Below, in pieces: positions 1 to 64,000 of a stretch of 64,000 bases of DNA. Position 1 is the first letter of the stretch. Each line of letters opens with the position of its first letter. The stretch spans positions 1,798,001 to 1,862,000 of the forward strand of contig JAUKUA010000003.1 of the NCBI GenBank assembly GCA_030549175.1, read 5' to 3'. A model generated the notes under the pieces. That model worked only from the letters and a program-made list of their open reading frames with translations, was not told where the DNA came from and ran no database searches. Source of the DNA: Lasiosphaeris hirsuta (lineage: Eukaryota; Ascomycota; Sordariomycetes; Sordariales; Lasiosphaeriaceae). Position numbers and translations under genes: made by a program.

Positions 1-950
1 GAAGGCGACTCATGGGGTTGCCAAAGGTGATATCGAGCAAGCGCGAGCCGAAATAGTGCATCAGCAGCGGGCCGAATCCGATGAAGCCAGTCAGGGCCAT
101 TAGGCTGTATAGCAGAATGTTCGTGCCGATGGCCTGTGACATGCGTTCACTGACGTGGTCCGCCACGTTGTGGGCAATCTCGTGGCCGAGAACGGCCGCC
201 AGAGCGCTGTCGCTACGGGCCATGGGCAAGATGCCACTGAAGACGAAAACCTTGCCGCCGGGAAGGACGAAGGCATTTGCCGTTTCTTTCTCGCACCATC
301 AGCTTCCCGGGCCCCTCATCAAGAGAAAGAGAAAAAAAATACGTACTCGGATCATCAATCACATAAATCTCCCAGTCCTCCCCGGCCATGCCCGAGAAGG
401 GGATCAGCTTCTCCATGACCTTGCGCACCCGTGTCGTGCGCCAGTCCCACTCGGGCAGGATCCGCCCGCCCTGCTGCTCCAGCTGGTACAGGATCGCCTT
501 GTACTGCATCTCGCCGGCTTCGCGCACCGCCTCGGCGCCGTACACGTTGAAGCGCGTCCGTCCGCTCACCGGCACTGTCTCGAGGTTGGCAAAGTAGAAG
601 ATGCAGGCGCCCCCGAACGCCAGCACCACCACAGCGTGCGTCCCCGGGCTGCGCGCCACCCGCTTGAAGCCGTCGGCAGTGATGAGCGGCTTCACGTCGT
701 GGAGGGGTCGCCCGTAACGGTCGTATCCTTGGTAGTGCCGCCGCTGGCCGCGGCGGAGGAGGCCGGAGGGCGGAGGGCGGGAGAGGGCTCGGATGGGGAT
801 CGAGGAAGTTAGGAGTGAGGGCGTTTGGGAGAGGTATCGTTGCGATCGTGTTGTGGTGGTGATTGAGCAGAGGGGCGCTACCCTTGTCGTCGAGCGAGCG
901 GCGCCCCAGAGGCGCGCAAAGGCTGGCCCCCTTGAGAGCACCTTGAACAT
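1..950 (-). CDS. OMA1: OMA1-like mitochondrial metalloendopeptidase (partial, C-terminus off the left edge)
   Basis: Peptidase family M48 protease of the mitochondrial inner membrane; the family cleaves misfolded membrane proteins and, in animals, the dynamin OPA1 under stress. Two exons are visible: 950..347 and 289..1, joined across a 57-nt intron (346..290, donor GTACGT). The first exon has an Arg/Ser-rich, acid-poor N-terminus like a mitochondrial presequence, then a single hydrophobic segment (HAVVVLAFGGACIFYFANL). The second exon carries NAFVLPGGKVFVFSG and the zinc-binding HEIAH (HExxH, at 184..170), followed by another hydrophobic stretch. An alternative acceptor 3 nt downstream would drop one Glu. 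The start is the first ATG after an upstream region without an open frame. The third zinc ligand lies beyond position 1. The motif order matches OMA1 rather than bacterial HtpX. High confidence in family, good confidence in orthology. Confidence 0.9.
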
Positions 951-1744
951 GGCGACTGCGCGGGCTGAAGAAATTTGCGAGAGGGGCTAATGCGGGCGAA
1001 ACATCTCAATCCCCTCAGCGTGGTTGTCCGTCGTGAACAGGGAGCTTGCACGGTGGTGCTGGGATGAGGTCATCAGCGTTGACTGCAGAAGCTCGGAGAA
1101 GCGGCTGGGGACCCCTGATCAAGTCGGCTGCGGCAGCCCCACCAACTTACTCCCATCAATTTGTAGTGTAAGCCCGGGCTTCTCACTGGCTTCGCTAAAA
1201 CAACGAGATCCAAGGATCGGTATGGAGTAGTACCTATCAGAAAAATGATTTGGCACAATAAAACGTGGCGCGAGATGGAAGATAAAACACATCGATCAAC
1301 TCCGGCATTTATGAGCCAATAGTCTGTCCTAGCGGTGCGGTTTTAGGCCCGGAAGGAGATGCTTCAAACAGAGCAGTTAGATGCCATGACTGCACATTTC
1401 ATATCAAATAAACTCTACAACCCCAGCCCAACCAAATGATCCAAACCCCATTTCACCAAACACACCTCTTTATTAATAAACACATCTCCCGATACGAAGC
1501 GAAGATTTATCATGACAAATGCTTGAACTCTTCTCACCTTCGGATTAGTTTTAGTTTTTTTTCTTTTCTTGTCCATCTTCCCCCTCTACAACAACCCATG
1601 TAGCCCAATCCCATGGGACGTCTGTCTAAAATCCCAAACGCTCCGCCCAGTGACTAACCAAAGGTAGCTTTCCACCCATCATAGTCCCAAAAACACTCAT
1701 CATATCCAAGAAAGAACAAAATAAACCACATTCTCCAACAGCCC
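951..1744. other. intergenic, no gene seen
   Basis: The stretch lies between the 5' end of the OMA1-like gene and the 3' end of the GH16 gene. It is AT-richer towards 1400-1740 with T- and A-runs, which fits the 3' untranslated region of the GH16 gene. I see no coding exon, tRNA or repeat. Confidence 0.6.
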
Positions 1745-4287
1745 CTAAAGTCCCACCACCATAATTACACCGGCAGCCACCGCAAGCAGGCTTGCGCCGA
1801 CGCGGACACCACCACTCACAACGACGGGCTTGCCCGACTCGATGGGAGCCGGCTTAGCAGTGGAGTTAGCGCTCCACGAGGGGGTAGGCTTGGGCCAGAC
1901 ACCACCGGTACCCGCAGGCGCCGAGGCATCCCACGAGCCGCTGGGCTTGTGCCACGATCCCGAGGGATGGGCCCACTCGCCGCCACTACCCGGTGCCGGG
2001 GCCGGGGCCGAGGCCGACGGCTTGGTCCACTCACCCTCGCCCCCTCCGCCGGGCTTGGGCCACTCGCCACCAGCAGGCTTAGTCCACTCGGGCTTGGCAG
2101 GCCAGTTGGTCTTGGTGACGTCGGCTGTGGTATAGACGTTGGTGTACGCTGTGGTCCAGATGTCCTCGCCAATGGGGCAGACGGTAGTGGTCAGGGCGAC
2201 GATCTCGGTGGTAACGCTGCCGTAGGGGCACTTGGTGACGGTAGGCGCACACTTGGAGATTGTGTAGGTGGTCGTCGCATACACCGTTGACGTCGTCCAG
2301 CCGACCGGCAGGGACGAGGACGAGGACGTCGGCGCCGGCCAGTCGGTTACGGGGCACACGGTGGTCGTGACCGGGACGATCTCAGTCGTCACGTAGCCGT
2401 AGGGGCAGTCGGTCACGGTAGGCGCACACGACGAGATTGTGTAGGTCTTCGTCGAGTAGATGGTCGAAGTGGTCCACTCAGTGGGCGATGAGCTGGCCGA
2501 CGAGGCGACGCCGGTAGAGGTAGCCGAGTTGGAAGTACCCGAGCTGGAGCCGGAAGAGGAGGCAGAGCTGGAACCAGAAGGAGCAGCGGAAGAAGAGGCA
2601 GAGCTGGCACCGGATGAAGCGGCGGAGGAGACAGCCGAGCTGGCGCCGGAAGAGGCAGAAGAAGAAGAAGCAGCAGAGGAAGCTGCCGAGCTGGCACCCG
2701 AGGACGCAGCGGAAGAGGCAGCCGAGCTCACGGCAGAGCTGGCCACAGAGCTAGAGGCAGCCGACGAAGCAACAGTGCTGGAAGGGATCGGCTCAGTAGT
2801 GCTCTCATCCTCGCACTCATCATCTTCGGTCGAGGAGGGCACGGCGGAGCTGGCTGCAGAAGAGGCGGGGGGGGAGGTGATGGACGAAACCGCAGGCTCA
2901 ACGGAGCTGGGGACGACCGAGGAGGCGAGGGAGCTAGTAGCTGACGAGGCAGCCGACGAGGCAGCGGAGGAAGCGGCCGATGAGGCGGCAGTGCTGGAGG
3001 CAACGGAGCTGGCAACGGAACTGCTGGCAGAGCTAGCAGCCGACGAGGCAGCCGACGAGGCAGCAGAGCTGACGGCAGAGCTTACGACAGCGGAAGAGCT
3101 GGGGATGGCCGAGGAAGCAGCTGAGCTAGCAGCCGACGAGACGGCAGAGCTGGCGGCAGAGCTTACGACGACGGGCTTGTCCTCATAGACCTTGATCGAC
3201 TTGATACCCCAGTAAACATCCTTGAAATCGGCAGGGTTCTGGTTGACGTAGTCGCGGCAAGATTTTAGGGTCTTGGCCTGGCAACCATAGCCGTTGCCCC
3301 ACAGGCCATCGCTTCCGGCAGCGTCACCGCAGAAGTCGATGTTGAGAACAAACTGCATGTTGTTGAACGCGGTGTCAATTGCACAAGTCGTGTTGGCGAC
3401 GGCGAAATGCGGCGTGCCCCAGGTGGCTGGCTCTGGCGCCCCGCTCGCGATATTCACAGGAATAGCGTTGGGCGCCCAGCTCCAAACCTTGATGGCAGCA
3501 TCAGTCCACTCAATAGCGTCTAGGCAAAACATATGTTAGTCTAGGGCCTTAACTAGCCCAGTTGGGGGACCACTCACAAACACCACCGGTGGAACTGCCC
3601 CATTGGCCGCCATTCTCTTCGACATTGCACCCCTGGTTGTAAAACTCATTCCCTTCGATCCAGCAGTCGGTGGTTGTCTTGGTGCCCGAAAATAGGGAGC
3701 TGTCCAGCTTGCACGCTCCAGCAACGCTCGCCTTATCGGTGTGGGCCGTGATGGCATTCTTGGTAGCCTCGTTCCAGTTCTCGTAGATATCAAGCTCGCC
3801 GTTGCGGGGCCAGTCAGGGCCAAACATCCAGAACGCTGGCCAGGAGCCGCAAACAGGCGCGGGCAGGTGGCTGAAATCGGCAATGAAAAGACCCGAATTG
3901 TACCTGGCCTTACTTTCGAGCCTCACACTGCTTCGGCCGTTATCGCCCGGGCGGTTGGTGGTACTGTCGACACCAATAAACACGTCGTTCGCATTGGTCT
4001 TGATCAGACCAGCGTCCTGGGCGTCGGCCTTGCTACGATAGTTAACGAATCCATGGGCAGGGTCGATCTTCATAAAATCGCCGCTTGGGTAGTCACTCTA
4101 TTACACGTGAGTTGAGTGGTAACACCCCCTGATGCTCCTTGGATATCTTTACCGTAAAGAAGTTCCACTTGTTGAAGAAGTTTGTTGTGTCATACGAGTC
4201 TGCGAGCTGGTACTTGTGTGCCTGAGCAGTGACACCGCCAGAGAAGGCCAGGACGGCCGCGCCCAGCGTGATGATGGAGGGTGCCAT
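1745..4287 (-). CDS. secreted GH16 endo-1,3(4)-beta-glucanase with long Ser/Ala tail and GPI signal
   Basis: Glycoside hydrolase family 16 enzyme expected to act on beta-1,3/1,3-1,4-glucan at the cell surface or wall. Three exons: 4287..4153, 4097..3578 and 3519..1745, with introns of 55 and 58 nt. The model gives 809 residues and closes in frame. Residues 1 to about 22 form a signal peptide (MAPSIITLGAAVLAFSGGVTAQA). The GH16 active-site motif NGELDIYENW is complete, with Glu146 as nucleophile, Asp148 and Glu151 as acid/base. After the catalytic domain (ends near residue 340) come about 220 residues rich in SSAAS units, two tandem Cys-containing repeats, a Gly/Pro/Trp linker, and a hydrophobic C-terminus (GVRVGASLLAVAAGVIMVVGL) preceded by small residues, as in GPI-anchored wall proteins. 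A GTG at 4290 is not needed; the ATG at 4287 is the start. Exact linkage specificity cannot be told from sequence. Confidence 0.92.
2174..2480 (-). repeat. two tandem Cys-containing protein repeats in the GH16 gene
   Basis: Two copies of a segment of about 43 residues lie side by side (2480..2349 and 2300..2174 on the minus strand). Each begins WTTSTxY, contains CAPTVTxCPYG and ends TTTVCP, with four cysteines at matching positions. Segments with this pattern occur in many fungal wall and adhesin-like proteins; their role is not known to me. Confidence 0.85.
2500..3170 (-). repeat. Ser/Ala-rich coding low-complexity repeat of the GH16 gene
   Basis: On the minus strand this codes for many copies of SSAAS/SSAVS-type units, interrupted once by an acidic stretch (TEDDECEDEST). 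The DNA shows imperfect repeats of a 12-nt unit resembling gcagccgacgag. Such regions in wall proteins are usually heavily O-mannosylated stalks. The array is likely to vary in length between strains. Confidence 0.85.
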
Positions 4288-6564
4288 CACAAAGGGGTGT
4301 ATTGGGGTGTATTAAGGAGGGAGGGGTATAATGATAACGAATGACTTGACGTGCGATACGTCAGAGGACGAGCAAAAAAGATGCTCAAAGGGTGACTGGA
4401 AAGGCAGCGGAAGTGGCTTGGCTGGGGTGGGAGAAAAAGAAGACTCGCTCGTCAGCCGCTGAAATGGAGGCATTCTGGGGGTTTTATGAGTTCGCTTGCA
4501 ACGAGGACTGGGGGGAGAGGGGGGACATCAACCCGCGGCTCACGATGACCCATGTTTCAAGGCTGGCGTGGGAAGTCACTTTGAGCCCAGGCGGTAGCCG
4601 CATCTTGTAGAGCCTAGGGAAGTACACGAAACTAGTGTTTACTAAGGTTCAATAAGAGAAGGTCTAGAAAGTAGACTCCACGTTGGTATATGCCACTATA
4701 CCCCTTTTGGGGGAGTCTTCCCGCCAACATGCAAAAGGATGCAACACTACCGATCCAAGAAAAGGTCTCTCGAAATTGGTTAACGATAAAGGAAGTTGGC
4801 CATTGGCCGAGGGCAGGTGAGAAGAGCTAGGCTCCCACGTTCAGCCTTGGTAACGCTGGTAGGTCTATTTCAGGGGCTCCGCGTGCCAGGCTCCGAATGT
4901 TTTGACAGCCTTGAAATAATAGTTTTCCCTCCTACGCTTCAGGCTGGATTTGCTGCTGATGCAGTTGGGTCTTGTTTCTTGAGGAGCTTAACACACTTGA
5001 TAGTTAGTGCCTGTGTTGGCAGCTCGATTCCGCGAGAGCCGCGGATGGGAGAAAAAGGGGGTCAGACGCGAGATTCTGGCGTAGGCATGAGTGAAAAATG
5101 CTGTTTGGGCCAAAACTCATGGTAGCAAGGGGCAGCTTAGTAGATGTTGTAAAATGGGTCCATTATGCAGAAACAGCAGCAGAGCCGAGGGAAATAACGT
5201 AATTGGCTCTTTTGTAGCGCTCTGATGATCTAATTTGCCGTCAGCGGAGACCGTCTTCACGCTGCCATCACGGGAGACTGAGCGTCAAGTCGCATTGGAT
5301 GTTACAAGGAGGACGGGAGCGGCGCAGTTCTCAGGGCATCGTGTTGGTGCACTGTGCCCCGGGCACGTACATACATGCGCCGGCGTAAACGAGGTCGACC
5401 GATGAGTCGTGGGTCTGCTCATGAATGATGGCGCGATTTATCACACCGTCCTCTTCGTTTTCAAGGCAGTCGTAAGAACGGCCCCAGACCAACAAGATGA
5501 GATGGTTTTGCTGTCCCGGGTTCTCGGTCCCCCGCGAGCATATGGTGGGGTGGCCCACCAATCATTAGTTTTTCGTCGCGCCGCGCTCAGGAAACGGCGC
5601 GGTCGCGGTGCCGTGAGATCCGGGAGAGGCCACATGTGTCCGTCCTGCCATGTTTGTCACGGTTGCTTGCCATCACACGCTGTAACCCTGCTGCGATCCT
5701 GGCGGGCGCGAGGGCAGAGAGCAGGAGGAAGTACGATGGCCAATTGAGAAGAGCTTCCATGGTTTTTTTTTCTTGGTTTTTTTTTCCGCACCTTGGAACA
5801 ACTGATCGTACCCAAATCGGGACGTGCTTGGTATAAGCTTAAAGAAGCCGCTGCTATTTCTGTCAATCGAGCAATCCTAGAAATCCGGGGTTTCGATCGG
5901 CGAGCACTTACCATGTGTCTCCTCTCGTCGATCGTCTCACTCAAACTTCCGAATTGAGGAGACGCAAAATACTGGGGATGAAAGGGGAAAAATAACTGAG
6001 TGTTGCCATCTTCGACAAGTCGACGTCAATAAGCGAGGAAAAGTGCGAACAAAGTGTGGCTTTCCAGCCCAAAAGCCCATACCAGCTACCTAGCTGGGTC
6101 TTGCATCCATGTGGCTCAACGGCTTCATGTCCCACATTGATCTTTTTTCAGCACGCCTCATGCCTTCTCGAAACATGCAGCAAATCGCTTCGCCATTTTG
6201 CAAGGGTTTTGTTGTCAGGGTCTGAACAGTTTGTCACATCGCTCATACTCTCGTAGGGTCAAAGGACATTTTACAATCGGGGTATGAATAGAGCACTCTC
6301 AGTGTCCACTTCTTAGTAGCATCACCCCCCCTATCCAGGTTCTCTTAGAACTTCCTAACTCATCCTCGCCACTAAATTCAGTAAGGGTCAGTATCGCACC
6401 ATCTGCTCTGGGTGGGGGTCTCCCACAAACCCCGAGCGATCTTCCGGTTCAAGCTCCCAGAACCAACACGCATCCCTTGTTCATCCCGGCTCGCATTAAA
6501 CCACCGAGTCCACCCAATGCCAAACGAAATCATCTCCCCCAACGGCTTCCCGCCCCTCGACAAC
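4288..6564. other. intergenic with one possible gene relic
   Basis: Apart from the HExxH-containing fragment at 5331..5561 I see no exon that can be supported. The 4290-4620 part is the likely promoter of the GH16 gene. Short T-runs occur around 5763-5800. Confidence 0.5.
5331..5561 (-). pseudogene. possible remnant of a secreted zinc metallopeptidase (M35/aspzincin-like)
   Basis: The minus-strand frame contains RAIIHEQTHDSSV, an HExxH motif preceded by hydrophobic residues and followed by a segment with two cysteines (YAGACMYVPGAQCTN). This resembles the active-site helix of fungal deuterolysin-type (M35) and related secreted peptidases. There is no signal peptide, no upstream domain and no recognisable GTxxD third-ligand motif downstream; the frame stops soon after. 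I could not join further exons on either side. It may be a decayed gene, one exon of a gene I failed to assemble, or chance. Confidence 0.3.
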
Positions 6565-7386
6565 TCAGTCGATGATAAATTCGCTCCTCTTCCTCCTTCG
6601 CTTCTCCAGCGACGCCCTGCGCTGCCGCCTCCTAAAGCACCAGCTCACAACCGCCAGGGCTATGACTGAGGGTACACCGATAGCTACCCCCAAGCCAATC
6701 GCCAGCGGCTTGTTGATGTTTGACGCCGTGTTGCTCTGGTAGTCAACCAAAGTCGGTACCTACGAATCATCCATTTTAGCGCCCATGTCCTTGAGCCTTA
6801 ATCCAGCCAAGCTAACTGGGCGCAGCCTGAACGCGAAAGCGTAGAGCGCAACGAGGGAAAGAGATACACATACGGGTGATGGGGATGGCTGCACCACAAT
6901 AGCCTTTTCCCCAACTGTGAAAAATGGCGATAGCGCCAAGAGCGGCGGCTCCCCTTCTGTCCAAGTTGAAGGCCTCAACTCCAACTGATACATGCCCGAC
7001 GGGACGTATTTTAAGGGAAAGGGGACACCCGTCCATGTAAACATGTTTCCGGTCGCGCCCTCTGCATCTCATCATCAGCTCCGCAACCCGGCTGTTACGC
7101 CCTCCGAATCCACCCTAAACAACATACCCGTAATGTTCGCCTTGTAGGCATTCGCTTTATGCCCATCCCCCTTCTTCTCAATCAGCTGCGCCGTGATTGA
7201 CAGGGGATAGTGCTGCGGCGAGATCCCCTCCCACGACACCGCCAGATCGGACCCGGCCGTGACGCCATCAAATGCCGTCGTGAATTCCGCCCCATTCACC
7301 CGGCCCGCCAAAATCGATACGGCGACGACCGCCCCCCATACCACCAGATTCCTCCCAGTCCTCCCAAAACAATTCGTCGTGATCAT
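6565..7386 (-). CDS. type I single-pass membrane protein of unknown function
   Basis: Three exons, 7386..7128, 7061..6874 and 6759..6565, with introns of 66 and 114 nt, give 213 residues. The N-terminus has a hydrophobic segment (VVWGAVVAVSILAGRVNGA) that fits a signal peptide ending near residue 30. A small extracellular domain follows (AEFTTAFDGVTAGSDLAVSW, later FTWTGVPFPLKYVPSGMYQL). Then comes one transmembrane helix (LAIGLGVAIGVPSVIALAVVSW) and a short, strongly basic cytosolic tail (CFRRRQRRASLEKRRRKR). The layout, an immunoglobulin-like or Ser/Thr-rich ectodomain followed by TM and basic tail, is common among small fungal surface proteins that lack a named function. I use the ATG at 7386 because it starts the signal peptide directly; an in-frame upstream extension has UTR-like composition. 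All splice sites are canonical and phases match. Confidence 0.75.
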
Positions 7387-10300
7387 CGCAAGAGCAGTCG
7401 GATTTGAAAAGGCTGAACCGCGCGCCGCCGCATATTGCGCCCGCCCAGGTCCGAGTGGAGAGAGATGGCGACACCCGTTGAGGAGGGGGGAAAAGCGTGT
7501 CCGACTCAACTCGACTCGACTCGACGCGGAAATCGCGCGCGTCCGCTACAACCAAAATCCTTCGAATTTCCTCAGGTGAGTGTCGGCGCCAGGTACCCGT
7601 ATATATAATCCCACAACTTTGTCCGGCGGAACGATCGAATCGGGTAGGTAGGAAGGTATAACTCAAAGCGTCGTATTTACTACTCCGGAGGCCAAGACCA
7701 CGGTGCCGGAATGGGTCATTTGGCGACAACAATGCGCCGATCCCCCACGAAGATATGAGCAAGAGAAAAGGGAAAGTAAATCAACTCTCGCACTTCGCCC
7801 ATCCCGGCGGTCGAAAGGACTACCTACATAGTGCCGAAGTGTGTGATCTACCAGAAGTTCACCCCCAAGGATAAACACGGTAGGGTCCAAAATGGATTGC
7901 GCCGTGCGTGTGCGCTGTGTACCAGAGCTTCCCGCCGACTTGGAGTGCAGAAACGAGCACATAAAGCCATATTCCAGCGAATCCCCATCCATGGGGTCTT
8001 GGTTCGATATTAAAAAGGCGACCCTGGGCTGTGGTTGGATATTAGGGTAAATATAAACATATATAGCCATGTATTACCTGCCAGCCACTAACACATCCCG
8101 GATCGACCTGTGAGGTCATTTATCCCGCAACACCAAGCCCCAACTCCGTCGCCCGCCACACCAAACACACACTCGGGGCCCCAGTGTAATCACACATAGT
8201 AGCAATGTCTTGGCAGCCGCACCTGTATCCCCGCCCTCCCCGTGGACATCGTCGATGAGCCCTACCCGGTCCCAGGGAATGACCCGGGGATGCGGAGAGT
8301 TCCTTGGCTCCCGGGCAAACAGCCAACCCGGAGGCCGTTGTAAGCGTCCGTATGGGGTTGCAAAATCCGTGTGCCTACCATGACTGATTCCCTTGCGTAG
8401 CACAGTAGGCCCCTCTTGGGCCTGTGTGACGCCGCCGGTGTATATCTCTTGCTTATAAAGCTCTCGAAAGGGGATCCATCACCAAACCTCAACGGCTTGA
8501 CACTGGCTCCCCCACTTTTTCGAGGCTTGCCAAGACATGTCACAAACCTCTCCTCCCAAGCAATTCGCCTCCCAAACCGGGTTTCATGGGCCTTAGTCTA
8601 CGCAGCCGCATAGGAGGCCGCCGTCTCATCCAGTCGGCGTCTCGCGGTGCAGGACGAGTGCCGTAGTCCGGGTGGAGACATGCGGCAAGAGCTGATTCAG
8701 CACCCATCAGGAGGTGTCCCCCGGAGCCAGGGTTTAGCTCCGAAATCATTCGGACCTTCAACCACTGTGACCAAGGTCGAAGCTACAAAAAGAGGACTTT
8801 CCGTCACTCGCGAGATCGCGGCAATGACTACAATGGTATCAGCATTCCGCTCCCCCAGGATTCAACCAGGAAATTGTCAGAATGCTGGCATCAAACCCCG
8901 TCCGGTCGACGAGCCGCCTACCCTCCGGGTTGCGATGGTATGGGAAGAGAGGTGGGGACTTTGCGCAGACTCACAGGAAGCCCACCCACTGGGCGCCCCT
9001 CCTCGAACTTCCGCTTTCGACGTGGCCCCTCTCACAGTTGCGGTTAGCCACTTCGACCCACGTATTGGGTCTCTAGGCCGCCGACCCGTCACTTCCGGCA
9101 TCTGGACGACAGCATGCGGCTATGGCACTCACTGGACCCTAGCTGTCATCAGAGTTGGAGACTATCGGGCATGGTGGACAACGCCGCTTTTACCCGGACA
9201 CCCACTGTCGGCGACGAAGGAGCTGCAAAGGGGAAGCGTTCGACTAGAGCAGAAGACAAGCGGAGGTGCTGTTTTGGGTCAGAGGCTGAATCAGCAACGC
9301 TCGGGAAAAAGGATAGTCGGGCCAGCTACAACCACTTGGCGCCTACCGTGACTTCAGTTGTTCCCCCAAGACACGAGGCCCTACGTTGCTTGGGCATACA
9401 TGATTACCAAATCATGCCCGACTCCCCATGTCCAAGCACACAACCAGTAAGGCTAGACTAACCTCAACCTGGCCGGCTAGTCCTGCCTCCCACTGTTCTG
9501 CCCGCCCGGTTCAGTTTCGCTTCAGAACAGCTTGGTCTCGGCAGAGTTGCCAATCCCTACGATCCGACGGCCCTCGTGTGCTCCAACTCAAAGGTGCAAG
9601 CAACAATACGTCGTGGGAGGACACGAGAGGCGGAGAATACCAACCCAAAAAAAAAAATTTATGAAATAAAGAGGGGGTAGAGGATGAGGAGGGGGGTTTC
9701 GGCAATCGACTGGAGTTGACGGACGTGATATCATCGATACTGAAGCGATGGCGAACCCCGTCGTAGGCCCGATCAGAACGGTTTGCTTCCGGCAGCAAGG
9801 CAAAGTTCATCGCATTGATGTGACCAAGGGAGGGCGCTTGGTCCAATGAGCGGAGCTGGAGAGTATATATGGAATCGACGATTCGTGGATATGTATGCGT
9901 AACACGCTGCTCTTTTCCTGGCCCTAGCGATCTATCCCTAAGTGAACCGCTTTCAAGAGTGGTCGGTGACGCGGTCCAATCTAGCCGAGCTCTTGCTTTC
10001 GACGCAGCCACAATCATCGATCTCCTCGCTGTTATTTCCTCATAGGGAATGACGTATACATTTCCAGCTCCGTCGTCGCGCGAGTTTCGATGGGTCAACC
10101 ATCCAACCGACGTTAGCACGGTTGCTTACATGACCTGCATAGCCACAGCTTAGATACCCAGCCCCCACCGCATGCCCCCGGGGATGATTCCGTCTCCGTC
10201 TCCGTCTCCGCTGTTTCGGACACGTCCCCTTTAGGCGGAATCAGGATTGGCCAGACAACGGCGCCTGAAGGTTTCTTTCCGGGAATCGACACCGCACTTT

Positions 10301-13300
10301 TGATATCCCGGTCTCCGGGCTATCACCGAATCAGCGGTGGTCAACCCGCTTAGCAATATGCAAAGAGGTTGTCAGATAGCCTAGGGCTGACGATACCACC
10401 AATCGCCGGTGGCCAACGTGCCAATATCGTGTAGGATGCCACACGATGTCGTTTGGACACACATCATGGGTCTAGCTCCATTGGACAAGGGGCAAACACC
10501 CATAAACGCCTTCATTCCTGGCCTGTCATGTGCGGATCGAGTGCATGGCGAGGGTCTGAGGCCGGCGGGGCCATCATGAAGCAACGATGGTAAGGAGGAT
10601 GGGGCGGTAATCGAAACCTCCAGGGCCCGATAACGGCTCAAAGGCGGCGGAGGACGGGACGGGGACGAGACAGGATAGGCAAGACGAGACGACGGAGAAA
10701 TTAGGCATCTGCATCTGCATGCACGACGGAAAGATGCCGCAAGGCGCGGAAATCGAGTCCCTGGCACGAAAAGAAGCAGCTGGTGACGGTCAATGCAATG
10801 GCGGGCTGGTGAGACGGGTCAGTCTGAAAGCGGCTTGATCAGCGGTTGTCGAAGATGGTTGGAGATGGTGGGCAGCGGGGAGTTGATGAATAGAAAAGAC
10901 GAGACGTTGACAATGAATGTGTCAGCAGGTGGCAAGCAACGGGCACCTGAGTGGCTGTTGGAGTTTCGTTGGATTGGCGGTGTGCGGGACCGCAAGGGCA
11001 AGGGCTGGCAATGGCTGGCACGCCTTGTAAGGAAAGCCCGGAGTCTGGGGTAGGAGCCAATAAGGGCAAGCACATACGACTTATCAGGCAAGTAGTCTGT
11101 GGGGGCCAGTGGCTGAACATTGGAGTCTGTCTTACATTCAGAGACGGCAACTGCTGCGTGTGAGTCGTAGGAAAACACATAGAGAATAATCCCAAGTTTG
11201 ACAAATGTTGGAGACGGAAATGAAATCGCCTTTACCTTCTGCATTGTGTCGCCCCCGAGAGTTAGCCCTAGATCCTAGAAGCTGTCAATACTACCCGACA
11301 ATACTACCAAAGATATGTCGCTGCTATGCCACCCCCTAACCCCTTGATATTCACCTCGACTGCGACCTCCTTCCGCTGCCGGGGCCAAAACCAAACTACG
11401 GGAAACTTCTTACTCATAGGCACTGCATACCGCCCAACATCAGACAGGGAAGGAGACACGAGCTCTGCCCCATCAACAGCCCATCGACCCAACATCGCAA
11501 CACCCAACCCCTTCCCTCATGCGATTTAGGCTGTTCTAGACCTCCACCTGTCCTAGGCAGAGCATGTCCGCGTGCCTGGGGTAATGCAGGCCGAGATCCG
11601 CTGTGGTGTCTGCGATGTTGTAACAGGGCACATACAGCATGCGCGGCAACTCAATTCTGACAACAGCTAACCCGAGACCGCAGCTGCACATGGCTTCGTC
11701 ACCTCCTACAGGGTACCGGCCGGGGGTTTGCTGTCTTTGCTGTCCGTTCTACCCATCCTGTTTGGCTGGGACAGCGGTTAGGAAGCACCTTGGAGCCAGC
11801 CGAGGGCATGAGAACCTGGGCATCATGGCTAACCACCGTCTTTACAAATATATTTCAGAGACCAGGGATTCGAAATTCTCATCCCCCACATGAAACGTAG
11901 CAAAACACCTCGCTCCGCATCACGGCTGGCAGAAACACTCTGCGTAGAACCCCATCCGATCCCGGCAGATGCATGAAAGAACACACTTGTATCATATTGT
12001 ACACTTGGTACTATGGACAAGTTGAAGCAATCACTCAGCCCAAGGCATGTCCACCTACCTAAGGTAGCCATGTGGGACATAGGACAGTTTGGCAAATGGC
12101 GTTCTATTCAGTTGACTCTTCATACCCACCACATGCCAGGGTCTCGTTAATATCCTTCTACAAGGGGTTGCCGGGACTTCCTCCGCACCACCAGACAGAG
12201 ATCTCCTAGAAAGATCGGGACTCCCAAAATCGGAAACTTGCCCTGGAAACCAGTTTAACCCGACACCGAACAGACCCGGCATCACGCCATGGATGCTCAC
12301 TCTGCAGTGCATCTTGGCCGTTGCTTCGAGCTTCCACAGTCGGCAGCTACTCGGGCCGGCAACCTGTCAGTGTCCGGCCGAGCCAACCGTCGCGTACAAC
12401 CTGCTGCCCAAGTTCTTGGTAATTGATGGGCCGACTCCTATTAGCCAACTCTTCAGGGATATACTCGCCATACTCCTCGTACCACTCTCCGTACCCCCCC
12501 CCCCCCCCCAATAAGGATAGACCATTTCGACTTCACATTAAGGACCCCTCCAGTAGGAACCCCCAAATTGACACGAGTGCATGTAAAACACGACCACACG
12601 GCCAAGCTCGACGACAATGTGCCAAGCTCTGAGCCAAGCTTCTCATCCAAGTAAGGCTTTCACGGCCACCGCATTCTGTAAACGACGATGCGCATAAAGC
12701 AGAACAATAATGGTGGAATCCCATAATGGTTGGGCCACATCGGCGATTTCTCCGACTCAACAAAACGTTACAATTCGCATTCTCTTTACTTACTCACGCA
12801 TTGTCTGTTCATTGACACATCCAATACACACCATCTTGGAATACCGGCACCCAACCGAGCTATTAAGTCACTGCCACGAGCAACTGAAAGACAGAACCCG
12901 GGCAGCAAGCACAAGAGTGATAGAAGGCAGGCATTGCAGATACCGGCGTGCCAAGACATTACGCCCTGTCGACATTAGCTAGCGGGTGCCCCAAGTAGGA
13001 TAAGAACTCATCCCAACTCAGCAGCACTAATGTAGGCCCGTTTCTTAATAAGAACCCTAAAACTTATCAGATGGTCTGCGTATCTTCTTTTCCCACGAGG
13101 GAGAAGCCCCCCCCCCGTGCCAAGGGGGGCTATTCAGTCGCTCGACACACGTGGCTATGGACCACTCCATCCAGTCGTTATGCTGCTGCCTACCAGCTCT
13201 CACATGGTGAGCACGTTTTGCCAGCCGCTCTCTCGTGGCTCCAGGGCTAGCGTAGTTTGGGGGATGCTCACTGCGTCTGCAGATGATGGTGTATGTACTG

Positions 13301-14486
13301 TGAGACAAGTATAAGCCAAGAAAATCGACAGGCCCCAGGAAACTACACCGTCCAAGGAAATCCGCGGGCCAAGACACCCACACCTGCGATAGCCCGCTTA
13401 GATACATAGATAAAGAAATATGCTGTGGGCAGAGTAACAGAGCCGGGTTCGATATCATCGCCCACGTAGACACATAGAAGCACCCACACCTCTTTCCCGT
13501 AGGTTTTCTCCTTGATTGTAGGTCCAGACAAAAATGGCAGTGGATGGAGGCAGGCTTTGCTTGATCAAACATGTGCTTTCGTTTCTAATTAGGCAATGTA
13601 TATATCGTATGTGTTCGAGAGCAAATCCAGCAGTAGTGTGTGGACACCACTGAGCGCAAAAACTCCAATAGCCATCCAATCCCGTCCTCCCATTTCCTTT
13701 CCCTTCCCCGTCTAGGTTAAAACGATAAAATGCGCTCCCAGGGTTCCCAAAGTAGCCATACACTCGGTCCCATCAGTCCCAGAACGAAGAATTAAGGATG
13801 GCGCAGCACACACACTCGCTCCCTTTCTGTCTTCCTCAGAGTAAAAAGACACACAGACACAGAACGCCAACGCCACAACCTGCATGTAACCCACCCTGGT
13901 ACCGCCGCCCCTCTTCTGGAAAGAGAAGAAGGGCAAGCGGACGCGAGAATAGACATGCACACCCTTCCCAGCCCACCCAATTCCCCAGTTGTAGCGGCCA
14001 GTTTCGGCCTACACTCAACAGAGGCATAGCTAAAAGGTAAAAAAAAAACCAAAAATCAAGCCACCCGTTCTCCCCGCCGCCCCTTATCCCCCCTCCGACT
14101 TCTTTCGGGACAAAACCCGCCGGTGCCAACTACCATTTTTGTCCTCAGTCCGCAAGTGCCGCGAATGCTGCGCGTGCTTTTGTTTGCGGCTCTCCAGAAT
14201 GAAGTGCTTGGCTTTTCCACATCGGGCTGCAATCAGACTTGTCCGCGGTGGTTCGCGCGGCTCAGAGGGAAAATCGCCCTTGTTGCGGTTTTTTTTTTTG
14301 GGGCCTTGAAACGGCACTCTTCGGGGGGTTTCTCTCGCTTGAGCCGCGCGGCGCTGCATTTTTTTGTTGGAAAGTAGAACAAAAGTCGGTCCGCAAGATT
14401 CGCGCCAATGGGTGCTGCTTCGGGAGAAGGATGATAGGAAGATGGAAGGGGCGCCCGGGTCTGTCCGTTTTCCGTGTCTCGCCGAT
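7387..14486. other. 7.1-kb stretch without a supportable gene
   Basis: Open frames here (for example 202 residues on the minus strand near 9.5-10.1 kb, 234 on the plus strand near 8.6-9.35 kb) lack protein-like composition, domains, or C/G-ending codon preference, and some lack an ATG. Short tandem tracts occur: actcg-type units at about 7501-7526, ctccgt units near 10189-10210 and a C16 run at 12494-12509. I found no tRNA, 5S rRNA or transposon signature by eye. Confidence 0.5.
12494..12509. repeat. C16 homopolymer
   Basis: Sixteen consecutive C in an intergenic region; G-quadruplex/i-motif capable and prone to length errors. Confidence 0.9.
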
Positions 14487-15353
14487 CTAGAGAGTGTAAC
14501 CGCCAGTGTGCATGTCCGAGTAGACAAACATGTCGAGATCGAGCCCGTCATTGGCCGTTGGCATGCCCATTGTGGGGCTGTACCCCAGGTCGGCAGCGTA
14601 GCTCTGGTCTTTGAGTTGAGACGCCTTGAGCGAGATGTATTCGGCGTGCAGCGAAGCGTAGGCCTGGCCAAGCACGTCGTTGCGCTGCTTGGCGTCGCTG
14701 AGCATCTGCTCAAGGTCCTTTATCCTCTGATCCTTGCGCTCGCGGTATGCCCTTTGGGATGCGCGGTTTTGTGCCCGGCGTCGCTGTAACAAATCAGACC
14801 AGTCAGTATTCTGTGTGTCTCTGTGTGTGTCTGCGTCTTCGCAGCATGCAACAGAAACCTGTCTGGGCTGGACGGGGCGGGGTTTTCGGAGTGGCCTCGG
14901 GGCGCGCTCGCGATTATTGGGGTTATTGGGGGGAAAGCTTGGTTGGGCACTTACCGACAAAACGGAGGGAGGGGCGTTCTTATAACGGTTCTCCCGTTTC
15001 CTCTTGGCTGCGGGCTTCTGCTGCTGTGACGGCTGCGAATCATCCTCCTCGCGCTCTGGGCTGGGGTAGATGTCGGAGATGCCGCCAAAGTCTGCGCCTG
15101 ATGTCACATCGTACTGGAAGACGTCAGAACTGTGTCCGGTCCTTCCGCTGGTTGGCTCTGGGGAACTCACGAGTGAATTGCTGGGGCTCTGCGAGCCTGA
15201 GGTGTGTGACTCGACGTACGGCTCCGCGTCCCCGTACATATAGTAGAGTGAGCTAGATGGGGAAGGCATGTCGAAGCTGCCGTATTCCTCCATGGCACCG
15301 TCGATTGGATGCTTGCTGTATACGGTATTACTCTTGGGTGTTGAGCGAGGCAT
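14487..15353 (-). CDS. bZIP transcription factor (Yap/AP-1-like basic region)
   Basis: Two exons, 15353..14955 and 14783..14487, separated by a 171-nt intron (donor GTAAGT, acceptor TTACAG, phase 0), code for 231 residues. The splice joins exactly at the start of the basic region: RRRAQNRASQRAYRERK (residues 134-150), with the NxxxQRxYR pattern of fungal Yap-type factors. A heptad leucine-zipper-like segment follows (DLEQML, NDVLGQAYASLHAEYISLKASQL). The first exon is rich in Ser/Pro/Glu and carries a basic cluster (AAKRKRENRYK), a possible nuclear signal. The C-terminus is short and without the Cys-rich domains of redox-sensing Yap1, so direct redox control is unlikely. If the intron were read through, translation would continue in frame, so retention would insert about 57 residues in front of the basic region. 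A TATA-like tract lies near 15550-15560. Targets are unknown. Confidence 0.92.
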   Translation of the reverse strand: MPRSTPKSNTVYSKHPIDGAMEEYGSFDMPSPSSSLYYMYGDAEPYVESHTSGSQSPSNSLVSSPEPTSGRTGHSSDVFQYDVTSGADFGGISDIYPSPEREEDDSQPSQQQKPAAKRKRENRYKNAPPSVLSVSAQPSFPPNNPNNRERAPRPLRKPRPVQPRQVSVACCEDADTHRDTQNTDWSDLLQRRRAQNRASQRAYRERKDQRIKDLEQMLSDAKQRNDVLGQAYASLHAEYISLKASQLKDQSYAADLGYSPTMGMPTANDGLDLDMFVYSDMHTGGYTL

Positions 15354-15746
15354 TGATTGTGTAGGTTGTAACCGTGTAGGTTGGTGTAATTGTTAAAGTG
15401 GGCAAGATGGTTGGAGCGAGAAGCTGGAAGCTAGAAGCTAGAAGCTGGAGGGATGGCTGGCTCTTTGTAGATGCTCAAGTTCTTAGACTGAGTTGAGGTG
15501 GTGAGATTGAATCTTGGGATCCAGGTGGAGGAGAGATCCGGGCCTGGTGTTATTATATCTTTCTCGCCGCACCTCCCGGCAGCTCGCTCGTGTCGTTGAA
15601 TGAGGGGCAGGCAAGGTGGACCGGGGTGGCATCCAGTAGTCCCGATACAAAAATATCAAGCCAGATCAACAAAGTCACCACTTCCGTGGCTCTCTCGATG
15701 GACGCATGTGTGGTTGCAGCAGGGGGGGTGGGGAGCGCATGAGGGG

Positions 15747-15770
15747 GTGTGTGTGTGTGTGTGTGTGTGT
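15747..15770. repeat. (GT)12 microsatellite
   Basis: Twelve GT units upstream of the bZIP gene, about 400 bp from its start codon. Confidence 0.95.
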
Positions 15771-16379
15771 CTGGCGTGTCGCTGCTCGTAGATGGGGTAC
15801 GTACCGAATGTTGCAGGGAACCTGAGTGTACGTTCCCCTACCGACTTTCTGCGTCAACATCCGCCTGTTGCCGGGGTCATTTGCAGCGAGCCTAGTGAGC
15901 AGATCAACCTGGCCGGTGGTCGGGGTTGTCCAGGGTGGTTCAGGGTAGTCTTGGCATCTCTTCCCCCCCTGTTAGCCATTCCGTTGTCAGGAACCGTGGC
16001 TCGAGCCATAGAAGCTTCCCTAGGCTGGCCTGATGGTGTGCGGTCCATCCTCGGGGCCGCGGGATGTTCATTCGGATTGGCAGGAATCTGCCTGTCTGAA
16101 TACTGCAGAGTAAGAATGCCACAGCGTAGTGCAGCCCATCGTTGCCGTCTTCCATTGTCTGAAAATGATGCTATGCCAAAGGCAGTGGCGCCCCCGGGAC
16201 ACCAAACACATGCCCATTCGGCCAACCGACTGAGTGACACGGGACATGGACGCCATGACCATGGCCCTCGGCTTCCTTTCGGAACCCTTCCCTTTCCGCC
16301 CTTCCTTTTGACGCCTGTGTATGCGAATAATCGCCGGCTTCTCGGTTTCCTGCGAAACAAGTGACGTCAGGGTCTAGCT

Positions 16380-16416
16380 AGCGCTGTCGCTGTCAAGCGA
16401 CAAGCGACACAGCGCT
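16380..16416. repeat. imperfect inverted repeat, hairpin-capable
   Basis: The left arm (16380-16394, agcgctgtcgctgtc) pairs with the right arm (16399-16416) with one 1-nt and one 2-nt bulge around an aagc loop. It is GC-rich and intergenic. No T-run follows, so it is not a Pol III terminator; its role is unknown. Confidence 0.6.
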
Positions 16417-19400
16417 TCCGTGGTCGATGGGGCAAGCTTATCCCAGTGCGCCACCCAGCCGAACCGGACGGGGCGGCCGACGCCCTACAAGGCTCTCCGT
16501 TTCATCCAGCGTATTCGTGCCTGAGTTGGAAACCGAGAACGAGAGACGGAAACGGACCCTGAATGGGCGTACTGCTCCGGCAACACGATTGGCGGAAATC
16601 GAGGCTGCAGCCCCCTCTTTCCCCCATCGTGTCCAGCGTCAATGCGAATAGAACGTTGCTACTGGTATTACTCCGTATATTCTCTCAGCCTTCTTTTCAG
16701 GTTATGCCGAGCTGTAAACGTCACTTGGCTGCCCGGAGATGGCCCCAGTGGCACAACAGACCACCCCGGATTCCCGAGAAGCGAGCGCTATGGGCTCCAG
16801 CACCACGGCCAGAAAGACCCGTCGATTTGCTTCATTTGGAGCCGTTCTTGGATACCCTTGCTTCCCGATGTGGTCTGGTGATTGCGAGACGGGATAAGGC
16901 GGGAGAAGGCAGTCGGAAGGCCAGCAGCGGGAGCGGTCTGTTCAGACAGGCGTACTTAGCCTACTAGTAATCTCCCCTCTTGGCAGCATGAACATGAATC
17001 CTCGTCGTGGGCCGGCCGTGGTTGGCACCGTTTTCTTGGCGAAAGGCTCTTGCAGTGGTAAGTCGACCCCAGCCGGCGCACGCGGCCGGGCAAGGCCCCA
17101 CATCCGGAGGGGGGTCCGGCAGCTCGCGAGATGGAGAGAGGGATGTGCTTTCTGGACACCGAGGCGAGTTGGTGCCCGCTCGACGCCGATTGAGAGCCGT
17201 TGGCGCGATGCGATTGCGAAGCGATATCCTGATCGAGCCGGCGCCAAGAAATTCCCTCACTTAGCTAAGTCGTGGGCCATATGTCCTATCTGCCCATTCA
17301 GGGTAGATTGGGAGGGTGGGAGCGCGATGCGTTCGGGTGCGGGGCACAAGTCACAATTGCAGCTCTCAACCTTTCGATTTCGATTTCAACTTCGATTTCC
17401 TATTTTGCCCAAATTCACTGACTTCTGCTTGAATTCCTGCCGTTTCAGAGCGTCTGAGACGCACCTTCCCCGCCGTTTCGAAGCCCCACCGTCCTTTGCC
17501 TAGCCGCGCCAACGCCTTTGCTCCTTTACGCCTTAAATTCTGGACGCTGAATGGATGTGTTGCCAGCAAGAAGCAAAAAGAAAACTGGACGAGAAAAGAG
17601 CAAAATGGACAGCCCTGACTGGCAGCAACTTGGGGGGTTGCAGCACACGGCGACATCCCACTCCCCAAGCCGCCACAAGGCAGCCTCGAGAGCTGCCGTC
17701 TTATTCGTCGATGCGTCGGAGCCGTCATGCATGGCGGACAGTTCACTTCTGGACGTCCCGTCTTTCTGCTCGTCCTGGGTCGCTCACACCCGTGCCCACA
17801 CCCGCGCCCCATATCCGTTCCGCCATTCCGTCCGAGTCGTCGCCAATCTCCCTTGCCCTGGCCCTTCCCCGTGCGTCCCTTGGACCCTTCGGCTCTGTGG
17901 GACATGCCCGTCTTCTGCCGTCCGTCGGGCGGGATTAATTGTCTCGTTTCGCTGGCGAGCCGGCCTTTGGTTGAGACAAATCGGGCAGGCCAGGCAGAGC
18001 CAGCAGAACCAAGCTTCGCGATGTAACTCGATGGGTGCAACTGAAGGCGATGGGCAATAGTCTATCTCCAGTGTGAGAGCGTGCGGCTACGCTGCAGAGG
18101 GCCCCAACGCGACCCGACAATATAGAAGCCGTGCATCTGACATGAGGCGGAGCGGCGGGCGGTAGCCCGCCTCGTGCTGTGGCTCACCTCCAACAACCCT
18201 CCAGCGCAGACCAGCGCCGACCAGCGCCCTCGCCATGTCGTTGAGATTGCTTGGCGGAATGCCTCTTGCGCAAGTCTACGGGGTAGGTAGCGCGCCTTTC
18301 CCTAGTAAAGATTATCTCTGGGCGCCCAGATTGGCTCACCCCGCCTAAGCGAGGCCACGAGGTGCATCTTCAGTTATCACGACGATTTGGCACTTGGGCA
18401 CTTTGGAGCTCGGTGATTAGGTGAGGTGTCGACGCTGGATGCAGAGGCTGCATGGGATTTGTGTTTAGCTCAGTTCAGCGAATGGCACCGGCCTGCGAGG
18501 GCCCCCCGCTGGCTCGATTGATGTTGTTGATATGGATGAGTTTGGCTAACTTGCAAGTCAGCGAGACGATATTACCTGTTTTCTTGGCTTGGTTTACCAT
18601 CCCGCCCGCCATAAAAACGCCCCCAGTGTTGCCTGAGGTGGCGGAGGGCGACGATACCCACCGTAGCTCTGTCACTTACCTTCTTAGTGCCTGCACTGCC
18701 CGCGCAACTAGCCAAGTGTATCGTGGTGAGCTTTGAGGTGGGTCTTGGCTGGAGTTGTGATGAAAATCCTACATACAAGAGACTACTCCAACACGGAAAA
18801 CAAGGCAGCGTCAGGTCGAATAGTTTCCGAGCCGCAAACGGGCTACGCTCCCCAGCAACCCCAGCGACCCCACTCCGCTGCCGTACCTTACTGTATACAC
18901 AACCTACGGCTCCTATCACGGCCGCGTAAATCGGTGCGGAACTGTCCTAGGTCCAGTTGGCGTCAAGATCAGTTGCTTGGCACGGCTGTTGCGTCGGGAG
19001 GTGCCAAGACCGGGCTGGAATCATCACGGAATCACCCTGAGAGGTCACGGGACGTGTCCCCAGGATTGACTGACTGAGGTAGTGCGTACCAATGCGTACA
19101 CCCTTAGTAACTGAGACAGCGCACGATATCGCGAGTCGGCGACAACCTGAGACACGGAGACGGGATGTGGATACCGATGCTCGAGGACGGCGATATCTGG
19201 TGTCGGCTGCAACTGCTCGACTGCTGCACTCAATGATGGGCTGCACTACACTGCCAGTTGGGGAATGGCAGAATGGCAATGAGGCTGATGGCCGTCTGCC
19301 AAGGTGTGTGCCATCGCGCTCATTTTGTGCTTGGTGTTCTTTTTTAAGCAGTTTGAGCAGCTGGTGCCGTGACGTGGCTTGCTTGACCACTCGTCTGCAT

Positions 19401-21615
19401 CCGCCTGAGCCTCTCAGCACCAACTGCCATGCGGCGGGCGTGCTGCCTTCTGCGCGTTGCGTGCTACCTTGTGTTCAGGAATTCAGCAGCAGCCCCCAGA
19501 TAAAACGGCAGCCGTCCAATACCTACCGTTCTTGGCGTGCGCCGTTGAGTCGCAATATCAGTCCGAGCTGCCTATCAACTGCCTCTGCCACCCCCAAAAC
19601 ATGCGGGGAGAGCTGCCGGTGCTGTCAGATGTTCCTGATCGCGCTCCCAGCAGCGTGGCATGAGGACATTCCCAAGTCAAACTTGCAGTGTCAGGAGAGC
19701 GAGGGACAGGAGGCGTCGTGAGACGAGAATGACGACGACATAAAAGTGTTAGCGTAATGTCGTATATTTCATACGACAGATGCAGGCTTGGTAGCAGGGC
19801 TAGCGCGCCTGGTTTTGGTGGTTGAGGGAGCGGGATGCTTGTTTTGGTTTGACCTGGCTTGACATCTGTTAGCGGCCCTGCTTGCCGTCTTGGCACACCC
19901 ACAGCACCGCACGCGCCAAAAGTCTAAAGCCAGTGGTGTTACATGCCGTTACTTGGTGTACCCGGCCTCCGTGGCCAGAGAACCGCCTTCTAGAACCTCT
20001 GGCTCAAAACCTTCGACGCAGTACGCGCGCGAGCCAGACCAATACCTACAACGGCCAGCATGCGCACTCCAAAACGCCTCATCTTATTATCCATTGCCGA
20101 CCGAATATCTGCCCAGCACGCCCAGCTTGAGCGCGCAAGCCGTAAGGCGCCAACCGACGACCAACGACCTAACAGTACCTACCACTTGCCGATGGCCCTA
20201 GCGAGGAGGCGCCGGCATGGAAGGTTGGCCGACCTTCCATCTGCCATTCCATCATCTGCGTGTTACTAAGGACCTCTTGGCCAAAGACTGCCCCATCGGG
20301 TCCCAACATGCCGGGAGTTGATAAGCTTGGTCGGATCTCGAGTGGCTACTAACAGAATTGACACACAATGGGTGCCCAAGTAGGGCACTTTTGTTAGGGC
20401 CAGGCTTTGGGCGTCTCATCCGGTGCCAAGACTGCCCAGATCTGGCCGTGGGTGGAGATCTCCAACGCAGCCATGTCGACGGCACGTCCATCCAAACATA
20501 GGGATGCGCGGCCCTCCATCCCTTCCCCGTTCCACGCAGCATGGAAATCGTTCCAGAAGGTGTCCCGCCTTCTCTGCCAGATAAGCAGTGCAGTCGACCC
20601 AAAGCAGTGTAATCGGCTCCTACGATAACGCAGTGCAGCGGCCGTATCGTATACCTGCTATACATGCTACGCGGTACAGGAGGCCCATTACCTGTTGTCA
20701 CTGTTAGCCAAGAGAACGGGGCGTCTGGCGTAATCCGCTACCACTACTGTGAGGCTTGTCTGCGCACCTACACTCCCAGCGCCTCAACCAATCATGGCTA
20801 CAAGATTCGAGGGGGTTTGCACGCTCATACGGATAGCGCAGCCTGGCGGGGGTAGACCCCAACCCCAATCGTGGATGAGTACCGTCACCACCTCTCCTAA
20901 TGTTACGGGGTACAGGCGCACCACAATATCACTAAATTATCGCTGTAGTATCGGACGATGCGGAGGCCGTGGAGCCCACGGAGCCCACGGGACGCGACGG
21001 CACGTCTCATTCGGATCAGAACCGACGACAGAGGAGCCAGCGGGGAGCGTTGGCAGTCGGATATGTTCCTGCTCCAACAGACCTGCTCCCAACCCGATCC
21101 GTCTGCGCGATGCAGAATGCAATACTGAGGGGGGTATGAATCGTGGCTAAACGGCAACCCCATCAATGCGAATCTTGCAATCTCGTCGCCTTCTAGATAG
21201 TAGGTGTCGCTTTGCTGCGGGCCAAGCCTTTTCCGGGCGGCTTGATTGGGCCATGCACGGATAGATCACCTTCGAGAAGCCTACGAGGGCACAACGGGGG
21301 TTCTGTTGTGTATCTTCGATTTAAGCTTAAGTGAGACTCAACGTGCCAAGCGTCCGCCTTTTGAGTGTCTCAGTCCAATGAGGGAGCCCCGAATGCCCCA
21401 ACATTGGTGGGGATTCCGCTTTAGACATCGTCGATCCACAGAGACCGTTTTGAGGGCAAAATACCAACGTGACACGTGCGTGGGTCCAATGGGCAAATCC
21501 GTATCCAGACTAGCGCAGTCAAGCACCGTTTCCCCCCCTCGGTGCTCGGTGGACTCACCTCCCTCTGGGCAGAATGGCGAGACACGACGGCAACAAGGAC
21601 AGAGGCACCAAAAAC

Positions 21616-21641
21616 AAAAAAAAAAAAAAAAAAAAAAAAAA
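21616..21641. repeat. A26 homopolymer
   Basis: Twenty-six consecutive A in an intergenic region. It is not preceded by recognisable retroposed coding sequence. A second run of 24 A is at 50762-50785. Confidence 0.9.
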
Positions 21642-24600
21642 CGAGTCGCGACTCCCGCGGAGATATCGCCGGGGAGAACGCTATTGGGATTTCTGCAGTA
21701 CCCAGCGGAACCCTAGGAAAATGGCCTCCTCCTGCCTATCCGAGACCTGCTCCGAGACCTCCTCGATTGCGCCGTGCTGCGCGAAAGATCGCGCCCTCGC
21801 TCGTCACACACAAACACACAACCGCAGGCATGCAATCTGCGGGAATACCATTAGCCATCGCTCTATCGCCGAGAGATCTCCTATTGAGCAGATGGTAAGT
21901 TGGGTGGGGTGGAGCATAGCTTCAGCATCTATCGCCATTGGGTGTAGCTACGTTGCGCACGCGCGACAAGCTTCTTCACCATGCCTCACCATCCTTCACC
22001 ATGCTCTACTGCCCCCGCCGTGCATTTTGCATCCCAACTGTCTCGCTCTGACTTGCCCGCCTTGCTCGACGCGATGCTACCTCACCTCCCCCCACCACCT
22101 CTCTGGCAGGCACTACCCCTGGAAAGGAACCCTTCCATTGGCTCCTGCAGAGGGGATCGCGGCAAGGCCTGCCCCCATCTCCCCCATACACTACGCCCAG
22201 TTGGAGCGATTCCCCACGTTCCACAGCATCGAGACCGAGGGAACCGCCGAAGCCCCATCGTCTCTGGGGTGGGTTTCTGCGCTAATGGTGTTTGGCCGAT
22301 GGTGCTGGTCGTTGCCCTAGGCATCTGAGACACAGCAAGGCGGCATCGCTCGACTAAAGAGTGTTACATTGGCATATAACTGTCCTGCCCGCCTGCTGAG
22401 CGCGGCAGCAGAACCGACATGGGATTGACGCCGACTTCGAGTGACACTCCACAACGCTATTTTTCCGCCGTTACACCTGACTGCCGCGCTTTGCTCCCGA
22501 GTCTTGCTCCAAAGCATCCCGGGCCACACACCTCACGAAGTGAACTGCCTGCCTCCCTACATCGCCGTGTTACCCAGTACGCACACAGACAGCACATACA
22601 TTCGGGCCTCAGCCACCACAGAAAGCGCCAGCGTACATCGATATGCTCGCCTAGACACTTAAAAAAAAAAACAAAAAACGCCCGAGTGCGGCACACCCTT
22701 CAACCATCCCGAGCTGGTGGCCTGCCGACCTCCCTGCCATGGCATGCCACATGGCCACCCCCAAAGCTAGAGCCAAGCCCCATGTAACGATGTATAGTAC
22801 GAGGCCACGGATACAACCCCCTCAAGGACCATACTCGTGGTTCTCGGCCCCTTGGTTTCGGTGTAGAAAGGCAACGACCCGAAGTAGCCAACGAGGCTTG
22901 TCGTTTGCTCTTCCCCCTTTGAGTGCAAGCCTCCGCAACTTCGAGTCTTGACAACGTCTCAAGGATTTAAATTGCCGCATTCGGCACGTAATCTCTGATC
23001 CTCAGCGCATTCCTCGAGTACGACTGGATGCATGCACGTAGTCGGTGAGGGGTATGCGGTAGAAGTTGGGATGTGATAGCACTTGCACCGCCCGCTCTTC
23101 CCCGTATGCCCCGCTTGTCACATTGAACTAGAGAATATACAGGATAGGCTACCTAGACTAAGCTCAAGTCTAGAATTTCCACGTGTAAGAGGAGTCCTTG
23201 GGCTCCCGTCCCCATCCAAAATGCAAAAATACGCAGCAAACGGCCGCCAAGCAAGGGGAGGCGTTCGCCAAGCTGAGCTATGGTGATTCGCAATAGGTTA
23301 CGATGATTTGCCCATGCTAGGTTTTTGCTCTGTCGTCGCCGCTACTGTCAATGGGTGCAGTCAGAAGTTTAACCTGCTCCAGCAGGTGGTAGGGGGGATG
23401 GGGAAAGTTAGGTGTGTGGCCCCCGATTCCATGAGACCGAGACTCTGGGCATGTTCATTTCCAAGTTTTGCCAGACTGTGCCACTGCCATGCCAGTGCCG
23501 TGCCGTTGCGGCTGGCCGTTAGTCCCCCTGGGATATCGGCGGGACTAAAGAAGGTCAGGGTCTAGGCGACCGCGAGCCGCAAGTTCCCACACGCCAGTCA
23601 CACGCCAGCCACGACCCTGACGATCCGTCGGTGCTCCAGCTGTCAACGCAATTAGGGTTCCATCAAACGGAACAGTGCACATGAATGCTGACAGGCTTGA
23701 AACGCTGGCAGGCAAGACGGACAAAGGGACGACAATAATTGATAATAATTAACATGGTGAGCCATCCATCCCGTGTCTCCCGACTTTGGCTATGGATATG
23801 CCTGCGATCGGATCCCAATACTGTAAACGAAGAAAGCATGTACCACCCGGGCGATAAAACACCACCTTCTGATGGAATACACATCCCGAGAGGCAACGAC
23901 CGGCGAGCCCAGGATGGCAAACAAAACCCAAGACCCGACCCCAGCACCCCCGGCCTATGACGTAGGCGATCCGATATGACGGCAAGCGGCAAAGATGGTT
24001 GCCAAGTTCGATATTGCTTGACGAGTAGTGTCGAGTCCCGAGCGAGCCCTTACCGAAGGATCAAGGATCCCATCCCATCCTCGTGGTTTACTATCCGCAA
24101 ATACTAATCTGGTTGCGGCGTGCGACGGATCGCGAAAGGCGATGGAACCCTAGAGCCCCAGACATACCAAGAGATCCTGCAGAACTGTATGTAGTGGTGC
24201 ACTTGATTAGAAGAATGAGAAAATGAAGAAAAAAAAACTCCCCCCCCTTCCCCCCCCTAGAAAAAAAAAAAAAAACAGCCCACTGGCTGGCGCAATCCGA
24301 AAAGCGACGTGGTCGGCCAGCCCTGAGCCGATCCCGATCCTCCGAACTAACCCCTGACGCTGTACCACCACCTCCGCCACCCTGGCCTTGTCTGAGACTC
24401 TTCAGCGTTGTGCGCCCTTGCCAGCAACGGTTTTATCGTCGGTGGCACCAGCAGACAAAACGGTGACGGGTCCCCGCACCGGCCGCTGCGGAGTCAACAG
24501 CCACGCAACCCACCGTTTCGGTTCACTAATCATTTTCTCCAATATCCACATCCTCCCCCAACTTTGGCAGTTCCCACCCCACTCTTGACGACACACCCAT

Positions 24601-26271
24601 TGCGGCATTGGTGGTGCTAACACGAAGAAACTAATTACAGATTCTTACCTACATACGCCTCTAAAGCACCGACAGCCAAGTGAGATAGTGCAGGTACGCA
24701 ATATTGGCACTGCTGCTCCCCGTATTTCGTTTTTTTTTGCGCCGCCGGCGACCACCTCAGCCCTCTTCTCACCCCAAATACGACGTCCCCTTGAACCCAG
24801 AAAGGTGGGAAACATCCTAAATTCTCACAGCCTTGGCGCACCCCTAACAAAAGCTCGCACACACGACAAGAGACCCCTAGTAGTAGAGGGTAAGGCAGGC
24901 TGCGTCTTTTCCCGCGGCCCCCTCAGAAGAAGCCCGTCGTAATTGGGTTCGCGGAATGCGCCTACCCAGGCGTGGGGCACGCATAGGTAACTCGGTATCT
25001 GATCTGTAGGCGGGGGGGGGGAGGGGTTGTGTGCCCCGCGTCCTTCCCCCCATGTACTCGTCAAATAAAAAGAGACTCAGCTCCACCTCCAGTGTGACCA
25101 CATTCCTCCCCAATCCCTCCCTAACCCCTGCCCGACACGTGCCTGCAACGAAAAAAGCCAATGGCAGCCAACCCTGCCTGCCAAACACCCCCAGGCGCGC
25201 CTGTGCGCTCAGATCTGGGCCGGGGACACGAGCAAGGGTGGTGGTGGGGAAGCGGTGTGGCTAACAATTATTTCTACTAGGGGCTACCCCCCCTGTCAAC
25301 TGAGCCTGAAAAGCGCCAGAAGGCCAAGCCAGCCTCAACGACCCGTGGGAAGACATGGCCCCCCCAAAACGCCAAAGGAGGTCTCGAGCGGTCCGCTAAG
25401 GGCGTCTCCCGCGGAAATGGCCTGATTATGTCGTCATAGCGGGCAATGGGGCCAGCAAGCCCAGCATAGAGTAGAAACCACCATCCAAACCCTAGACAGC
25501 GCTCCCGCACGCAATTTCAACCGTGCTTCTACTGCGACCCTGCTAGTTGATGTGGGCCACATTCACCCCTTCCCGCCCATTGCTATTGGGGAAAAAGCCG
25601 CGCTGTCGAGTGCCGAGTAAACTGAATGGGCTTTGTACTTTCTCCCGTCAAAGAAATCAGAGAATCCCATCCGGCACGACGGAGGACGGAGGACGGAGGA
25701 CGGACTCTTGGCGAGGAGAGAGAAGCGGACTCAAACACCTGACAGGCTAACTCGCATCCGATCGAACACATACGTAGCAGCCTACTTCGTATACATGGTA
25801 ACCTAATCTGCGCAGATCCGGCTGGATGACTCTTTCCTGCCCTCTGTCCTCCGTACTACCCCTGTACCTATGTAGACTTGCCCTGATCCCTAAAGGGATT
25901 CTGTGGATATTCCGACCCGTCGTCACAGACACATCCGCCAACCCGCCAGCAAGTCAGCCGCGTCTTCGGCTTTCACTTGAACTAGAAATAATTTCCTGTT
26001 TCACCCCATTCATCCTGCCCTATCCCATCGGTCTATCCGCGATGGCGTACGCACCCAGGGTGCGGTCGCATCGGAGGTTATGCCTTCCCAAGTACCGACG
26101 ATCAAGGCCACAAGCTATTTACTTGGCGGCGTGGTACCGCGGCGGCATCGTCTGGCATCGCGGCTAGCTGGGTGCTGGCAGGCGAGCTTGGTTGGATGGA
26201 TGGGCTACCCCATAAGATGCATGCACGCATCGGCCGGCGCATAAGTCGACTCATCCACGAGACCCCGTGAC

Positions 26272-28183
26272 CTATTGCGACTCGGCTGGCAGCGCGCGAA
26301 GACCGGCTTCCGCTTGGGTGACGCCTGGCGCGAAGCCGATACGCCTGCTCATGACGACGGCTTGCTCGAAGCGCTCTCGCGCTTCCGCCGCGCTGCCCTG
26401 GAGGCTAGCAATCTCGGCGAGATTGCATAGAGCTACAGCGCACGCCTCATCGCACTCTGTCGTTCGCAACTCACCTTGCGGTTCGGTGGCGTGCTCCTTG
26501 GCATTATCTGCCCAACGGCGAGCAGCCGCCAGATAAGACGATCGTCGCCCAGCCGGCGAGGCCGAAGCCTCTGCCGGGCTCATTACCGTATCCACTGGAG
26601 CCTCACCTACCGTCAAGACTGGATGTTGGGCAAAACACGTAGCAATGTTGTTCACTTTATTCACGTGATGGCGCCCCATAAGTTAGCCACTGTAAACAAG
26701 CACATTTCCAACCCATGACAAATGATGAGCAAAACGAAGAGCAAACGCCTAACGCCGCTGCGTTGAACGCCTCGACTTCCGATGAAGGCATGGAAGCATT
26801 CGGAACAAATGACTTACTCAACACGGCACTATGGCATGGATCCTTGCATAGGGAAAGAGCCCTGAAGAATAGCGGAAGTGCCAGGTGGAACTGAGACTTG
26901 GTTTCATAGCTGTGGCCGAGGGCTGCGGGTTCAAGTCAGCATCGCGAGATGGGAGCGGGGAATAGACTGGTCTAGACTCGAGGATCGACTCACACTCCAG
27001 GGTCCCCCCGATCTCCTTAGGGCTCATCCAGTCGCCCTCTCCTTCCTTGACGCCATCCTTGATCCGTCGCGCCAGCTCCCCAAAAACAGTCTCAACGGCC
27101 CAGATAAGACGTTCGTGGGCGAGATCCAGTTTGACCACATGCTCGTCTGAATAGAGCTCAGCGAGCTTGACACTGATGCCCACGGCTTTACCAAGAATCC
27201 GGGTTCGCTTTCCCCACAGTGTCTCGGGCACCGGGGCTGGCTCGCCCTCCTTTGTCTGCAGCCCGCTCGGGACCAAGAGTCCTTTCGGCGCGGTCCCATC
27301 CTTGACGCTCTGTTCCATCACCTCGACCCAGCGCTTGCAGTCGCCTAGGAGCGCCTCGAGCACCCTTGTCGCGTTGCCACGGTTATCAATCCTCTCGAGC
27401 CAGGCAGCCAGTTGAATCTTGATACCCATGACATCATTAGAAAAGGGGTCAAGGTTGAGCTCCTCGCAATAGGCCAACGCCTGTCTATAGTACTTGAGCG
27501 CCATTTTGTTATCTGGGCTGTAATTGCTGTAGTATAGTGCCCTTCGCAGCACCCTGGCGATGGGGTCGGGGTACCGTGTGAACTGCTCCGAGTAGAAGTA
27601 GGTGAAGTACACGCGCGCAACGTAGACGATCACGACGGTGAGACCGGCCAGCCTGACAATCAACGCGCAGTGTTAGTTTCACATTCGCTCTATTCAGTCT
27701 ACCCCAGCAAGGGGGAACATACAACACCAACGCCAACACCAGCTCGTCGGGATTCTGCCGGTACAGTTTTCTCAGGGTCCGTCCCTGGAATGGCGCGCCG
27801 AGACTCCTGAAGCTCGCCCACAGCGCGCGGAGGAGCACGCCACGGACGGTTTGACGAGGCTCGTGGGGCTGCTGCTGGGATGAGCCATCGGACTTGTTGG
27901 TAACCTCGGACCTCGCCGACGCCGTTATCTGGAAGCTTCGATGCTGGCGGCATTGCTGGCACAGGGGGGCTTGGGACGGTAGTAGTGGTCTGATCCACGG
28001 CACAAAGGCGCTGCCGCCGCCAACGCCGCCCCTAGGCCCAGGACTGGCCTGGCTGAGTGATAGGCATCGGATAGCGAGTGCGAGGTGTAGAAACGGATGG
28101 CGCGGGACAACGCGGTGGGGACGAGGTGTGAGGTGACCGAGAGAGCCGGGAGGCCGGCGAGTGGAAAAACTAAACGCGGACAT
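26272..28183 (-). CDS. mitochondrial membrane TPR protein, Mgr3-like
   Basis: Four exons, 28183..27723, 27652..26994, 26922..26818 and 26654..26272 (introns 70, 71 and 163 nt), give 535 residues in a closed frame. The N-terminus is Arg/Ser/Pro-rich and nearly free of acidic residues, as in mitochondrial presequences. One transmembrane segment (LALVLLAGLTVVIVYVARVYF, residues about 148-168) is split by intron 1. TPR-like helices follow: KMALKYYRQALAYCEEL, then a pair reading LGHSYETKSQFHLALPLFFR and NNIATCFAQ, and a last repeat (ALCNLAEIASLQGSAAEAR, ERFEQAVVMSRRIGF). This layout matches fungal proteins related to yeast Mgr3, an adaptor of the i-AAA protease Yme1; the assignment is inference. 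An in-frame ATG at 28363 could add 60 residues, but that part looks like untranslated leader. It is transcribed divergently from the haem-protein gene. Confidence 0.8.
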
Positions 28184-28853
28184 GGCGGGTGACGCGGGTC
28201 GGGTGACGGAGGCGGGGCATTGGGAGGGCCAATTGGGGCTGCGGTGGTGGAATTGATGTCGTGGAGGGGGTTGACGCCGAAAGTTCAATTGATTGCGGTT
28301 TACGGAATACTGCGGCGGATAGAGGAAAAAAAGGCTTGGATGCTGGCGCAGCCAAAGCTTCATTGAGATCCAGAGCTCAGCACGCTTGCACGCTCAGCGG
28401 CAGTGGTCTGGGCTGCGGATGCCTCAGGCAGCAGCGTAAAATGACGGCAGCGGCGCGACTGCAAGGCATTTGCGTGCCTCACCAGCTGCGGATGCGGAGA
28501 GAGCATCAGCCACCCTTGTCTTCCCGAGGTTCATGCGATTGTGTGAGATGAGACCTATCTTTCCCGTGAGTCGCCGTCGCCATCCTCGCTCACACTTTGC
28601 CTTCACCAATCCAGAACAGCACAACAACAAACCCTGCTTCAGTTTTGGCAACGTCGAGATACTTCATTTTTCCATTTTAAGGGCTAATAACGGCGGTTTT
28701 GATCGAGCGGCACACGGCAAATCCCTAAGTCTTTCTACCCCTCCATTAGCTTGCCCCTCAGCCCCTCAACTTGGCCGTTATCCCTAGGTCTGCGCGGGCT
28801 ATATACAGCTACAAAACGCAAAACAACACTCTTGCCTACGTAATACAGCCATC
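28184..28853. promoter_or_regulatory. shared divergent promoter region with TATA box for the MAPR gene
   Basis: 670 bp separate the start codons of the Mgr3-like gene (minus) and the MAPR gene (plus). A TATATAC element at 28800-28806 lies about 50 nt upstream of the MAPR ATG, with no intervening ATG. The left part of the interval, 28184-28380, is pyrimidine-rich on the minus strand and probably 5' leader of the TPR gene. Confidence 0.55.
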
Positions 28854-29785
28854 ATGGGAAAGACTTTCGAGCCCAAGGTTCCCGTCGAGCTGAACCCGCC
28901 CAAGGAGGACATCATTTCTCTCCGGGAATTGAGCGAGGCAAAGGGTATGGTGCTGCCGCCGTCACGTGGCGTTCCCGGTTCATTTAGCATCGTTAGGTGT
29001 ATCTCATGCTCGATTTCTCGATTTCTCATCTTTCCTTTTTGACTTCTTCTCCAACCAAGATCTTTCCCCGCGGGGCCCTGGGCATAGTTATAATTCTTGT
29101 GTCGTTTTCTCAAGTGAGCTGTCACTAGCCAAACGGGCCTGTTCATGTCATGTCAACGTTTACCGCCTCTACCTTTTTGGGCCATAGATAAAGGGAAAAT
29201 GGCCTAATGTGTCAGCACGGCCGCTAATTAGTCTCTCATTCATAGGGGAAAATGGTGGCAAGTGCTATGTCGCTATCAAGGTATGTCACCCTTCTCATAC
29301 ACGCCAGAACGAGTTTGGCTAGAAGCTAGCGAATTGGCCGTCTTGGCCTGGGTGACACAGCCCTGGTGCCTAGAGTATTGTGTTGTTGACTTGTTCGATA
29401 GGGCCTAGTGTATGATGTGACGGGTAACAAGGCTTACCAGCCCGGCGGCAGCTATCATGGTAAGTTTGCCATGTTTGTCTTGGCCTGTGGAATTGTTTCC
29501 GCATTGGGTTATACGGACCCGCGGTCTCGGTGTGCGGGGCGGGGGGTTCTCACTGGAGTGAAGTCCGTTTCGTCGATCAACGGCTAAACTCGGTGTGTAG
29601 CTTTCGCTGGGCATGATGCCTCGCAGGCCCTCGCAAAGACTTCGACCAACGCAATAGATGTGAGCCCGGAGTGGAAGCACTTGGGCGGCAAGGAGAAGGG
29701 CGTCTTGCAAGACTGGGTCACCTTCTTCTCCAAGCGATACAACATCGTAGGGAAGGTGGATGGTGCGACTAACTTCGACGAGTAA
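28854..29785 (+). CDS. cytochrome b5-like haem-binding protein, MAPR/Dap1 family
   Basis: Four exons, 28854..28944, 29246..29280, 29402..29459 and 29601..29785, code for 122 residues. The introns are 301, 121 and 141 nt; the first is the longest found in the window and exon 2 is only 35 nt. The protein reads as the membrane-associated progesterone receptor (MAPR) fold: SLRELSEAKGENGGKCYVAI, GLVYDVTGNKAYQPGGSYH, then AFAGHDASQALAK and a C-terminal helix with YNIVGKVDG. Tyr60 aligns with the haem-ligating Tyr of PGRMC1, and Tyr54 with the preceding conserved Tyr. Yeast Dap1 of this family supports Erg11/CYP51 in sterol synthesis, so a role as haem-protein partner of cytochromes P450 is likely but inferred. 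There is no N-terminal membrane helix, so it should be soluble or peripheral. The start ATG follows a short leader with a TATA element. Confidence 0.93.
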
Positions 29786-32684
29786 TGTTTGAGGACTGCG
29801 GGGAGGGAGCGCAATTTTAGTGAGGCAGAGGCTGCCAGCGATGTGCGAATAAACTTGCTCGAGATGCAATCAGACCATGTTTCCGTCATCATAGGCTTCC
29901 CCCCTTTTAACAAGTGTTTGTCTCGCGATTTCTCCCCTCCTCAGCAGTTTGGCTCGATCGGACGGGTCCCTCCGCCGCACAATACCCACAGTTGTCCTGC
30001 GGGTGGACAAATGTGGAAATTGAAATAAAAGATCCCATCCTCTCTCGACTCCCTTGCAACACCACGGCCGGCCAATAATTGTCGAATTCTGCTGGGAGAC
30101 GGGATTCGATAGGGGAATCTCGGTTCTGTTGTGCCCTTCGACCTGGGACCGGGTTTCTTCAGAGCGAGGTTGGGAGGGTGTAGGCTGGGCAGGGCATCGG
30201 TGTGAATTTGTAGGCCCCGGCCTGGGACACAAATGCTGCGGACCGTCACGTTTGGGAGGGACACAAGGCGTTTCTTTTCTTTTTTTTCCTCTCGTCCTTT
30301 TTACATGTTGATGGGAGGCATGACATAGTGCGGGGGGAAAGGGGGGATTACTGAACGCAAATGCTCCTGGCTCGCTGCATACTTCCTTGACCCCTGTTGC
30401 CCGGTGATACCCAGCCGATACCACCTTTCCTGCTTCGTCTCTATCTCTCTATTCTTCTCTCCTATTATTGACTCTCGGTCTGCCTTTGCTGCCTTTGAGC
30501 CGTCTCATACTAGCGGTTTAGTGTGGGCATGCGTACGCTATGGATGCGGGTGTGTATGTGATGTGTCTTGGGGATCGATGGACGGCAATGTCGTGGTCCT
30601 GAATGGTGTAAATGTCGCACATACTCGCGTCGTTTGGGCCTGCCGCCGCTTGGTGCCGCCGCGCCCCGGCCAGAGGAAGGGGAGGGTCAAAGGAAGAGGA
30701 GGGATGGGAAAGGACATGGAATTGTTCGGTAAGTGTTGGTGTCACGCGTCACACGCACACACACACAATCGCGTGACAACCACTCACACGCCTACGCACC
30801 CACACACACTCACCAGGGCCTTCTCAATGGGTTTCTCTGCTGTATGCCCCCCCCCCCCCCTTGTCTGTCTTTTTCTCGAAGACTCGCTACCTACCCTCCT
30901 TGTTTTGGATATGTGCCGCTAAGAGTGGCCGCTTGTGGCGCGCGCCGGTGTGGTGGTGTGCTAGGGGGGCGCGTATGGTGTGCGTGGTGCGCGGTGTATG
31001 GTGTGTTACGCATTTTGTCTTGTGTCTTGTGTATGCGCCTGTGCAACAAGTCAGGCAGGCAGGGGTGGAGGGAGGAGGATGGCGGATGGCGGATAGGTAC
31101 ATACAGGCATGGGGCTCGGCAGTGGGATCCGGGAACCAGGATGGGTGGGTGGATAAGGTTGAAATACTGCTACACTATGAACGCGCGCCGGGGGGGGAGG
31201 TCTACCCGAAGGAGCTCTGTGGCCTGTCTCTGTTGTTCAGCGGGGAGAAGGGGTTGTAGCTAAGGGGGCTAATCGTATTGCCACGGATATGTACCTAGGT
31301 AAAGGTGGGTATGTAGATAGCATGTATGTGCTGTATGCCAGATCCCAGATGAACAAGATCCCAGCAAGACGCACCCCCCCGTCGGGAAGGCGAGAGGAGT
31401 GGTACGAGGTGTACAAGCGTGTGACGAGGGAACTCGGTAGTTGTTTCGTCCCCGCCCCCTTCTCGCAAGTATCATGACGTGTGACGACTGCCATACATGC
31501 AGATGTAAATTCCCCCTCACCCCCGCCGAGAGGCGCCGTTTCTGACACCGTTCCCATCGTTTTCCCCGGGCATGTCCTCCGTTTTGATCCTCTAGCCTGT
31601 CGGAGGTGCTCGGGGGGAGAGTGGTGCCAGGACGGCGCATGGGTGTGGGCAGAGGGAGTGTGGTGGCACCCTACATGGCATCCTACAGCAGGAACCCAGC
31701 AGAACAGTCCACGTGTTTGACAGCCGGATGACTTGTGAATCCCGGAGGCGGCAGAAGCCGAGTGTGTTCATTTTCCCCGAATTGCATTCGCCTCGTTTAT
31801 ACAGGGGTACAGGGCTTATTTCTCGGGCGAGCGTCAAGTCGTCCAACGTTTCAGAGTCCAACAGGTGTTCAGGCTCGCCGAGATCACCACGGGAATAGCA
31901 AACTAATAAGGAGAAGAGGATATCCCGAGCTAGGCAAGTACGCGGCAAGCCACAAGGCCGTAAGAAAGAAAGGAAGACAGAAGGAAGCGTTTCAGTTCAA
32001 GTGTTTGGGTGTTTTGGTGTTGCTCCAATCCAACCAGTGCAGGGACGTGTAGGACGGGGGTTCGTGATTGGGAAATCACTAGAAAAGGAAAGGGGTTGTG
32101 TCACAGGGGCTGGGTGCCTGGATAGAGCTCACCGATGGCCGTTGCCGCAATGGGCGTTCTAAGGAGCCGCGCTTGGAGCTTGGTACGGGAAATGGGCTGA
32201 TGTGAGTAAGCAACCGTTTCGGTTCAAGGTTGCCTAACAATTGGCACGGCCCAATTTACCCCGATCTTGTTAGGAACCAAACACGGCTACTCTGTCGTAG
32301 ATAGGATAGCCACAAGTCAATTTTCCTTGTCCCCTCTTCTGTAACCTCCGGGAAAGACTCTAGAACTAGTACGAGATCTATGTAGAGTGTGAACAGGGCC
32401 GTCTATCATCCCCAAAATGGGATGAGCATGGCTCGAAGTGTTGTTGTCCAAGAAGATAAAGTTCCGCTCTCGCTTGCGCCCCAGGAATAACGCCGTGACA
32501 AGTCAATCGAACATCCCGAAGGACTCAAACCCCCTGATTTCGGATAGAGACACCATATATGGGGCAGCTGGGTACATCATCCACCATCGAATAAGTCAGC
32601 CCCCCGGTAAATATAACCATGTATCATCCATCAATCATCGAGCAACTCACATTAGCCAAACTAGTGACCGCCATGTTTTCTGAG
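29786..32684. other. intergenic, no gene seen
   Basis: The first 250 bp (AATAAA-like aaataaaa at about 30023-30030) probably hold the 3' end of the MAPR transcript. A C14 run is at 30847-30860 and GT/CA-rich tracts occur at 30744-30815 and 30950-31040. Overlapping open frames on both strands have no recognisable domain. Confidence 0.5.
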
Positions 32685-32906
32685 CTAGCCCTGTTGCCTT
32701 CTCATCCTGGTCTTGCACGCATCGCAGTATTCGTTCTGGTCCCAGACGAATCTGAGTCGTTTGACGCTGAAGCACTGGTGGTTCGGATCGACACGCGCGC
32801 TGTGGCAACGCGACTGGAGTCTAGTCTCATAATGCTGGCAGAGGAAGACAAACTGCTCAAAGTCGCACATGTTGAGCAGCTGGTTGGTTGTTGTCTGCTT
32901 CTCCAA
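32685..32906 (-). CDS. small Cys/His-rich protein of unknown function
   Basis: A 73-residue frame on the minus strand with ordered cysteines and histidines: FVFLCQHYETRLQSRCHSAR, then HQCFSVKRLRFVWDQNEYC and CDAC. Small fungal proteins with the pattern FxFxCxH...CH...HxCF...W...CxxC occur in Sordariomycetes; they look like compact zinc-binding folds, but I know of no function. The frame stays open upstream of the ATG to about 32961, where a plausible acceptor (GTAG) follows a region with a GTACGT donor near 33018; an added 5' exon is possible, but I could not make the phases agree. A second in-frame ATG at 32870 (MCDFEQ) is an equally good start. Gene reality is supported by the motif spacing only. 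Confidence 0.5.
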   Translation of the reverse strand: MEKQTTTNQLLNMCDFEQFVFLCQHYETRLQSRCHSARVDPNHQCFSVKRLRFVWDQNEYCDACKTRMRRQQG

Positions 32907-34040
32907 AGTCTGGAGATTGGCTTCGAGCCGCGGGTCAATGCTTGTGCTCTTCGGCTACGGGGCTAAAGGCAGCGAGGTAATGGTTAGCAACTTATGCCGC
33001 CCAGAGGACAACTGACGTACCCGCTACTTGTCTCAGCAACGCCCTTGTGTTATCCTGTATTTTTTGATCACGATAGCAAAAACTGCGTGATGGATAGGCA
33101 AAGTGCTCGAGCCTCAGCGAGACGAACAGGCTTATATAGTCTACGTAGCAGCAGGGTATCTTGGGCACGCGCCGTTCGTCTTTTTGTTGCGAGATAAAGC
33201 GAGTGTCCCCATGATGTGATGTTACAAGAAACACATACAACATACTGCCAACGACACACAGTCTCGAATACCATGGAATCCTGGCTCGTAGTACATGGAG
33301 ATGCACGGACAAATTCTGTGATGAGAGGAGAGGCCGCGACCTTGACTCCGACTCGAGAATGACATATCATATCCTTCTCGCCCACATGGGCTGGTGCCAA
33401 CATCTTCAATGGTTCAGTGGTTGAAGTTGAGCGTCCGCGGACAGAAACGATGGTCCAATGGTAGGAGAATACTAGAAATTCCATGCTGCAACATCAAGGG
33501 GGCATCCTACAAACACGCCGGGTATGGGTAGCTGGGTGGGGGAGAGGTGCAGTTGCTCAGCGCAGGTAAGACAGGTGGAGGGCCATGTGTGTGAAAAGAC
33601 TGCATATGCCAATCTGAGTCAACATCGACAGTACACTGTGTGGGAGCTTGGGTTGAGGGGCCATGCTGTTTGACCCATACTAACGTAGGCGATAATGGAA
33701 AGAATTACGTATGTCTGTCGTTTGGCTGGCGATCTCGGACTTGATTTACGGTCGCTGGGCCTCGGGCTTTCGTTTATCCACTACCAGAAACCGGGATAGC
33801 ACCAAGACCACACAGCCAACGTAATACCCATACCCGGAACGCCCGTGCCCTGGTCGGCCCGCTTCGGGAGGCGTTCTGTAACAAGTGTCGTAACTGCCGC
33901 CCCGTGCAGCCGAGCTTTGAGCAAACAGCAGACCTGCAGATAGCGGCCAGCCCCGGACACATGCCGTACACAGTCTCGATCGAGGCCAAGCGTGCCAAGC
34001 GACGATTCAGGCCTGTGGCAATGGCCTGTAGCCACCTACA

Positions 34041-34059
34041 GGGGGGGGGGGGGGGGGGG
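34041..34059. repeat. G19 homopolymer
   Basis: Nineteen consecutive G, intergenic. It could fold as a G-quadruplex and its length may be uncertain in assembly. Confidence 0.9.
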
Positions 34060-35627
34060 TCCCGGACCACATATTCCCCGCAAAGGAGCGAATGTGTGGC
34101 TTGCAAAAAAAAAGAGCTGAGCAAACTTAGTCCAGTTGAGGCCTCAGTGGCCTGCATGCCATGTGAAGCCGGGCTGATGTTCCGCCCATGTCGTACAAAC
34201 GACCCGGTCTTGCAGAAGCCGGCGGAGACTCATGCAAGCAGCCGTGAAATCAGAATGGCTGCAGAGCCGCCGTGGGAAACGGGGCTCTGTATGGCCGGAT
34301 GAAGTTGAATGTTGGAACTTGGGCTGGCCATCAAGGTAATTAAGCGTCCTAGATGCCGTGGCCCAATCGGCCAGGTGGGAGGGAGGCTCTGCTCTGAGGG
34401 TTTGGGCCCCGGGTTTTGTCCGCCCAGCGGAAGCATCGCGATTGGGAGCCGCAGTCTGTCATCTGCCATTGATTCGGGGTGCAGCGTCTCGGTATATGGT
34501 TGACTGACCGGATCGAACTGATCGGGCTGATTGGTATTACATTTGCTTCGACCTTTGATCGTCAATCGAATGGGAGAACACCCACGTAGTGGCGAATTGG
34601 ATTGAATTTCAGGTCCATCCGCGGTCCATTCGCGGTCCATGCTCTGCCCTGCCCTGCTCTGTTGTCACACATTTGCAGCAAGGATGCCTCCGAGGTCGGG
34701 GGCAAGCGCGTGCTGGCGTGCGAGTGCGTCAACGTGGTCATCTGCAAATGTACTTCATTCGACTAGCTGCCAACCGTGTGTTTTGCAATTCCGTTGGCGG
34801 GAGGGGGGCGGGTAGTGAATTCGTCTTCTTTCTCCAATTGAAGATGTATGGAAATCGATGAGATGAACGTTGGTTGGGGCCTAAAAGCTTAAAAGAACTT
34901 GCACGCCAAATGCCCAAGGTTGCCGCAACTTATCACCACGTGACCCAGCGGTGGTCAGGGTGGTGTGACACGGCCGGGGGCTGCTAATACACTCAATGCC
35001 GGTCGCTCACCGAGGGCCTTGTCCAACTTGAACTCGGGCCTCTGGCATTGTGATTGGCCCATCCAGAGCCGACACCGAAAAAGTAGGCAAAAAAGTGAGG
35101 CGGACAGCCGAGAGGCTTGGTTGCCTAGTTTCTGACGTTACCGCAACGCTTTGCGTCTTTTCGTCTCTCCTTCATTCATCAACCGCCACGACTCGACTCG
35201 CGACCATCGACGTCCATTCTCCACTTTGTCGTTGGCTCGACCCATTTGCCAAAGTTCAACATCGAACTCAAAGCATCCGGCCATCTGCCCAACACCACTC
35301 GCCGCGGCCGATTCAGTGTGGAGATCTTGGAAATTGTGGAAATGTCCAGTTAGGCTGGGGCAGGGCGCCGAATCTCAAACCAACTCGAACCGACCGTCAT
35401 TGCACCGACTTGCACACCACTGGTACCGCGGCTCAACCGCCTTTTCAGCGAGGGGCTCTGCCTACTCTTTCCTTGACGTTTGTACCCAACTTCCATTCGG
35501 TCGTATTTCCTATTACCGAGACCGGGCGAGGCCCGTCTGGGCTGCACTTTTCCATCGTCGAATAGGGCAACACGCCCTGCCAACAAGCCCCCCCTCCCCT
35601 TCGTGAGCTGTTGTTGCCTCTTAACAT

Positions 35628-35642
35628 ATGTTGCCGCCATAG
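35628..35642 (+). other. possible minimal upstream ORF (4 codons)
   Basis: ATG TTG CCG CCA TAG lies 51 nt before the start codon of the C2H2 gene. If the transcript begins upstream of it, it would be a minimal uORF. The transcription start is not known. Confidence 0.3.
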
Positions 35643-35693
35643 CCCCAGCGTTCTGTCGGCTTTCTCATTTTCGAGTCTTAACCTAGGTGCAAC

Positions 35694-38600
35694 ATGCTGA
35701 CAATGAACCATTCCCGCAGTGCAATGAACCATTCCCGCAATGCCATGTCTCAGCCATTACCATTTGCTCATGGAGAGCAATATTCCGTATGTTTTCCCGT
35801 CATGTTGATGCTGATCCATACGCCCCTCTTCTTGTTTCGCCCGATAGGTAATCTAACTGCTTAGTTCAACATGACCGGCCACCCTACCACCACCACGTCT
35901 GGCGCTGTGGTTGCCCCTTCCCCTGAATCACAGGACTCTTCTTTCCTAGACATGGACATATTTACCGGACACAACGCCATGTTTTCGCTCAGCCAAGTCA
36001 ACTCCAAGCAGTTTAGTACTTATCCCCATCGCAGCAATGCCTTTGTCAGCCAGCTTCCTATGGCGCAATTTTTCAGTGAGGATGCCCCATGGAGTTCCCT
36101 CAAAGCAACCGAGTCTAGGCCTCAAAACTTGGTATCCGGGCGGAATGGGCCTCTGCCGTACTATGGCCACTTCCGTGATGGTCCCGCACCGTCGGAGGGC
36201 GATGATTCTGGCTACTATGGCAGCGCATCTGCATCTGGAACAAAACGGAGCGTCATGGACTTGTCACTTGATGAAACGCAAAGCATTGACACGAGTGTCC
36301 ATCTGCCGATGTCCGAAATGCATCTGCAAACCAGCCGGAGCCCGGACGCTATCCACACCGGAGGGAATTATCGCCGGGGAGAGTGGGATCATCCTGCTGC
36401 TAACTCGGAGGTGAACGAGTTTTATTGTGTTACATGTAAACAATCGCTCAAGACCAAAGCCGAACTCAAGTACGTTTTATACTCGTCTCTGGGCAAATAC
36501 CTATCTTCGATAGCGTGATGGATACTTATACCAACCCTCTAGCAAGCACAAGCAGCGCCATGATAAGCCTTACCGCTGCGAGGTCTCGGGTTGTGGCCGC
36601 AAGGAGGGATTTGGCACCAGCAACGACCTTGATCGCCATAAGAAATCTGTTCACAAGGCCGATGGCATCAAGTATCGTTGTACTCTTGGACCATGCGAGA
36701 GTAAAGACAAGATCTGGCCGAGAGCAGATAATTTCAGATCGCACTTGAAAAGAGTCCATAAGATGGTTGTGAACTCGGACGACCCAATGGCACGGTTCAT
36801 ATATGAGTATGTCTACCTTCAAGATAGCCTCTTTCCTCTCACTAATGTGGTCTATCACCTAGGCTGCTGCGAGCCGAGGATTTGGCTTGCATGGGACCAT
36901 CTGAAGTACAAATTGATGCGACGAGCGGATCGGCCCCTCTGTCCCACTCTGCCTGGATTTTGGATCAAGTTCACGCAAGCACTCATGGTCTCCCAAGTGG
37001 AGGGATCGGTTTTGGCCAGATGGACGACGCAATGCAGTTCCATGGGCCCCGCGGCTCAGAGGGTGAACATGACCACTCTACACTTATGGGTGTAGATGAA
37101 ATCCAGATCCACGATCAGGAAGACCCCATGCACACCGATGACATACATATGGAGATGGATCCGGCACTTGCATTTGGCAATTTGCAAAGACATGGACATG
37201 ACACCGGATCTACGTCACCTGAGCTATACGCATATAAACCAGACATCCTGAGCCAAAGTTCTTCGGCAGAACAGCGATGTCTTGATGGTAGCTCAGCCGA
37301 ACTAGCTCGGGCGGAAGACGATGAACTTGCCGCGTTGAACAAGGAAAAGCGCCAAAAGGATCTCCAAAAGGACAAGCCATGCACTCAGGAACCGGCTGAG
37401 CAGCCGGGACCCCAAGATTCTACGCAAGATTCCATCGTTGAAGATGACACCCAGGATGTTGATGCGGAGGCTGACTCATCGGACGATGATTACAAGGATG
37501 ACGACCAAGCCGCTGCCCTGAATGCGGCTGACAGCCAGGAACTGTTCCCCGGTCTCCAGAGTAGCAGCTCTAGCTGCAACGATGATAGCTCTAGCCCACC
37601 TGAGCCTGCCGATGAATCACCATCATGTGAGCCACAGTTAGCCCTGGATGTCTCTCTGGAGAATGCCATTCACGTAGATGAAGACAAGGCAAGCGCCTGG
37701 GTCCTGAAACTGATAGAAAATGGTAAACTTAGCATGGAAAAGCTAGGATACCAAAAGGTGAAGAAGGCAGAAGTGGAAGGAGTCAAGGAAACGCCGACGA
37801 GCTCTCTTCTAGTAAGCGGGGATCGAATTCGGTGTTCCGACCCGGGGTGTGAAAAGACGTTCAGCCGGCCATGCGAGCTCAAGTATGCTAGATCCCCGGC
37901 CACTACTTTACTCGTGCCCAGTACTGACAGAGTTGCTAGGAAACACATGAAACGCCATGATAAGCCATATGCCTGCACCCACACCGGCTGTGACAAGCAT
38001 TTTGGGAGCAAAAATGACTGGAAGCGTCATGAAAATAGCCAGCATACCCAGCTTGAGTTCTGGAAGTGCGGCGAGAAGGCAAAGGACCATCGCCCAGGGG
38101 GCTTGTGCGGCAAGATCTGCCATCGCCGAGAAACCTTCAAGAACCATCTGGGGAAAGACCACCAGATCAAAGACACCAAGGCTATCGAGAAGCAGCTGCA
38201 GGATTGCCGCGTGGGGCGCAATTACGAGTCTCGTTTCTGGTGCGGGTTCTGCGCGCAGACGATCGATTTCAAAAAGAACGGCGGCCTGGCGTGCTCGGAG
38301 CGCTTCGACCACATCGACGACCACTTTACGGGCAAAGGCCAACCCAAGCGCGACATCCGGGAGTGGAAGAGCATCGAGGAGGAGCCGGCAGAGACGTTTG
38401 AGCAAATTCTGCCCGAGGAGACGAGGGGGCTCAAGAACTTTGTTCCCGTGAGCACGTCGGTTTTGAACGCCTCGGCACGGCTTCCCCCTTTGCGCGATGC
38501 CGACTCGCGTAAGCGCGCTCCCGACTCGACCGAGGATGACAATGGTTCAACGGCGGTGAGGGAGAGCAAGCGGCACAAGAACGACGACACTAAGACCTCG

Positions 38601-38803
38601 GTGCTCTGGCTTTGTGTAGGTTTTCATGGTTTCCGTCTTATTCCTCTGATTATGGAAGGCACGAAGTTCCTAACTGACATGATATATAGTGCGACTGCTC
38701 GGACTACTGGAGCCCGGCGGTGACTATGACTTGCATGGGGTCAGATTGCGGGCATGCGTTCTGCGACGAGTGTCAGATGGTGAGGCACACGGTAAAGGAT
38801 TGA
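35694..38803 (+). CDS. multi-finger C2H2 transcription factor with Cys-rich C-terminus
   Basis: Six exons, 35694..35786, 35865..36469, 36543..36806, 36863..37882, 37940..38615 and 38690..38803, give 923 residues. All five introns (56-78 nt) have canonical sites and matching phases. An N-terminal Ser/Asp-rich region precedes a first finger group near residue 217: FYCVTCKQSLKTKAELN/KHKQRH, YRCEVSGC...NDLDRHKKSVH and YRCTLGPC...NFRSHLKRVH. A long acidic, Ser-rich spacer follows. The second group is IRCSDPGCEKTFSRPCELK/KHMKRH and YACTHTGCDKHFGSKNDWKRH, followed by further Cys/His pairs up to about residue 790. The last exon encodes CDCSDYW...CMGSDCGHAFCDEC, a likely extra zinc site. It is a nuclear DNA-binding regulator by inference; targets unknown. 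Starting at 35871 in exon 2 would lose only 33 residues, so the first exon is less certain than the rest. Confidence 0.88.
35702..35743 (+). repeat. 21-bp tandem duplication in the first exon
   Basis: Two copies of a 21-nt unit (aatgaaccattcccgcagtg plus one base; second copy differs at one position) encode MNHSRSA and MNHSRNA. Each copy supplies an in-frame ATG. Confidence 0.85.
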
Positions 38804-41800
38804 GATGGGGAGGAGAGAAAGAAAGAGAAGGAGGAAGACGGGATCGAGGTGATGACTTGATGACATTTGGGTTACGACGAAGATGTTTTACGGGGGTGGG
38901 ATGCCTTGTGGAAAGCGGCGGCGGCGGCAGGATTATTCTTTACAAACAGCGTGATACCCCTTGTTTTGAGGAGTGTAGATTCATTTATTTGTGTTTGATC
39001 AACATTTTAGTCTAGGGATGGATTTAGAAGGACATGGACAGGAGAAAAGATTCATATGGGATGATACCTGGTGGTGGCTGTTTGTCCCCCCCCTTTTTTG
39101 CTATCGCATTAGTTAGGGCTCTACTTAAGCGCTGTTTTCTTCTTCATTTTCGTTCAATCGTTCTAGATAAGTAGATAGGTGGCACGACGCTTGGCCAGCG
39201 ATGAATGAACGTGTGTTGGTGGTTGGTCTGGTCTGGATGCAATCACATAGCTCCCAAGCTTGACATGCCATGGACTTGAATCGTCGTGATGACGAAGCAA
39301 GACTAGGCAACCCGACCGGATGGGAAGACTCGCCATTGACTCTTGGCGTGCATTGCGCTGTCTCTTTTTTTACCCCCTGACCAAAATATGCAGTGCATTT
39401 GGTGCCCAGTGTATGATAACATGTACTACATACACGTAAAGTAGGTCGTGAGTTGGGTGATAAGAGTGTGAGTCAGTCAGTTGAGCTGGATTCGCTGCCG
39501 AACGAGAGCGAAACGAACGACCTGGGAGCCTGCATGTCTTTTCTTGGACTCGATGTCCACGTACGACGGGTTCTACGAGGTAAGGCATGAATGCGTGCCA
39601 CCAGGTTGGGGCCGACAAGCTCTACGGATACTGGTTTCCCCCATGTTCCGCTGACACGGGCATCGGAGGTTGGCTGGGCTGAGAGGACATGGCAGGTTTG
39701 TACGCAGCAGTCATGGGCAAGGCGGGTGTTAACCGCCCGATAACGCCATGGCGAGCAACAGTCGAATCGATGGCGCGAGGGAGCGGCGTTGCGGTGTTGC
39801 GGTGTTGCGGTGAGATAGCTGAATCGGTATTTGTGTAAGGTAGAATCGATGGCTAGCTACGAGTGGTCCGGATAGGTGGGAGCCGGAGCGAGCGAGCGAG
39901 CGAGCGAGTGAGATTTTCCTAGACTTGGATAGGGAGAGACTAAGTCTAGGCAGAAGCCCCCCCTAGACTACGAATAGACCAGCTGGGCACCCGCCCAACC
40001 AACGAGAGTCCGGACCCTACGGCTGCGGGTTTACACCTAACGTCTGTCCTTTCGTCTCGACAAAGGTCCCGTTGTGCGATACTTGGTTGGTGGGGCGTGG
40101 GGACCTACATTTGGCAATTTCGGTGACAAGATCACCACGTCATCAAAGTGTGCGGCGCAGATGCGATGCGATGACCCAAGGGGTGCGAAAATCAAGAGGG
40201 CAAAAAAAAGGGCCGGGAGGCGCCATCTCGGCCTCAATTGTCGTTGGCGATCTATGATACACGCTCGGGCGACGTGTGGCCAATGAGCATTGTTCTGCCT
40301 TTTTTCCTTCTGTGCCTTTGTTGGTTGAGTTGGGGGTAATGGGCCGACAAGGGGAGCTGGGATGCTAGAATGCTGTATTGTGATGACAAAAAGACAGACT
40401 GAGGCAGACAGAGAGGCAGACAAGTGCAGTGCAGGCAGGCAAGAGGCAGACATGGAAATGCAGTGCCGAGGTTCTGAGGTTCTGATTGGGCAGATGCAGT
40501 GAGGCCGACAATGGAGGGATCGGGAGGCCGGTTCCCGGCCGGGGGTCGGTTCGATACGACGAGCCGGACCATTTGGCAATGTTCAAACAGCGCCGATCGA
40601 GTCTGGTTTGTTTGGGCTTCGGCCGAGGGAGGAGGGGCCGCCTTTCCGCGTCGCTTTCTAGGCCGCTCTGCGCAGCAGCACCGCGGTAATCTGCGCTCCG
40701 CGGTAGTAATCCTGCGGTTATCTTGTGGGAGTCGAGCGGCAGAGGCGAGATGGCCTTTCATCCTGTCATGTCAGGGTCATAATTAGTGTATCCATAATTT
40801 GGCTGCTCAAGGTTGTCGTCGAGGTTGTCTCCGACTTTCTGTCTCTGATCCAAGCGCGCCTTGGCGCTACGAATGCCCAGATCGTCGACGGCCCTTCCCA
40901 CCGTTCGTTCGCTCTCCCCCTCCCCCCCCCCTCTGCCCCTTGTCAGCCGTCCTCAGCCTGTGAGACGACAAGCCGGTGACGTTTCGCGCAAACCGACGAG
41001 GGTTGAAAATTGGGGAGCAGCGGGCTTCCGGAGTTCGCGAGAGCAGGGCAGTTGGATTAGTGTCTCTCAGGTCGTAGCGTCCCCGTAGGGCAGGGGGCAA
41101 ATAGTGGAGGCAGGGGGCAGTGGGCAAGGGGCACAGGGGGCGGGGCCGTCACGTTGGAATTTCATTAGGTAGGTCGGGCTTCGAATTGCCGGCACACACA
41201 CCTTACCAGCATCCAAGCTTTCAACGCCAGCAGCAGGCGCGCAAAGCAGCGCGACAAATGAGAGCGCAGGCACTGCAAAACGAACGAACCGAGAAAACAA
41301 AAAGAGCAGTGCGGTGAGATCCAAGCGGAACACGAGCCACCCGCTCATTCACGCCAGTGGACAAAATCAAACGAGGCGTCCGCGCTAGTCGAATGTCTCC
41401 CCCGCGACTTTGCCTCGTCGCCAGCGGGACAACGTTGTACTCACCGAACAAGGAAAGCTGGCAGAATGCGCCAACAAAGCTTCCATTCTTCCATCCCTCG
41501 CCGCCATTCCCCCCTTCTATCCTATCGCAGCCCGCAGCTCCCAGCAAGCCCGGTTCACTGCCACCCGTTTCAGGACACGCGCGAGCAGCAGCAAAGCAAA
41601 GGCGCAGTCAGCGCTTGTCAACTGATGTTTGGTTCACGGACACCTGCACCAACTGGCATCGAGGTTCTGTTCTGTGGATTCTGTGGAGAGCAGACCACGT
41701 GCATCCTCTTCTTTATCTCTCGCTTCGTTGCAGATAACGGATCACCTGCATCACCTTTATTGGGTCCCTTCGACATCGTCACTGTGGATACATTAGCCTT

Positions 41801-44800
41801 GTTCACATTGTTGCCGGCGATCAATCTCGGGTTCGAGGCATGTCCTCGACCGAGCCGCCGCTTTCAGCTCTCGGTCGCCAAAGCCCCACCGCCAACGTTA
41901 CCGTCCCGGCAAAGTATAGTACTTCCATACCCGACAGGGCGGGCAGCGAACGGCAGCGAGCGGGTCGGGGGGCCGATAGTTTGGATATTGGCCCACCGCC
42001 CTGTGCACACACACACATATGGTGTATGTGGTGTGTTGGGAGTCATGGGAATGACAAAGAGCCAACCCGGACAGCAGGCTTGGTCAGGAAAACCAGGCCA
42101 CCTGAGCTACACTACGATAGTACACTCCTTGCCCGCAGCTATCTTTCCTCCCAGAGCTACGGGAATGAGGTAAAGCGGCATTTCGCACACGGGGCGGGCA
42201 GGGGTAAGGGGGTGAGTGGCCTGAAGTCGTCACACTGGATCGTGATCATGAAATACGCCATGCAGAGAGCAAAGAGACGACAGCGTCTACTTTTAGAAAT
42301 AGCCGCGGGACGCCATTTCAAGGTCTCAGCTTGCGGATTAACTATTGGGCACAGGTCGTCGTGGTTGCAACGCGCCACACACAGCGCATGCCGACTTTGG
42401 GTGCTGGAAGAACCCAGGAATGGCCAGGCGGCGCCCATCAACAAGGGCCAAAGAACCTTACTGCAACACCTGCAACCTCCATCGACCTGGGGGCCTGGGC
42501 CCGAGGGGTGGAGGGGCGAAATGGAATGGGAATTTCGCATGGTTCACCACTTGAGAATTGACCCGGCAGGACCTGAAATGGGGGCTGGACGAAGTCGCAG
42601 GCCATCCTCTGTCAGAGAGATATTGGGATTTCTGCAAGCCGAAATTGCTCTCGTCCTTCCCACGTTACATTGGCATCTCGACAGTCCGTGTACATACTTA
42701 CACTGGCGGCGGGAATGCGTAGGGACGTGTACATAGATGCCCGATCCGGTAAATTCACGGCCCTACGCCAGATCCCGTCGAGGGCGTGAGGGATGGCGAT
42801 GGCACCGTCGACAATATCCATTATCATCGCATCAGTCGCGCCCCCTTCAATCACTGACCACCCGCACAGGGACGAGATGGCTGGCCGTCTCGATGCCCAA
42901 TCACGGCCAATAGCATCGCTGCGGGATCGCTGAGTGGCATGGCGCCGTAGGGGGAGGAACAAGCGCCGCCCCTCCCCATCCATCCCCACGGGGCGGGCTG
43001 TTTTCGCTTCACCCAGGCCGGGCGCAAGACCCCGCTTGTCGCTTGTGGGCTCCGCGAGCGAGTGGCGAGACGGGCCACGACCAGTTGCACTCCTCGCATC
43101 GAGATACCAACTGGACCCTCATCAAACACACGATGTAGCATGCACTGCATTCTGCGGCCGATCACTTTGCCCTTTGAGTTTCTGTATGCGCGGGACATTG
43201 GGAAACTCGACTTTTTACCTATCAAGTTGCTCAGCAAGCACAGGCGGGCAAAGGCCAACGTCGCAAGGGTGCAGGCGGCATATCGTAGCAGACAGGCCGC
43301 AGGGACATACAGGCATACAGACGGACGAACAGGATTTGTCTTGCAAGGGAAACCTACTCGTGGTCCCCTCATCTCACTCAGGCCGGTGTTTGTTTGGCAG
43401 GTGACGAATGTGCAGAAACTAGCGAAGGGCGGACCATAAGACAGCCAAGAAAGGGTATGAGGTGCCAAGGTGACGGGAAACACCGGGCCAATGTCGCAAA
43501 TCAAGCGGACAGGCCCCCTGTGAGCGAACATCTCGCTGCCTGGGTCCCATGTCAGATTGTATGGTTTTCGGTGGCCTTCACCACAGCGGCCCACCCACCA
43601 CCACCATCACCCTGACGCCATTGCAGCCGGCGAATCTGCCTGGGCCCTCTTTGGGTCTTTGGGGATGGCTAGACCGCTAGGTAGACGAAGCTGCTGGGGA
43701 AACAGTGAGGGTACTCCCTGAAGCCCTGAAGCCCTAGTGTAGTGTAGTGTAGCCACCGCTCGTGGGCCACACTCAAGGAACGCCCCGAGGGCGCCTTGCC
43801 GCTATGCTAGTGATGCTAGCGGGGGGCTGGGGTTATTTTCAGGGATCCAGGCCTGTTCGCTTGAAACCGATCAAACCGGTGGGCCTTCTGGATCAACGGG
43901 GGCCTAGCGCATTTGCTGTGGAAGGACTTCTTTGTTGCTGATGGTGTCATTTTGCTTTTTTTCGCTCCTCTGCAGGCTTCAAGGTAGAGCTGAGATGGTG
44001 GAGGTGGGGGGGAGACTGTACCCGCGCACGGTGAGACCTTGGCCTTGGCCAAAGTGTGGCATCCCAGGTCGGAGCCAGGATAAAGTCGCTGATTTTCAGC
44101 CCACACGGGTCAATAAAGTGAGTGACGGCTGGACAGACGGCGGTCTGGTCCAGTCTGTGCGGCGCGTGTGTGGGAAAATCTATTGCAGGCACTATTTGGG
44201 TAGATGGAGGTGGGGTGTCGTTGTGTTGGGTGTTGGTCGCGTCTTTCGGATTTTGGCAAGTGAGGTTCCGTGGAACGAAGAAGCGGGAAATGGTGGGAAG
44301 CAGGGGACGGGGACTGCTTGAATCTCAGAATTGAACAATTGCCGCTGCAGAGCCTCAATTCCCTCAGCGCTCACGGATCTTGTCGCTTTCTCCTCCCCCA
44401 TTTTCACCTCTACGCTATTGTGTACACGAGTGGAGTATCCTCGACTCAGTAGTGGGCCACGGATGGCCAGAAACAGCAGTGGGGCATGTCTTATTAGGCG
44501 GGGCAGTCTGGAGAGACACGGGATCGAGAAGCGAAAGCGTTAGCTTGCGCGGGCAGGGTCGGGAGATAATCCAGAGTGGACCACGGTACTACCTACATAC
44601 CTCAAGGCCGGGTCGCGTCCATCTGAAATCTCCACGGCGGGCGCTGTCAGTGGCCTGTCAGTACCAGAGCAGGTGCTGGCGCCGGCGCTCTATTGCGGTG
44701 CCCGTGGGCCGCGCACGATAGACAATGATGGATGATGCTGCTTCACCTCCAGCTTTGCACGCTGCGTCGTACATACCTACCCACACAGCACGCTTCCAGA

Positions 44801-46452
44801 CTCCAGACTCGGGTATCGTCTGGGCGCTGATGCTGGGACCAGTGCGACGGCTGACCACTACAACCAACACTGCGCTGCGCTGCACTGCACTAGCCACGGC
44901 TCGCTGATGATGTGCGACCGCGCTCGTCCTAGGTCGTGAGTCTTATGACTGGTCACAATTGGTGGCAGGGCCCTCGAACGACGAGGAAGGGGGCCGCCAA
45001 GTTATCCGGCTTCACGATTCGGCATCTAGCACAAGACCCGACTCTATCGATTGTCATGCAGCGGTGCAATGCTGGAGCAGGGTATTTGTGTACTGAACTC
45101 CGTATCCGCGCAACGGTGCGGTGGTGACGGGGTAGAGTGTACCGCGCTCGAGGCGAAGGATAACCGATAAAAGACGATGGAGCAAAACAGTTATCTCTCC
45201 TTTGCATGGCGTGCCGCTGTGTCGCAGTCCGAGGCGCAGAACAATCTGCGGGCCCGCGCGACTTGGACAACGCGCTCTGCACAAATTATCCATGCACATC
45301 AAATGTATCAATCGCCGCGCTCCATTGACGGCCGGTGCCAGAGGGGGGGGGCCAAGGGCGAAGGATGCCAAGAGTTAGATGGAAGGGACAGGGTGAAAGT
45401 CAGGGGTGCTTCGCCTTGGCAGAAAAAGCAATGAAAGGTGTGGCTAAGCAGCGCGAGAGGGTACGAAGTACTTCGGAGCAGAGCCGCATGCCCTGGATGA
45501 AGCGGGAGACAGAGTGGAAGGGAGCGCTGCTCAGGTCCTGGCCGCTGCTGGCCGCTCTCGCACCACTCCCACTCCCACATCCTCCCACCCCCCCGACCGC
45601 CAGCCAGCACCCAACCCGCCCATCCGCCGCCATGTCCGTCCTCACCTCGACCGACCCGATCCCAGGATGAGGCCCCGGACGAATACAGGAGCCGCTGGTC
45701 GGTGGGATGTGGGATTGTGGTACGTACTCTCTCGATGCGATGGCCACACCCACCCCCCTCCCCCATCCAAACCAGCCAGACGCAGTCGCCTCCACGCTGC
45801 CGCGTCCACACTGCTGCGGTAAGGTAAGGTAGGGTCCCGACGGCCACGCTACCAGACGAAGGCAGGCAGGTACAGTACTCACTCGGGTACAAGCCATTAG
45901 CATGGGTCGAGCTATTCACTCCTGCTTGCATACATCATCTTGCGTGTCTCCTTTATCTACCACACATGCCCTCATCTGCTTTCTCGCGTCGCTGCATCGC
46001 CACTGTCGTCTATCATCCCCGTGGTGTTTTCTCCCGTCAACACCCGTCCCCCTACCAGTACTCCGTCCCCCTTGTTAATCCTGCTCGCTCGCTCTAGCTG
46101 GGAGCGAGTGAGCCTCAACCCACACCATCTGTACTATATATTATAAAGTCGGCACACTGCCCCCGGCCGGAGCCTCGGTTCCCACCTTTGACCTTTGTTC
46201 CTTGTAACAATCACATTCGACTCGGTCGCCCATAACGGTAGTCAACAATCTCTTATTAACCACCGTGACCTTTGGGGCGTCGTGGTACCCCCCTCACACA
46301 GCTCCTCCTGCGTCGTTCAACCAGGCTGTGTCTATCGTCTTGCACATTCGCGAATTCGACCTCAGGGGACCTGGGTGCTCAAGCTCTCCCAGTCCGGATC
46401 AGCCACTCCCGGCGAGCCTCGAGGCCCCAAGCCGGGCAAAGCCTCCCCCATA
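38804..46452. other. 7.6-kb stretch without a supportable gene
   Basis: A 298-residue open frame with ATG at 41840 and a 247-residue frame on the minus strand near 42.9-43.6 kb have mixed codon endings and no domain, so I do not call them. Short tandem tracts are present: an 8-nt unit gttgcggt at about 39788-39812, gcga units at about 39890-39910 and tagtg units at about 43735-43753. The last 300 bp hold the promoter and leader of the second C2H2 gene. Confidence 0.5.
46135..46147 (+). promoter_or_regulatory. TATA-box-like element upstream of the second C2H2 gene
   Basis: The sequence tatatattataaa lies about 305 bp before the predicted start codon. No ATG occurs between about 46150 and 46453, so a transcript starting shortly after this element would meet the called ATG first. 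Confidence 0.5.
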
Positions 46453-48447
46453 ATGACCAACCCAAGGATGGCCAACCAATATTCGACATTTACCAGTGCT
46501 GCCTATATTGTCGACAATGGAGCAGCCTACCACAGTTCCTACCTCTTCCCTCAAGTAGAAGAAAGCCTCCACAACATTGATCCTAATCTCCAGAGTCACT
46601 TTCCGGTTCAACCGGTTCGGGAGTACCTCCAAAACCCCCAAAGGACCACCGTCTTCGACATCGATGTTCCAATGGATGTCGGTGCAAGTGTCAACTACCA
46701 CATGCACCAGGAAGCCATCCGACCTCACCTAGGGCTCCCGTCACAGGCTCGCCACGGCAGTCCCTTCTCCGCCATTGAGCAGTCCACCATATCTGGAGGC
46801 ACGCATAACAGTCCTCGGGCAGACACCGAGTCCTGCCGCGATCCCGCGACTCCTCCGGATACGACCTACTCACCTTACCTACAGAACCCCCAGAAAAGGC
46901 ATTGGAACACGGCCGCCAGCGCTCTGGACTTTGCGGGCATGGGCCCTCAATGTGTCAACCTTAACGACATCAACCCTTCGCAGGACTACCCCGAAGAGAG
47001 CGACCAACTGAACTTTGACTTTTTCACATACAGTCTTGGGAGCCACGGCAGCCAGTACGACCCAGCTGCCTACCCAGCCGCTGAGGAAATTCACATCAAA
47101 CGAGCGAACTCTCCGGGAGCGATGCAGTCACCCATCAAGGATGAGATCCAAGCGGCCAGCAGCCAGTATCCACCCCTCGGCGATGACCACGAGCCAGACG
47201 AGGAGTCGTCGCCAGTTGCGTCCAACAGGAAGGCCGAGGAATCCGATGAAGAGTACCAAGAGCCAGTACACTCCAGACACACCACCGCCCGGTCGACGCC
47301 GCGCCAGAATACCAGGAAGAGGCCGGCCGTAGCCACTGAATCACCAGCGAGCAAGAAGAGAAAGACCAACATTAGCGCCACCCAACAACAACAACAACAA
47401 CAACAACAACAACCGCAGCCTCAGCCTCAGCTCTCACAGGTACCACCACAGCTCGCCTCCAGTCAACGACAGCTGCCGTCGAACAGCAGCGTCAACAGCA
47501 GCCAGCTCAAGTGTCCGGACAGCACCTGCAAGGGAATCGCCTCCTTCGCCGACCAGACCTTGCTAGATGCTCACATCAAGAAGAAGCACACGCGCCCCTA
47601 CCCATGCGTCTTCCACTTTGCCGGCTGCGACTCGACGTTTGCAAGCAAGAACGAGTGGAAGCGGCACTGCAGTTCTCAGCACATCTTACAACACTACTGG
47701 ATCTGCCAGGAGAAGGATTGCATCAACAACCCCAACGGAGCATGCCCGATCCCGACAAACTCGATGGCTGCGCGCGCCAGCGCGGTAGGCTCCAAAGCAA
47801 GGGCCTCCTCATCCACGCCAAACAACACGGGCGAGCCCGGCGCCATCTTCAACCGCAAAGACCTCTACACTCAACACATGCGCCGCATGCACATGCCCGC
47901 GGGGCTCAAAAACCCCCCTCCTCCGACCACGTCCAAAAAGTCGAAAAAGGCGACCGCCTCCAGCAATGCCGACAACGTCTGGAACCAGCAGCTCCACCGC
48001 TTCCAGGAGGAGGCCATCCGCGCGCGCTGCTCGCTCCCGATCTACATGACGTGCCCCGCGGCCAACTGCGACTCCGAGTTCCGCGGCGCGGACGCGTGGG
48101 ACCTGCGCATGGAACATGTCGCCAAGCACTGCGACGGGGCGGCGCAGGGCCGCGAGCCCAAGGTGGTGTTTGGTGGAGAGGGAGATGAGTGCTTGACCGA
48201 GTGGGCGGGCAGTGGGGAAGTGGACATTGTGCAGCGGGTCGGGGGGCGCTGGGTGCTGACGCAGAAGGGGAAGGCGGCCAAAGGGGGCGCTACCGAGGGG
48301 AGGGGGGTGTTTCCTTCTCTGGCTGATGCGGGTGCGAGTGTGAAGAGGGAGGTGGAGGAGGAGATTGTTGCGGCCCCTGCCGTGGACGAGGACGAGGACG
48401 AGGACGAGGACGCGGATGGGGAGGATGAGGATGTGTTCCAACGATGA
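46453..48447 (+). CDS. C2H2 zinc-finger transcription factor with polyQ and acidic tail
   Basis: Single-exon gene of 664 residues. The frame is open upstream to 46195 without an ATG; the first ATG of the leader is at 46453. The N-terminal 300 residues are Ser/Pro/Gln-rich and likely disordered, then a basic stretch (KKRKTN) and a polyQ/PQ tract encoded by CAA repeats at about 47385-47430. Zinc fingers begin near residue 353: CPDSTCKGIASFADQTLLDA with HIKKKH, then YPCVFHFAGCDSTFASKNEW with KRHCSSQH, and WICQEKDC. A later group reads FNRKDLYTQHMRRMH and CPAANCDSEFRGADAW with HVAKHC. The C-terminus is a run of Asp/Glu. The SKNEWKRH...QHxxxxxWxC segment matches the SKNDWKRH segment of the C2H2 gene 7.6 kb upstream. 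Regulator by inference; no known target. Confidence 0.9.
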   Translation: MTNPRMANQYSTFTSAAYIVDNGAAYHSSYLFPQVEESLHNIDPNLQSHFPVQPVREYLQNPQRTTVFDIDVPMDVGASVNYHMHQEAIRPHLGLPSQARHGSPFSAIEQSTISGGTHNSPRADTESCRDPATPPDTTYSPYLQNPQKRHWNTAASALDFAGMGPQCVNLNDINPSQDYPEESDQLNFDFFTYSLGSHGSQYDPAAYPAAEEIHIKRANSPGAMQSPIKDEIQAASSQYPPLGDDHEPDEESSPVASNRKAEESDEEYQEPVHSRHTTARSTPRQNTRKRPAVATESPASKKRKTNISATQQQQQQQQQQPQPQPQLSQVPPQLASSQRQLPSNSSVNSSQLKCPDSTCKGIASFADQTLLDAHIKKKHTRPYPCVFHFAGCDSTFASKNEWKRHCSSQHILQHYWICQEKDCINNPNGACPIPTNSMAARASAVGSKARASSSTPNNTGEPGAIFNRKDLYTQHMRRMHMPAGLKNPPPPTTSKKSKKATASSNADNVWNQQLHRFQEEAIRARCSLPIYMTCPAANCDSEFRGADAWDLRMEHVAKHCDGAAQGREPKVVFGGEGDECLTEWAGSGEVDIVQRVGGRWVLTQKGKAAKGGATEGRGVFPSLADAGASVKREVEEEIVAAPAVDEDEDEDEDADGEDEDVFQR

Positions 48448-51400
48448 TCGGATAAAACGTGCCTTTTGTTTCTCTGGGCTTGGGATTTCCTTGGATGGCT
48501 CTACGATAACACGATGTTGGATGATGGCATTTCTTTTTGATACCTGGTGGTTATAGTTTTTTTTTATATTTTCTTCTCCTTTGACTGTATGTCTTGTTTT
48601 TACGGCGTCTACCTCTGGGGACATACCTGGAGCGATGAGCATAGGCATATTGCATCAGGCAACTTCTACATGGATTTAACGCTTCTTGGGAGAGAAGAGC
48701 GAGCGATTGATACACTTGCGCACTACTTTACATAATTCAGATCAAAAAAGAGTTGACATGCGAAGTTTTCGCACTTTGCATCCATCTTTTCCAATTACCT
48801 ATTTTGACTTGCTGCCAATTGTGACGAGGTTGGTGTGGCACAAAGCGTCCAAAAATCCGTCGTTAGCCACATGTGATTTCCGGAGTTCCGCAACTAAGCT
48901 TACACCTACCTACCTCTCTCTCACTTTCGTCCCCTCAGGTTGCGTCACAGCTTGGGAATTGGCAGTGGGAGCGAGGCACAAATTAGCGATTGGGATGGAT
49001 AGCATGCAAAACCAGGTCGCCCAGGCGCCTGGTTGCCTTCGGGCATGTGTCCCCCTTCCTGCCTATCTGCCTGCCTGCGCCGGAGACCCAATCGTGCCAT
49101 GCTTGCATTTCGCCTTGCATGAGACAAGAGATAAATCCCCGTCTTTGACGAGATAAGTGAGAAGAAAAAAAATCACGTCTTTCCAATGGGACAATTGAGA
49201 CTCGTGAGAATGAACAAAGGGGGAGACGAAAAGAAAAAAAAAAGCCTATTGGGCCCGATGCGACATGCAGGCAGGTAGGCCGTGCTACGAGGGGGGACTG
49301 GGAAAGCGCTGGGGGTGGTCGTGTGTGATGGACGGCATGGGGGAAATGTCCGGGATCTGAATAGTGGCGAGCAGTGCAGACCCAAGTTGCGCAAGTAAAT
49401 GGGAAGTTGGCTCCGTTCCCTCAACTCGTGAGACATACAAAAGTGTCAAACCCCACTTGTAGGGTGTGGCTCAGCCCTTGACCTGAAGACATGAAGTTGC
49501 CTTAAACTTTACCGCATTTCCTTTTTGGATATGGTGGGCCCGCAGGCGTGCCGCATTGGACCCGCATCCCCAGATTCGCAACAGCCGAAGAGGGTCAAGC
49601 GGCGCGGATTAGTAAAGATTGGGAAAGGCGCACTGGGGGGGGGGGGGGAGGGGGCGTGGCTTGTTTGGCTTGTTCGCTTGCACGGGTCCTGGGCGCTTGT
49701 GGCCTGCGATGCCGTTGCAGGAGGCCTGCCATCCAGTCATTCTCTCCCCCAACTCCACATCGTTAACCCCTTGACATTGCGAATCCCATTGATATGGGAT
49801 AATGTGAGATATGACAAAGTATACTCGGGCTGAACGGCGTCCCCAATCACGTTTCATGGGTTCTGGATGCTGCACCAACAGCACCTGACCCGACAGGTCC
49901 CAGGGCAGGGGCGGTGGGCCAAAAATGATGCCATGATGGGCTCCCGTCTCCCGACCTGGCCGAGACTTTCCAGTAGCAGATCGGTCCCGCCATCGGTCAT
50001 CAGCAATGATTGAATTACTATGTAGAGGGCAAAAGGGGGTTTCCCTCGTACCATGCGCTGTAGTACTGCGCCTTGTGATTGACACTTGGGTACTTTGCAG
50101 AAGACTCTGCATCTGCCGCAGTACAATAACACGACAAATTGGTGCCAAGGCACACACGCGCACACTCACACAAGCTTGATTTCTCGTTTTCTCCTTCGTT
50201 CCATCGCGATCGCGGGCTCTTGGGCGCCCACGCGCCCGGGTTTTGTGTTTTGGGGGACCACTAGGCCACTTAACCCTGAGCTGGCCCTACCTCCCAGGCA
50301 CACAATTCCCCCCACCCACGGGCCATGGACACCCAAGGTGTATCCGTTGGGCTGAGGTGGTGTGCTAGATGCCCAACCCAATACACCACCACCCAACCAA
50401 ACTGCGCTCCGCCAGCTGAGCGGCCCCTCCTCCGCCGTCAAAGGAGTGGCCTGCACAGCACACCTCGCCCGCCCCATCCCGTTCGTCAATTCCATCAGGT
50501 AAGGCGAGGTGAGGTGATCATGACAGGGCACAAACCTTCCCCATATCCCCTTGTGCAAGTACTGCACGTCGTACCATCACGTCGCGGGGAGGCGCGCATC
50601 AGTAGTGCAGTCCCGTGGAAGTACGCTAGCACAGCAGCGACGACGGCGACTAGGGCCGCAGCACGAACCACTCAGCTGCCCGCTTTCGTGTCACCCACCG
50701 CCGCCGCCGCCGTTGCTGCTCGTCCAAGACAGTGTCCGCAGCACGCACAGTAAAAAAACCCAAAAAAAAAAAAAAAAAAAAAAAATTCGTGTCAAAAAGC
50801 TCACCCGCTCACATCGCGTCCCCGGAGGCACTGTGCCAGCTCGGTAAGTGGGTTGATGGCGCGTCCCAGGAACCCTTCTTTTCTTTTTTTCTCCATGACT
50901 TTCCCCAAGGGAACTTTAGCCATCTTGGGGAAGCTGCATCCAGCCGCTGTGGCTCGTTGGGGTCCGGTGTACTACTAACCTGAATGAGAGTCGCATGTCT
51001 GAGGCTGAAGATACCTACTTTGGAAGATAAGTACGGAGTAGCTAGGGGTGCTGGTGATCGGCAGGACATTGCACTCACTGCTGCTGAAAGCCACTACCGA
51101 AGCTGTGGAAGATATTTCGGCGCCTGCATTTGCGGTGACCGCATTTGGGAATCGAAGACCGCTTGGCTGGTTGGCTAGGTCTCTTGCAGGTCAGCCATGA
51201 TGCCGGTGGGCAAAAGGGGGGGGAGGTTGGGGAGCTGTGTCAGGTTCGGCCTGGTCGGTCGGGTTGCACACACTCTCGGTTCATACACCCCCCTCGCAGT
51301 TCGCCACTGCGGTTGGATACTGACACGACATTGGAAATTTGGCGGCATGTCGGTCTGATATTGTTGCTGGTAGTGGCGTGTAAAGCATTGTACTGTACAT

Positions 51401-53150
51401 GGCGTCCAAGTGTGTGTTATTCCTTCGATGTCAAAGTCCCGAGATTCAGGAAAGATTCTCAACGGGGGCTTGTTTGGGCCCGCAAAGTGTCTGCCTCAGA
51501 CTAATGCGTGGCGTGTTTCTAGTCGACCTGTTGAACCCATCAAATCCGCTGAGACAGACCTGCCTAAGCCTACTATACCTGTCTGTCGGGTCATACATGG
51601 CAGTTGCTCAAGCTGGTCGGGAGCTACTACTAGTGGCCGCCATGTTTCGTAGAAACGGTCCAACGGGAAAACACCATCGGTGGTTGCCCGGGTTTGCTGT
51701 CTTGTTTGGGGATCGAAACCGATCTGTGCCGCCCCCTATGCGCGCCGGGTGCCCTAGATTTTTAGGAATGATAGACAGGCGAGGTAGATAACTGGTGGTT
51801 GTCACAAGTTTGTTGACATTTTGCGCGAACCACACACACTTAGACTCTGGCTACCAACGACGTACGGCTAGGTATTCTAGGGGCCTTAAAAGTCCCCATC
51901 TGAGGCAAGGCGAGATGAGTATCTGGCGCCCGGATTGAAGACAACGGGTTCAAGGTGCAGGGGTAACCGCGTACTGAGTAAGGCAGGTACACCGGAGAAG
52001 AGGCAAGGCGGACGATCAAATCATTCACCATGATTCAAGTTGTTACCATCGATGGCCCCCTCGGGGCAACCACACCCGAGGAAAGAGCGTACCGCGAAGC
52101 AAGGCACCCAGAGAGCCTCACATTTCCAAAATAGACACTAGCTCCAAGATCGATGTTCTAACTCGTCAACCTTGGTAAAAGTTATCATCTGAGCACGAGA
52201 CGCCCCCTTCAACCATCCGGTGTTCACTTGTAGCATCAGCCAAGCCAACACAGCGGGAAAGGGGGCGCTTCATCTTCGCTTATTTTGTGTGCCACTCTAC
52301 GTGTTGCCCAGCTGGCTACAAAATATATCCATGGTTCAAAGTACCAACACGCTAGAGTGATGGGGGCCTGGTTCTGCCTAGAGAATGACATCGTGGCCTG
52401 TGATAGCGTTCGCGTGGAGTATCAACATGGAAGCCCGAGGCAAGTCACGAGCAGCTGCCCACCCGACTCACTGTTTGAGAGTGGGCCACACACGAGATGT
52501 GTTGAACTTCCCGGGTTTGGTGGCAGCAGCACCATCGAACCGGTCGTTTCCTAACAACGAAAGTAGCCGCATCCTTCTTTCCCGTGAATCGGAATAAGGT
52601 TCATGCCTCGAGGACGAATCTCCCGCGCAAATTTCCCATCCCATTTTGCAAGAGGAGTGTGAGTTAGACGACGATTCTATCCCCGCGGCCAGCACAGACT
52701 CGAGGCGCCAGCGAGGCCCTCTGATTGTTGTATTCCTTCCTTTTCAGATCAGTGCTCCCCCTGAGGTACGCGACTTTCTGGCCAAAACACACAACATATG
52801 CTATCCACTGCAGCAGAATTAAGGTTTTAGAATTCTTCAAGAGGCACGTGCTGCCACATGGTGACAGGATGCTCGAAACTCTTCATGATTTTTCCGCTGG
52901 CGGTCTGAGTTAACCCGGTACTGTTAGGGTTTCTGCTGAGTGAACGGCTTCTGTAAAACTTATGTTGATGGCTTACTTTATTTCTTGGAACCCATAGTTT
53001 TAGCTGTTTTGACTTCAGTTAACTGAACCTCCGTGACTCATTGGGTTCTTTATAAACGTCTACAACTTTGCTAGGAACCATCTCTTCCGTTCTTAGCCCT
53101 TAGCATTCGATTCTCGTCATATGGTACCTCTTTTGCAGCACGACTTAGTT
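48448..53150. other. 4.7-kb stretch without a supportable gene
   Basis: The beginning is probably the 3' untranslated region of the C2H2 gene. A G14 run occurs at 49635-49648 and an A24 run at 50762-50785. From about 52920 to 53150 the sequence becomes clearly AT-richer, directly in front of the 2EXR relic. No exon was recognised. Confidence 0.5.
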
Positions 53151-53161
53151 CTACGTACTCT

Positions 53162-54107
53162 GAGATGGCTTGCACTCCTCCCCCGGGAGTTGAGGGACAT
53201 CATCTAGATCTCGCGATCCGCCCAGACCAACCTGAACCACATTTTTATTTTTTTTTTTATTTTTTTTTTTTGGTTTTACCGTGTTCAGTGATGAATACAA
53301 GGATGAGCTGGAAGTGATGAAGAAGTATTCCGTGCCAGGCCGCAGGCTCGGATTGGCAGCACCACGCGGCCGCAAGGACGATTCTTATCCATGGACCGCA
53401 TCCAACCCTTCGGCGTACATGATTGACGGTGGTCGGTCTCTGGACCGCCTGCAGAGAGTCCCGGGAAAGAATGGAGAGACGATACCAGACAAAGTAATGG
53501 CGCCGATTTACCAAACCCTTCGACGACAGTCGTCCCTTCCAATACTACCGCGATGACTTCCCAAACGCACCTGTCACTGGCGTGTTGGAGCCCGGTGAAA
53601 AGCAGCTCTTCACCATCTACCCCAAGACCGACTTTTTCTGCTTGAAGCCATTCAATCCAGACACGATCGACTGGTACTACGTCTGTTGCTGGGCAGTGCC
53701 GATATTTAGCAATGATTTCGGCTATCGACTTACTCACCTAACCTTCGAGTTGGACCTGGCCTGGCTGGACGGCTCGGACAGACGGAACGAGTATACCAAT
53801 TATGAGCTAGGGGATTTTGGCTGTGTGGCCAGGGCAGCTTATGACATTAGATGTGGTGTTGATTACCAGTGGTTCATCGACAAGGACATCAAACGGCGCC
53901 CGGATGCTCCATTGGATGATATGCCTAAAAGCCGACGTATCTTTTACGGAAATGGCTGTAAGTACATTTGAAGTTAGGCCCGATGATCTAGGTTGGATAA
54001 ATGGCGAAGTAGGGAAGAGGGATGCGAGGGACTTTGAATCTCTTCTGGATGATAGCTTGTTAGACTGCTGGGAGCGCGAGGCTGCGCCGCCGACTCCAGG
54101 TTACTAG
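53162..54107 (+). pseudogene. decayed 2EXR-domain gene
   Basis: The fragments follow the order of fungal 2EXR-domain proteins, a large family of unknown function: LLPRELRDII, AIRPDQPEPHF, TVFSDEYKDELEVMKKYSVP, LWTACRESRERMERRYQTK and a C-terminal part (FQYYRDDFPNAPVTG, KPFNPDTIDWYYVC, RPDDLGWINGEV, SLLDDSLLDCWE). They sit in different frames. Visible lesions: a TAG at 53205-53207 where the family has Trp, a 1-nt shift just after it, a T-rich expansion at about 53240-53271, a 4-nt excess at about 53431-53436 just before the LWTAC motif, a TAA at 53495-53497, and a 1-nt shift near 53967. Both stops can be explained by CpA-to-TpA changes on one or the other strand, the RIP context. Introns cannot explain the breaks, as no usable sites flank them. 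Confidence 0.82.
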
Positions 54108-55287
54108 CCACGATGGACTTTTATGCCACCCGAAGCTCCAGAACTTGGTGTTCTCGCATGTGTCCCGGATCCTCGAAAGGAAACTGTGCGAACGGACTGG
54201 ACTGGTCAGAATAAACTTTGGCTAGACATCCAAGATATGTGAAATATCCATGGCAATTATGTGGCAAGTCGTGTTCTATCATGGATTAAGGCGGCATCCG
54301 TGTCAATGTTGGCGTCCCAAAATATGGTGTCCTACGCCCTCGTGAAATAAAATAAATCCCATCTGACTATCAGCAGCCATGCCATGCTCTCTAACCGTGA
54401 GAATCTGTGGGGTAATCGTAGTGGTGGGAGAAACAGAACGAGGTTGAAGAGGGCTGGGAAAGTAAGAATACCTACCTATTTTGCCGCCCATATGTCTGAG
54501 ATCAAGTTGGCGTCATGATTTTGTCAGCTCCGAGGGTCGAGGGGGATATGACTAAGGAATGTGACCAAAATTGTGATATTTCGCCCGATCGGTTGGTCAT
54601 GACGCAGCGGGTAATGGGGGCCATGGTATGTTGTCTTCGCCGGTGCTCGAGAACTACCCGCTTAAGTCTTTGGTATATTTGCTATGGTGTTGGTGGGGTG
54701 GGCCAGGGTTGCCCCTTTTCCACTATTGACATTACCGGTCGTGATCGACTTGGTTGCTCGGGCAATGTGGGGGTGGTGGCAAGAGAGGAACGACTTTTCT
54801 GCTTGTCATTCTTTCATAGCCTTCAGAAATTGGGGCACGGTTCCAGTGTGTGGGGGGGTTATCTGGCTCTGGTGGGAGGGGAATCAGGGGTAGCTTGGGG
54901 CTTAGCAGGGAGATGGGTATCTGGAGAGATAGAAGTGATTTCTTCAAGACCTTGTGAGAATAGTTTGAGAGTGCCTTACCAGGGTGGTTGACATGAGGAA
55001 GTAGCGAGCCTCCATTGACGCCCTGTGACTGTGGGTCTTGCTTCGGGACATTGAAACTCTGTTCGCCGGATTGGCCGGCCGCCCTGGTCACCGATGCACT
55101 GCCCTTTCCCGTCCGGGCCGCGGGAGGAAGGCCGGAGGTCCTGCCCGCGTTTTCACGGCAAGAGCCCTAAGCCCGCTCACAACCTAAACACTCCCCCGTC
55201 AGAGCAAGCCTTGCTCACCTCAACTCTCTATCAACAATAATCGGAATCACGGCTCTATCACCAGCTTTGATCGACATCACCAACACC
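54108..55287. other. intergenic; promoter and leader of the next gene
   Basis: No exon was recognised. The last 150 bp, rich in C and A, look like the 5' leader of the gene starting at 55288. Confidence 0.5.
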
Positions 55288-56997
55288 ATGTCCTCCCCGA
55301 TCAAGCCTCTCGAGCCGGGCCGCTCTGCCAACCAAGGCCCCCCAAACCAAGAAGTGACGACCCCAACGACGGGCCGCATCCTTGACCGCGGGATGGAAGG
55401 ACGGGCGATCCCGCACAGCCTTTCGTCCAACCTGGGCCAGCAGAGCCCATCACCACTTAGGAGTAGCCCTCTCACCAAGCCGCCGGGCACATCTGTGCGC
55501 GAGATCGTCAACTGGATCGAACAAGCATCCGGTAGCCCACGTGGTCCTGAGCAACCCAAGCCACAGCTCGTCACGAGGGGCGGCACAAGCGAGGTGCCAG
55601 CAATCATTGTCACGAACGACAACGTCCAGAGCAGTGAAAACGACGTGTTTTTTGGAAGGAGCGACCTGAGGACAAACACGTCCTCGGCCAGTGAGGAGAG
55701 CCCCAGAAAAGCCCAGACGATTGAACGTCCCCATGTGCTTCCAATCCATCCCACCTTTGTCACTCGTTCTTCAATCGGCGACCAAGACCAGAGTGAGGTG
55801 TGCTCACTCACCCTGTGCAAGCACAAGGAATATCTCAACAACCGCCCGCTGGGAAGGTGCCTCGACTACTTGGAGCAGGACCAGGAGCTCAAGGAAAAAG
55901 AAAACGAGACAAACACGAAGAAGATGGATGAGAAGAACTCCCAGCAGCAGCAACGCGCTCCTGCCCCCGTGCCTGCCCCCATCAGCGAGACCCAGCCCTC
56001 GTCGCCGGTCGAGATGCTGGATAGTCTAATGAGGGAACTCGAGGCTCTCGACTTCGAAAAGGAATACTTTGAAAAGGACAAACTCGCAATGGAGAAGCTG
56101 GAAAAGGACAAGCTCGCAAAGGACAAGCGGGAAAAGGACGACAGCAAGAAAGAGACAAGCGAGAAACGTGATCCCAAGGAAGTCAAGGCATTTTGGGACA
56201 ACGTCCGCGCCCAGCTGTGGATCGATGACGACGAAATCTACGGAGACTCAAGCTCCGCAGAGGATAGCGAGAAGGGTGAGGGAGAGATGACACCTGCTGA
56301 CGATAAGAGACACGAGAAAGGCGGCAGAGATGGAGAGGATGGTGGTGATGAACTCACCCCGACTGGCCCATCGTTTCCCACTCGCAAATCAGACGGATCG
56401 GACAAACCCAAGCCAGCTCCCTGCCCGACTCGTCTCCCGCCGCCACCTCCGACCCCCGTTCTTGCAGCCAAGAAATTTTCGGAGCACGACTTGGTCTTCC
56501 AGTCCGAGCCCTTCCCGTCCTGGGACCCGAGCTCGCCGTCGGCCTACAGCCCCGCCGAGTCGCCCCAGCTCGGAGTCTCGCCTCCCACCGTGGTCGTGGC
56601 CACCCCCGCCGTCTTCACCAGCCTCGAAGACATGTACCCGGAGCCCGAGCTGCCCTCGAGCTTCTACACCAGCCAGGGCAGGCTCCCCTCCTCCCCGCCT
56701 TTCGCGCCAAATCGGGCCGTCGACGCCGGCGACTCCTTCCTCCCCCGCCGGCCCTCACAGGCAGCCTCGCATTCCCGCCACAACCTATCCCGGGGACCAA
56801 TCGGCGTCGCCCGCCCCCGCGCTCCCTCGAGCGTATACTCACGCAAGGACTCGGACCCGGCCCACAGCGGCCCGGTCCCGGTCCCTCCGCGCCACGCGGT
56901 CACCCCGTCCCCGAACTTCCCACCGGCCCTGCGGCGCATGACGACGGAGGAGAAGATCGAGGAAATCGATGCCTTTTTCAACAAGGAGATGGCGTAG
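55288..56997 (+). CDS. disordered protein of unknown function with Lys/Glu coiled-coil segment
   Basis: Intronless gene of 569 residues. I recognise no domain. Residues 1 to about 170 are Ser/Pro/Thr-rich. A short motif VCSLTLCKHKEYLNNRP with two cysteines lies near residue 175-190. Residues about 190-300 are strongly charged, with repeats of EKDKLA and KEKDD type (56060-56150) and DNVRAQLWIDDDEIYGDSSS behind them. The remainder is Pro/Ser-rich, with PPPPPTP and several SPP/TPP sites, and ends in TTEEKIEEIDAFFNKEMA, a predicted helix. Codon use is strongly C/G-ending, which supports a real gene. The ATG at 55288 is preceded by caacacc, a good fungal start context. It converges on the PPR gene. 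Function is unknown; such proteins are often signalling or scaffold proteins, but nothing here proves that. Confidence 0.85.
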   Translation: MSSPIKPLEPGRSANQGPPNQEVTTPTTGRILDRGMEGRAIPHSLSSNLGQQSPSPLRSSPLTKPPGTSVREIVNWIEQASGSPRGPEQPKPQLVTRGGTSEVPAIIVTNDNVQSSENDVFFGRSDLRTNTSSASEESPRKAQTIERPHVLPIHPTFVTRSSIGDQDQSEVCSLTLCKHKEYLNNRPLGRCLDYLEQDQELKEKENETNTKKMDEKNSQQQQRAPAPVPAPISETQPSSPVEMLDSLMRELEALDFEKEYFEKDKLAMEKLEKDKLAKDKREKDDSKKETSEKRDPKEVKAFWDNVRAQLWIDDDEIYGDSSSAEDSEKGEGEMTPADDKRHEKGGRDGEDGGDELTPTGPSFPTRKSDGSDKPKPAPCPTRLPPPPPTPVLAAKKFSEHDLVFQSEPFPSWDPSSPSAYSPAESPQLGVSPPTVVVATPAVFTSLEDMYPEPELPSSFYTSQGRLPSSPPFAPNRAVDAGDSFLPRRPSQAASHSRHNLSRGPIGVARPRAPSSVYSRKDSDPAHSGPVPVPPRHAVTPSPNFPPALRRMTTEEKIEEIDAFFNKEMA

Positions 56998-57356
56998 GGA
57001 GGGGAGGAAGAGGCCTTGTCGGAGGGTAGGGAGGAGGTCAAGGGAGTAGAGAAAGGCCTTTGGTTTGGTGGAGGAGGACTTTGTAAGCATAATAATGAGC
57101 ACTTTGACTTTTGAGGTAGACGTCCTAGAGGACTAAGAAGGCGTTACGGCCATGGCAAGGAGGGTTTGGAGTTCAGGAGGCGAGACGAGATGAGGGAGTA
57201 CGTTAGTACAAAGTCAAAATGAGAAGTGATATGACAAGTTGATATTTTCCAGTACATACATGCTGGTGTCATTGTGATCATATACGCCGTACACTATCCT
57301 CACTGAGGAAACAATCGCGGGGCTAGAGAGAGGTAGAGACAGTGGGGGCGTACCGC
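56998..57356. other. tail-to-tail intergenic region
   Basis: 359 bp between two convergent genes; it must hold both 3' ends. I see no other feature. Confidence 0.6.
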
Positions 57357-60161
57357 TTAGGTTCCCTGGCCCTCCAAGGTCAGCAAAGTCGGATCGAGAG
57401 TCCTATGCATTGCCGTCCGCACACCAGTCTTCCCCGGCGCCCCTTGGATCATGTTTGGCTGAGCGGCCGCTGCCCGGATCATGTGTGACAGCCCATGATT
57501 AGGTGCTCCTGAGTTTCGCAAAACAGCTTTCGAGATGTTAGCCACCTCATCCAGCATCTCTTCATACTCGGGCTTCGGGTTTAGTGGTTGGAGTCCTTTT
57601 TGTTCGATGATCTTCCTTCGCCTCTCCATCATCTCCTCCATCATGCGCAACGCTGAACTTTTGTCCCCCAAATACGAGAAGGCCTTCATGGTGAACTTGT
57701 CGGGGCTCGAGCTCGCCTGCTCAGCACGCTGCAGCGCATCAACTGTCCCCTGCACATTCTGCGCGAGGGCGTGGCCGGCGATCAGTGTGTTCCATGTGAC
57801 GCGCGTCGGCTTGATTCCGTGCTCATTCATCTTTCGTAGCAAGCGCTCGCCCTGCTTAAACTGCTTGCGGGCCGTCAGTGCCTTGAGCATGATTGACCAC
57901 GTGAAGATGGATGGCGCTGGGTGCAGCTGAATATTGTGATGGTAACCGGCCGCGGGCCGTGCCGCGTCCACCAGCATGTCGCTCATCACGTCGAGCCCAA
58001 CTCGTAGCATGCCGTCGAATGCACTGAGCTCCATGATGACTGTGTCGTGGACCAGCGTTCCGTTCGCCCTGATGAACCCAGCCATCACCGGGTCGTTTTG
58101 TAACAAAAGTGTGCGGAACCGATGATAAAAGGTAATGATCGGGAATACACTGATAGAACTCTTGATATAGGCCATGATGATGGTGCAGAGCGTGTAGGGT
58201 TCTGGCTCGAGAACATGCTCCCTGGGCTGTATGCTCTCGACGAGCGAGGCTAGGTTCTGCTGAAAATCGGCAAAGTCTGACTGAAGGGGAGAAGCCTCCG
58301 GCGTGGTTTCTAGATGTGATTTAATAACATCTGCTTGTAGGAGAGTCTCGAGCGGCTTTGTGTTGAAAACCTTTGCGTACGCCTTTATTATGAGGGGAAA
58401 GGCTACATGGAAAAGGTGCCGTCGTTCGTCATATGGTCGCTTATCGCCACCTGTATCACTTCCCGTACCCGTATCAAAGGTACAAGCATATAGGATGCTA
58501 TGTATCACATCGTTCCAAAATGGCTTGTCATCAGCTAATGTTGGTGAGTTTTGCACTTGCTGGACAATCTCAATAATGGACTTGAGGTCCCCAACCAGCT
58601 TGCATCCATTCAAGAGCACCGAGAAGAGGTGCATATCAGGCTCGATATCTCGCTCCCGCATGATTCTGTAGACTTGCCAGGCATTCTGCATGTCTTTGTC
58701 AAGAGTCAGAACTCGGATTATGGCCGTGAAGGTGATGACGTTTGGCTCGATCCCGAGTTCTAGGAGGCCCTCGTATAGCTCCCTAATAGTTTCGCCGTCC
58801 AGCTCTTCCCGTGCATAACGCGTGGGGTATGACAGGATGGACGTGCATAGAGCAAGGCCGTGGGGCCCGTTGAGCTTGAAGCCATCGTCATGTACCAAAT
58901 CTTGAAGGATCGCTAGGGCCGTTCTCTTGTAGAGGGGATCCTTCGCAAATACGGATGCAAACTGCAGCTTTGTATAGCCGTTGATCGGATGATCGTGGAT
59001 TTTGAGCTCCATGAAGATGTCCAGTAAAGTCTTGCCATCACCCGCTCGGGTTGCCCAGTAGAGCACGTTCTGTGGTATGACGCCATGCGCTGGGACATAC
59101 TCTGGGGAGCTGTTGTGAAGGATGTGGAGGAGCAGACCATGGAGTTTGGCGAGGTGCTCAGGCTGTTGTTCGGGCGATGAACTCCTATATTGCTGAATGA
59201 AGAAATTGAGGCAATCCTTCACCACATGGACCGGCGACGCCTCTTCCTCAAAGGTTGCCACGAGAACTTCATGAAACCTATCGGGAGCGAGTTGAAGGGC
59301 GTCGGCCATGACGTGTTGCCAACCAGCTATGCGGTTCTCCTTGGGCTGCTGGAACCATATCACCCTCATCGCCTCGACGCCTTGTAGCGGGAGAAGACTC
59401 TGTAGCTGTATCTGGCCCTGATCTAAATTCCTCGGGTGGATGTGTTTCAAGTCTCTCGAGTGAGAAACTCGTCCGGCCAGAAGTACATCCCAAGCATCTC
59501 TGAACGCCCTCTTCCAGATCCGAAACCGCCGCTTTGCATTCAGCTTGTCACCAGGGTCTGTAATGACATTCAAGAGGCTCAAGTCTCGAATCCGTTCCGA
59601 GTCTGCGCGGGTTCCCTGGTAGACTCGCAAGTCGCTACCGGGCGGTTTTGGAAAGGGGTAGTATTCAGGGCGAATACCTCGATATTGAATTCGACGTGGA
59701 AAGGGGCTAGAACGGGGGCGACCTAGTGGTCGAAGAGGTGTTGCGGTCTCTGCTAGAGCTTCGGAGGCGGTGTCTGGCTGATTCAGGGTGGTATCCGTCG
59801 ATATCACCTGCGGAGACTGAGGTGATGTGTCTTTGAAAGCATAGTCAAGTGTGGGCTCGCTGAATGATTCTGTTGAGGGGAGGTCTGGTTGGTTCAGGTG
59901 AACTGTACTGGAGAACCCCTCGGGGGGTTCTGACGGTAGCCTCGGGGCGGCCTTGGAGCGCCTCAATGGGCGGCTTGGTGATTGCCCAACTTCCTCAAAT
60001 AGCTTCAAGAAGGTTTCTGGGTCAATGGGAGGATCAAGACTGGAGGTGCTCTTCAGTCGTCGTGATGGTCGAGCTCGAATTGGGAGAGATGCGAGCTGCC
60101 GTTGGATTCCGGTCAGACAGCAGCCGCGGAGGGGTCCTACCCGCTGCATCTCTTTGACCAT
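57357..60161 (-). CDS. large mitochondrial pentatricopeptide-repeat (PPR) protein
   Basis: Intronless gene of 934 residues. The N-terminus is rich in Arg and Ser and poor in acidic residues for the first 40 positions (CCLTGIQRQLASLPIRARPS), a typical mitochondrial presequence. PPR units are visible at about residues 465-520 (EPNVITFTAIIRVLTLDKDM, then WQVYRIMRERDIEPDMHLFS) and at about 765-830 (FTWSIMLKALTARKQFKQGE, RLLRKMNEHGIKPTRVTWNT). Helical repeat sequence fills most of the rest. Fungal PPR proteins of this size bind mitochondrial RNAs and act in processing, stability or translation; which RNA is bound cannot be told. The start is the first ATG of the frame. It shares a 351-bp divergent promoter with the Cwf18 gene. 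Confidence is high for family, none for the individual orthologue. Confidence 0.9.
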   Translation of the reverse strand: MVKEMQRVGPLRGCCLTGIQRQLASLPIRARPSRRLKSTSSLDPPIDPETFLKLFEEVGQSPSRPLRRSKAAPRLPSEPPEGFSSTVHLNQPDLPSTESFSEPTLDYAFKDTSPQSPQVISTDTTLNQPDTASEALAETATPLRPLGRPRSSPFPRRIQYRGIRPEYYPFPKPPGSDLRVYQGTRADSERIRDLSLLNVITDPGDKLNAKRRFRIWKRAFRDAWDVLLAGRVSHSRDLKHIHPRNLDQGQIQLQSLLPLQGVEAMRVIWFQQPKENRIAGWQHVMADALQLAPDRFHEVLVATFEEEASPVHVVKDCLNFFIQQYRSSSPEQQPEHLAKLHGLLLHILHNSSPEYVPAHGVIPQNVLYWATRAGDGKTLLDIFMELKIHDHPINGYTKLQFASVFAKDPLYKRTALAILQDLVHDDGFKLNGPHGLALCTSILSYPTRYAREELDGETIRELYEGLLELGIEPNVITFTAIIRVLTLDKDMQNAWQVYRIMRERDIEPDMHLFSVLLNGCKLVGDLKSIIEIVQQVQNSPTLADDKPFWNDVIHSILYACTFDTGTGSDTGGDKRPYDERRHLFHVAFPLIIKAYAKVFNTKPLETLLQADVIKSHLETTPEASPLQSDFADFQQNLASLVESIQPREHVLEPEPYTLCTIIMAYIKSSISVFPIITFYHRFRTLLLQNDPVMAGFIRANGTLVHDTVIMELSAFDGMLRVGLDVMSDMLVDAARPAAGYHHNIQLHPAPSIFTWSIMLKALTARKQFKQGERLLRKMNEHGIKPTRVTWNTLIAGHALAQNVQGTVDALQRAEQASSSPDKFTMKAFSYLGDKSSALRMMEEMMERRRKIIEQKGLQPLNPKPEYEEMLDEVANISKAVLRNSGAPNHGLSHMIRAAAAQPNMIQGAPGKTGVRTAMHRTLDPTLLTLEGQGT

Positions 60162-60512
60162 AGATTTAACACCCCTCCTTGAGATATTCAGTACCAGGGC
60201 GTGGTCGCTGATCTCTCATCCGTCGAGTTTTGGCGTTTGGCGCATGTCGGATATCGCGTTCAATCGCCTGTGAATCGGGCTGGTGGTTATGGCGCGCGAG
60301 CCCCTGAAGATGCTAACTTGTCTTATCGGGCAAAATTTCTTATCGCTCTGTTACATGGCCTGTGCTTGTGACGTTCCACAGAAACAGAGCTGAACGTTAT
60401 TCGCCCACCACAACCTCGACTTGGGACCTAGACGGCGCATCCAACCCCAAGTCAACCTCAACTAAAGAACTCGTATAAATCGCTTAAAAAACAAACACCA
60501 CAACAGCCCGCC
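60162..60512. promoter_or_regulatory. divergent promoter between PPR and Cwf18 genes
   Basis: 351 bp between the two start codons, so both promoters must overlap or adjoin here. No clear TATA box is seen. The last 50 bp before the Cwf18 ATG are A/C-rich, as in a leader. Confidence 0.6.
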
Positions 60513-61193
60513 ATGTCATCCCACGCCGCCCTCAGCGCTGCCACGGACGACCGCAAAGCGCGCCTGGCCAAGCTCAAGTCGCTGAAGCGCAAACAGCCCG
60601 ACAACAGCAACGACGAGAACGACGAAGCCACCAGCACATACCCCTCCGACCCCCAACAGCAACAGCAACAGCAACAACAGCCAGAAAGCCCCCCATCTTC
60701 CTCGGTCGCGCGTCTGCATCTCTCAGGCCGCAATTACGACCCCGAGACACGCGGGCCCAAGCTCGGCTTCGAGGCGCCACCAACGCTCGCCCTCGCGGGG
60801 CCCACGCTTGAGGAACAGGCCGCTGATGTCGAGGACGAGTTGCGGCGGCAAGCAGCCGCTGATGCAAGCGACGATGCCGCAAATAAAGGCATTGATCTGT
60901 TCAAGCTGCAGCCCAAGAAGCCCAATTGGGACTTGAAGCGCGAGCTCAACCGGAAGCTCGAAGTGCTCAACGTCCGGACCGATAATGCCATCGCTAAGAT
61001 GGTGCGCGAGAGGCTGGCCGCCAAAAAGGCTGCTGCCGTGGCACAGGGTAGCGAGGTAGGGGCGAGTCAGGAAGATGGAGAGGGAGGTTTGTTGGAAGGG
61101 GCTGCGTTTGTCGAGGGGATGCGGTTGAGGGAGAAGGAAGAGGAGGAAGAGACGAGAAGGGAGCGGGAGGCTGAAGAGGCGGACTTGGCTTGA
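60513..61193 (+). CDS. cwf18: Cwf18/CCDC12 pre-mRNA splicing factor
   Basis: Intronless gene of 226 residues. It begins with a Lys/Arg/Ala helix (DDRKARLAKLKSLKRKQPD), then an acidic/polyQ stretch encoded by CAA/CAG repeats near 60650-60685. The conserved core is DLFKLQPKKPNWDLKRELNR (about residues 127-146), continuing as KLEVLNVRTDNAIAKMVRER; this is the Cwf18 family signature. The C-terminus is Glu/Arg-rich. Orthologues (S. pombe Cwf18, human CCDC12) are components of the spliceosome around the NineTeen complex and the activated B state, so a nuclear role in pre-mRNA splicing is well supported by family. The polyQ insertion is not part of the conserved family and may vary between strains. 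The gene is divergent from the PPR gene and convergent with the zinc-knuckle gene, 130 bp apart at their 3' ends. Confidence 0.92.
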   Translation: MSSHAALSAATDDRKARLAKLKSLKRKQPDNSNDENDEATSTYPSDPQQQQQQQQQPESPPSSSVARLHLSGRNYDPETRGPKLGFEAPPTLALAGPTLEEQAADVEDELRRQAAADASDDAANKGIDLFKLQPKKPNWDLKRELNRKLEVLNVRTDNAIAKMVRERLAAKKAAAVAQGSEVGASQEDGEGGLLEGAAFVEGMRLREKEEEEETRREREAEEADLA

Positions 61194-61323
61194 GCCGTGA
61201 CATCTCAATGGCATCACCTCAATGGGACCTGCACAACTACAAAGGCTACACAGCCCAAAAACATGGTCCTTGACCAGCATCAAGGCTTGATATTCGTCAA
61301 GTATGTAACTGATACCCACAATC

Positions 61324-62320
61324 CTATCTACCCATATTCATTGCCTGTGTAAGCGCTAATCTCTTGCTGAAGGGGCTCAGACTTCGCTCGCGCGGCGGAG
61401 ATGGTTGTCGCTGTGGAGGTCGTGGCGGGGCACCGGTGTCTCGTGGAATGTGATCATTCCTATCCCGATATCGACCTGTCTTGAGCTGTTCCCTTCTGCC
61501 ATCCCTTCTAACCGTAGAGCGCGCCGGAGAGCGCACTGGAGATCTGGATCTGGAAATAGACCTGGAATAGCCACGCCTTGGTGGTGACACCTTTCCGTGG
61601 TCTCTACTGTAATAAGCCGCGGGGCGTCCGGGATGGGGCGAAGGTGAACGTCGTCGAACTGGCGAGATCCCCGTCGACAAGTGTCTTTCTGGGCTCCTTG
61701 AGGCTCTGCTGGAGTAGCGGTCGTCGGAGTTGACCGAGCGTTTGCGGCCGACAAATGGCCGGGGAGAGACGTCTCGCGAATCTCTGGGATCTCGAGATGC
61801 TCTGAGCGGTGATCTAGAAGCTCGCCTCGTGACCGGAGAGGGAGATCGAGTGGAGATGGTTGACACCGAGTCAGAAGAGTACGATCGCCGCCTCTTGGGT
61901 GGCGAATCTCTGGGAGTAGGCGAGTCTTCCTTTTCAAGTTCTCGTTTTCGAGCTCTCTCGGCTTCTTTTTTGGCTAGCTCTTCGTCGGCAACGCCTTTCC
62001 TGAACTTGGGTCAGAATGTGCACTTGAGAAATATGGCGATTAATGGCCTTACTTTCGCTGGAGGACATCCGGTACCTCATTTGTGAGTTTGGGGAGTAGT
62101 TTTGGGTTGCGCAGTTGCTGGGTACGAGATGGCCTGGGGACATAGGGCCTCTCTTGAGGAGCCGCCTTGCACTCATATGAGTAGTGTCGTTCTGAGGATG
62201 TTAGTTATGAGACACAGCAAACGGGTCGAGGGAATACATATCTCGTTTCAGGCACTTTTGGCACTGGACCGTTGCTGGGGTTCCTGTGGAAGGACCGCTG
62301 CGGCCTCGGGCGGAAAACAT
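61324..62320 (-). CDS. zinc-knuckle (CCHC) protein with RS-rich tail, ZCCHC10-like
   Basis: Three exons, 62320..62242, 62188..62053 and 61999..61324, give 296 residues. The zinc knuckle is CQKCLKRGHYSYEC (residues 20-33, CX2CX4HX4C), followed by ERPYVPRPSRTQQLRNPKL, which matches the ZCCHC10-type family (zf-CCHC_3). A short Glu/Lys helix (GVADEELAKKEAERARKREL) leads into about 190 residues rich in Ser-Arg, Ser-Pro and Arg, as in splicing-associated RS proteins. The second intron (62052..62000) is canonical. The first (62241..62189) must be read as AT-AC to give this knuckle; see the separate entry. RNA binding in the nucleus is the likely role, inferred from the knuckle and RS tail. If the first intron were spliced GT-AG with the nearest sites, the protein would stop after about 30 residues. 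Confidence 0.85.
62189..62241 (-). other. candidate U2-type AT-AC intron in the zinc-knuckle gene
   Basis: On the minus strand the 53-nt intron starts ATATGTATTCC and ends CTAACATCCTCAGAAC. The exon before ends with one base of a Gly codon (g) and the next exon begins ga, giving Arg-Gly-His inside the knuckle. The donor equals the common fungal GTATGT with the first G replaced by A, the last intron base is C instead of G, and a CTAAC branch site lies about 11 nt before the end. The CAG three bases earlier would give AT-AG and an extra residue, spoiling the CX4H spacing. No GT-AG pair keeps the frame and the knuckle. Confidence 0.75.
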
Positions 62321-63843
62321 GTCGAAAATAGGAACGTGAAGACTCTACTTGTCGGGTATGAGACTGAGAATTAGACCTGAGGATTTTCGTCGCGCCTTCA
62401 CAGCCGATGTAGGTAATAGGTGCACAAAGCTCGAGAGGGACGAAGCGACAAGACGCAGCAGAGACCCAAACCAGGCCGCAGCTGTAGAACGGGGATGAGG
62501 AGCCAATTGCACGTCGCTGTACGACACGACCCGTCAATCGTTAGCCGTAGCACTCGTTTAAGAACGGGAACTCGGGAAATATGAGAGGCAGTGTTGAGGC
62601 CGACGCTGATCTTGCGGGGGTTAGAAGAGGCAGACACAGGGTAGGAGGCAGCAGCTTGAGGGATACCAACATGCCCGGATCTACGAATCTCGGATTGTAC
62701 AAGCACTGGACCGGACGTGACGTGACAAACGCCTCGTCGTGGCTGCTGGACCGTGCGACAAAAAGTGTGGATCAAGAAACCAGACCCCACTAAGCACCCG
62801 ACCCGCAGCTCTGAGCTTGCCCACCAAGGTGCTGTCGTACTACTTGCACGTGATGGAGGGCCTGACGAAGACCCGTAAGGCAGCTGGCCAGACAGGAAAC
62901 GGGCCCCAGTGAGCAGCACTGTGCTCTTAGGCGGCGCTAAGTCGCTTGCGGCCTGGCTGGACCGGGAGTCTTGCCCAGCGGCCCAAGAGACGACGCTGTC
63001 AAAAATCTCCCCCAAATTCTCATGCATTCTCCATTCTTCAGATCGCCTGCCTGAGCTTGCATCTTAAAAACCCAACCTGGCTCAGCTAAAGTGAACCAAC
63101 CTGACCAGCTGTTTTCTCTCTGCCTAACTGAAGGGAAGGATAAAGCCTTTCCCTCGGTAATCTTGATCCCTTTCTGCACTCGGGCCTTTGGACCCCCATT
63201 AATTTTCCATCTCTGTCAGTGCACTTTTTGGAGGGGAAATACAGTGTACGGCATACGGATACGCCATTGCCTTATAAGCTTGTTTGGGGAGAAAAAAAAC
63301 GGGGAGGGTCAGAGAGCAAGACAAACCGGCACTGGGGCGACCCTTCGGGATTAGGTACCTTGGCTGCAACTCTGAAAGCCTCCTCCTTAGAACTCCCCTC
63401 GTGCAACGACATTCGATCTTTTTCTATACCACACCCCTCTCACCAACCGATCCGCCCTCTTCAACCGCCCAATTGTGGCGTCTCCTACCCAGACACTGCA
63501 CCAGACTTCTGGAACAGCGACTGTCGGCAACCATAAGATTTGCGACATCGTGCACAGCTCGACCATCGCATCCGAGAAGGTTGGGGGGTTGAGAGAAACA
63601 TCATCGCAGCGCACGACACCCAGCTCATGACCATGATCACCGGCACTCCCTTCTCGTTCTGGACCGCCCTGCTCCGTTTCGTTTCTTGATTTTCGCTCTT
63701 GCGATCTAATTCTCCTCATCCTCGCTGGTCTCGGATTGACTCGGCGACTCGTCCACGCCCATTTATTTCTTGGTCTGCCGCCCATCGACTGCCGCGGCCC
63801 TTTTCGACCTTGCTTGCGCCTGAACAGTTCCCTGGTCGCAAAC
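62321..63843. other. divergent intergenic region between the zinc-knuckle gene and the right-edge gene
   Basis: Open frames on the minus strand up to 209 residues have no domain and UTR-like composition. The part from about 63400 on is pyrimidine-rich on the plus strand and looks like the 5' leader of the right-edge gene; it contains the uORF listed separately. Confidence 0.5.
63627..63689 (+). other. candidate upstream ORF of 20 codons
   Basis: ATG at 63627 opens a 20-residue frame (begins MTMITGTPFSFW) with mostly C/G-ending codons and stops at 63687-63689, 154 nt before the next ATG, the called start at 63844. If it is within the transcript it would be translated first. Confidence 0.35.
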
Positions 63844-64000
63844 ATGGCGACCCTTCCCACCATGACCAACGATGTCAGGAAACTCTCATTTGCCAAGGTA
63901 TGCCGCGCCCCAGTTCCCTTGTGCGCCTGTTCTGTCGTGTAGACACTAATGATCCCCTTTAGGTCGCAGCGGCATCGGCATCGAAAGATTCGACTTCCAT
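63844..64000 (+). CDS. 5' end of an unidentified gene (runs off the right edge)
   Basis: The first exon, 63844..63897, encodes MATLPTMTNDVRKLSFAK. A 65-nt intron (63898..63962) with donor GTATGC, a CTAAT branch and acceptor TTTAG follows, and a second exon continues in frame as VAAASASKDSTS to the edge. The ATG context aacATGG is good, and no other ATG lies between the upstream ORF and this one. Thirty residues are too few to name the protein. The Lys/Ser/Ala composition suggests a disordered N-terminus. Confidence 0.65.

Follow-up and report, generated by a model that had tools for sequence, protein, structure and literature searches.

An intron with AT-AC ends and U2-type splice signals very probably interrupts a zinc-knuckle gene of the filamentous ascomycete Lasiosphaeris hirsuta. 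It appears, from the predicted proteins of related fungi, to be an old intron, conserved across no fewer than six fungal classes. U2-type AT-AC introns are already known; what seems unusual here, on present sequence comparisons, is the depth of conservation. The intron lies at positions 62241..62189 (minus strand) of the window, by which we mean the whole 64,000-nucleotide stretch analyzed (contig JAUKUA010000003.1, positions 1,798,001 to 1,862,000). A first-pass annotation, made from the letters alone, had proposed the AT-AC reading; the age and spread of the intron go beyond it.

The zinc-knuckle gene and its first intron

The gene, on the minus strand, starts with an ATG at 62320 and ends with a stop at 61324; its product has 296 amino acids. 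Exon 1 (62242..62320) extends from the ATG to CGAG (MFSARGRSG...CQKCLKR-G) and meets the intron in phase 1, inside a Gly codon of the zinc knuckle. The AT-AC intron (intron 1; 62189..62241) is 53 nt long and reads ATATGT...CTAAC...CAGAAC, flanked by AAACGAG at the end of exon 1 and GACAC at the start of exon 2. Its 5′ splice site, ATATGT (62236..62241), is a U2-type donor with A instead of G at base 1, as read here and as deduced in relatives. The branch site CTAAC (62200..62204), for which CTRAC is codable at 11–12 nt in relatives, has its presumed branch A at 62201, and the distance from this A to the final intron base is 12 nt. The 3′ splice site AC lies at 62189..62190, and a CAG upstream of it (62192..62194, 9 nt from the presumed branch A) is apparently unused. 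Exon 2 (62053..62188) supplies the second half of the knuckle, beginning HYSYECKAAPQERPYVPRPSRTQQL. It is followed by intron 2 (62000..62052), an ordinary 53-nt GT-AG intron with GTAAGG...CTGAC...CAG, and by exon 3 (61324..61999), a Ser/Arg-rich tail that continues to the stop. All of these features are on the minus strand.

The spliced product matches the Pfam family zf-CCHC_3 (PF13917) over residues 16–55 with 68.5 bits, against a gathering cut-off of 27 (E 4.6e-19), and may act in RNA processing. When the 44.4-Mb genome of the same organism was searched with the protein, matches were obtained at this locus only. The extreme C-terminus (61324..61392, minus strand), RERSLSPFSKRLALTQAMNMGR, contains a stretch of columns that do not vary when nine relatives are aligned, and is preceded by a low-complexity tail. 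The convergent neighbor is a single open frame on the plus strand (60513..61193); its earlier identification as the splicing factor gene cwf18 is supported by Pfam (PF08315, E 4.7e-44). Farther along, a minus-strand open frame of 934 amino acids (57357..60161) possibly encodes a protein of the pentatricopeptide-repeat type, judged by eye.

To place the splice, cuts were enumerated in 62320..62053, with the donor 60–109 nt in, the acceptor up to 179 nt in and an intron of at least 30 nt. Thirteen cuts preserve CX2CX4HX4C together with an open frame. The AT-AC cut alone among them has ends of the GT-AG, GC-AG or AT-AC class, and it alone yields CLKRGHYSYEC, with the RGH found in relatives and in the deposited protein described below. 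It cannot slide, because an A follows CGAG and a C precedes GACAC. Beyond it, the frame stays open through the GT-AG intron (62052..62000) to the stop at 61324. The first-pass claims that an AT...AC reading restores the knuckle and a frame closing through two more exons are thus both confirmed. One other cut of the 13 has GA-AG ends and a product with KQRH; GA-AG is named among rare non-canonical end combinations in Fusarium (PMC3577648). The knuckle motif is intact in 101 of the 120 best-matching relatives from the first protein search (described below), and in 87 of these it is exactly CQKCLKRGHYSYEC.

A protein search also returned a deposited Lasiosphaeris hirsuta protein, P0001, of 296 amino acids and 100% identical to ours over the full length, so the AT-AC splice has already been annotated once by the depositors. 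Ordinary gene predictors seldom propose AT-AC introns, and for that reason transcript evidence probably stands behind the deposited model.

Intron ends deduced from the proteins of relatives

Three protein searches were made, with the spliced protein, a read-through protein and a version in which X replaced the intron. The best 120 matches of 878, of 496 and of 835, respectively, were taken, giving 280 different proteins in total. Queries 2 and 3 held Asp and Arg at the intron borders and so favor models of read-through shape. The knuckle is intact in 169 of the 280 fetched relatives and broken at or beside the AT-AC intron in 111, a ratio that is not a prevalence, since intact models (except P0001) fit AT-AC or GT-AG alike and some species are repeated. 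Public models named Neurospora crassa (P0020) and Podospora anserina (P0028) have a broken knuckle in which the AT-AC intron was not modeled.

Many of the broken models read straight through the intron; because such models translate it, its DNA can be deduced from their residues. With CGA G at the end of exon 1, a first intron base of G makes the following residue Gly, and an intron opening with AT or AC makes it Asp. On the acceptor side, a last intron base of G puts Gly before HYSYEC, and a last base of C (or A before GA/GG) puts Arg there. Every one of the 74 donor-readable models has Asp and therefore A as the first intron base; the donor-readable set rises to 75 with Leu allowed before Asp, and one additional match, P0045, was false, lying inside the intron, and was dropped. 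Both ends can be read in 69 models (66 distinct), and 67 of these show Asp...Arg, which makes the last base C or A, not G. The two exceptions are P0136, which ends in Ser, and P0159, which ends in Phe and is apparently spliced inside. Read-through models number 66 by one pattern and 67 when Leu before Asp is admitted (Venturia). In the first search, whose query was the spliced protein, 19 of 120 models are broken; Asp is found in 7 of the 7 that are readable and Arg in 19 of 19. A looser count gives Arg in 103 of 105 and takes in models that are not cleanly read through at the acceptor (P0031, P0165, P0175 and P0270 among them), so the stricter counts are used here.

The choice between C and A as the last base was narrowed using the 89 broken models in which the branch is codable at 11–12 nt. 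Arg ends 88 of them and Ser one; this supports C, because a last base of A gives Ser whenever the Gly codon is GGC or GGT. The Ser before HYSYEC in P0136, a metagenomic model, would imply a last base of A (AT-AA) in one lineage. Five models (Diplocarpon twice, Alectoria, Icmadophila and Cenococcum) have an exon that stops at the GT of +5/+6 as if this were the donor. Two of the five, P0271 and P0278, read Asp-Ile and then directly YEC (Asp-Ile-Tyr-Glu-Cys), which is probably explained by splicing at that same GT and not by an ATATCC donor. A different reading frame of exon 1 is used in eight models, and these fix +2 to +6 as T A Y G T (ten rows before two false ones, P0122 and P0251, were dropped).

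Among the distinct read-through introns (n = 64), lengths range from 33 to 63 nt, with 51 or 54 nt in 48 of the 64; in-frame lengths are selected by the read-through approach. A is possible as the penultimate base in all 64, where 26.5% of inner residues would exclude it (P 2.7e-9 if the introns were independent, which the relatives are not). In 57 of the 64, CTRAC, read as Leu-Thr in one frame and as Ala/Ser/Pro/Thr then Asn/Asp in the other, is codable at a distance of 11–12 nt from the last base; in 1000 shuffles the mean was 3.3 and the maximum 10. For the remaining seven introns, CTRAC is codable elsewhere in three and nowhere in four. The donor was scored on 65 distinct introns, with P0136 among them. 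A purine is possible at +3 in 65/65 (background 0.59), G at +5 in 65/65 (background 0.70) and T at +6 in 54/65 (background 0.39). The relatives' donors are compatible with A, T (or C), purine, any base, G and mostly T. The interiors of these introns diverge while the ends stay. All of this conservation is back-translated from predicted and mutually related proteins, and the P values are only guides. A search of viral and genome contig collections for related loci matched no relative's DNA locus.

Read-throughs covering both ends come from Sordariomycetes (Podospora, Chaetomium, Colletotrichum), Leotiomycetes (Cudoniella), Eurotiomycetes (Penicillium), Dothideomycetes (Lasiodiplodia), Geoglossomycetes (Glutinoglossum) and Xylobotryomycetes (Cirrosporium); for Lecanoromycetes (Icmadophila), the evidence is from the donor side. 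Both ends were deduced in Podospora and Aspergillus, and the acceptor side in Neurospora (P0020). Lineages were looked up for seven species, Lasiosphaeris hirsuta included, and all belong to leotiomyceta; the classes given for genera outside these seven are those to which we take them to belong. Among the named matches listed, none was recognized from Pezizomycetes, Orbiliomycetes, yeasts or basidiomycetes, which leaves the sampled classes as the limit for dating the origin. The A/C ends would thus be an old shared state, dating at least from the common ancestor of the sampled classes. Conservation of the ends in orthologues had been put forward as a check in the first-pass annotation; by back-translation of the relatives' predicted proteins, A...C is kept.

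Gene models that disallow AT-AC introns break the zinc knuckle of this protein, and the error recurs. The same mistakes in predicted proteins are a tool, as they expose the ends of an intron without its DNA.

Splicing mechanism and persistence of the ends

We propose that the major (ordinary) spliceosome removes the AT-AC intron. U1, and then U6, would recognize ATATGT through the positions after base 1, and U2 would pair with the CTAAC branch. For the second step, the contact between intron ends would be one of A (first base) with C (last base), replacing G/G. Work on yeast mutants and animals indicates that an A/C contact of the terminal bases can stand in place of G/G. Here, the A-C contact would place the cut at the AC 12 nt from the branch A, bypassing the CAG at 9 nt.

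The same contact may account for the persistence of the ends. A change at one end would spoil the match, and a return to GT-AG would need two changes together. Such a trap has been proposed for animals: Lin et al. (2010; PMC2831892) argued that sodium-channel genes owe their U2-type AT-AC introns to U12-type AT-AC ancestors that gained a G at +5, and that these introns are trapped, switching requiring simultaneous changes at both ends. Conservation of the ends in the fungal intron while its interior diverges would result from the same trap as in the sodium-channel introns. It is possible, though we offer it tentatively, that the zinc-knuckle gene had an ancestral U12-type AT-AC intron that was moved to the major spliceosome by a +5 G around the time of minor-spliceosome loss and was then locked. 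This would be the rare route proposed for the sodium-channel introns (PMC2831892). If it is true, a U12-type intron would be expected at the same phase-1 position of the knuckle where minor introns persist.

The closest known counterparts are the U2-dependent AT-AC introns (type II; SCN4A intron 21 and those of other sodium-channel genes), which share the AT-AC ends, the +5 G and the lack of a U12-type donor. The major spliceosome is reported to be needed for human SCN4A intron 21 (PMC2831892). The intron described here differs in that it is found in another gene and kingdom, is 53 nt long, has CTAAC at a near-fixed distance, is known from sequence and resides in a lineage reported to be without U12 splicing. 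AT-AC introns in filamentous ascomycetes have also been reported: AT-AC junctions occur in RNA-seq data of Fusarium graminearum (PMC3577648), and in Trichoderma longibrachiatum they make up 69 of 14305 junctions (PMC4324775). The text consulted gives counts or kinds, without gene names or conservation, and one of the introns counted may be the one described here. In a literature search limited to titles and the beginnings of abstracts, with few subscription journals included, no report came up of a U2-type AT-AC intron that is conserved in Pezizomycotina. U2-type AT-AC introns are best known from animal sodium-channel genes, and the present case adds a compact 53-nt ascomycete example. The gene has relatives in laboratory-tractable genera, so that both the interaction of the first and last bases and the lock-in idea could be tested by simple mutation.

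Even with the AT-AC splice accepted, persistence might have another cause, namely selection that keeps the ends because they make a weak, regulated intron. Retention of the intron would break the knuckle, and splicing efficiency would then set the protein level, perhaps by self-regulation. The deep conservation of unusual ends around diverging interiors and the position inside the knuckle are in keeping with this proposal. A further point in its favor is that human ZCCHC10, which we presume to be a relative of this zinc-knuckle protein, appears among the listed interactors of FRA10AC1, a spliceosomal protein (PMC10048706). We nevertheless consider selection for regulation unlikely, as no conserved intron sequence beyond the splice signals was noticed when the read-throughs were inspected by eye, and the mutational trap accounts for persistence without regulation.

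Other readings of the splice and the spliceosomal RNAs

An intron that opens with AT and ends in AG at the CAG (62194..62192) would use the usual acceptor dinucleotide, located 3 nt upstream. This reading is highly unlikely. The protein would contain KRERH, making the C-to-H spacing of the knuckle one residue too long, whereas RGH is present in P0001 and in most of the intact relatives from the first search. In yeast, moreover, the second splicing step is hindered when base 1 is A and the last base is G, which also counts against AT-AG. The notion of a sequencing error or a strain-specific mutation disabling a GT-AG intron is scarcely credible: it has in its favor only the rarity of AT-AC introns (0.019% of annotated fungal introns; PMC7072748), and, in line with the first-pass argument against a sequencing error, the same A...C ends are deduced from predicted proteins of many other genomes in several classes.

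We also judge it exceedingly improbable that this is a U12-type AT-AC intron, spliced by the minor spliceosome. The terminal dinucleotides and the short, fixed distance from branch to AC (11–12 nt) are common to both types. The donor and branch consensus of U12-type introns are, however, absent: the donor is ATATGT and not ATATCCTT or RTATCCTT, and the branch is CTAAC (in the window, CATAACTAAC) and not TTCCTTRAC. The first-pass annotation had described a U2-type donor differing at base 1, a normal CTAAC branch and no U12 signals. Each of these holds in the window, where the branch is present at 62204..62200, and the comparison with relatives extends them. Besides the donor and branch counts given above, none of the 65 distinct introns reads Asp-Ile, as an ATATCC donor would require, and a G at +5 is incompatible with that donor; P0271 and P0278 fall outside this set.

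The genome was also examined for the spliceosomal RNAs. Neither U12 nor U6atac snRNA gave a match, which weighs little against a U12-type intron, since only some candidates were scored and control genomes gave none either. U6 was matched four times, with the ACAGAG box seen in three. For U1 there were seven matches (L013–L019; 41 of 871 candidates scored) with scores of 41–50 bits, none of which reaches the Rfam cut-off of 69.5. All seven have the canonical 5′ end ATACTTACCTTG with diverged bodies, so nothing points to a special U1; these sub-cut-off matches include no compensating U1 that could pair with an A at base 1. We take Cutaneotrichosporon oleaginosum to be a basidiomycete. It is the one fungus in which U12-type RNA genes were found in a study that drew no conclusion for fungi (PMC7072748). 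U12 splicing is reported to be missing from Ascomycota (PMC2846911, PMC10639083), the latter source adding that most if not all minor snRNAs were lost in the vast majority of these species.

A scan of the genome for a U12-like donor plus branch pattern matched 42 places, compared with three for the reversed control, an excess that on its face favors U12-type introns; by eye, many of the 42 are near-identical repeats. A dispersed AT-rich repeat occurs on many contigs, starting ATATCCTTACTATCC and ending GCCTTAAC or GCCTTGAC, and inflates searches for U12-type patterns.
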